Below are positions 1 to 34,956 of a stretch of DNA of 34,956 nucleotides, in pieces. The notes under the pieces were generated by a model that saw only the letters and a program-made list of their open reading frames with translations, was not told where the DNA came from and ran no database searches. The position numbers and the translations under genes were made by a program. Every line of letters begins with the position of its first letter. The stretch's first letter is position 1. The DNA is from an uncultured Geobacteraceae bacterium (GTDB lineage Bacteria; Desulfobacterota; Desulfuromonadia; Geobacterales; Pseudopelobacteraceae): contig CAIYZD010000315.1 in the NCBI GenBank assembly GCA_903930585.1, positions 1 to 34,956 of the forward strand. Direction: 5' to 3'.

Positions 1-757
1 GATCTACCCGGCTGTACCCTCTGCAGCCAAGAGCGTGATGGGCTGCCAGGCCGGTCTGCTCGGCTTTTTTGTACAGTGCCGGTTCCAGCCGTGCTGGAAA
101 TACATGTTCCGCCATGCCGTCGGTATATTTTGCTTCGAAGTCGTAGAATTCATTCTTAGGAACAATCTCGATGGCTCCGACCGGCGTATCGCCCAGAATG
201 CCGATCTGCACCTCCTGCCCCTTGATATATTGCTCAACCAGAATTTCGTCATCATAGTGAAAAGCCAGTTCAAGAGCTGCCGCCAATTGGCTTTCCTCCT
301 TGACAATCGATACTCCCACCGAGGAGCCTTCCTGTACCGGTTTGACCACCAGCGGCAGACCGAACGGGAGATCGGTCAGTTTCACGGTTTCACTGAGCCG
401 GTAACAACGGAAGGGAGCGGTCAGGATTCCGCCGGCTAGAAATGCCTGCTTGCTGTACAGTTTGTGCATTGCCAGAGCGCTGGCGAGGACACCTGATCCG
501 GTGTAGGGGATTTGGAGCAGTTCCAGCATTCCCTGCACACAACCATCTTCGCCGTAACGGCCATGCAGGGCGATGAAGGCGACATCGATTGCTTCCCGTT
601 TCAGTACGTCGGCCAGATCACGTCCGACATCGATTGCTACGGCGTTGTACCCTTGCGCCATGAGCGCCTGGTGAACGGCGGTTCCGCTCTTCAGAGAAAT
701 CTCCCGTTCGGCCGAAAGGCCACCGAACAGTACGCCGATTTTTTTTGATTTCATCAT
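1..757 (-). CDS. ddl: D-alanine--D-alanine ligase, 3' end beyond the window
   Basis: This gene would encode the cytoplasmic ATP-grasp ligase that joins two D-alanines to supply the end of the peptidoglycan stem peptide. Translation from the ATG at 757 is open for 252 codons and runs off the left edge, so about the last fifth to sixth of a normal ~300-residue Ddl is missing. Visible motifs are an N-terminal [18 protein letters not shown] (residues 5-22), HGRYGEDG in the substrate region, [15 protein letters not shown], and the ATP-grasp strands [18 protein letters not shown] and [19 protein letters not shown] sequence lies 8 bases before the ATG at 757; a second ATG follows directly at 754. 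It is 42 bp downstream of murB, which is the usual dcw order. No frameshift or stop was seen. Confidence 0.95.
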
Positions 758-799
758 GCCGGATACCTTTCCAAGCCGTGCCCGAACAAAAGAGGGAGG

Positions 800-1699
800 T
801 TAAATCTGACCCACTATACGCACTTCTTCCTCAAGTGTCACGCCGGATGTTGCATGTACCGCATTTTTTACGATCTTTGCCAGATCGAGGAAATTTTGGC
901 ACGTTGCGCCTCCGATGTTGACGAGAAAATTGCTATGCACTTCGGATACCTGTGCGGCGCCAACCTTTACGCCGCGCATGCCGGCGCTGTCGATAAATCG
1001 CCAGGCGGCCTGCTCTTGCGGGTTTTTGAAGAACGAACCGGCGCTTGGATAGCCGACGTTATGTTTCGTCCGGCGCAATTCCAGATCATTGCGGATTTGT
1101 TCTTCGGTATGGTGTGGTTCGCACTCTTCAAGAGAAAATGTTGCAGCCAGTACGATATCGCCAACTTCAAGTTTCAGGTGCCGGTAGCCGTAATCAAGCT
1201 CGTCAATTCTGACCTCATGGACGTTGCCGTTGCGCAGCAGCGTCAGGTGATCGGTCCGTTCGAGGATTCCCTTGCCATACGCGCCGGCGTTCATCTTGAT
1301 TGCTCCGCCGATGGTGCCGGGAATGCCGGAGATAAATCCGATCCCCCCCAATCCTTTCCCCTGGGCAAACCGTACCAGAGCCAGATTCTCAACTCCCGCC
1401 TCTGCTTTAATCATCGAGCCGTCGATGGCTGTGATGTGGTTGAACTTTTCCAGAGAGATGACCGCCCCTCGAATACCTTTGTCCCGAACCAGCAGATTGT
1501 ATCCCCTGCCGATCATCAGCCAAGGGATATTACTCTCTTCCAGCCATGACAGCAGCGAGGTGAGATCGTCCGTGTCTTCCGGAATTGCGTACAGGTCGGC
1601 CGGCCCTCCAACCTTAAGCGAGGTGTGGAGCTGCATCGGTTCGCCCAGCAGCAGCCTTCCGCGAAATGGTATAGGGAGGTCCTCGTAGCGGCAACTCAT
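800..1699 (-). CDS. murB: UDP-N-acetylenolpyruvoylglucosamine reductase
   Basis: MurB is the FAD-dependent reductase that turns UDP-GlcNAc-enolpyruvate into UDP-MurNAc in the cytoplasm, using NADPH. The 299-residue length fits the shorter type II enzymes. FAD-binding signatures are present: RGYNLLVRDKGIRGAVISL and GIPGTIGGAIKMNAGAYG. The SAGSFFKNP block carries the serine that acts as general acid in the family, and the C-terminal EEVRIVG supplies the catalytic glutamate region. The chosen ATG has AGGAG six bases upstream. It begins 9 bp after the murC stop and is clearly part of the dcw operon. Nothing unusual was seen. Confidence 0.97.
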   Translation of the reverse strand: MSCRYEDLPIPFRGRLLLGEPMQLHTSLKVGGPADLYAIPEDTDDLTSLLSWLEESNIPWLMIGRGYNLLVRDKGIRGAVISLEKFNHITAIDGSMIKAEAGVENLALVRFAQGKGLGGIGFISGIPGTIGGAIKMNAGAYGKGILERTDHLTLLRNGNVHEVRIDELDYGYRHLKLEVGDIVLAATFSLEECEPHHTEEQIRNDLELRRTKHNVGYPSAGSFFKNPQEQAAWRFIDSAGMRGVKVGAAQVSEVHSNFLVNIGGATCQNFLDLAKIVKNAVHATSGVTLEEEVRIVGQI

Positions 1700-1708
1700 G
1701 CATTGCTC

Positions 1709-3088
1709 CTATACGGTGCTCTGTAACAGTTGTACCAACGCTTCCCCCTGCTGCCAGATGTTGCCGGCGCCAAGGGTAATGACGATATCGTCTTTCCGGA
1801 CGATTCCGGCCAGGTGCCCGGGGAGCAGTTCGCGATTGGCGATCCAGGTCACATCTTTCTGGCCGTGGCGGCCGATCTCGGCGGCAAGCCGCTCGGCAGT
1901 GGCGCCGTCGATAGGCTGTTCACCCGCAGCATATACGTCGGTCAGGACCAGCACATCCGCATCGTAGAAAGCGGTCACAAATTCGTTGAACAGTTCATGG
2001 GTGCGGGTATAGCGATGTGGCTGGAAGGCGGCCACGATGCGTCGCTCCGGCCATCCCTGCCGAGCTGCCGCAAGGGTTGCCCTGATTTCCGCCGGGTGGT
2101 GTCCGTAGTCGTCCACGACCATGATCCCCTTTGGTTCCCCCTTGACGGTGAAGCGCCGACCTACGCCACTGAATGAGGCAAATCCTTCCTGAATGGCGGT
2201 AAACGGCACGTCAAGTTCCAGAGCCACGGCGATACAGGCCATGGCATTCAGAACATTGTGCGGTCCCGGCATCGGAAAAGATATCTCGCCGAGCCGGTAT
2301 CCTTTAAAGTGGGCGACAAACGTTGTCTGAAAACCGTCATGCCTGACATGAGTGGCGCGGATATCGGCCTGGGCCGAGAGGCCGTAGGTCATGTACCTTT
2401 TTTTAACCCGGGGCAGGACTTCGCGGATATTCTTGTCGTCAAGGCAGAGGACGGCCATGCCGTAAAAGGGAACTTTGTTGATAAATTCGACGAACGTGTC
2501 TTTGATCTCTTCGATACCGGAATAATGATCGAGATGGTCGGCGTCGATATTGGTTACTACGGCAATGGTCGGCGACAGGAGCAGAAACGAACCGTCCGAT
2601 TCGTCAGCTTCGGCAAGCAGAAACTTTCCCTGGCCTATCTGGGCGTTGGTGCCGATGGCGTTCAGTTTGCCGCCGATGACAATCGTCGGATCGATGCCGG
2701 CGTGTCCGAGAATAGCGGCGGCCATCGAGGTAGTGGTGGTTTTTCCGTGAGTCCCGGCGATGGCGATGCCGTATTTCATCCGCATCAGCTCGGCCAGCAT
2801 TTCCGCGCGCGGAATGACCGGTACATGCAGTCTCTTGGCTTCGATCACTTCAGGGTTGTCGTCGTGAACGGCGGAGGAGATTACCACGACATCAACATCC
2901 TTCAGGTTTTCTGCCATGTGTCCGATGCCGATTTCGGCGCCGAGTGAGGTCAAACGTTCGGTGATGTCCGACCCGCGCAGGTCGGAACCTGATACCTTGT
3001 AGCCAAGGTTGAGCAGCACTTCCGCGATTCCGCTCATACCGATTCCGCCGATGCCGACGAAGTGAATTTTATCTATTTTCCCGTACAT
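1709..3088 (-). CDS. murC: UDP-N-acetylmuramate--L-alanine ligase
   Basis: MurC is the first Mur ligase and adds L-alanine to UDP-MurNAc with ATP in the cytoplasm. The 459-residue product has the N-terminal Rossmann loop [17 protein letters not shown] (10-26), the ATP loop [10 protein letters not shown] (111-120), the central DADHLDHY motif, [14 protein letters not shown], and the [11 protein letters not shown] motif typical of MurC. Length and domain order are normal. It lies 16 bp after murG and 9 bp before murB in the same operon. Confidence 0.97.
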
Positions 3089-3104
3089 TCGGTATCCTCT
3101 TGTT

Positions 3105-4214
3105 TCAGTAGGTGTGTGTCATTTCATCGACAATAATCCGGGCAGCATCCAGTCGTGCCAGACTGAAAGCCAGTTCTCCGGTGCGGCGGACAAGGTCCGG
3201 GTCTTCAGAAAGCGTCCGGATGGTCCCGGCCAGAGTTTCCCCGGATAATTCCCGTTCCAGCATCATGAAGCAGGCGTCTTTCTTGAGCAGTGCCTCGGCG
3301 TTACGGCGCTGGTGATCATCCACTGCGTGCGGAAACGGGATGAACAGGCATGTTTTACCGCATGCAGTGACTTCGGCGATGGTGGTGGCGCCGGCCCGGC
3401 AGATTATCAGGTCAGCCTTGGCGTATTCTGCCGCCATGTCGCCGATAAACGGAGTTACCGTTGCTGTTACGTCTGCTGCCCGGTATGCCTCCGTGACTTC
3501 GGTACAATCTTTTTCACCGGTCTGATGGGTAATCAACAAGGTACCAAGGCCCTGCTTCAACAGCGGAAGCGCCTCGATCATAGCGATGTTGATGGCGTGG
3601 GCCCCCTGGCTGCCGCCGAAGATGAACAGATGAAAATTCTCCCCATCCCCCCTTTGACAAAGCGGGGTACCCGTCAGGGCGAGGGAATTTACCTTTCCGG
3701 TCATGTCAAGAATCTGCCGCCTCAGCGGGTTACCGGTCAGCAGGGTGGTTTTGGAAGGAAAATAGCGCGCCGATTCTTCCAGTGTGATAAATACCTTGTC
3801 GGCAAACCTGGCAAGCAGCCGGTTCGTCTGGCCTGGAATGGCGTTCTGCTCATGGATGAAACGGGGAATCTGCATGCCGCGGGCTGCCAGTACCATCGGT
3901 AGAGATGCGTAGCCTCCCACTCCAAGAACCATATCCGGGCGAAAGTTCTTCAGTATTTTTCTCGATTGGGCGTACCCATATACCATCATTGCGGCGCCTT
4001 TAAGCTGGCTGAGGGATCCCTTACCGCGGATTCCGGATGCCGAAATCAGCTCCAGTCGATAGCCGGCCGCCGGAACGGCCCGGGCTTCAATGCCCCGTTC
4101 GGTGCCGACAAACAACACTTCATTTGCCGGATCGCGAGAAAGAAATTCTTCGGCAACGGCAATGCCGGGGAAGAGATGGCCACCGGTGCCGCCACCGGCA
4201 ATAATCAGTTTCAT
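3105..4214 (-). CDS. murG: UDP-GlcNAc:lipid I N-acetylglucosaminyltransferase
   Basis: MurG is the peripheral-membrane GT-B transferase that converts lipid I to lipid II at the inner membrane face. Family motifs are clear: [20 protein letters not shown] (4-23), GGYASLP (100-106), [14 protein letters not shown] (121-134), [11 protein letters not shown] (199-209) and [16 protein letters not shown] with the following [13 protein letters not shown]. Its start overlaps the ftsW stop by 4 bp (ATGA), so the two are translationally coupled. The oddity lies between GNPLRRQIL and FGGSQGA: about 15-20 extra residues (around 174-193, including [13 protein letters not shown]) are encoded by a GC-rich repeat-like sequence, listed separately. 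It falls in a variable loop and leaves the frame open. Confidence 0.97.
3647..3667. repeat. GC-rich imperfect palindrome inside murG
   Basis: The minus strand reads CCCC-G-CTTTG, one T, then CAAAG-G-GGGG: a 10-bp inverted repeat with one G/G mismatch. It is flanked by further runs of C and G and lies in the MurG loop between the two GT-B domains. The pattern resembles the dispersed CCCCCTTTG/CAAAGGGGG repeats that I recall as common between genes in Geobacter-type genomes. Here it is read as protein. No second copy was found in this window. Confidence 0.55.
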
Positions 4215-5338
4215 GGATCCTCCTTCAGGCTGATGGAGGATATCTTCAGTCCCGATGAAATGTTGAGCAGAATACCGACGGCAAACAGGCTGATCAACAG
4301 AGAGCTGCCGCCGTAGCTGATAAAAGGGAGAGCCAGTCCCTTGGTCGGGAGCAGTCCGGTCACGACCCCCATGTTTACCGATGCCTCAATGCCGAATAAT
4401 ACGGCAATTCCCAGCGCCAGGAAACGTCCGAAGATGTCCGGAGCGGCAACGGCGATGCGCATGGCCCGCTGTACCAGCAGAAAAAACATCCCGATGATGA
4501 CAATGACACCGATAAAGCCGAGCTCTTCGCCGACAACCGCCAGAATGAAGTCGGTATGAGCTTCCGGCAGATAGAAGAGTTTCTGCTTTCCTTCACCGAG
4601 CCCCTGGCCGAATAAGCCCCCGGTGCCGAAAGCAAGCCATGACTGGATGATCTGAAAGCCGCTGTTCTGCGGGTCCTGCCATGGGTCGAGAAACGCCAGA
4701 ATGCGCCGCTTGCGGTAGGCAACATTCATAACCAGAAAGTAGAGGAATGGCAGCGACATCAAAAAAATCGAAATAATATAGACAAGCCGTGTGCCGGCGG
4801 CAAAGAGCATGATGATGGCGACCGCCGCCAGGGTCAGGGCCGAGCCCATATCCGGCTGTTTGAGCAGAAGGGCCAGCATCACGAGCAGAATCAGCATGTA
4901 TGACACAAATCCGGGGCCGAGTTGCTTGATTTTATCCTGTTTCCGGTCCAGTGAGTAGGCCATGTACATGATCAGGGCGATCTTGGCGATCTCGGAGGGC
5001 TGAAGATTGAAACCGGGGAGCCGTATCCAGCGCGATGCTCCGCCGGCGCTCCCTCCGATTCCCGGAATAAGTACCAGTACCAGCAGCACGATGCATCCGA
5101 GCAGTACCGGAACCGCCATCTTACGCCAGAATTGGTAGTTGATCCGCATCGTTCCCAACATGATGCCAAAGCCGAGCAGAGCGAATATCCCCTGCCGTTT
5201 GAAGAAGAAGAAACCATCGTGAAAGCGTTTGGCAGCCATGACGGAAGATGCCGAATATACCATGACAACCCCGAAACAGGTGAGCGCAATGGCCATCAGC
5301 ATGATCACCAGATCATATTCTTCCAGCTTCTTGAACAT
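4211..5338 (-). CDS. ftsW: Septal SEDS peptidoglycan polymerase FtsW
   Basis: FtsW is the integral-membrane SEDS glycosyltransferase that polymerises lipid II at the septum together with FtsI. The 375-residue protein is mostly hydrophobic, with around ten membrane segments. It shows the SEDS signatures YSASSVMAAKRF (28-39), GEELGFIGVIVIIG and, near the C terminus, PFISYGGSSLLISLFAVG. It starts directly after the murD stop (no gap) and overlaps murG by 4 bp. RodA is the alternative family member, but the dcw position argues for FtsW. Confidence 0.96.
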   Translation of the reverse strand: MFKKLEEYDLVIMLMAIALTCFGVVMVYSASSVMAAKRFHDGFFFFKRQGIFALLGFGIMLGTMRINYQFWRKMAVPVLLGCIVLLVLVLIPGIGGSAGGASRWIRLPGFNLQPSEIAKIALIMYMAYSLDRKQDKIKQLGPGFVSYMLILLVMLALLLKQPDMGSALTLAAVAIIMLFAAGTRLVYIISIFLMSLPFLYFLVMNVAYRKRRILAFLDPWQDPQNSGFQIIQSWLAFGTGGLFGQGLGEGKQKLFYLPEAHTDFILAVVGEELGFIGVIVIIGMFFLLVQRAMRIAVAAPDIFGRFLALGIAVLFGIEASVNMGVVTGLLPTKGLALPFISYGGSSLLISLFAVGILLNISSGLKISSISLKEDP

Positions 5339-6679
5339 TTAGAGTGCCTTTACCGCAGCTATAAATCTTTGAGCACGTTCCTCATAATCGCGGAACATGT
5401 CGAAACTTGAACAGGCGGGCGACATCAGTACCGTTCCGCCGGAAGCCGTTATCTCCGCGGAGATACTCACCGCATCCTCCAATGTTACTGCTCGGCGGGT
5501 GTCGGTTAATGTCCCGAGCTCCATATCCATTCGCTCCGCCGCTTCACCGATCAGTACCAAGTGTCGCACGCGCTCCTTTATCAGCGGTGCCAGCGGGGCA
5601 TATGCCCCTCCCTTGTCCTTGCCGCCGGCTATGAGCGTAATATCAGTGAAGCTTTCAAGCGCTTTTTCCACGCTGCCGACATTGGTGGCTTTGCTGTCTT
5701 CATAGTAGCCGACACCGTTTACTTCACGGACAAACTCCATACGATGATGGAGCGCTTCAAAACAGAGAATGGTTTCAAATGTTTCATCCGGACGACAGCC
5801 GAGCAGAAGCGCGCAGGCTACCGCAGCCATAATGTTTTCCAGATTGTGTACTCCCTGCAGCCGGATGGCGGCGGTAGGGAAACACTCCTCATGGCCGTCA
5901 TGGCGATAGGTAATTACGCCATCTGTACAGAAAATTCCCTCCTCCAGCTCTATTTTTCTGCTGAAGGGGAACAGTGCGGCTTTGAGATTCTGCGCATGCT
6001 GCCAGACAAGCGGATCATCCCGGTTGACCACGGCAAAATCGTCTTCGGTCTGATTTTCAAAAATACGCAGTTTGGCGTTTATGTAGGCCTGGTAATCGGG
6101 GTAGCGGTCGAGATGGTCCTCGCTCAGATTCAACAGCGCCGCCACGGTCGGACGAAACGAGGTGATCCACTCCAGTTGGAACGAGCTGATTTCAGCAACG
6201 ACCTGATCATATATCTCATGTGATTCCGCCAGTTCGATAAGCGGATTGCCGATGTTGCCGCCAACAAAGGTATGGTACCCATTGTGCTTGAAGATCGCGC
6301 CGAGGATGGTGGTAGTCGTTGTTTTGCCGTTGGTACCGGTGATTGCCGCTAACGGCGCATCGATAAACCGTGCAGCAAGCTCGATCTCGCTGATAATTTC
6401 ACGTCCTGTACGGTGTGCCGCAACCAGTTGCGGCAGATCCATCGGCACGCCGGGAGAAACCACTATCAGGTCGCTGGTCAGGAAGGTTGCTTCGTCATGT
6501 CGTTCCAGCTGGCTGGTGATATCGTAGGCTGCCAGTTCTGCCAGTTGTACTGTAAGAGCCGATTCACTCCGCATGTCGGTGACGGTTACCCGTGCCCCTT
6601 TTGAGGCCAGAAAGCGGGCACAGGCGACGCCGGTTTTGGCGAGCCCGACGACGAGGACTTTTTTGTTTTTAAGCTCCAT
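5339..6679 (-). CDS. murD: UDP-N-acetylmuramoyl-L-alanine--D-glutamate ligase
   Basis: MurD adds D-glutamate to UDP-MurNAc-L-Ala with ATP. The 446-residue length is standard. Visible motifs are the N-terminal [17 protein letters not shown] (8-24), the P-loop [10 protein letters not shown] (114-123), [19 protein letters not shown] with the residues that bind Mg and the carbamylated lysine, [14 protein letters not shown], and [11 protein letters not shown] in the C-terminal domain. The start has AAGG nine bases upstream. In most dcw clusters murD directly follows mraY; here an ORF6N gene and about 290 bp of additional non-coding DNA separate them. Confidence 0.97.
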
Positions 6680-6813
6680 ATAGTATTGCCTTAGAATCCG
6701 GTGTTATTTTCCTGTCAACGGTTTTATGGGGTGCCGGAACTGCTAATCCTGCTGCATCCGGCGATCAACTCAAATGGACCATTTATCCTGTGGATATAAG
6801 TAACGCACTTTAT

Positions 6814-7323
6814 TCATTCTCTCCCAAACCCGATTGGCCGTTTTTTCTTCGATTCCGGCGGGGTCATCAATTGCCGGATGGCATCGAAAACCATCTTGAA
6901 CTGGGAATCGTACTTCTTCTCCAGGTTTTCCAATTTCGCCGCCAGATCCTTGTGTGTTGAGATTATCTCACGGAGTTTGACAAAAGCTCTGACAACCTGG
7001 ACACTCACTGCAACAGCAAGAGGCGTGTTCAGGACACTTGCGGCCATAATAGTGCCATGTTCGGTAAAGGCGTATGGCAGGTTTCGTGAGAATTTTAATT
7101 TTGAGAGGTGGTCGCAATTTGCGACCACCTCTATTTTTTCTGTTGAAGACAGTTGGAACATGAAATCTTCAGGAAAGCGCTCTCTGTTACGGCGTACTTG
7201 CTCGTTCAAGCGTTTTGTCTCAACTCCATATAACACGGCAAGGTATGCATCGAGCATGACCCTTTCTCCGCGAATCACAAGTATCTTTTGCTTAATGAGT
7301 TCAGCAGGAATCATATCTTTCAT
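6814..7323 (-). CDS. ORF6N-domain (phage-type) DNA-binding protein
   Basis: The 169-residue product has the ORF6N domain seen in phage and prophage proteins related to KilA-N/Bro: IRGERVMLDAYLAVLYGVET (18-37, recognised by VMLD..LA.LYGVET), RFPEDFMFQL (49-58) and LPYAFTEHGTIMAASVLNTP (82-101). A charged stretch likely to form a coiled coil follows (LAAKLENLEKKYDSQFKMVFDA), then a basic tail. The start has GGAGGG four bases upstream. It sits in the dcw operon between mraY and murD, in the same orientation, with no other phage gene nearby. Residues 64-73 are encoded by a perfect 29-bp palindrome, and three related palindromes lie just upstream. The domain is generally taken to bind DNA; the target and role are unknown. 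A self-regulating or selfish element is inferred. Confidence 0.88.
   Translation of the reverse strand: MKDMIPAELIKQKILVIRGERVMLDAYLAVLYGVETKRLNEQVRRNRERFPEDFMFQLSSTEKIEVVANCDHLSKLKFSRNLPYAFTEHGTIMAASVLNTPLAVAVSVQVVRAFVKLREIISTHKDLAAKLENLEKKYDSQFKMVFDAIRQLMTPPESKKKRPIGFGRE
7104..7132. repeat. Palindrome P4, inside the ORF6N coding sequence
   Basis: This is a perfect 29-bp inverted repeat: arms 7104-7117 and 7119-7132, centre 7118, core GTCGCAATTTGCGAC. It lies in codons 64-73 of the ORF6N gene and encodes EVVANCDHL. It shares its core with three palindromes upstream of the same gene, although the outer arms differ. It could be an operator, an RNA hairpin or an inserted element. Confidence 0.9.
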
Positions 7324-7332
7324 CGTCCCTCC

Positions 7333-7363
7333 ATCAGGTGGTCACAGTTTGTGACAACCTGAT
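7333..7363. repeat. Palindrome P1, upstream of the ORF6N gene
   Basis: Inverted repeat with 15-bp arms around position 7348 and two mismatched pairs (7347/7349 and 7340/7356), core GTCACAGTTTGTGAC. It ends 9 bp before the ORF6N start codon and abuts its ribosome binding site. In an mRNA it would fold next to the start; as DNA it would suit a dimeric repressor. Confidence 0.88.
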
Positions 7364-7368
7364 TTCAA

Positions 7369-7399
7369 AACTTAAAGTCACAATTTGTGACTTTAAGTT
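7369..7399. repeat. Palindrome P2, upstream of the ORF6N gene
   Basis: Perfect 31-bp inverted repeat with 15-bp arms around position 7384, core GTCACAATTTGTGAC. The outer arms (AACTTAAA/TTTAAGTT) differ from the other copies yet are fully self-complementary. It is only 5 bp from P1. Confidence 0.9.
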
Positions 7400-7426
7400 G
7401 GTAACATATCAATAAATATGGCTTTC

Positions 7427-7455
7427 CTTTGAAGTCGCAAATTGCGACCTCAAAG
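7427..7455. repeat. Palindrome P3, just after mraY
   Basis: Inverted repeat with 14-bp arms around position 7441 and one mismatch (7433/7449), core GTCGCAAATTGCGAC. It lies 21 bp past the mraY stop, between mraY and the ORF6N gene. The core has the G/C form seen in P4 rather than the A/T form seen in P1 and P2. Confidence 0.88.
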
Positions 7456-7476
7456 ATTACCTCGTGATTTTAAACG

Positions 7477-8553
7477 TCACCTCATCTTCAGTGTCGAAAT
7501 TGCCACGAGCGCCAGGATGATGCTGATAATCCAGAAGCGGACGATGATCTTCGGCTCGGCAACGCCTTTCAGTTCGAAGTGGTGATGAATCGGGGCCATG
7601 CGGAAGATCCGTTTGCCGCGATACTTGTAGGAACCGACCTGGAAAATAACCGACAGCGCCTCGACGACAAAGATACCGCCAACGATTACCAGCAGGATCT
7701 CCTGCTTGGTCAGCACCGCAATGGTTCCCAGCGTTCCCCCCAGTGAGAGCGAGCCGACGTCCCCCATGAAAATCTCGGCAGGATATGAGTTGTACCAGAG
7801 GAAACCAAGCCCGGCTCCAACCATGGCGCCGCATAATACGGCCAGTTCGCCGGCCCCTGCTACGCGCGGAATCTGCAGGTAGGCCGACAGTGTGGCGTGT
7901 CCGGCGATGTAGGAAAAGAGCATATAGGTGGCGGCATTGATCGCCACCGGCCCGATGGCAAGCCCGTCAAGTCCGTCTGTAAGGTTGACGGCGTTGCTGG
8001 CGCCGACGATTACCAGGATGACAAACGGGATGAACCAGACCCAGAGGTCAGGGTGAAAATTTTTGAAGAGCGGAAAATAGAGAATTTCATTGAACTCGGG
8101 CTTGATGAACAAAAACAGGGCGACCGACCCGGCCAGTACGACCTGCCAGAACATCTTCTGGCGGGCGGATAAACCCCTGGTATTTTTCTCGACAACTTTT
8201 TTATAATCGTCAATAAAGCCGATCAGACCGTATCCGACAGTAATGAAAAGTGTGATCCAGATATACTGATTGGTAAGATCGGCCCAGAGCAAGGTCGGTA
8301 TGACGATTGCCGACAGGATTATGACGCCTCCCATGGTGGGTGTGCCCTGCTTCTGCAGATGCGATTCCGGACCGTCGGTACGGATGACCTGACGCGCCTG
8401 CATCGACTCCAGTTTACGGATGATCCAGGGGCCAAGGACAAAGCATACTATCAGCGCCGTGATCATGGCGTAGATAGTACGGAACGTCAGGTATTTAAAT
8501 ATGTTAAACAGTTTGATGTTGGTCGCGAGCGGATAAAAAATGTGGTAGAGCAT
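7477..8553 (-). CDS. mraY: Phospho-N-acetylmuramoyl-pentapeptide transferase
   Basis: MraY is the polytopic inner-membrane enzyme that moves phospho-MurNAc-pentapeptide to undecaprenyl phosphate to form lipid I. The 358-residue protein has about ten membrane spans. Family motifs include [14 protein letters not shown] in the first third, [34 protein letters not shown] with the catalytic aspartates, [12 protein letters not shown], and the C-terminal [13 protein letters not shown]. It follows murF with a 3-bp gap. On its downstream side, where murD would be expected, lie the palindromes and the ORF6N gene. Confidence 0.97.
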
Positions 8554-8556
8554 GGG

Positions 8557-9942
8557 TTATTCCCCTTTGATCATCTGCTTGAGTAGCGTGGCCACTTTCT
8601 CCATGGTCATCCCGCGCGATCCTTTTATCAGAATGACGTCGCCTTCCGTTGCGGTATGCCGTATCCGCTCGGCAATCTCTCTGTGGCTGGCACCGCAGAA
8701 AATAGCTTCAGCAGACATACCTGCCAGTATGGCTCCTTCGCCAGCGTATTTCGTCATCCGCTCACCCATCAGGTAGAGGTGGTCGACATTCCGGCCGGCT
8801 ATGGCGCCAACGCCCCGATGCGCATCGGGTTCGTGTTCGCCCAGTTCCAGCATATCGCCAAGTACTGCAATACGGTGCCCTGCGGGCGCTATCTGCGCAA
8901 GTGTCTCAAGAGCTGCTTTTGCTGAAGCAGGGTTGGCATTGTAACTGTCGTCAATGAGGGTAATTCCGTTCAGTTTCTCGATCTGAAAACGCCCCTGGTA
9001 CGGTGTGAACGCTTCCAGTCCGGCGGTGATAACCGGCAGTTCAACCTTCTCCAGCAGTGCGGCGGTTGCCGCGAGTGCGTTATAAACATTATGGCGTCCG
9101 CAGACCTTGAGATGTACGGTGGTTTCGCCATGGGGTGTCACAATCAGGATGTGTTGTCCTTCCAGTCCCAGAGGTTCGATTTCCCGGGCGCGTACTTCAC
9201 CCCGATCGATACCGAAGCTGATCCGGCGGGCGGATGCGTTCTGTGAAAGTGAGGCAACTCGGGAATCATCGGCGTTGACGACCGCCAGACCGCCATCGCT
9301 GATACGGTGCAGTAATTCACCCTTGGCCGCGGCTACCGCCTCGACCGTTCCCATACTTTGCAGGTGTGCGGGCAGAGCATTCAGGACTATACCGACCCGT
9401 GGTACGGTGATTGACGCCAGTCGGTCGATCTCACCCGGTTCACTCATTCCCATTTCCAGCACTGCCCAACGGTGCTCCGGTCGGAGCTGAAACAGCATCT
9501 GGGGAAGGCCGATCAGGTTGTTAAGGTTGCCGGATGTTTTAAGGCCCGGAGCGGTAAGCGACAAAATGGTCGCCAGCATTTCTTTGACGGTTGTTTTTCC
9601 GTTGCTGCCGGTTACTCCGATGATCGGAATCTCGAAATGTCGCCGCCATTCCGCGGCCAAGTCACCAAGAGCGTGAAGGTTGTTTTTTACCGCAATACAG
9701 GTGAGAGATTCGGGGAGCTGGTTTTCCTTCAGCCACTGTTCCTCGGCCACGATTACCGTAACATTTTTTTTGGAGACTTCCTGAATAAACGTATGGCCAT
9801 CGAAACGCTCGCCACGCAACGGTACGAACAGTTGCCCGGGGGCGACACTTCGTGAATCGGTTGATACTGCGGATATCTCTCCCGCTGCCGGGCCGATTAC
9901 CCGGCCTCCGGTAGCGATGGCTATTTCGTCAATGGTAAACAT
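8557..9942 (-). CDS. murF: UDP-MurNAc-tripeptide--D-alanyl-D-alanine ligase
   Basis: MurF adds the D-Ala-D-Ala dipeptide made by Ddl to UDP-MurNAc-tripeptide, using ATP. The 461-residue product shows the N-terminal STDSRSVAPGQLFVPLRG substrate domain, the P-loop GVTGSNGKTTVKEM (109-122), GRHNVYNALAATAA, and IDDSYNANPASAKAAL, which is diagnostic for MurF. Its ATG overlaps the murE stop by one base (TAATG), and its stop is 3 bp before mraY. Length and motifs are normal. Confidence 0.97.
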   Translation of the reverse strand: MFTIDEIAIATGGRVIGPAAGEISAVSTDSRSVAPGQLFVPLRGERFDGHTFIQEVSKKNVTVIVAEEQWLKENQLPESLTCIAVKNNLHALGDLAAEWRRHFEIPIIGVTGSNGKTTVKEMLATILSLTAPGLKTSGNLNNLIGLPQMLFQLRPEHRWAVLEMGMSEPGEIDRLASITVPRVGIVLNALPAHLQSMGTVEAVAAAKGELLHRISDGGLAVVNADDSRVASLSQNASARRISFGIDRGEVRAREIEPLGLEGQHILIVTPHGETTVHLKVCGRHNVYNALAATAALLEKVELPVITAGLEAFTPYQGRFQIEKLNGITLIDDSYNANPASAKAALETLAQIAPAGHRIAVLGDMLELGEHEPDAHRGVGAIAGRNVDHLYLMGERMTKYAGEGAILAGMSAEAIFCGASHREIAERIRHTATEGDVILIKGSRGMTMEKVATLLKQMIKGE

Positions 9943-11465
9943 TATGGCTCATTCTCCGTAAAGGCTGTCAGCGCCTCTTCCCGGTCGTCAAAATGGTGTT
10001 TTGTCGTTCCGATGATCTGATAATCTTCATGCCCCTTGCCTGCGAGCAGGACTATGTCACCGGGACGGGCCAGGCGGATCGCCAGGCGGATCGCCTCATG
10101 GCGATTTTCCAACAGTATAACCCCTTTTCCCGGAAAGTCTTCCTGCAGTTCTTCAAAGCGGTATTCGTGCAGAGCCAGCGGCGTGATGCCGGTCTTGATC
10201 TGTTGCAGGATGCTCAAGGGGTCCTCGGTACGGGGATTATCGGACGTCACGATTGCCAGATCGCTCATGGAGGCGGCGACTTTCCCCATGATCGGGCGCT
10301 TGCCGTTGTCGCGGTCGCCACCACAGCCGAACAGGGTGATAATTCGACCCGTGGCGATTTCCTTCAGCGTTGCCAGGACATTCTCCAGTGCATCTCCCGT
10401 ATGGGCATAATCAACCAGGCAGGTGACGCCGGAGCGGTTTGCCACACGTTCCATGCGCCCCGGAACGGTACTGTGGTTTTCAATGCCGTACTTTATTGCC
10501 GGGAGCGGCAGGCCGAGAGCGACCCCGGCCGCGACTGCGGCCAGAATATTGGAAAGATTGAAGCGTCCCAGAAGGCGTGAGTTGAATTCAAAATGTCCTG
10601 CCGGTGTAACCATGGTAGCGGTGATGCCGTTGACTGACGATCGTACTGCCGTCGGTTGCACGTCGCAGTGACCGTTAATTCCGTAAGTGATTACCGGACA
10701 GCAGGCACGCCTTGCAACTTCTTCCCCGTAAGGGTCGTCCATGTTGACAACCGCGCGGCGCCGCGGCTTTTCCGGGGATGGTCGGAGCAGTTCGGTAAAG
10801 AATCGGCATTTTGAGTCAAGGTAGCGTTCCATTGTGCCGTGGTAATCCAGGTGGTCACGGGTCAGATTGCTGAAAATGCCCACGTCGAAATGGCAACCAT
10901 CGACCCGCTTCTGCTCCAGGGCATGCGAGGATACCTCCATCACGAACGCCTCTGCCCCGGCTTCGGCCAACTGCCGGAATGCACGTTGCAGCTCGGTTGA
11001 TTCCGGGGTGGTGTGAGATGCCTGAATGCATGTCGTACCGAACCGGTAGCTGATCGTTCCGAGCACCGCCGCGCGCTGCCCGGCTGCTTCCAGAATAGCT
11101 TCGATCAGATACGTGGTCGTGGTCTTGCCGTTAGTGCCGGTAATGCCGATCAGCGGCTTTACCGCAGTAGGATCGCCATTGAAGAGGGCCGATATGCTAC
11201 CCATAGCGGCTCGTCCGTCTGCCACCTTGATCCAGGGGAGCCCGTCAGGAGCCGCCGCCGGATCTTCAAGGAGTATCGCCGCCGCACCGTTTGCCACAGC
11301 CTGTTCGATATACCGGTGCCCATCGGCCTGTACGCCGCGCAACGCAAAAAAGAGGGCACCCGGCACCACTGCGCGTGAGTCACAGGTGAGGGAGCTGATA
11401 GAGACGGTCGTGTCTCCATGGATTTCCGAATCGGGTAATTTGTCGAGTAGTTCACGCAGCGTCAT
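9942..11465 (-). CDS. murE: UDP-MurNAc-dipeptide--meso-diaminopimelate ligase
   Basis: MurE adds the third stem-peptide residue. The 507-residue protein has the P-loop [14 protein letters not shown] (107-120), the lysine expected to be carbamylated (K219 in YLDSKCRFF), and the TSDNPRTEDP block. The DNPR sequence (409-412) is the meso-diaminopimelate specificity motif, so this organism should make DAP-type peptidoglycan as Gram-negative bacteria do. CTCTGG-like spacing is not seen at its start; instead AGGAGAGCGC precedes the ATG at 11465. A terminator-like hairpin separates it from ftsI. Confidence 0.97.
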   Translation of the reverse strand: MTLRELLDKLPDSEIHGDTTVSISSLTCDSRAVVPGALFFALRGVQADGHRYIEQAVANGAAAILLEDPAAAPDGLPWIKVADGRAAMGSISALFNGDPTAVKPLIGITGTNGKTTTTYLIEAILEAAGQRAAVLGTISYRFGTTCIQASHTTPESTELQRAFRQLAEAGAEAFVMEVSSHALEQKRVDGCHFDVGIFSNLTRDHLDYHGTMERYLDSKCRFFTELLRPSPEKPRRRAVVNMDDPYGEEVARRACCPVITYGINGHCDVQPTAVRSSVNGITATMVTPAGHFEFNSRLLGRFNLSNILAAVAAGVALGLPLPAIKYGIENHSTVPGRMERVANRSGVTCLVDYAHTGDALENVLATLKEIATGRIITLFGCGGDRDNGKRPIMGKVAASMSDLAIVTSDNPRTEDPLSILQQIKTGITPLALHEYRFEELQEDFPGKGVILLENRHEAIRLAIRLARPGDIVLLAGKGHEDYQIIGTTKHHFDDREEALTAFTENEP

Positions 11466-11490
11466 GCGCTCTCCTGTAAAAACGGTAAAA

Positions 11491-11510
11491 CCTGCCGGTT
11501 ACCCGGCAGG
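11491..11510 (-). terminator. Attenuator-like hairpin between ftsI and murE
   Basis: On the minus strand an 8-bp perfect stem, CCTGCCGG/CCGGCAGG, closes a GTAA loop of GNRA type, followed by TTTTACCGTTTTT. It sits in the 56-bp gap between the ftsI stop and the murE start, in the middle of an operon, so partial termination or RNA processing is more likely than complete termination. The T tract is interrupted. Confidence 0.6.
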
Positions 11511-11521
11511 CGCTTTCAACA

Positions 11522-13489
11522 TTACGCTGAAGGGGCAAATTTTATCCAGACTTCATCTACTCCCCGGATCTTATGGCCGGGAGGAGGGTTTTGCTCTGCC
11601 GCCCGTCCGCTTCCGATCAGCCTGATATTGATGCCGCGCTTCTCCATAACCTGCAAGACCCGGCGCATGCTCATTCCGGTGAAATTTGGCATGACTTCGC
11701 CTTCGACAGGGTTTTCCTCCGCATCTCCATCTGACAGAGATTCGATTGCCACCGCCGGAGCTGCTTTAGTGTCCTGGGGTTTGGCCACTACCGTTGTCGG
11801 TATGTTCGGTTGAATCTTCATATATGCCAGAGCATTCTGGGCGATCCCGCGAAATGCGGGAGCGGCGACCACACCGCCATACTTGACCCCTTGAGGCTCG
11901 TCAATAATCACCGCGATGGTCAATTTCGGCTTGTCAGCCGGCACGAAACCGACAAATGATCCGATTCGTTTGGAAGGAGAGTAGGCCCGCGTAACCGAAT
12001 CGACCTTCTGGGCCGTCCCTGTTTTTCCTGCCACGAGAAAGCCGTCCAACGCCGCTTTTGTCCCGGTGCCGCCGTCGACGGTGACGGTTTCCATCATTTT
12101 CGTAACTTTTTGGGCGGTCTCGGGAGATATGACCCGGCGTACGAGTTGTGGCTCGAACTTCTGAATGACCGTACCGTTGTCATCGAGAATCTGCTCTACC
12201 AGGTACGGCTTCATCAGATTTCCGCCGTTGGCAATGGCAGAGATCGCTGAAACCAGCTGAATGGTCGACAGAGAAACACCTTGCCCAAAGGAAATCGTGG
12301 CCAGGTCGATTCCGTACCAGTGACGCTTCAAATTTCCGGGAGATTCGCCCGGCAGGTCAATGCCGGTGCGTCCGCCAAAACCGAAGTTGCGGAGATAGGT
12401 TGACAGCTTTTCCCCCCCCATTTTGAACCCGATTTTTGCCGCGCCGATGTTGCTGGAATATTTTATAATTTCCGAAACGGTGAGACGTGAATGCGGGTGA
12501 TCGTCATGAATGGTCCGTCCGGACGTCTGGTAGACACCGTTCTCGCAGTTATACACATCTGTTGCCTTAATGGTGCCCGAGTCAAGAGCCGAGGCGATGG
12601 TAAAGACCTTGAAGGTTGATCCCGGTTCGAAGCTGTCCGTCACCACATGATTGCGCAATTGGGCAAGTGTATAACGTGCATAGGCATTCGGGTTGAATGT
12701 CGGGTAGTTTGCCATGGCCAGAACCTTGCCGGTATCCGATTCCATCACCAGCGCCATTCCGCTTTTGGCGTTACTTTCCGTCACGGCCTTGGCCAGCTCT
12801 TTTTCGGCAATAAACTGAATGGTTTTGTCAAGGGTCAGGATAACGTTTTTGCCGGGAGACGAATCCTTGATGACCGTATTCATTATGGAAATATTTCTGC
12901 CGAGAGCGTCCCGCTCCGTTATCATATAGCCGGTATTGCCCAAAATGGTACTATCGTACCGGAGCTCGATTCCCTCCAGACCGTTAGGGTCGCGCCCCGT
13001 GAAGCCGACCACGTGTGCGGCAATCTCCCTATTGGGGTAAAACCGCTTGGATTCCGGCGCAAATCCGATGCCGGGCAGCTTCATGTTCTTGACACGGGTT
13101 GCGACTTCGGGTGCCAGCCAGCGCTCAACCCACGTGAACGATTTGTTGACGGAAAGTTTGGCAACAAGTTCACTTTTGGGGACATTCAAAATCGGAGCCA
13201 ATACCGCCGCGGTGCCATCGACATCCTTTATGCGACGAGGTTCAGCGTAACAGGAATCCATGTGAATAGATTCGGCAAGTGTGGTGCCGTTGCGATCAAG
13301 GATACTGCCGCGGGCCGGTGTAAGGTCTACTTTATGTTGATGCTGTTTGTCGGCCTTTTTAACGAGGGTTTCGTGCTGGAGGATTTGCAGATAGAACGAG
13401 CGTCCAACCACCGTCAGGAACAGCAGGCCGAAAACCGTCCCGATCATGATGATCCGGATGCGAGCCCATTTCTCCCGTTCGTCTTTCAT
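11522..13489 (-). CDS. ftsI: Septal transpeptidase FtsI (PBP3) with a PASTA domain
   Basis: This is the monofunctional class B penicillin-binding protein that cross-links septal peptidoglycan in partnership with FtsW. It has 655 residues. One N-terminal membrane anchor lies at about 13-35, followed by the PBP dimerisation domain with RGSILDRNG (60-68), then the transpeptidase domain. The active-site motifs are STFK (291-294), SSN (345-347) and KTG (489-491). After a linker, a single C-terminal PASTA domain (about 593-655, from VMPNFTGMSMRRVLQVM) is present. Such a tail is common in Gram-positive and SpoVD-type proteins and, as I recall, in Geobacter; E. coli FtsI lacks it. Its start overlaps the ftsL stop by 4 bp. 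Confidence 0.95.
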   Translation of the reverse strand: MKDEREKWARIRIIMIGTVFGLLFLTVVGRSFYLQILQHETLVKKADKQHQHKVDLTPARGSILDRNGTTLAESIHMDSCYAEPRRIKDVDGTAAVLAPILNVPKSELVAKLSVNKSFTWVERWLAPEVATRVKNMKLPGIGFAPESKRFYPNREIAAHVVGFTGRDPNGLEGIELRYDSTILGNTGYMITERDALGRNISIMNTVIKDSSPGKNVILTLDKTIQFIAEKELAKAVTESNAKSGMALVMESDTGKVLAMANYPTFNPNAYARYTLAQLRNHVVTDSFEPGSTFKVFTIASALDSGTIKATDVYNCENGVYQTSGRTIHDDHPHSRLTVSEIIKYSSNIGAAKIGFKMGGEKLSTYLRNFGFGGRTGIDLPGESPGNLKRHWYGIDLATISFGQGVSLSTIQLVSAISAIANGGNLMKPYLVEQILDDNGTVIQKFEPQLVRRVISPETAQKVTKMMETVTVDGGTGTKAALDGFLVAGKTGTAQKVDSVTRAYSPSKRIGSFVGFVPADKPKLTIAVIIDEPQGVKYGGVVAAPAFRGIAQNALAYMKIQPNIPTTVVAKPQDTKAAPAVAIESLSDGDAEENPVEGEVMPNFTGMSMRRVLQVMEKRGINIRLIGSGRAAEQNPPPGHKIRGVDEVWIKFAPSA

Positions 13490-13827
13490 TTGACGTGGAT
13501 GACCTGCTGATCGGTCGGCAATGCCATTCCCAGGTCGTTTTTGGCGATAGCTTCAATACGGGCCGGTGCTTTCAGAGAGGCGGCTTCGAGTCTCAGGCGT
13601 TTCTGCTCTTGCCCCGCCTCACTCAGTTGTCGGCTGATCTCGGAGATCTCCATATTGAGGTCAAGCAGCTTGAAGCGTGACCAGACATGAAAGGCGGAGA
13701 CGATGGTAAACATGATCATGCAGACCATGAGATATTTAAATATGTCAATCCGGTGCGACACCACATCTATGCCGCCAAGAATGCGGGGTGCGGCAACTTT
13801 TGTGTATTCGGTTCGTGCGTGTGCCAT
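13486..13827 (-). CDS. ftsL: Cell division protein FtsL
   Basis: FtsL is a small bitopic divisome protein that acts with FtsB and FtsQ to activate FtsWI. The 113-residue product has a short cytoplasmic N terminus, one membrane span (about 28-50, FKYLMVCMIMFTIVSAFHVW) and a leucine/charged coiled coil (LNMEISEISRQLSEAGQEQ). It ends with the NDLGMALP stretch seen in FtsL proteins. It lies between rsmH (12-bp gap) and ftsI (4-bp overlap). FtsL is poorly conserved, so the call rests partly on position. Confidence 0.9.
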   Translation of the reverse strand: MAHARTEYTKVAAPRILGGIDVVSHRIDIFKYLMVCMIMFTIVSAFHVWSRFKLLDLNMEISEISRQLSEAGQEQKRLRLEAASLKAPARIEAIAKNDLGMALPTDQQVIHVK

Positions 13828-13839
13828 ACAGGCCTCCTG

Positions 13840-14775
13840 TTACAACTTCACTACTGCCCTCAGCTTGGCGCTGCGCGAGCGAGGATTCACGTCTGTTTCT
13901 TCCTGTGTCGCGGTTACCGGCCTGCCGGTCAAAATTTTCACCCGCGGCTGTTTGCCGCAGACACAGACCGGCATCTGTCGTGGGCAGGTGCATCCTTCGG
14001 CATATTCCCGGAAGATATGCTTGACGATCCGGTCTTCAAGCGAGTGAAACGAGATGATAACGCCCCGGCCGCCTGGTTTCAGAAGCTCCAAAGCCGCGCG
14101 CATCCCCTGCTCCAGGCTGTCCAGTTCGCTGTTGACCGCAATGCGGAGCGCCTGAAAGGTGCGGGTGGCCGGGTGGATTCGCTCATCCCACTTTGCCTTG
14201 GGAACAGCCCCCTTGATAATATCCACCAGATGGAAGGTAGTGGTTATCGGAGATTCGGTTCGTTCCTTGACGATGAAAGATGCAATCCGCTTTGCCCAGC
14301 GTTCCTCGCCATATTCCGCAATAATCTGATCCAGTTGCCGTTCCGGCAGTTCATTGAGCAGATCGGCGGCGGTTTTGCCGTTGCTTGTGTCCATACGCAT
14401 GTCGAGCGGAGCATCCTGCTGAAAGCTGAAGCCGCGTTCTCTCGTATCCAGTTGATGCGAGGAAACTCCAAGGTCAAGGATGAAGCCATCAATCGCGGCA
14501 ATGCCGAGAGTGCCCAGATGTCCGGAAACGTCGGCAAAGTCGCCATGCAACAGACGGATTTGATTGCCATACTCTGCCAGCCGTGCTCCCGCTGCGGTCA
14601 ATGCCGCTTGATCGCGGTCGATGCCGATCAGCACCGCCTGAGGCGCTTTTTTTAGGATCAGTGCGGAATGTCCCCCGCCACCCACTGTGCCGTCAAGATA
14701 GGTTTTTCCGTCCGCCGGTTCCAGAAAACGGATGACCTCATCCGGCAGAACCGAAAGGTGGTGAAATGCACCCAC
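13840..14775 (-). CDS. rsmH: 16S rRNA m4C1402 methyltransferase RsmH
   Basis: RsmH (formerly MraW) methylates N4 of C1402 in 16S rRNA with S-adenosylmethionine. The 311-residue protein has the N-terminal [12 protein letters not shown], the SAM-binding [42 protein letters not shown], and the C-terminal [14 protein letters not shown] with the cysteine-containing loop after it. It starts with GTG at 14775, sharing its G with the mraZ TAG stop (TAGTG), so it is translationally coupled to mraZ. Size and content are ordinary. Confidence 0.96.
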
Positions 14776-15251
14776 TAGAGACTAAGTTCCGCGGCTGCTT
14801 CAGTGCCGCTCGGGAAGTTTTTCATGTTCTGGGCGCGGACTTTGTCCCATTCGCTCATGCTCCAGATTTCTATTTTGTCCATTGTACCGACGAACTGAAT
14901 TTCGCGGTCAAGGGCTGCATCCCTTCGAAATGTCGGAGGAATCAGGAACCGCCCCAGCTTGTCGGCGCAACATTCCTGGGCCGGTGCAATAATGGTATGC
15001 ATGATGCTTTTGCGCTGTTCTGAGGTAAACCCTTTGCTGGTGCGAAATTTTTCCTCGAAGGCAAACCACTCTTTATATGGATATACCAGCAGGCCTGAGC
15101 TGAAAAGGCCATCTCCCAGGCCGACCGGAGCGGAATTAGTCAGGAAAAAACGTTCGTCACCATGCGTCCCGGCGAGAATCTCCCGGAATCGGGCCGGCAG
15201 GCTGGTACGCCCTTTGGCATCTATGGTTGTCTCGAAAATTCCCCTGAACAT
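14775..15251 (-). CDS. mraZ: Transcriptional regulator MraZ
   Basis: MraZ is the AbrB-like ring-forming DNA-binding protein that represses its own dcw operon. Starting at the ATG at 15251 (GAGG four bases upstream), the product has 158 residues beginning [20 protein letters not shown]. An in-frame ATG at 15287 would add 12 residues, but it falls inside the MraZ boxes and has no ribosome binding site. The two MraZ half-domains show [14 protein letters not shown] and [15 protein letters not shown], the repeated D-x-x-GR pattern. It is the first gene of the operon, directly behind the boxes it should bind. Confidence 0.94.
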
Positions 15252-15271
15252 ATCGCCTCGTTGGCAGTATT

Positions 15272-15297
15272 TTCCACAATGTTCCACTTTTTTCCAC
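15272..15297 (-). promoter_or_regulatory. MraZ operator: three GTGGAA boxes, 10-bp phase
   Basis: On the minus strand GTGGAA occurs three times, at 15297-15292, 15287-15282 and 15277-15272, exactly 10 bp apart and separated by four bases each. Known MraZ sites upstream of dcw operons are direct repeats of a short G-rich box at about 10-bp spacing. Here they lie between the predicted transcription start and the mraZ start codon, where repression is expected. Confidence 0.85.
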
Positions 15298-15307
15298 GTA
15301 GTGGTAA

Positions 15308-15336
15308 TTTATACCGGTGGTCAAGGCCGGTGTCAA
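15308..15336 (-). promoter_or_regulatory. Sigma-70-type promoter of the dcw operon
   Basis: On the minus strand TTGACA (15336-15331) and TATAAA (15313-15308) are separated by exactly 17 bp, close to consensus. Transcription would start near 15301, immediately before the MraZ boxes, giving a leader of about 50 bases to the mraZ ATG. Confidence 0.85.
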
Positions 15337-15464
15337 TATAAAATATGAATTTTGTGAGGGAAAATTGTGCATGCGGAGCAGGAGATTTCTGGTATATTCG
15401 GGATGAGGGATGAGGGATTTTGACTGTCTCATCTCTCCACCGTTTTTGATGAAGGAGAGTTGAG

Positions 15465-16634
15465 ATGAGTATGATGATGTCACCGCTTATTACCGGCGTC
15501 CACTTCCCACCCATTTCCGAGGTTAAACGCTGGCTGGCCGAGAGGCCGCTTGATGGCCGGGAGCTGATCGATCTCTGTCAGGCCGTGCCGGATTATCTCC
15601 CCGCTCCGGAATTGACCGAGCATCTCTCCGGGTTGCTGACTGATCCGCTCATATCGAAATATTCGCCCGACGAGGGGATCCTGGAGGTACGCGAGGCGGT
15701 GTGCGGCTATTATGGCAGGAAATATGGCGCACAGGTGTCGCCGGGCAATATATGTCTGACCATCGGCGCCAGTCAGGCGTTCTGGTTGGCGATTGTTACC
15801 CTCTGCCGGGCCGGTGACGAGGTCGTGGTACAGGCGCCCTACTACTTCGATCACCCAATGGCGCTCGATATTCTTGGTATTAAAGGAGTATACGCCTCTT
15901 TTGTAGAAGCTGACGGGGGACTTCCGAATCCTGTCGCCATCGAAAAGCTTATCGGTGACAGGACACGGGCCATACTGGTGGTATCCCCCAGCAATCCGAC
16001 CGGCGCTATTACCTCGCCGGAGACGATTCGGACGCTGTTCGATGTGGCCAAACGCCATAATATCGCTTTGATTCTGGATGAAACCTACAATGAATTTATT
16101 CCCGGAGGCCTGCGCCCGCACGATCTGTTCAGCGATCCGGCCTGGGGCGGCCATTTTATCCAGATCGCCTCGTTTGGCAAGACCTATGCGTTGACCGGCT
16201 ACCGTGCCGGGTTGCTTGTTGCTTCCGAGCCTTTTATTCATAACGCCCTCAAGGCGCAGGACACCATGGTCGTCTGCCAGCCGCGCATAACGCAGCATGC
16301 CGTCAAGTATGGTGTTGAGCATCTTGACGGCTGGGTCGCGGCCAACCGGGACATGATGACCCGGCGTCATGACCTGTTCCGTGAAGAGTTTTTGCAGCCG
16401 GGCAACCGGTTCCGGTTGGCCGCCAGCGGCGCTTTCTTTGCCTGGGTGCATCATCCCTTTGAAGGATGCAGCGGACGTCAGGTAGCGAAGCGGCTGGTGG
16501 ACGAAGCCGCCATTCTCTGTCTGCCGGGTGAAGTCTTCGGCCCCGGTCTGGAGGGGTATGTGAGGCTGGCGTTCGGAAATATCCGGGAAGAGGCTATTCC
16601 CGAAGCGGTCAGGCGGTTTCGGGAGCTGGTGTGA
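15465..16634 (+). CDS. Class I/II PLP-dependent aminotransferase
   Basis: The 389-residue protein is a fold-type I aminotransferase that would exchange an amino group between an amino acid and a 2-oxoacid; the substrate cannot be read from sequence. Visible features are SKYSPDEGILEVREAV, GASQAFWLAI in the cofactor phosphate region, VVSPSNPTGAI, ILDETYNEF with the PLP-contacting aspartate and tyrosine, SFGKTYALTGYRAGL with Schiff-base lysine K239, and a C-terminal YVRLAFG holding the carboxylate-binding arginine. GGAGAG precedes the ATG by five bases. It is divergent from mraZ across about 210 bp and followed by glgP after 154 bp. No operon partner suggests a pathway. Confidence 0.9.
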   Translation: MSMMMSPLITGVHFPPISEVKRWLAERPLDGRELIDLCQAVPDYLPAPELTEHLSGLLTDPLISKYSPDEGILEVREAVCGYYGRKYGAQVSPGNICLTIGASQAFWLAIVTLCRAGDEVVVQAPYYFDHPMALDILGIKGVYASFVEADGGLPNPVAIEKLIGDRTRAILVVSPSNPTGAITSPETIRTLFDVAKRHNIALILDETYNEFIPGGLRPHDLFSDPAWGGHFIQIASFGKTYALTGYRAGLLVASEPFIHNALKAQDTMVVCQPRITQHAVKYGVEHLDGWVAANRDMMTRRHDLFREEFLQPGNRFRLAASGAFFAWVHHPFEGCSGRQVAKRLVDEAAILCLPGEVFGPGLEGYVRLAFGNIREEAIPEAVRRFRELV

Positions 16635-16692
16635 CCTGCATGATAGCTTAATTTGTATACCGGGCGTTCATTCGAAATTGCCTTTCATCTTA

Positions 16693-16708
16693 AAACCGTG
16701 TACGGTTT
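16693..16708. repeat. Small dyad upstream of glgP
   Basis: AAACCGT and ACGGTTT, separated by two bases, form a 7-bp inverted repeat in the 154-bp gap between the aminotransferase and glgP. No T tract follows, so it is not an intrinsic terminator. An operator is possible but unsupported. Confidence 0.3.
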
Positions 16709-16788
16709 CCGGCGTGTCACAAAAAGCTCGATCAAATTTAATACACCTGCATTCCCGCATATAATTTGCGGCAGGGAAGGAACGTTAT

Positions 16789-19296
16789 ATGGTCCATAAA
16801 AAGAAGCGCACGACAATCAATTCACCCGGCTTATCGGAACTGCCACCTTTGCCGGTGGCTGTTCCTGACCTGATCCACGATTACCGGCACTATTTTACCT
16901 ATACGCTTGGCCAGAACAAATACTGCCATTCAACCTCTTATTTTTACAAGGCCTTGGCATTGACCGTTCGAGACCGCCTGATGGACCGCTGGAAGAATAC
17001 CAACTACCGGTACGTCGAGTCGAATTGCAAACGGGGGTATTACCTGTCGCTGGAGTTTTTAATGGGGCGGACTCTTGACAATGCCATGCTGAATCTCGGT
17101 ATTACCGATGCCGCGACCGAGGCAATGCATGAGCTTGGCATCAATTTGGAGGATCTGGCTCAGGCCGAGATTGATGCCGGACTCGGCAATGGCGGCCTCG
17201 GACGTCTGGCGGCCTGTTTTCTGGATAGCTGCGCCACTCTGCAGTTGCCGGTTATGGGGTATGGAATACGCTATGAATACGGCATGTTCCGCCAGCGGCT
17301 CGTGAATGGTCGCCAGATAGAAGAGCCGGACCACTGGTTGCGTGATGGCAATCCCTGGGAGCAGGAACGGCCGGAATTTACCCAGCGTATCCGCTTTGGG
17401 GGGCGAAGTGAGCACTATTGTAGCGAGACCGGAGAGCTTCGCGTCCGTTGGGTTGATAGTCGGGACGTTCTGGCGGTCCCGTACGATATTCCGATCCCCG
17501 GCTATCGCAACGGTACCGTCAATACGCTGCGACTCTGGAAAGCGGCAGCTACAGATGCGTTTGACCTGGGTGAATTCAATGCCGGTGGGTATGCCGAATC
17601 GGTGGCCACCAAGAATGAAGCCGAAAATATCACGATGGTGCTCTACCCGAACGATGCCAGTGAAAATGGCAAGGTGCTCCGTTTGCGCCAGCAGTATTTC
17701 CTCGCGTCAGCCAGTCTTCAGGATGTCATAGAACGCTGGATGATGGTGCGCAAAGGCGACTTCAGCGACTTTGCCGAAAATAACTGCTTTCAGCTGAACG
17801 ACACCCATCCAAGCTGCGCCGTGCCGGAACTGATGCGTATTCTGATGGACGAACAGGGAATGGCCTGGGAGGAGGCTTGGGGAATTACCTGCCGGACGAT
17901 GGCATACACAAATCACACCCTGCTGCCCGAAGCACTGGAAAAATGGCCACTGCCGCTCTTCGGCCAGCTCCTGCCGCGGATTCTGGAGATAGTTCTGGAG
18001 ATCAATGCCCGTTTCATGAGCGAGGTGTCCAGTCGATGGCCCGGAGACGGTGAGCGTATGCGGCGCATGTCCATCATCGAAGAAGGTGACGTCCCTCAGG
18101 TGCGGATGGCATATCTGGCAATTGTCGGAAGTTTTTCCGTCAACGGGGTTGCCGCGCTGCACTCGCAGCTGCTTATTCAGGGGCTGTTCCGGGACTTTTA
18201 TGAACTCTGGCCGCACAAATTCAATAACAAGACCAACGGAGTGACGCCGCGCCGCTGGATCGCCGGTTGCAACCATGGTTTAAGTCAGCTGGTGACCGAA
18301 AAGATCGGTGATGGCTGGGTGGCCGATCTGCAGCAGATCAGCCGGATCGCAGCGTTTGCCGATGATCCTGAATTCCAGCGGCAGTGGCAGGAGGTGAAAC
18401 TGGCCAACAAGGTGCGGCTTTCCGCTATCGTTCAGGCCAGGAGCAACGTCATATTTAATCCGGAAGCGTTGTTTGATGTCCAGGTCAAGCGGATCCACGA
18501 GTATAAACGCCAGCTTCTCAACATACTGCATGTTATCCATCTCTATTATCGGATCAAGCGGGGTGACACGGAGGGGTGGACTAATCGGTGCGTGCTGATC
18601 GGCGGTAAAGCGGCGCCCGGTTATGCGATGGCAAAGCTGATCATCAAGTTGATTAATAACGTGGCTCAGCAGGTCAACTCCGATCCGGCGGTCGGCGACA
18701 AGCTTAAACTGGCGTTTGTGCTTAATTACAACGTGAGCGCAATGGAGAACATCTGCCCCGGCACCGACCTCTCGGAACAATTGTCCACCGCCGGCAAGGA
18801 GGCCTCCGGCACCGGCAATATGAAATTCATGATGAACGGCGCGATAACCATCGGTACTCTGGATGGCGCGAACATTGAAATCCGCGAGGAGGTCGGCGAG
18901 GATAATTTCTTCATGTTCGGCCTGACGAGCGAAGAGGTCGATGCGATGCGCGGGCACTATAATCCCAACGCCATAATTGGCGGCGACGAAGATTTGCAGA
19001 GGGTCATGAATCTGCTCCGCTGCGGACATTTCAATCTGTTCGAGTCCGGTCTCTTTGATCCGATCATTAATGCAATTTGTTCTCCCCAGGATCCCTGGAT
19101 GGTTGCAGCGGATTTCCGCAGTTTCGTCGATGCCCAGCAACGCGTGGCGGAAACGTATCGGGACCGTGAACGCTGGACCCGCATGAGCATTCTTAACACA
19201 GCCTGTAGTGGCAAGTTCTCCACAGATCGGACAATCAGCGATTATAATGATAATATCTGGCATCTGAAGACGATGCCGATCAAAGACGGAGAGTGA
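16789..19296 (+). CDS. glgP: Glycogen/alpha-glucan phosphorylase
   Basis: This PLP enzyme releases glucose-1-phosphate from glycogen or maltodextrin in the cytoplasm. The 835-residue length matches bacterial GlgP/MalP of the plant and animal type (GT35). Visible motifs include RGYYLSLEFLMGRTLDNAM, GLGNGGLGRLAACFLDS, NTLRLWKA, FQLNDTHPSCAVPELMRIL, VKRIHEYKRQLLNILH, and the PLP block EASGTGNMKFMMNGA with Schiff-base lysine K679. The start has AAGGA upstream. No other glycogen gene is nearby. It is followed 30 bp later by the DHH-CBS fusion gene in the same direction, so the two are probably co-transcribed. Confidence 0.97.
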   Translation: MVHKKKRTTINSPGLSELPPLPVAVPDLIHDYRHYFTYTLGQNKYCHSTSYFYKALALTVRDRLMDRWKNTNYRYVESNCKRGYYLSLEFLMGRTLDNAMLNLGITDAATEAMHELGINLEDLAQAEIDAGLGNGGLGRLAACFLDSCATLQLPVMGYGIRYEYGMFRQRLVNGRQIEEPDHWLRDGNPWEQERPEFTQRIRFGGRSEHYCSETGELRVRWVDSRDVLAVPYDIPIPGYRNGTVNTLRLWKAAATDAFDLGEFNAGGYAESVATKNEAENITMVLYPNDASENGKVLRLRQQYFLASASLQDVIERWMMVRKGDFSDFAENNCFQLNDTHPSCAVPELMRILMDEQGMAWEEAWGITCRTMAYTNHTLLPEALEKWPLPLFGQLLPRILEIVLEINARFMSEVSSRWPGDGERMRRMSIIEEGDVPQVRMAYLAIVGSFSVNGVAALHSQLLIQGLFRDFYELWPHKFNNKTNGVTPRRWIAGCNHGLSQLVTEKIGDGWVADLQQISRIAAFADDPEFQRQWQEVKLANKVRLSAIVQARSNVIFNPEALFDVQVKRIHEYKRQLLNILHVIHLYYRIKRGDTEGWTNRCVLIGGKAAPGYAMAKLIIKLINNVAQQVNSDPAVGDKLKLAFVLNYNVSAMENICPGTDLSEQLSTAGKEASGTGNMKFMMNGAITIGTLDGANIEIREEVGEDNFFMFGLTSEEVDAMRGHYNPNAIIGGDEDLQRVMNLLRCGHFNLFESGLFDPIINAICSPQDPWMVAADFRSFVDAQQRVAETYRDRERWTRMSILNTACSGKFSTDRTISDYNDNIWHLKTMPIKDGE

Positions 19297-19326
19297 CGTT
19301 GTTATGACGAACCGTGCTGATATGTC

Positions 19327-21996
19327 ATGCCTTTCCGGGTGACCATGGACGTAATAACGACCCACACCAATGCCGATTTCGATTGCCTCGGCGCCATGAC
19401 GGCGGCGTTGAGGCTGTACCCCGGTGCTCTGTTGTCCTTTCCCGGATCGCAGGAGAAATGTTTGCGCGATTTCGTGGAGCGGCATTCTGACTACCTGCCG
19501 CATGTTACCCGTGCCAAGGAAATCGACCTGGAAGCAATTTCCCGCCTGATCATTGTCGATTGCCAGTATGCCTCCCGCATCGGCCGCTTCGCCGAAATTT
19601 TGAATCGTCCCGGCCTGGAAATCCATATCTACGATCATCATCCGGTGACGAACGAAAGCATCGTGCCGACCCATGGAACGATTGCGGTGTGCGGCGCAGC
19701 ATCAACCATCCTGGCTGCCGTGCTGATGAAAGAGGGCGTCTCATTGAGCCCGGAAGAGGCTACCCTGATCATGCTCGGTATCCACGAAGATACCGGGCGA
19801 CTGCTGTTCGCATCGGCAACTCCGGACGATTACCGCGTGGCCGGTTGGCTGCTCGGGGAGGGGGCGCGTCTGAACATCGTCACTGATGCGCTGACGCCGG
19901 AATTGACCAAAGCGCAGATGGGGCTTTTGAAACAGCTGCTGACGACTCTTAAAACCAGTACGGTGAATGGCGTGACGATTTCGGTTGCTCACGCTTCGTG
20001 CGATCATTATGTCGGTGATATAGCCTCGCTGGCGCACCTGATGCGGGACATGGAAAACATGGACGCCCTGTTTGTGGCGGTGGCCATGGAAGATCATGTT
20101 TACCTTGTTGCCCGCAGCCACGTTCCCGAAATTGATGCCGGCGAAATCATGAAGGGTTTCCAGGGGGGAGGGCACGCCACCGCCGCTTCGGCTGTTGTGC
20201 ATAACCAGTCGCTGAAGGGGGTGCTGGAACAGCTTGACGCGCTGCTGCAATGTTCGATCAGGGTCCAGGCATCTGCGGGGGACATCATGTCGGCGCCGGT
20301 CAAGACGATGCCCGACTCGGTTACCATTGGCGGAGCACGGGAATATTTGACCCGCTATAATTGCAATGCCATGCCGGTCATGGATGGGAATGCAATGGTC
20401 GGCGTGATCTCGCGGAAGACCGTCGAGAAAGCGCTGCATCACGAACTGGGTGAGTCACCGGTGACGGACTTCATGCATACGGAGTATCTTCAGGCTACTG
20501 CCGATACCTCGTTGATCGATATTCAGTCCTACATGGTGACCGGCAACCGCCGTTTCGTGCCGGTTTTTGATGGAGCACGCCTGATCGGGGTGGTGACGCG
20601 AACCGATCTGATGCGACATACCTACGGAGGGCGTCGGGGACAGAGCGGCGCACTCTACGACCTCGAATCCCTGGAGGTCCCGACACGTATCCGTTCGGTT
20701 GCCGGATTGCTCGGCAAGAGGCTTACGGCGGATATCCGTGAAACCTTGCGAGCGTTGGGCGCGGTTGGCGACGAATTGGGGATGGCGGTCTATGCGGTCG
20801 GCGGCTTTGTGCGAGACCTGCTGTTGGGAATCGAAAACCTTGATATTGATATTACGGTTGAAGGGGATGGCATTTTTTTTGCCGAGTGCTTTTCCGGACA
20901 CTATGGCGGCAGGGTGCGCAGTCACCGGAAATTCGGCACGGCGGTACTGGTTCTTCCCGATGGGCAAAAGATAGACGTGGCCAGCACACGCCTCGAATAT
21001 TATGAATCCCCCGGCGCCCTGCCGACCGTGGAACGGGCTTCGCTTCGGCATGACCTCTACCGGCGTGATTTTACGGTTAACACCCTGGCGCTTTGTATTA
21101 ATGGCGGACGCTTCGGTGACCTGACCGATCATTTTGGCGGGCAGCAGGATATCCAGGAACGGGTTGTCAGGGTGCTGCACAACCTGTCTTTTGTCGAAGA
21201 TCCGACCCGTGTGTTTCGGGCCATTCGTTTTGAGCAGCGTCTTGGTTTTCATCTTGCGCCACATACCGAAAACCTGATTCGCAACGCGGTACGGATACAT
21301 CTCCTCGATAAGTTGGGAGGGGAACGGCTGCTGAGTGAACTGGTGCAGATCATGCGTGAAAAAGAGCCGGTTGCAGCCATCGGGCGCATGTCTTCCCTGG
21401 AACTTCTCCCGTTCATTCACCCCGCGCTTAAGCTGGTGCCGGCTACGGAGCGCGTGCTGCATGAAACGGGACAGGTCATGGCCTGGTTCCGGCTGCTCTA
21501 TCTGGAGGATCACTGCGAACCGTGGCAGGTCTATTTTATGGGTTTGTGCGATGGTCTCACGTCCGGTGAATTCCATGATGCCTGCGGACGGCTGGCAATC
21601 CCCGGACGGCTGGCCTCCCGGCTCTGCAGCCAGCGCCATCTGGTGTTTTCGATTCTCAATACGATCAAGCGCCGTCTGAAACAGTCATCAGAAGTGCGAA
21701 ACAGCCAGTTGTTTTCATGGTTTAATGGCCTGGCGCCGGAGATGTTGCTGTATCTGGCGGCCCGAGCCAGCAGCGAACAGGTCAGACGCTTTGTGTCGCT
21801 CTACCTGACCCGGTTGCGGGAAATCACCCCGGTGTTGAATGGTGATGACCTTTGCGGGCTCGGTCTGGAGCCCGGCCCGCTGTTCCGGAGTATCAAGGAG
21901 CGTCTTTTGCAGGCGCGTCTCGATGGCGAGGTGCAGAGTCGGGATGACGAGCTGGCGTTGGCGCACTCTCTGATTAAAAACCGGTCCAATGCCTGA
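19327..21996 (+). CDS. DHH/DHHA1-CBS-poly(A) polymerase/tRNA nucleotidyltransferase fusion
   Basis: An 889-residue, multi-domain protein. Residues about 8-310 form a DHH phosphoesterase (THTNADFDCLGAM near the start, YDHHP with D103-H104-H105, then GGGHATAASAV of DHHA1). Two CBS modules follow, at about 318-372 and 378-435 (DIMSAPVKTMP, VTDFMHTEYLQA). A class II nucleotidyltransferase head comes next (AVGGFVRDLLLGIENLDIDI, metal-binding D506 and D508, then RRDFTVNTLA and EDPTRVFRAIRFEQR), with a helical C-terminal body. I recall this architecture from Geobacter, Aquifex and relatives, where the tail acts as a CC- or A-adding tRNA enzyme or poly(A) polymerase; the exact specificity is not readable. 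An ATG at 19345 (MDVITTHT) is an alternative start; neither has a strong ribosome binding site. Confidence 0.9.
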   Translation: MPFRVTMDVITTHTNADFDCLGAMTAALRLYPGALLSFPGSQEKCLRDFVERHSDYLPHVTRAKEIDLEAISRLIIVDCQYASRIGRFAEILNRPGLEIHIYDHHPVTNESIVPTHGTIAVCGAASTILAAVLMKEGVSLSPEEATLIMLGIHEDTGRLLFASATPDDYRVAGWLLGEGARLNIVTDALTPELTKAQMGLLKQLLTTLKTSTVNGVTISVAHASCDHYVGDIASLAHLMRDMENMDALFVAVAMEDHVYLVARSHVPEIDAGEIMKGFQGGGHATAASAVVHNQSLKGVLEQLDALLQCSIRVQASAGDIMSAPVKTMPDSVTIGGAREYLTRYNCNAMPVMDGNAMVGVISRKTVEKALHHELGESPVTDFMHTEYLQATADTSLIDIQSYMVTGNRRFVPVFDGARLIGVVTRTDLMRHTYGGRRGQSGALYDLESLEVPTRIRSVAGLLGKRLTADIRETLRALGAVGDELGMAVYAVGGFVRDLLLGIENLDIDITVEGDGIFFAECFSGHYGGRVRSHRKFGTAVLVLPDGQKIDVASTRLEYYESPGALPTVERASLRHDLYRRDFTVNTLALCINGGRFGDLTDHFGGQQDIQERVVRVLHNLSFVEDPTRVFRAIRFEQRLGFHLAPHTENLIRNAVRIHLLDKLGGERLLSELVQIMREKEPVAAIGRMSSLELLPFIHPALKLVPATERVLHETGQVMAWFRLLYLEDHCEPWQVYFMGLCDGLTSGEFHDACGRLAIPGRLASRLCSQRHLVFSILNTIKRRLKQSSEVRNSQLFSWFNGLAPEMLLYLAARASSEQVRRFVSLYLTRLREITPVLNGDDLCGLGLEPGPLFRSIKERLLQARLDGEVQSRDDELALAHSLIKNRSNA

Positions 21997-22046
21997 ACGG
22001 GTTCAGGAAATACCGTGCGTGAAACAGTGCTGTCCTAATAAGCGGC

Positions 22047-22076
22047 TTGACGGGATGCTCCTCTACATGCTAGTAA
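22047..22076 (+). promoter_or_regulatory. Possible promoter for the small secreted protein
   Basis: TTGACG and TAGTAA are separated by 18 bp in the gap after the fusion gene and about 45 bp before the next start codon. The match is moderate. The gap and the terminator after the next gene suggest a separate transcript. Confidence 0.35.
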
Positions 22077-22119
22077 AATGGTGGAAAGAATCCAATAATG
22101 AGTACGGGGACGATATACC

Positions 22120-22512
22120 ATGAAACGATTAAAAAAGGGTGTGACAGTATTGATGCTGGTGTCGCTTTTATCAACAACCTCCTCGGCGTTTGCCGGAGAT
22201 GATACGATCAGGGAGGTTTTTACCGACGCATTTTACGGCGCGGCCATCGGTGGGCTTGTGGGCGGTGCAATCATGGTTTTTCAGAAGAAACCGTTTGATC
22301 ATGCCAATTTTATTGCCTATGGCGCTGCATCGGGGGTACTGGTCGGCACCGCTTTTGGTCTGGCCAAGTCTGCCCGCGCTTTTGCTGAAGTTGAAAATGG
22401 CCGTGTGAAGGTTGCGTTTCCGACAGTTACCCCGGAACTGGTTGTTTCGCCGGGATCCAGCCAGACCACAGTTGCCTGGAAAGCCGATCTGGTTCGAGGC
22501 ACATTCAACTGA
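22120..22512 (+). CDS. Small exported glycine-zipper-like protein, function unknown
   Basis: The 130-residue protein starts with a signal peptide (positively charged MKRLKKG, hydrophobic core, probable cleavage after SSAFA at about residue 25). The mature part holds two glycine-rich hydrophobic stretches, AAIGGLVGGAIMVF (about 41-54) and YGAASGVLVGTAFGLA (about 67-82), resembling glycine-zipper membrane segments. A hydrophilic tail follows. I do not recognise a specific family. The ribosome binding site is weak (ACGGGGAC). A clear intrinsic terminator follows, so it may be a single-gene unit in the envelope. Confidence 0.75.
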   Translation: MKRLKKGVTVLMLVSLLSTTSSAFAGDDTIREVFTDAFYGAAIGGLVGGAIMVFQKKPFDHANFIAYGAASGVLVGTAFGLAKSARAFAEVENGRVKVAFPTVTPELVVSPGSSQTTVAWKADLVRGTFN

Positions 22513-22538
22513 TCGTTTTTTCATGCCGCAGTAATCTG

Positions 22539-22570
22539 AAAAACCCGCTGTTAAGCTATGGCGGGTTTTT
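22539..22570 (+). terminator. Intrinsic terminator after the small exported protein
   Basis: A 10-bp perfect stem AAAAACCCGC/GCGGGTTTTT with a 12-base loop runs into a T-rich tract. It lies 27 bp after the stop codon and 41 bp before the ppnP start. The A-rich 5' arm would also let it work on the opposite strand. Confidence 0.85.
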
Positions 22571-22611
22571 TATATTTTAGAGAAGAACACACATTTTCCA
22601 GGAGGGTAACA

Positions 22612-22926
22612 ATGTCAGAATTTACGAACGTTACGGTTGTCAAAAAGGCCAATATTTATTTTGCTGGTCAGGTTGTCAGTCACTCTGTTCTGTTTGCCGA
22701 CGGCGCCAAAAAAACGCTGGGGGTCATGCAGGCGGGAGAATATGAATTTTCCACCGGTGCTGCCGAAATCATGGAAATTTTATCGGGAGAGTTGGAGTGG
22801 CAATTGAAAGGTGAAGCGGAGTGGTTAAAAGTGAGCGGCGGTGAATCGTTCAATGTACCGGCAAATTCCGCGTTTCTGATGAAAGTGCCGGTTGTGACCG
22901 ATTACTGTTGCTCTTTTGTCGGCTGA
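22612..22926 (+). CDS. ppnP: Pyrimidine/purine nucleoside phosphorylase (DUF1255 cupin)
   Basis: The 104-residue protein matches the PpnP (YaiE) family, a small cupin-fold enzyme that phosphorolyses many nucleosides to the base and ribose-1-phosphate. The family pattern is seen in VKKANIYFAGQVVSHSV, KKTLGVMQAGEYEFSTG, EIMEILSGELEWQLKG and the C-terminal FNVPANSAFLMKV. The ATG at 22612 is chosen because AGGAGGG lies six bases upstream. An in-frame ATG at 22558 would place the start inside the preceding terminator. Its stop is 14 bp before gluQ. Confidence 0.9.
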   Translation: MSEFTNVTVVKKANIYFAGQVVSHSVLFADGAKKTLGVMQAGEYEFSTGAAEIMEILSGELEWQLKGEAEWLKVSGGESFNVPANSAFLMKVPVVTDYCCSFVG

Positions 22927-22940
22927 CCAACGGTAGTTTT

Positions 22941-23879
22941 ATGAGCGGGAGCCCTGAACGTCAGATCGTCGGGCGGTTCGCCCCCTCTCCGACCGGCGCG
23001 TTGCACTCCGGTTCACTGGTTGCTGCAGTCGGAAGCTACCTGATGGCCAAGCGGGATGGCGGGCGGTGGCTGTTGCGTCTTGATGATTTGGATACGTCGC
23101 GCCAGGTGCCGGGGATGTCCGATGATATCCTGCGGACACTGGAGCTGTTCGGTCTGTTCTGGGATGGTGAGGTCGCCCGGCAGAGCGGCCATCTGGAAGA
23201 GTACCGGCACGCATTTGACGCGTTGCTCCGGATGGGGGCACTCTATCCGTGCGGTTGTTCCCGTAAGGAAATTGCCCGGAGCGCATCAGCTCCCCACGGT
23301 GAAGACGATGGTCTTGTGTACCCCGGCAGTTGCCGGGGAGGGATGAAGAGGGGGAAAACGGAACCTGTTATCCGCTCCTGGCGGGTCAGGGTGCCGGAAG
23401 ATGACATCTGCTTTTCGGACCTGAGGAGGGGGCGTATCTGCCAGAACCTTTCTGCCGTGTCCGGAGATTTTGCCGTACGGCGCGGCGACGGCGAATTTGC
23501 CTACCAGTTAGCTGTTGTTGTCGATGATTACCTGGCCGACGTGAACCAGGTAGTGCGGGGAGACGATCTGCTCGCGTCAACGCCCCGTCAAATATATCTT
23601 CAGCAGCAGCTCGGTTTTCCGCAGCCGGACTATTGCCACTTGCCGCTGGTAGCCGGGCCGGCCGGTGCGAAGCTGAGCAAGCGCGACAACCTGATTTCAC
23701 ATCAACTGGGTGCAGTAGTTGGCAGGGAGCAGGAACTGCTTCTGGCGGTACTCCGTTTTCTCGGTCAAAGTCCCCCATCGGAGCTTATCGGATGTCCCTG
23801 TACCGATATTCTGGAGTGGGGCGTGTCCAATTTCGACCCACTTCATTTGCCTGCCCAGGGTGGTGTGCTGGAGATGTAA
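22941..23879 (+). CDS. gluQ: Glutamyl-Q tRNA(Asp) synthetase
   Basis: GluQ-RS is the truncated glutamyl-tRNA synthetase paralogue that attaches glutamate to the queuosine base of tRNA(Asp). The 312-residue product lacks the anticodon-binding domain. It has the class I signature FAPSPTGALHSGS (13-25, HIGH-like), KLSKR (244-248, KMSKS-like), and the zinc cluster region with C104, C106, Y127 and C131 (YPCGCS, YPGSC). The ATG at 22941 gives a start in line with the family; an in-frame ATG at 22908 would overlap ppnP. The ribosome binding site is weak, so coupling to ppnP is possible. Confidence 0.93.
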   Translation: MSGSPERQIVGRFAPSPTGALHSGSLVAAVGSYLMAKRDGGRWLLRLDDLDTSRQVPGMSDDILRTLELFGLFWDGEVARQSGHLEEYRHAFDALLRMGALYPCGCSRKEIARSASAPHGEDDGLVYPGSCRGGMKRGKTEPVIRSWRVRVPEDDICFSDLRRGRICQNLSAVSGDFAVRRGDGEFAYQLAVVVDDYLADVNQVVRGDDLLASTPRQIYLQQQLGFPQPDYCHLPLVAGPAGAKLSKRDNLISHQLGAVVGREQELLLAVLRFLGQSPPSELIGCPCTDILEWGVSNFDPLHLPAQGGVLEM

Positions 23880-23889
23880 GTTGAGTTCA

Positions 23890-23918
23890 AAAAAATCGGG
23901 GCAGAACCTTCCTGCCCC
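23890..23918 (-). terminator. Intrinsic terminator of the bss-transport operon
   Basis: On the minus strand GGGGCAG, a seven-base loop and CTGCCCC are followed by GA and seven T residues. It lies 64 bp after the RND stop codon, between convergent operons. In the plus direction there is no good T tract, so it mainly serves the minus-strand transcript. Confidence 0.85.
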
Positions 23919-23981
23919 TTGAATCACATGTAATGGAGGTACTACGTGTTGACGGCACAGAGCTCGTCTCTGTAAAAGACA

Positions 23982-26480
23982 CTAACACTCCGCTTTTGCT
24001 ACGCCATTTGTCAGAGCCACTTCTTCTACCGCTTTTTCCGCCACTACCTCAACCTCCGCATGCACATTGCCAAGGAGAAAGTGAGACAGGGCAGGGATGA
24101 GGATGAGTGCACCGATCATATTCCAGAGAAACATAAAGGTCAGCAGAATCCCCATGTCGGCCTGGAACTTGATCGGCGACAGCGCCCAGGTAACGACCCC
24201 GCCGGCCAGGGTGATGCCAACCAATCCCACTACCTTTCCGGTGAACTGGACCGCCTTCTTGTAAGCTTCACCCAACGATAATCCATCCCGCTGATACTTG
24301 AGCTGCATACTGAGCAGATAAAGCGCATAGTCTACCCCGATGCCAACTCCCAGTGCGATCACGGGCAGTGTGGCAACCTTGACACCGATGCCGAGAGCTA
24401 CCATGAGCGCTTCGCACAGGATCGAGGTCAGGATGAGCGGCAGTACTGCCACCAGCACTGCTCGCCAGCTACGGAAAGTTATGAAGCAGAGGATGATGAC
24501 CGCGCCGTAAACATAGAGAAGCATGGTGCGGTTCGCCTGCTTGACCACGATGTTGGTGGCCGCTTCGATGCCGGAGCTGCCGGCGGCCAGCATGAATTGA
24601 TTCTCCTTGGTGGTATGTTCCTTGACGAATTCCTCGGCAACCTTTAACACCCGGTCCAGCGTTTCGGCTCTGTGATCGGCCAGATAGGCGATTATCGGCG
24701 TAACTGATAATGTACTGTTGGCTATATCCGGATTATCCGAGAAGGCCTGCCCGCCACTATAGTTAAGCACGTCCTGGTTCCGGTTGAGTGTAAACCACTT
24801 GGGACTTCCTTCATAGGTGCCGGCGGTAACCACGCGTATCGAATCGGCCAGGGTGACGGTGGTCTGTACCCCCGGTACCTGCTGTAGTGCCCACGCGAGC
24901 CTGTCGGCTTCGATAAGCGGTTCATACTTGATGGCGCCTTCTTTGGGCGTTTTCAAAATTACGGCGAACTGGTCGCTGGAAAGCGAATAATTCGAGGTAA
25001 TATAGGCATTATCCTTGTTGTAACGGGACGTTGGCCGCAGCTCGGGCGCCCCTGGATCCAGATCGCCAATCTTCAGATTGAGGCTGACGATAAAGCCGGC
25101 AATTGCCAGCATGGCAGCAATCGCAACAGCACGAGTCGCCCAGCGTCGCTCGGTAAAATGGTCCAGCAGGCTCCAAAGCGCTCCGGCTCCTTTACCCGTG
25201 CTCTCTTCGCTGTCTTCCTGCAGACTCTTCCTGGCGGCGGTAAGGCTCACCCCCGTGAAAGAGAGAAAAACCGGCAAGAGCAGCAAATTGGTGATGATCA
25301 GTCCTGCCACACCGATGCTGGCGGTCAGGGCCAGATCCTTGATCACCGGGATGTCGATCAGCATCAGCACGGCAAAACCAACCGCATCCGCCATCAGCGC
25401 GGTGAGCCCCGCCAGGAACAGGCGCCGGAAGGTATAGCGGGCGGCGACCAGTTTATGAGTGCCGCGCCCGACGTCCTGCATGATGCCGTTCATCTTCTGT
25501 ACACCATGAGAAACTCCGATGGCAAAGACCAGGAACGGCACCAGGATCGAGTAGGGGTCCATCTCGAAACCGAAGGTGGCTACCAGTCCCAGTTGCCATA
25601 TAACCGCTACCGCCGAACAGAGAATAACCAGAGCCGCGCTCCGCATGCAGCGGGTGTAGAGGTAGATGACAATCGCGGCAATCATGGCGGCTATGCCGAA
25701 GTAGGTCATCACCTGCATCAGGCCTGCAATCAGATCCCCCACCAACTTTGCGAAACCAACGACGTGGATCTTGATCAAGCCTGTTTGCTTGGCGCCGCCA
25801 CCACTGGCCGCCTCATATTTTTTCCGAATATTGTCCTCAATTTGCTTCGAGAAGACAGCGTAATCGAGGCGTTTGTCGGTGTTGGGGTCGATATCAAGCA
25901 GCGGGACAAATACCATGGCCGATTTGTAGTTCGTCCCGAGCAGGCTGCCGACGATGCCGGAGCGGGTAATGTTTTGTTTGAGTTGTGCGACTTTTTCCGT
26001 TGAGCCATCGAAGTTGTCGGGCATGACCGGACCTCCCTGAAAGCCCTCTTCGGTAACCTCGTTCCAGCGAACGGCCGGGGTCCATATCGATTTCACCCAG
26101 GCGCGGTCCACTCCGGGGGTGAGGACGAGATCGTCATTGATCTGCCGGAGAAGGTCCAGATACTTTGGGTCGAAGATATCACCCTGGGTATTTTCAACTA
26201 CAACCCGGATCGAGTTGCCCAGTCCCCGTAATTGAGTCTTGTTGGCCAGATAGTTCTTGATGTAAGGGTGGCTCTGTGGAAGCATTTTTTCGAAACTCGC
26301 GTTGAAGACCGTCTTCGTTGTCTGGTAGGCGAGTAGCAGGGTGACCACCACACAGACGGCCATTACAACCATCCGGTGGTTGAAAATCAGCCGTTCCAGC
26401 ACATTGCCGGATTTTTGATCGAAATCTTTCAACTCCTTTACGACCGGCATTTCCTCTGTTTTTCCCATTCCAACTGCCAT
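23982..26480 (-). CDS. RND superfamily MMPL/HAE3-type transporter
   Basis: An 832-residue inner-membrane exporter or lipid transporter. One N-terminal membrane span (about 37-55) is followed by a periplasmic loop, then five or so spans (about 245-400). A second half repeats this plan (span about 445-465, loop, spans about 645-810). The GVGIGVDYALYLLSMQLKYQ motif in the second half is typical of MMPL/HAE3 proteins. It starts with GGGAGA five bases before the ATG. It is the last gene of the bss transcript, after the YCF48-like gene. From memory, RND, YCF48, DUF1329 and DUF1302 genes recur together in hydrocarbon- and steroid-degrading bacteria. The substrate is unknown; a hydrophobic compound is inferred. 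Confidence 0.9.
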   Translation of the reverse strand: MAVGMGKTEEMPVVKELKDFDQKSGNVLERLIFNHRMVVMAVCVVVTLLLAYQTTKTVFNASFEKMLPQSHPYIKNYLANKTQLRGLGNSIRVVVENTQGDIFDPKYLDLLRQINDDLVLTPGVDRAWVKSIWTPAVRWNEVTEEGFQGGPVMPDNFDGSTEKVAQLKQNITRSGIVGSLLGTNYKSAMVFVPLLDIDPNTDKRLDYAVFSKQIEDNIRKKYEAASGGGAKQTGLIKIHVVGFAKLVGDLIAGLMQVMTYFGIAAMIAAIVIYLYTRCMRSAALVILCSAVAVIWQLGLVATFGFEMDPYSILVPFLVFAIGVSHGVQKMNGIMQDVGRGTHKLVAARYTFRRLFLAGLTALMADAVGFAVLMLIDIPVIKDLALTASIGVAGLIITNLLLLPVFLSFTGVSLTAARKSLQEDSEESTGKGAGALWSLLDHFTERRWATRAVAIAAMLAIAGFIVSLNLKIGDLDPGAPELRPTSRYNKDNAYITSNYSLSSDQFAVILKTPKEGAIKYEPLIEADRLAWALQQVPGVQTTVTLADSIRVVTAGTYEGSPKWFTLNRNQDVLNYSGGQAFSDNPDIANSTLSVTPIIAYLADHRAETLDRVLKVAEEFVKEHTTKENQFMLAAGSSGIEAATNIVVKQANRTMLLYVYGAVIILCFITFRSWRAVLVAVLPLILTSILCEALMVALGIGVKVATLPVIALGVGIGVDYALYLLSMQLKYQRDGLSLGEAYKKAVQFTGKVVGLVGITLAGGVVTWALSPIKFQADMGILLTFMFLWNMIGALILIPALSHFLLGNVHAEVEVVAEKAVEEVALTNGVAKAEC

Positions 26481-26499
26481 TTCTATTCTCCCTCTTTTT

Positions 26500-26558
26500 A
26501 GTAAGTTAGAAGGTATTTTCTGCGCTCTTCTGGCAGAAAATACGTTCGTTAACTTACT
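26500..26558 (-). repeat. Long interrupted hairpin before the RND gene
   Basis: Inner arms GTATTTTCTGC (26513-26523) and its complement (26533-26543) give 11 bp. Outer arms AGTAAGTTA (26500-26508) and its complement (26550-26558) give 9 bp, with a small internal loop between them. It fills most of the 95-bp gap between the YCF48-like gene and the RND gene and ends at the RND ribosome binding site. No T tract follows on the minus strand. Confidence 0.75.
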
Positions 26559-26575
26559 TATCCTGTTTTCCAGGG

Positions 26576-27679
26576 TTACTTTATGGATTGAACCGTTACG
26601 CCTCGCTGACCAACCATTGCGAGAGTGTTCCTGCCCAGGGAGGAAACCGCGGCTGTAGGAGTCGGTTGGTCAATCTTGACCTTGGTAAAGCTCGTCCCAT
26701 CATCACTACTCACAAGTACTTGTCCTCCCTGGCTTACCAGCACGATCTTGCCTTTTTCCGTTACTGTGGCGCCCATCAACCCACCCTGCACCCCGGTCTC
26801 AATCTTCTGCCAGTTGGTCCCGCCGTCACGACTGAGAAACGCATTGCCGCGCATACCGAAAGCGACCAGCGCACCCGGTTTGCCTGCTATGCCGAAAAGT
26901 GTGCCGGAATACGGTGTCTTGATCATCGTAAACCGCCCCTTCTTCTGATCAAGTTTGAATACGGTCCCCTGTTCGGCGGTAATGTACAGATCATTGCCGA
27001 TTTTGCGGATGGCATTCAGATGGAAATGCCTTGGATTCTCAATACGGTCATACCAGGGCACCCAACTCTTGCCACCGTTGTCGGTGCGGTAAATCAGGCT
27101 GAAGGCGCCAACTATGAAACCGGTTTTTTCATTTTCAAACCAGACATCCAGAAACGGCTTATCCGCTCCCTGGTCGGTGAACTTTTTGATTTCATCCATC
27201 ATGCATGCCGATTCGGCATTCATAGGCTTATTGGGAGGGGGAAGTTCGGGAGCGGCATGGCACCCAGAACACTTTTCCTTGTTAAAGTAATGGACCTCCA
27301 TAACCTGAGCCGCGGCACGACCATCAAACTGTTTGACCCAGGTGGCGCCGGCATCGGCGCTGTGAAGCACGGTGCCATCATGTCCAACCGCCCACCCTGC
27401 CTGTGGTGTCGGGAAATGTACGGCCACCAGATCGGAACTGACCGGTACTGCGGCCTGAATCCACCCCTTTCCCTGGTCGTCCGAATAAACAATATTGCCG
27501 CGTTGGCCGACACACACGATACGTTTGCCTGCCAGCGCAACACCGATGAGCAGCGTTTTCGACGCAAGCGTGCTCTTGACCGCAGGAACGTTGAGAATGT
27601 CCTGAAAGGCGGCAAAGGCGTGGGATGCGGGCAAAAGAAAGATTGTCATCAGCGCTGCGAGAATAGTTCTTGATTGCAT
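26576..27679 (-). CDS. YCF48/HCF136-like beta-propeller protein with a CxxCH motif
   Basis: A 367-residue exported protein with a signal peptide (MQSRTILAALMTIFLLPASHAFA). Repeats of the BNR/YCF48 type follow: VVYSDD-like strands, HDGTVLHSADAGATWVKQ (100-117), RTDNGGKSWVPW and LSRDGGTNWQKIETG. Together they suggest a seven-bladed propeller. Residues 137-141 read CSGCH, a covalent haem c attachment motif, followed by a proline-rich loop and C159. The motif sits in an insertion between blades. The AGGAGAAGTT ribosome binding site fits the chosen ATG. It lies between the DUF1329 and RND genes. A periplasmic partner of the transporter is inferred; whether haem is bound is open. Confidence 0.88.
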   Translation of the reverse strand: MQSRTILAALMTIFLLPASHAFAAFQDILNVPAVKSTLASKTLLIGVALAGKRIVCVGQRGNIVYSDDQGKGWIQAAVPVSSDLVAVHFPTPQAGWAVGHDGTVLHSADAGATWVKQFDGRAAAQVMEVHYFNKEKCSGCHAAPELPPPNKPMNAESACMMDEIKKFTDQGADKPFLDVWFENEKTGFIVGAFSLIYRTDNGGKSWVPWYDRIENPRHFHLNAIRKIGNDLYITAEQGTVFKLDQKKGRFTMIKTPYSGTLFGIAGKPGALVAFGMRGNAFLSRDGGTNWQKIETGVQGGLMGATVTEKGKIVLVSQGGQVLVSSDDGTSFTKVKIDQPTPTAAVSSLGRNTLAMVGQRGVTVQSIK

Positions 27680-27744
27680 AACTTCTCCTGATTGTCGGTA
27701 CCTCTATCAATCACAGTATGTGCAGATGTTTTTGCTGTTAAGCC

Positions 27745-27780
27745 GGGCGCTCCCTGTAAATCGGTCAACAGGGAGCGCCC
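27745..27780 (-). repeat. Strong hairpin between the DUF1329 and YCF48-like genes
   Basis: A perfect 13-bp stem, GGGCGCTCCCTGT and its complement, closes a 10-base loop. It begins 12 bp after the DUF1329 stop codon. No T tract follows on either strand, so it looks like an RNA processing or stabilising element rather than an intrinsic terminator. Confidence 0.85.
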
Positions 27781-27792
27781 ATGAAGCATCTG

Positions 27793-29148
27793 TTAACGAA
27801 CACCCATGCCGGCCAGGGAATCGGCTGTCCAGTAACTTGGCGGAAAGGGCTTGCCGGGGTAGAGAATTCCTTTTTTACCCGGTACCAGCAGGCAATTCAG
27901 CGCATAGGAATTTGTAACCAGGTCGGTAACGGAATACGTATCTCCGAACGGGCTCAGTACATCATAGCTCGGTGTTATGTAGGTCATGCCCACACGGTAG
28001 AGTTGACCGCGGCCATCGTATTCGTCGCTCAGGCTTGCTGTCCAACTGTCTTCATCGATATAGAATACCCGCTTGCTGTAGAGATGGCGCTTGCCGGGCT
28101 TCAAGGTGCCTTCCACCAACCAGACCCGGTGTAACTCCCAGCGGACAATCTCGGGGTTTGGGAAGTTCTTTTTAAGTACATCCTCGTGTTTGCCGCCATA
28201 AACCATCTTGTAGTTGTTATACGGAACGTACATCTCTTTCTTGCCGATGAGCTTGAAGTCGTAGCGCTCCATGGAGCCTTGGAACAAGAAAATATCGTCC
28301 CACACATACGCCCCGCCGGTAAGGGAACTGGGGGTGTCAAAGGAGAGGTCCGGGGCGAGCTTTGTCCGTCGCTGACCGGGGAGATACTGCCAGGCACGGC
28401 GCTTCGAATTGAATTGGTCGACCGGATCGATGATCAGGGCCCCTTCGCCAACACGACGGGCAGGCCCCATGTAATTGAATCTGATCGCGTAGTAGTCTTT
28501 GGCGTCAGGCTTGGCCGGATCGTAAAAAGGGTATTCCTCGATGACATTTCCTGAAGACTGCATGGTTATTTGGCCGTAGGAGTCAACAGTGTATGAAGAG
28601 AACTGGACGTCGTAGGTCAGCCCGTTGTAGCGTAACAGGTGGTTCCACATGGCTTCATATCCGGTTTGCGGGATCGGGAAGGGAAAACCGGCATGGGCTC
28701 CCGTGAATGTCAAGCCACCGTTTTCCGTCTTGGCAGTGGTCGCGTGCTTTACGGTGTTATCCAAGATGCTCTTGGGAAAAGCCGAAGAACGGTGGGTCTT
28801 ATATACTTCAAGCTGGTAGGCCGGATACTTTTTCAGCATCGTCTTGACGCCTTCGGACAGTTTGTCGGTGTACTGGGCCATATTCTTGGAGGTGATGGTG
28901 AACTGCGACTTTTCCCCTTCGAACGGGTCGGGACGCCAGCCGCTCCCCTTCTTAAAGCTTGCGGGTGGTTTGGTAAGTCCCCCGGTATACTCGGGGATCG
29001 TTCCTTCTTTGTTTCCGGCCTTTTCAGCGCCGACCAATGTCAGGTTCTTGCCGAGTTGTGCGGCCTTGTCGGGGGACACCGATCCAAAGGCGAGTCCGGC
29101 ACATGTCAGTACTATGCAGCTTGTAAGCAGACTTTTACGTAACAACAT
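27793..29148 (-). CDS. DUF1329 exported protein
   Basis: A 451-residue exported protein with a signal peptide (MLLRKSLLTSCIVLTCAGLAFG). It matches the DUF1329 family, whose members have a LolA/LolB-like fold and are thought to handle lipids or other hydrophobic molecules in the periplasm. Recognisable parts are IPEYTGGL, FPFPIPQTGYEAMWNHLLRY, YLPGQRRTKLAPDLSFDTPS and VWLVEGTLKPGKRHLYSKR. The ATG at 29148 is chosen because AGGAGA lies six bases upstream and it begins the signal peptide; an in-frame ATG at 29352 would overlap the DUF1302 gene. It follows the DUF1302 gene by 17 bp. The function of the family is not established. Confidence 0.88.
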   Translation of the reverse strand: MLLRKSLLTSCIVLTCAGLAFGSVSPDKAAQLGKNLTLVGAEKAGNKEGTIPEYTGGLTKPPASFKKGSGWRPDPFEGEKSQFTITSKNMAQYTDKLSEGVKTMLKKYPAYQLEVYKTHRSSAFPKSILDNTVKHATTAKTENGGLTFTGAHAGFPFPIPQTGYEAMWNHLLRYNGLTYDVQFSSYTVDSYGQITMQSSGNVIEEYPFYDPAKPDAKDYYAIRFNYMGPARRVGEGALIIDPVDQFNSKRRAWQYLPGQRRTKLAPDLSFDTPSSLTGGAYVWDDIFLFQGSMERYDFKLIGKKEMYVPYNNYKMVYGGKHEDVLKKNFPNPEIVRWELHRVWLVEGTLKPGKRHLYSKRVFYIDEDSWTASLSDEYDGRGQLYRVGMTYITPSYDVLSPFGDTYSVTDLVTNSYALNCLLVPGKKGILYPGKPFPPSYWTADSLAGMGVR

Positions 29149-29165
29149 ATCTGTTCTCCTTTTTT

Positions 29166-30866
29166 TTAGAATGAGGCTTTCAGTGTCATGGAAAGCAGGT
29201 CGCGGTCCCTGAGTAATGCAATCGGATCTCCCGCACCCTGACCGGATGCTGCGTTGCCCGGCGGCGCAACCTGTCCATTCGCATCTGGATGGACAAGGCC
29301 AAAGAAGCTGGCATACGTCAAATCCAGCTTGTATTTGGCGTACAGATCGCACGAAAGGCCGACGCTATAACTGCCGCTATCTTTTGCGCCTCCAAGTGCA
29401 ACCGCCGAATTACCGTGCATACCCATGGAAAAATTGAGCGGCATAGCCAGATCGACGCCCGGCAGAACCTGTTTCCATTCCGGAACCAGGTTGACAGTCA
29501 CCGTGGAGTTGTCTCTGGTGGCATGGTCGAGGCCGACGCCGTTAGCACCCCCAAAGCCGGTGAAGGCCTCGGGATGTGTTGTGACACGGTCCAAACGGCC
29601 GTAGGCAAACTCCAGGATGGCGGAACCACTGTCAAATACCGGGGTCTTCGGCAGTAATGCCAGAAAGTTCAGAACGGCGTGCATGGTGTCGCCGCGCGCA
29701 CCCTCGGGCATCAGCCATTGGCTTGACAACGGCGTATTCCGGCGATATGACATTTCCGAGCCGACGCTGACACCAAGAATATTTTTGGCAAAACTGATGC
29801 CGTACAGATCGATGTTGGATTTGTAATCAAAGTGAAAATTTGTCGGCACATTTACCGGAACGCCGGGGTACGCACCGATATCCGCAACAACCTGCGGCAT
29901 CTTGTCCGAGTAGTTACGATAGTAGAAACCAAAGGTCGCGTTCAGCGCCTCGGGGCTGTAAGCAACCTTGAGGCCCCAATCACGCGCTTGCTTCGGCGTG
30001 CGATCTCCGGCATTTTTTATCGGTCCATACGGTAAGTAGGCTGATTCTCCGCTGTTCAGCAAGGCATCCACCATGCCCAGGTAACTGCCACCCTCCGGAA
30101 AGATATTCGATTCCCATTGCAGATAATATTGCCCGGCGATGGTGAGCTCCTTGTTTGGCTGCACCTGAAATGAGACCTGATTCAGCGGTCGGAAAATTTC
30201 CTTCAGCTCGACACCCGGCATTGCCAGAGCCTTTGCCAGATCGAGCGGCGATTGACCATAGGAAATGCTATTAGCCCCGGCGGCTGGAAAAAAGGCTTCT
30301 CCCCAGTAGATGGTGTGCCGCCCCGCCCGGACGGTGAGCGGGACGTCGCCAAAGTTAAATTTGGCAAAGGCAAATGCATCCAGTAATTCTGCGTCAACCC
30401 CTCCGAAACGATCCCTGGTATAAGAATTCAAGCCGGGACTCGGTATGCCGTTAGTAAAATGGTTGGAGGTTGGATTGTTGCTGCCATCCAGCTTGTCCCG
30501 GTAGATCGGGTCGTACCAGGCGGCGCCACTCAACCGGACCCCATAATCTTTTTTGTAGACGACGTCCGCCTCGGTGAGAAGATCCAGTCGGCTCGACACG
30601 AGACCAACATTGAAATTGCGGTCACCATCGTTATTATTGGCGCTATTAACAATGTCCTTGCTCTGTCCTTTAAGACGCTGTGCCAGGGTGTACCGCAACG
30701 TGTTGTCCCAATTGATGAGAACATCCTCGTTGCCGGTCTTAATCTCGAACGCATCAACGCTGCCGCACGCGCCTAACATGGCAGCGGCTGCCGCAACGGC
30801 CATACAGCCCTGCCTGATGATCTGAAGCCTTTGTGCCCGTTTCTTGCTGTTATCTCGTTTCCCCAT
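29166..30866 (-). CDS. DUF1302 outer-membrane-type protein
   Basis: A 566-residue protein with a long N-terminal signal peptide (basic MGKRDNSKKRAQR then a hydrophobic AVAAAAAMLGAC stretch, probable cleavage before FEIKTG at about 40). The mature protein has alternating strands and ends in LLSMTLKASF, a C-terminal phenylalanine as in outer-membrane beta-barrels. DUF1302 members are barrel-like proteins nearly always found with DUF1329. Visible family parts are NWDNTLRYTLAQRLKG, SRLDLLTEADVVYK, and RAGRHTIYWGEAFFP. GAAGGAGGG precedes the ATG. It is 111 bp after bssB with no promoter or terminator in the gap, so co-transcription is likely. A role in passage of hydrophobic substrate is inferred. 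Confidence 0.87.
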   Translation of the reverse strand: MGKRDNSKKRAQRLQIIRQGCMAVAAAAAMLGACGSVDAFEIKTGNEDVLINWDNTLRYTLAQRLKGQSKDIVNSANNNDGDRNFNVGLVSSRLDLLTEADVVYKKDYGVRLSGAAWYDPIYRDKLDGSNNPTSNHFTNGIPSPGLNSYTRDRFGGVDAELLDAFAFAKFNFGDVPLTVRAGRHTIYWGEAFFPAAGANSISYGQSPLDLAKALAMPGVELKEIFRPLNQVSFQVQPNKELTIAGQYYLQWESNIFPEGGSYLGMVDALLNSGESAYLPYGPIKNAGDRTPKQARDWGLKVAYSPEALNATFGFYYRNYSDKMPQVVADIGAYPGVPVNVPTNFHFDYKSNIDLYGISFAKNILGVSVGSEMSYRRNTPLSSQWLMPEGARGDTMHAVLNFLALLPKTPVFDSGSAILEFAYGRLDRVTTHPEAFTGFGGANGVGLDHATRDNSTVTVNLVPEWKQVLPGVDLAMPLNFSMGMHGNSAVALGGAKDSGSYSVGLSCDLYAKYKLDLTYASFFGLVHPDANGQVAPPGNAASGQGAGDPIALLRDRDLLSMTLKASF

Positions 30867-30977
30867 CTAATCCCTCCTTCTGGTTTGTTTTTCCACTGCT
30901 GCTGAATGGGAATGTTCCACCGTCAATGCATAAACCGTGCTTTGATTCGACTTCGGTCGGGGGAACTGTGAGCGGTA

Positions 30978-31205
30978 TCAGACATGCTCTCTGAAGCTGA
31001 GCTTTCCTTCCTCGTGTTTGCCGCAGGTCGTGTCGGACACGTTGCTTATCCATCTTTTCCATACGCCGCCCATTGCGTTTCTGTTAACCGTGCACTGGCC
31101 TCGCAGCGGATTGGTCGGATCGGCTATTTGCCACTTGCAACTGTTGCACGGTTTCTTCGTCCCTATTTCTTCATGCATGATATTTGCGGGGATTTTTTCT
31201 TCCAC
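30978..31205 (-). CDS. bssB: Benzylsuccinate synthase beta subunit
   Basis: BssB is a small [4Fe-4S] subunit that covers the active site of BssA and controls access to it. From the GTG at 31205 the product has 75 residues with four cysteines at 20, 23, 38 and 61 (PCNSCKW, RGQCTVNR, TTCGKHEEGKLS), the HiPIP-like pattern of the family. The MGGVWKRWIS segment is also typical. AGGAGG lies five bases before this GTG. An in-frame ATG at 31238 would add 11 residues, but it lies in the arm of a stable hairpin and its nearest G-rich site is 12 bases away. It lies 70 bp after bssA. Confidence 0.93.
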   Translation of the reverse strand: MEEKIPANIMHEEIGTKKPCNSCKWQIADPTNPLRGQCTVNRNAMGGVWKRWISNVSDTTCGKHEEGKLSFREHV

Positions 31206-31230
31206 TGGTGCCTCCTGAGCGAGAGTGAGA

Positions 31231-31255
31231 GGAGGCATCTGCTGACGATGCCTCC
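31231..31255 (-). repeat. Hairpin between bssA and bssB
   Basis: A perfect 9-bp stem GGAGGCATC/GATGCCTCC with a seven-base loop. It lies in the 70-bp gap between bssA and bssB and overlaps the possible upstream bssB ATG. There is no T tract after it, so it may set the ratio of alpha to beta subunit by slowing decay or blocking the decoy start. Confidence 0.75.
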
Positions 31256-31275
31256 CCCGTTGTGTGAGGTTTTTT

Positions 31276-33864
31276 TTATAGTTGTGTATTCAGATACTCA
31301 AAATCGTCGGAACCGAAAGTCTGCTCGTTCCGTGCGATGATCGTGTTCTGGCCATAGGTCGGTATATCCACGAACCGGGCGCTGAAACCGGAAACCCTGA
31401 CGATCAGGTCCTGATGCTTCTCGGGCTCTCTTTGAGCAGCCAGCATCTCCGCGGTACTCACGCAGTTGAATTGCACGTGCGAGATGTGGAGCGCTTCCCA
31501 CGAATCCATATAGGATTTCCAAATATCAAAACCATGGACACTTCTCATGATCGGTACGGAAAGCCGCTGGTTCAAAAGATTGGATTTCTGGTTCTTCTGA
31601 ACTTTGGAAACCGATTTCAGAACTGCTGTCGGCCCTTTCTTGTCAGTTCCCATGTAGGGGGAGATTCCGCCGTCGTCCGCCGCTTCGCCGCCAAAGCGTC
31701 CATCCGGAGTAGGGCCTGTCCGTGAACCGACCTCCATGTAGAGGCCAACGGCCTGGCAGACCGGAAGCACGGGACCGCCGGAGAAGTTTGTAATCTTGGC
31801 CATTTCGGCGCCGATAAGATTTTCATAAAAATCAACGACGACCGGGTCGGCATATGGATCGTCATTACCCCACTTGGGTGCATTCAAAAAGTCTTTCCGC
31901 ATGGCTTCAAAGCCTTCCCAGTTTGCCTGGAGGGCATCGCACAGCTGTTGCATGGTGTACTTTTGTTCTTCATAGATCAGCTTTTTGATGGCCACGAGAG
32001 AGTTGGCCGCTACAATGGTGGTGATAGGGTTATGCCACCCGTTTGGCTGCTCGGAAAGTTCCACCGAATCTATGCCCAGCTCCATGCAGCCGTCGTCGAT
32101 ACTGGAGACAAAGGGCATTTGCATAACCTGCGCCTCAAAATGCCGCATGACATCTTTTGCGCGTATAACAAGGCTGAGGACATAGGCGTACTGTTTTCTG
32201 AAGGCCTCCACCAGTTCTTCGAAGGTCTTGAAGTCCGTGGCTTTGCCGGTCTTGGGCCCCAATTGCATGTTAGCGTAGGACCAGTCGTACCCGTCATTGA
32301 GCGTGATCTCCAGCAGCTTTGCCGGGAAAATTGCCCCGCCCCCCTCGGACCGGGTTTTCTGTGTTTTTCTTCTACCGCAGACACCCGGCGACATGCACAA
32401 GACGTTGGCCCAGCGGTGCGCTTCGTCGTCGGTGACGCCGTTCTGGTTCAGACTGAACTTGCTGTAATATTTCAACTGATCGACTCCGATCCTGTTGTGC
32501 ATGATGGATGGATAGCCGAGTCCGTCACGGATGCACTCGAACACCAACCGCTTGGTCGAGGCGCGGCCAACCGGATCCCATCTGAAGACGAGAGACGGCT
32601 CGGTGGTACGGATATTGCGCGTCGCTTCAAGGATGGCATCGGTCATGTCGCTGCAGGCGTCGACGTAGCCCGGCTTGGTGCCACCCAGAGTCAAGATGAA
32701 CAGGTCGTTGGAGCCGGGAAAAATTTCCCGATAGGCACGGGATTTACCGGCGCCATGCTCGGAAATCTTCAGTCGTTCGCACTCGACCAACTCCACAACA
32801 TCCTTATGCGTCATTGGTTGGAAGGATTTATCGGTTACACTCATATTGTAATACGGCTCCAGCAGTTCGTCCTCTTTCTGGGCAAAGCCACTGGCATAGC
32901 GGTCGATCGCGTGACAGATCAGAAACGTGAACCATTTTGCCTGGAAGGCATCCTTGAGCCCTTTGCACGGCTCTGCGGGAACGCGGTGGCAGATTTCCGA
33001 TATCGCCAGCAGTTCTTCCTTGCGTGCGGGGTTTGACTCGAAGGTTTCCGCCACGATTTTGGCCAGTCGTGCATGCCGCCGTGCCCAGTTGATGACCGCT
33101 TCATCCGAAATAATCATCGCTTTCCAGAGGTCGATTTTGGGGATCTGGGAGAGCTGCCTGGTTGCGTTCCAAGGGGTCTTTTCCATCTCGGCCTGGGCAA
33201 GAGCGATCTTTTCCTTAGCCATGTCAATGCGCTTCAGGAGTCCGTCTTCCAGTACGGTCTCATAGGGGGGAACAATGCTGTTGTACCCCGATGCGAACAT
33301 GGGGCCTTCCATGGTACTCACCTGATACATTCTGGTGAGGTCGTCCTGTGCAAAGTAGGGTTCACATTTTGACTGGATACTGAAGGGTTTCCAATAGTTG
33401 AGGATTTCCTGGGCTTCCTCTCTGGGTTGCGGACTATAGTCGGTCATCAGGTAGTCCTGTACCGCCATATACGCGAGTTCCGGATACAGCGGGAACATCT
33501 CCGGATCTTCCGCATGGTAGCCGATGATCAATTCATCATCCTGCAGCACCAGGGTGCAATTGTCGAGAATATGTGCCAGACCCAACGCCCGGCGGATGAC
33601 TTCGGGTTTTCCGATGCTGGCCTTGTGAGCTTCGGTGAGCAGACGCATCCTTTCGATGCCGGCCCGAACCTCTTTGTCGATGAATTCACCGGCGGACGCA
33701 TGTTTCCACCGGCACCGTGCCTTAAGCCGCTTGGTCCTCTCCGTAGTCGGTCTGCAGAGATCTTCATGCAGCATATCGTCGGAAATATTCATCTCTTCCT
33801 TATTTTCCAGAGGAAAATTAATTACTTTACCTCTATACGTAATTGAACCTGCTACTGTAGCCAT
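31276..33864 (-). CDS. bssA: Benzylsuccinate synthase alpha subunit (glycyl radical enzyme)
   Basis: BssA adds the methyl carbon of toluene to fumarate, giving (R)-benzylsuccinate, the first step of anaerobic toluene breakdown. It works in the cytoplasm and dies in oxygen once activated. The 862-residue protein has glycyl radical residue G826 (RVSGFSARF near the C terminus), thiyl cysteine C490 (VLCMSPGVCGRRK) and R505, matching G829, C493 and R508 of the Thauera aromatica enzyme as I recall it, each with the same offset of three. Pocket residues Y194, I381, F382, L388, L489, W610, I614, I617, Q704, V706 and L708 also correspond. These favour toluene over the alkane or naphthalene relatives. 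AGGAGG precedes the ATG; bssC is 21 bp upstream. Confidence 0.97.
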   Translation of the reverse strand: MATVAGSITYRGKVINFPLENKEEMNISDDMLHEDLCRPTTERTKRLKARCRWKHASAGEFIDKEVRAGIERMRLLTEAHKASIGKPEVIRRALGLAHILDNCTLVLQDDELIIGYHAEDPEMFPLYPELAYMAVQDYLMTDYSPQPREEAQEILNYWKPFSIQSKCEPYFAQDDLTRMYQVSTMEGPMFASGYNSIVPPYETVLEDGLLKRIDMAKEKIALAQAEMEKTPWNATRQLSQIPKIDLWKAMIISDEAVINWARRHARLAKIVAETFESNPARKEELLAISEICHRVPAEPCKGLKDAFQAKWFTFLICHAIDRYASGFAQKEDELLEPYYNMSVTDKSFQPMTHKDVVELVECERLKISEHGAGKSRAYREIFPGSNDLFILTLGGTKPGYVDACSDMTDAILEATRNIRTTEPSLVFRWDPVGRASTKRLVFECIRDGLGYPSIMHNRIGVDQLKYYSKFSLNQNGVTDDEAHRWANVLCMSPGVCGRRKTQKTRSEGGGAIFPAKLLEITLNDGYDWSYANMQLGPKTGKATDFKTFEELVEAFRKQYAYVLSLVIRAKDVMRHFEAQVMQMPFVSSIDDGCMELGIDSVELSEQPNGWHNPITTIVAANSLVAIKKLIYEEQKYTMQQLCDALQANWEGFEAMRKDFLNAPKWGNDDPYADPVVVDFYENLIGAEMAKITNFSGGPVLPVCQAVGLYMEVGSRTGPTPDGRFGGEAADDGGISPYMGTDKKGPTAVLKSVSKVQKNQKSNLLNQRLSVPIMRSVHGFDIWKSYMDSWEALHISHVQFNCVSTAEMLAAQREPEKHQDLIVRVSGFSARFVDIPTYGQNTIIARNEQTFGSDDFEYLNTQL

Positions 33865-33885
33865 AACCTGCCTCCTATAAAGCTT

Positions 33886-34062
33886 TTATTTTGACTTGTT
33901 GTACGTCGGGCATGAGAGAGAAATGTCTGTCGTAGGCTTTGACAGCCAATACTTTCCCTTAGTGTCTTCTTTCTCCGTAACACAATCGCCTTTTCCGGGT
34001 TCATAATCGCCAGCGCTTTCCGAAACTGAAAAATAGTATGTGCAGTCCTTACATGTAGTCAT
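33886..34062 (-). CDS. bssC: Benzylsuccinate synthase gamma subunit
   Basis: BssC is the small [4Fe-4S] subunit bound to the outside of BssA, thought to help stability. From the ATG at 34062 the product has 58 residues starting MTTCKDC, with cysteines at 4, 7, 27 and 51, the same four-cysteine plan as BssB. AAAGGAGG lies seven bases upstream. An in-frame ATG at 34095 would add 11 residues ahead of this site and is rejected. It is the first gene of the visible operon, with bssA 21 bp downstream. In denitrifying toluene degraders the activase gene bssD comes directly before bssC; here it does not. Confidence 0.93.
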   Translation of the reverse strand: MTTCKDCTYYFSVSESAGDYEPGKGDCVTEKEDTKGKYWLSKPTTDISLSCPTYNKSK

Positions 34063-34956
34063 TGTGTGGCCTCCTTTAATTGATGTGTATGACAACTAAT
34101 CAGTACGTACGGTACAATTGCTTTCCTTCGGCTCAGCGGTTATCACCCCTTTCGTTTATCTGTATGGTCAACCCATGCAGATCTTTTTTGCACTAGATAT
34201 GCCAAACAATGTTTTTATATTGCAAAACTATTTGTTACGTAGTTATCGGGACGGATACTAATTATTATAAATTGTATTAAAAACAGTATGTTATGCTGCT
34301 GGTGCAGGTTGGTTTATGCAAAATTATGTTTCTTTACTGTGTGTTTATGGTTTTTGTGCCAGACGGCTGTTGCCCGGATTAAATGGCCTGTTCAAGTAGG
34401 TATATATCTTATTTTATTAAGCTTTATGGTGGGTGTGCACGTAAGGGAATAGACGCGCGTGAATAATGAAAACAAATGGTGGTTGACAAACAACCAATAG
34501 TTTACACTTTTTTTAAATAGGCCGTTCAGACCCCGTTTTTTTGCAAAAATTTGGAAACTTTTTGTCCGGATCGGATAAATTCAAAGAGGAAGGACACTGT
34601 TGAAATATAAACTGAGTGGTTTGGAACCTCGTGATAAAAAAACTAGTTGACAATTAATATGCCGTTATTTAAGTGTGTTACGCATAATTGTGCCATATTT
34701 TAGTTGTGTTTCTGTGGAGGCATTCGCACTAAGCAAATTTATTTGCAATTTATGCCATTATGCCCGATAATGTAAAACGAAGTTATGAAACGTCTCTGCG
34801 TAGGTAAAGTAAGCCACGCCAATAAAAGTTTTATATTATTTTGGAAATTTAGTATAAGGGGCTCGGAACTTACCAATTACCGTTTTACGCCAGTTAAATT
34901 CCGAGTCCTCAAAGGATTTATTATTGTGAAAAAGAGCACGTCACACGTAACACAGA
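34063..34956. other. AT-rich region upstream of bssC
   Basis: About 890 bp with no convincing long gene on either strand and clearly lower GC than the flanking genes. It holds several dyads: GTACGTAC (34103-34110), TGGTTG/CAACCA around a five-base centre (34480-34496), the perfect TTTTTGCAAAAA (34538-34549), GCAAAT-TT-ATTTGC (34733-34746), and a 10-bp stem with a 30-base loop (34859-34908). A TATAAT on the minus strand (34269-34264) has no good -35 partner, and no site fits sigma-54 spacing. The region probably holds the bss control elements and long leader; the exact promoter could not be set. Confidence 0.6.
34926..34956 (+). CDS. Possible start of a plus-strand gene, cut by the window edge
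   Basis: A GTG at 34926 has AAAGGA nine bases upstream and stays open for ten codons (MKKSTSHVTQ if GTG is read as Met) to the window end. A basic start of this kind could begin an exported protein. The stretch is too short to name anything, and chance is a fair explanation. Confidence 0.22.
   Translation, partial: MKKSTSHVTQ

Follow-up and report, generated by a model that had tools for sequence, protein, structure and literature searches.

Palindromes that keep their symmetry while their sequence changes from copy to copy raise the question of what it is that selection preserves in them. In an uncultured Geobacteraceae bacterium a gene for an ORF6N-domain protein is accompanied by four such palindromes (P1-P4), three upstream of it and one within its own coding sequence. 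One question then is whether the symmetry serves a nucleic acid fold, a process that copies one arm onto the other, or a protein that reads the DNA, and why one copy should lie inside a reading frame. The first-pass annotation of this DNA favoured selection for structure or arm-copying, 'beyond a simple operator'. Here we argue that the in-gene palindrome is probably a DNA operator placed within the coding sequence of the very protein that reads it, presumably as a dimer, and that its purpose is likely to be negative autoregulation.

The ORF6N gene and its setting

The stretch analysed, hereafter the window, comprises 34,956 bases of contig CAIYZD010000315.1 in assembly GCA_903930585.1, which contains 5,891,692 bases in 854 contigs and is 93% complete with 5.3% contamination. 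The ORF6N-domain gene (6814..7323, minus strand) encodes 169 amino acids and lies between mraY and murD, co-directional with both. Its product belongs to the ORF6N domain family PF10543, matching positions 1-86 of the 86 in the Pfam model (E=2.6e-30, 105 bits against a curated cut-off of 27.8). In the PHROG collection it matches an anti-repressor (E=2.4e-22), and over residues 2-165 it is recognised by the PADLOC model for PDC-S05 (E=1.4e-54); no nuclease or recombinase family was matched in the Pfam, PHROG and PADLOC searches. It accounts for the one ORF6N match in its own assembly. The distribution of the domain is sporadic, with a match in 14 of the 76 family genomes and 79 of the 297 phylum genomes, while relatives of the window protein with 51-70% identity are spread over many phyla among the best 80 of the matches listed.

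The interval between mraY and murD (6680..7476), taken as running from the stop codon of mraY up to the first Met in the murD frame, is 797 bp long and contains the gene together with P1-P4, whereas the two cell-wall genes are 1-10 bp apart in 15 of the 18 same-genus relatives that were read. Because of this difference in spacing, the gene and its palindromes are, on comparative grounds, an insertion within the cell-wall gene cluster. Three further loci raise the possibility that the mraY-murD junction is a hotspot for insertions. In a same-genus genome (L261, positions 1-960; G038:C62) YefM-like and YoeB-like frames, so named by eye from their translations, lie 3' of mraY on the opposite strand, the contig ending before any murD; in L262 the mraY-murD gap is 339 bp; and in L264 no murD was recognised near mraY. 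L261 also carries a palindrome-like sequence, TGTTTAAGGTCACAGATTGTGATC, directly past the mraY stop.

Four palindromes and their core

P1 (7333-7363) and P3 (7427-7455) have one mismatch each, while P2 (7369-7399) and P4 (7104-7132) are perfect. P1 ends 9 nt ahead of the start codon of the ORF6N gene, these nucleotides including GGAGG, and P3 begins 21 nt past the mraY stop codon. P4, which lies within the gene, reads AGAGGTGGTCGCA-AAT-TGCGACCACCTCT on the gene strand and codes for E65-L73 (EVVANCDHL). The existence of the four copies, and the alternation of their cores between TCACA/TGTGA (P1, P2) and TCGCA/TGCGA (P3, P4), were correctly described in the first-pass annotation.

P1-P4 are four of the five palindromes that reach the score threshold in the window, and they are the only sites in the assembly that match GTCRCA-N3-TGYGAC without mismatch. 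Looser matches, with up to two mismatches, are not unusual (7 in the window against 4.67 expected), so that it is the exact core which stands out. This exact core is present in 24 of the 76 family genomes, and where it is centred on AAT or ATT it lies in or beside an ORF6N match in all cases but one, other centres being scattered. The single exception, GTCACAAATTGTGAC at G074:C68:53256-53270, belongs to a genome without an ORF6N protein match. The expectation that the core should recur near other ORF6N genes is therefore borne out, and elsewhere it is rare, being confined in its own assembly to this locus.

An in-gene palindrome throughout the ORF6N family

We assembled 228 distinct ORF6N genes, comprising 90 obtained by a protein scan, 21 belonging to the family (the window gene included) and 117 found when the phylum was searched by profile. 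In the scan, 80 loci were retrieved with peptide patterns that included part of the slot peptide, with a resulting bias to one of the two reading frames described below (frame A); the phylum set was picked by protein profile, 80 stretches being taken down the E-value list among the matches listed, with at least three rows skipped. A palindrome scoring at least 9 is found in the domain in 210 of the 228 genes (81/90 from the scan, 20/21 from the family and 109/117 found by profile only), as against 2.3% of synonymous-codon shuffles, of which 20 were made per gene with protein and codon usage retained.

The palindrome occupies a slot between the conserved segments FQLTxEE and LPYAFTEHG, in which the same core DNA is translated in two reading frames, as EVVANCDHL in frame A and as LRSQIATS and variants in frame B. 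In L098, arms of the frame-B type are translated in frame A, an arrangement that looks like a separate event. All but one of the 210 have an odd centre and one of two codon phases, and hence the fixed half-site spacing of a dimer-bound operator. Among 161 distinct in-gene palindromes the CA-N3-TG centre is almost invariant, and mismatches affect only 53 of 1771 cells (11 positions per palindrome), a strong covariation which upholds the earlier description of arms that vary yet stay self-complementary. Symmetry extends to about position 12 from the centre in frame A, or 13-15 in frame B, before dropping to column expectation, and the arms reach up to 20 bp.

When CA-N3-TG palindromes are counted in 100-bp bins, with sites inside other ORF6N domains masked in the flanks, 187 fall in the slot bin of the 228 genes and 17 in the next; a further 35 are distributed over three upstream bins (about 226 genes each), and the other flank bins hold 0-5 each. 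Eight loci (L052, L057, L304, L317, L326, L338, L352 and L355) have two palindromes or palindrome-like peptides apparently in tandem, in frame, in the ORF6N slot.

A helix-to-base code

The AlphaFold2 model of the window protein (pLDDT 84, pTM 0.70) contains helices at residues 25-32 and 36-45, with a mean pLDDT of 96 for residues 31-40 and 97 for residues 41-50. We read these helices as a helix-turn-helix, a class for which structure searches returned no close solved structure, with residues 37, 38, 41 and 42 placed by the model on the second helix. Coevolution and the model together define the predicted recognition helix as residues 36-45 (TKRLNEQVRR; 7189..7218, minus strand), of which K37, R38, E41 and Q42 covary with the palindrome. 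Protein columns were scored against half-site positions by mutual information in 211 of the 228 genes (effective number 118), those with a score under 6, an even-centred composite, no RN motif or a position too near the ORF end having been dropped. The value is highest for residue 41 with position 4 from the centre (z 13.1) and second highest for residue 38 with the same position (11.2), the further pairs outside the palindrome-encoded slot being 37 with position 7 (z 7.0), 42 with 4 (6.7) and 41 with 5 (5.7).

The correspondence takes the form of a simple code. In the 216 genes for which helix and half-site were parsed (5 were unparsed, and 7 were dropped for score or even centre), glutamate at residue 41 is accompanied by G at position 4 in 94 of 97 cases, glutamine by A in 68 of 73, lysine by C in 14 of 14 and arginine by C in 23 of 26, such that half-site and recognition helix match in 199 of 210 in-gene sites; lysine at residue 37 goes with G at position 7 in 132 of 134. 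The textbook contacts of Arg or Lys with G and of Gln with A fit the code at residue 41. P4 agrees with both E41 and K37 of the local protein, and we propose it as the self-operator.

Could such a code be inherited passively from common ancestors? In close pairs of genes with a code switch at residue 41, position 4 differs in 52 of 58 and both members obey the code in 50 of 58, as against 6 of 81 control pairs, and on a tree of 203 genes built with helix and slot excluded there are 51 changes at residue 41, 45 at position 4 and 55 jointly. Because these switches and changes coincide, shared ancestry does not explain the code. The code also extends to held-out genes, namely extra copies from 28 genomes that had been found via loci in several phyla, plus viral contigs: 51 were parsed (39 with a score of at least 9), among them at least three with a misparsed helix and a score under 6, one more lacked a parsed helix, and of the 42 that were testable 40 obey the code, including 7 of 7 on viral contigs. 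Both exceptions (L475 and L508) combine Q41 with Q42 and R38 and have the half-site TTGCA, as do three of the four QQ genes of the parsed set. Genes with L41 (L476, L522 and L540) have TTTCA or TTGCA half-sites.

Selection at the DNA level

The choice of synonymous codons follows the code. In frame B the serine codon is TCG in 30 and TCA in 2 genes with E41, as against 0 and 56 with Q41 (P=1.7e-21), and in frame A the cysteine codon is TGC in 65 and TGT in 0 genes with E41, as against 3 and 14 with Q41 (P=3e-13), both by Fisher tests in which kinship is ignored. In the outer arms, where the left side is a leucine codon (TTG or TTA) and the right side either Ser TCA or Leu TTA, the two sides are matched with one exception: left-hand TTG is accompanied by Ser TCA in 65 genes and left-hand TTA by Leu TTA in 17. 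These computations, like the codon shuffles, show that selection keeps the symmetry of the palindrome on the DNA. To this extent the first-pass annotation was right, since the arms do covary under selection on nucleic acid, as the synonymous codons and the two frames attest.

Upstream sites and copies outside the gene

Upstream palindromes do not follow the local code in the same manner, obeying it in 16 of 39 cases, or in 15 of 34 after removal of five doubtful rows. In the window, the TCGCA core of P3 fits the local E41, and the TCACA cores of P1 and P2, being of the type that accompanies Q41, do not. Such upstream palindromes may be bound less strongly, may belong to other ORF6N proteins or may be relics, and in part they are unaccounted for. 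Likewise, the mutual-information scan of 211 genes found no protein residue matching the outer-arm symmetry (positions 9-15 from the centre). Coevolution with the predicted recognition helix accounts for the core variation, which had been thought to point beyond a simple operator, in the manner expected of an operator bound by a dimer, though here one inside a coding sequence; since the outer-arm symmetry lacks a matching residue in that scan and P1 and P2 are off the local code, that earlier doubt is not fully removed.

A longer motif, AGRTCRCANNNTGYGAYCT, is present in 57 of the 297 phylum genomes, its reversed control giving zero matches; ORF6N is present in 51 of these 57 (from the 79 genomes that have it), and the other 6 belong to the 218 without. 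Of its 33 sites in the fetched loci, 19 are within ORF6N frames and 14 outside, some intergenic and some relic-like. One site, in L415, lies in an unrelated coding frame. Comparable palindromes stand outside ORF6N frames in L394 (about position 325), L412 (about 1501), L389, L398 and L401, in some cases in genomes without an ORF6N match, and the frames over those of L394 and L412 hint at tandem pairs.

Related domain families

The window protein is of the ORF6N type (PF10543), to which PHROG gives phage anti-repressor names, and in-gene palindromes are also found in Virulence_RhuM (PF13310), Bro-N (PF02498) and KilA-N (PF04383) genes. In Virulence_RhuM a palindrome scoring at least 9 is present in 36 of 48 parsed ORFs (two more lacked a parsed helix) against a null of 3.7%, with one phase in 46 of 48. 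In this family the residue preceding H in the recognition-like helix, picked after looking at the data, obeys the ORF6N code in 32 of the 32 genes in which it is E, Q, K or R; the remaining 16 have A where the residue is L, M or I, G where it is D or Y, and one or the other base where it is H. A RhuM-family gene in the genome of the window (L437; G000:C481:9914-10648) has an in-gene palindrome, a GTTCCA half-site and K in the helix, and fits the code. For Bro-N and KilA-N, where the longest frame across the match site was used and nine proteins were checked with Pfam, in-gene palindromes occur in 17 of 30 genes (null 3.0%) and in 15 of 20 genes (null 4.0%), respectively, the KilA-N figure being for the 20 of 22 loci that were long enough, with the overlapping loci L592 and L594 left unmerged. 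The KilA-N genes of L574, L576, L578 and L594 contain TTTTAAACCCRTCGAATTCGAYGGGTTTAAAA, a perfect palindrome of 32 bp, in their coding sequence.

A tentative generalisation, to which we give rather less than even credence, is that the horizontally spread DNA-binding genes of the ORF6N, RhuM, Bro-N and KilA-N families form a class that encodes its own predicted site in coding sequence, protein and site coevolving by one amino-acid-to-base code (shared by two of the four families), such that self-recognition would travel with the gene independently of any promoter and might also serve against incoming relatives, by sensing or silencing them.

A proposed self-encoded operator and its alternatives

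We infer from the coevolution that the protein binds its in-gene palindrome, and the dimer and the repression are inferred along with it. In the proposed mechanism the ORF6N protein would bind presumably as a homodimer, each subunit reading its own half-site (positions 4-8 from the centre) from the major groove by means of helix 36-45, such that residues 38, 41 and 42 would contact base pairs 4-5 and residue 37 base pair 7. On mutation of the helix both half-sites would follow by synonymous or tolerated codon changes. The bound protein would then block RNA polymerase within its own gene, thereby effecting negative autoregulation, and a gene landing under any promoter would keep its control site. 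P3 could serve as an auxiliary operator, as perhaps could P1 and P2 at lower affinity. On balance, autoregulation appears the likeliest use of a self-encoded site.

The main rival to autoregulation accepts the self-recognition and differs as to its use, which would be the exclusion or silencing of incoming phage or plasmid copies of the same code, or the guiding of the gene's own movement. Placement of the site within the gene and not at the promoter would suit such a role, as would the sporadic occurrence of the gene in the family and the presence of the same sites in genes on viral contigs. It is also consistent with the PADLOC assignments, in which the window protein and two RhuM exemplars match PDC-S05, two KilA-N exemplars PDC-S22 and five Bro-N exemplars, as best match, PDC-S13. 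These PDCs are candidates derived from 'guilt-by-embedding', most of them not validated, according to the excerpted text of PMC12988326, which, with that of PMC13356809, gives for PDC-S05 candidacy and counts only, and a defence role of the window protein is likewise that of a candidate. Against this alternative stand the lack of a nuclease or recombinase match and the copies sampled within single genomes, which show no diversification of codes (37 of 110 pairs have the same code, 33.0 being expected). A crude check of the flanks of 62 ORF6N genes revealed no HsdM-like motif beside them. We regard these other uses as unlikely, though not negligibly so.

Far less probable is the notion that an mRNA hairpin or DNA cruciform is selected and acts by its fold. 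The long self-complementary arms of varied sequence speak for it, as does the outer-arm symmetry that has no matching residue. Sense-strand mismatches in the 161 distinct palindromes speak to the RNA form only and not to a cruciform: G·T exceeds A·C in frame A (9:3), is the rarer in frame B (6:14), and over both frames amounts to 15 against 17, with 21 other mismatches. The absence of an overall G·U excess is evidence against an RNA hairpin, and this part of the first-pass proposal is not supported. No Rfam match reached the gathering threshold between 6500 and 7800, and nothing in a fold would lead one to expect a core that tracks helix residues.

About as improbable, if not slightly more so, is a mobile palindromic element inserted in frame, or the copying of arms by template switching. 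Rickettsia palindromic elements and REP/RAYT sequences are dispersed, multi-copy palindromes in or near genes, some of them in frame, a likeness to which the apparent tandem in-frame palindromes (of L052, L057, L304, L326 and L338), the P1-P3 array and the 14 longer-motif sites outside ORF6N frames could be added. Unlike such repeats, the site is tied to one gene family, it is near-universal at a single slot in genes of many phyla, and its exact core has four copies in 5.9 Mb, all at one locus, which is not the pattern of a dispersed repeat. Most genomes with the longer motif also have ORF6N, and neither insertion nor the arm-copying suggested earlier predicts the helix code.

Protein-level coevolution of slot residues with the helix, with the palindrome a by-product of codon choice, entails the observed covariation of slot residues with half-site positions, as it must since the palindrome encodes the slot, and is scarcely credible, being contradicted by codon shuffles that lose the palindrome, by synonymous Ser, Cys and Leu codons that track the code or the opposite arm, and by two frames giving different peptides from the same core DNA under the same code.

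Relation to known systems and significance

The self-encoded operator thus proposed has partial precedents. The second operator of E. coli purR and lac O2 in lacZ are operators inside coding sequences, both comparable to the ORF6N palindrome as repressor-type sites in coding DNA, that of purR being in the repressor's own gene. The ORF6N in-gene site differs from them in that nearly every member of the family has it, in many phyla, in that it persists through a change of frame, and in that its sequence coevolves with the predicted recognition helix. In the titles and abstract openings of the open-licence PMC papers matched by our searches, we found no description of self-encoded sites or of a base code for ORF6N, RhuM, Bro-N or KilA-N proteins.

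If this reading is true, many poorly understood accessory genes would turn out to be regulators, each disclosing its target site in its own sequence, and the code would constitute a natural recognition code for this helix-turn-helix class. It would mean that a mobile gene can carry its cis-regulation within its protein-coding sequence, and it would open a direct way into the function of certain phage-defence candidates.
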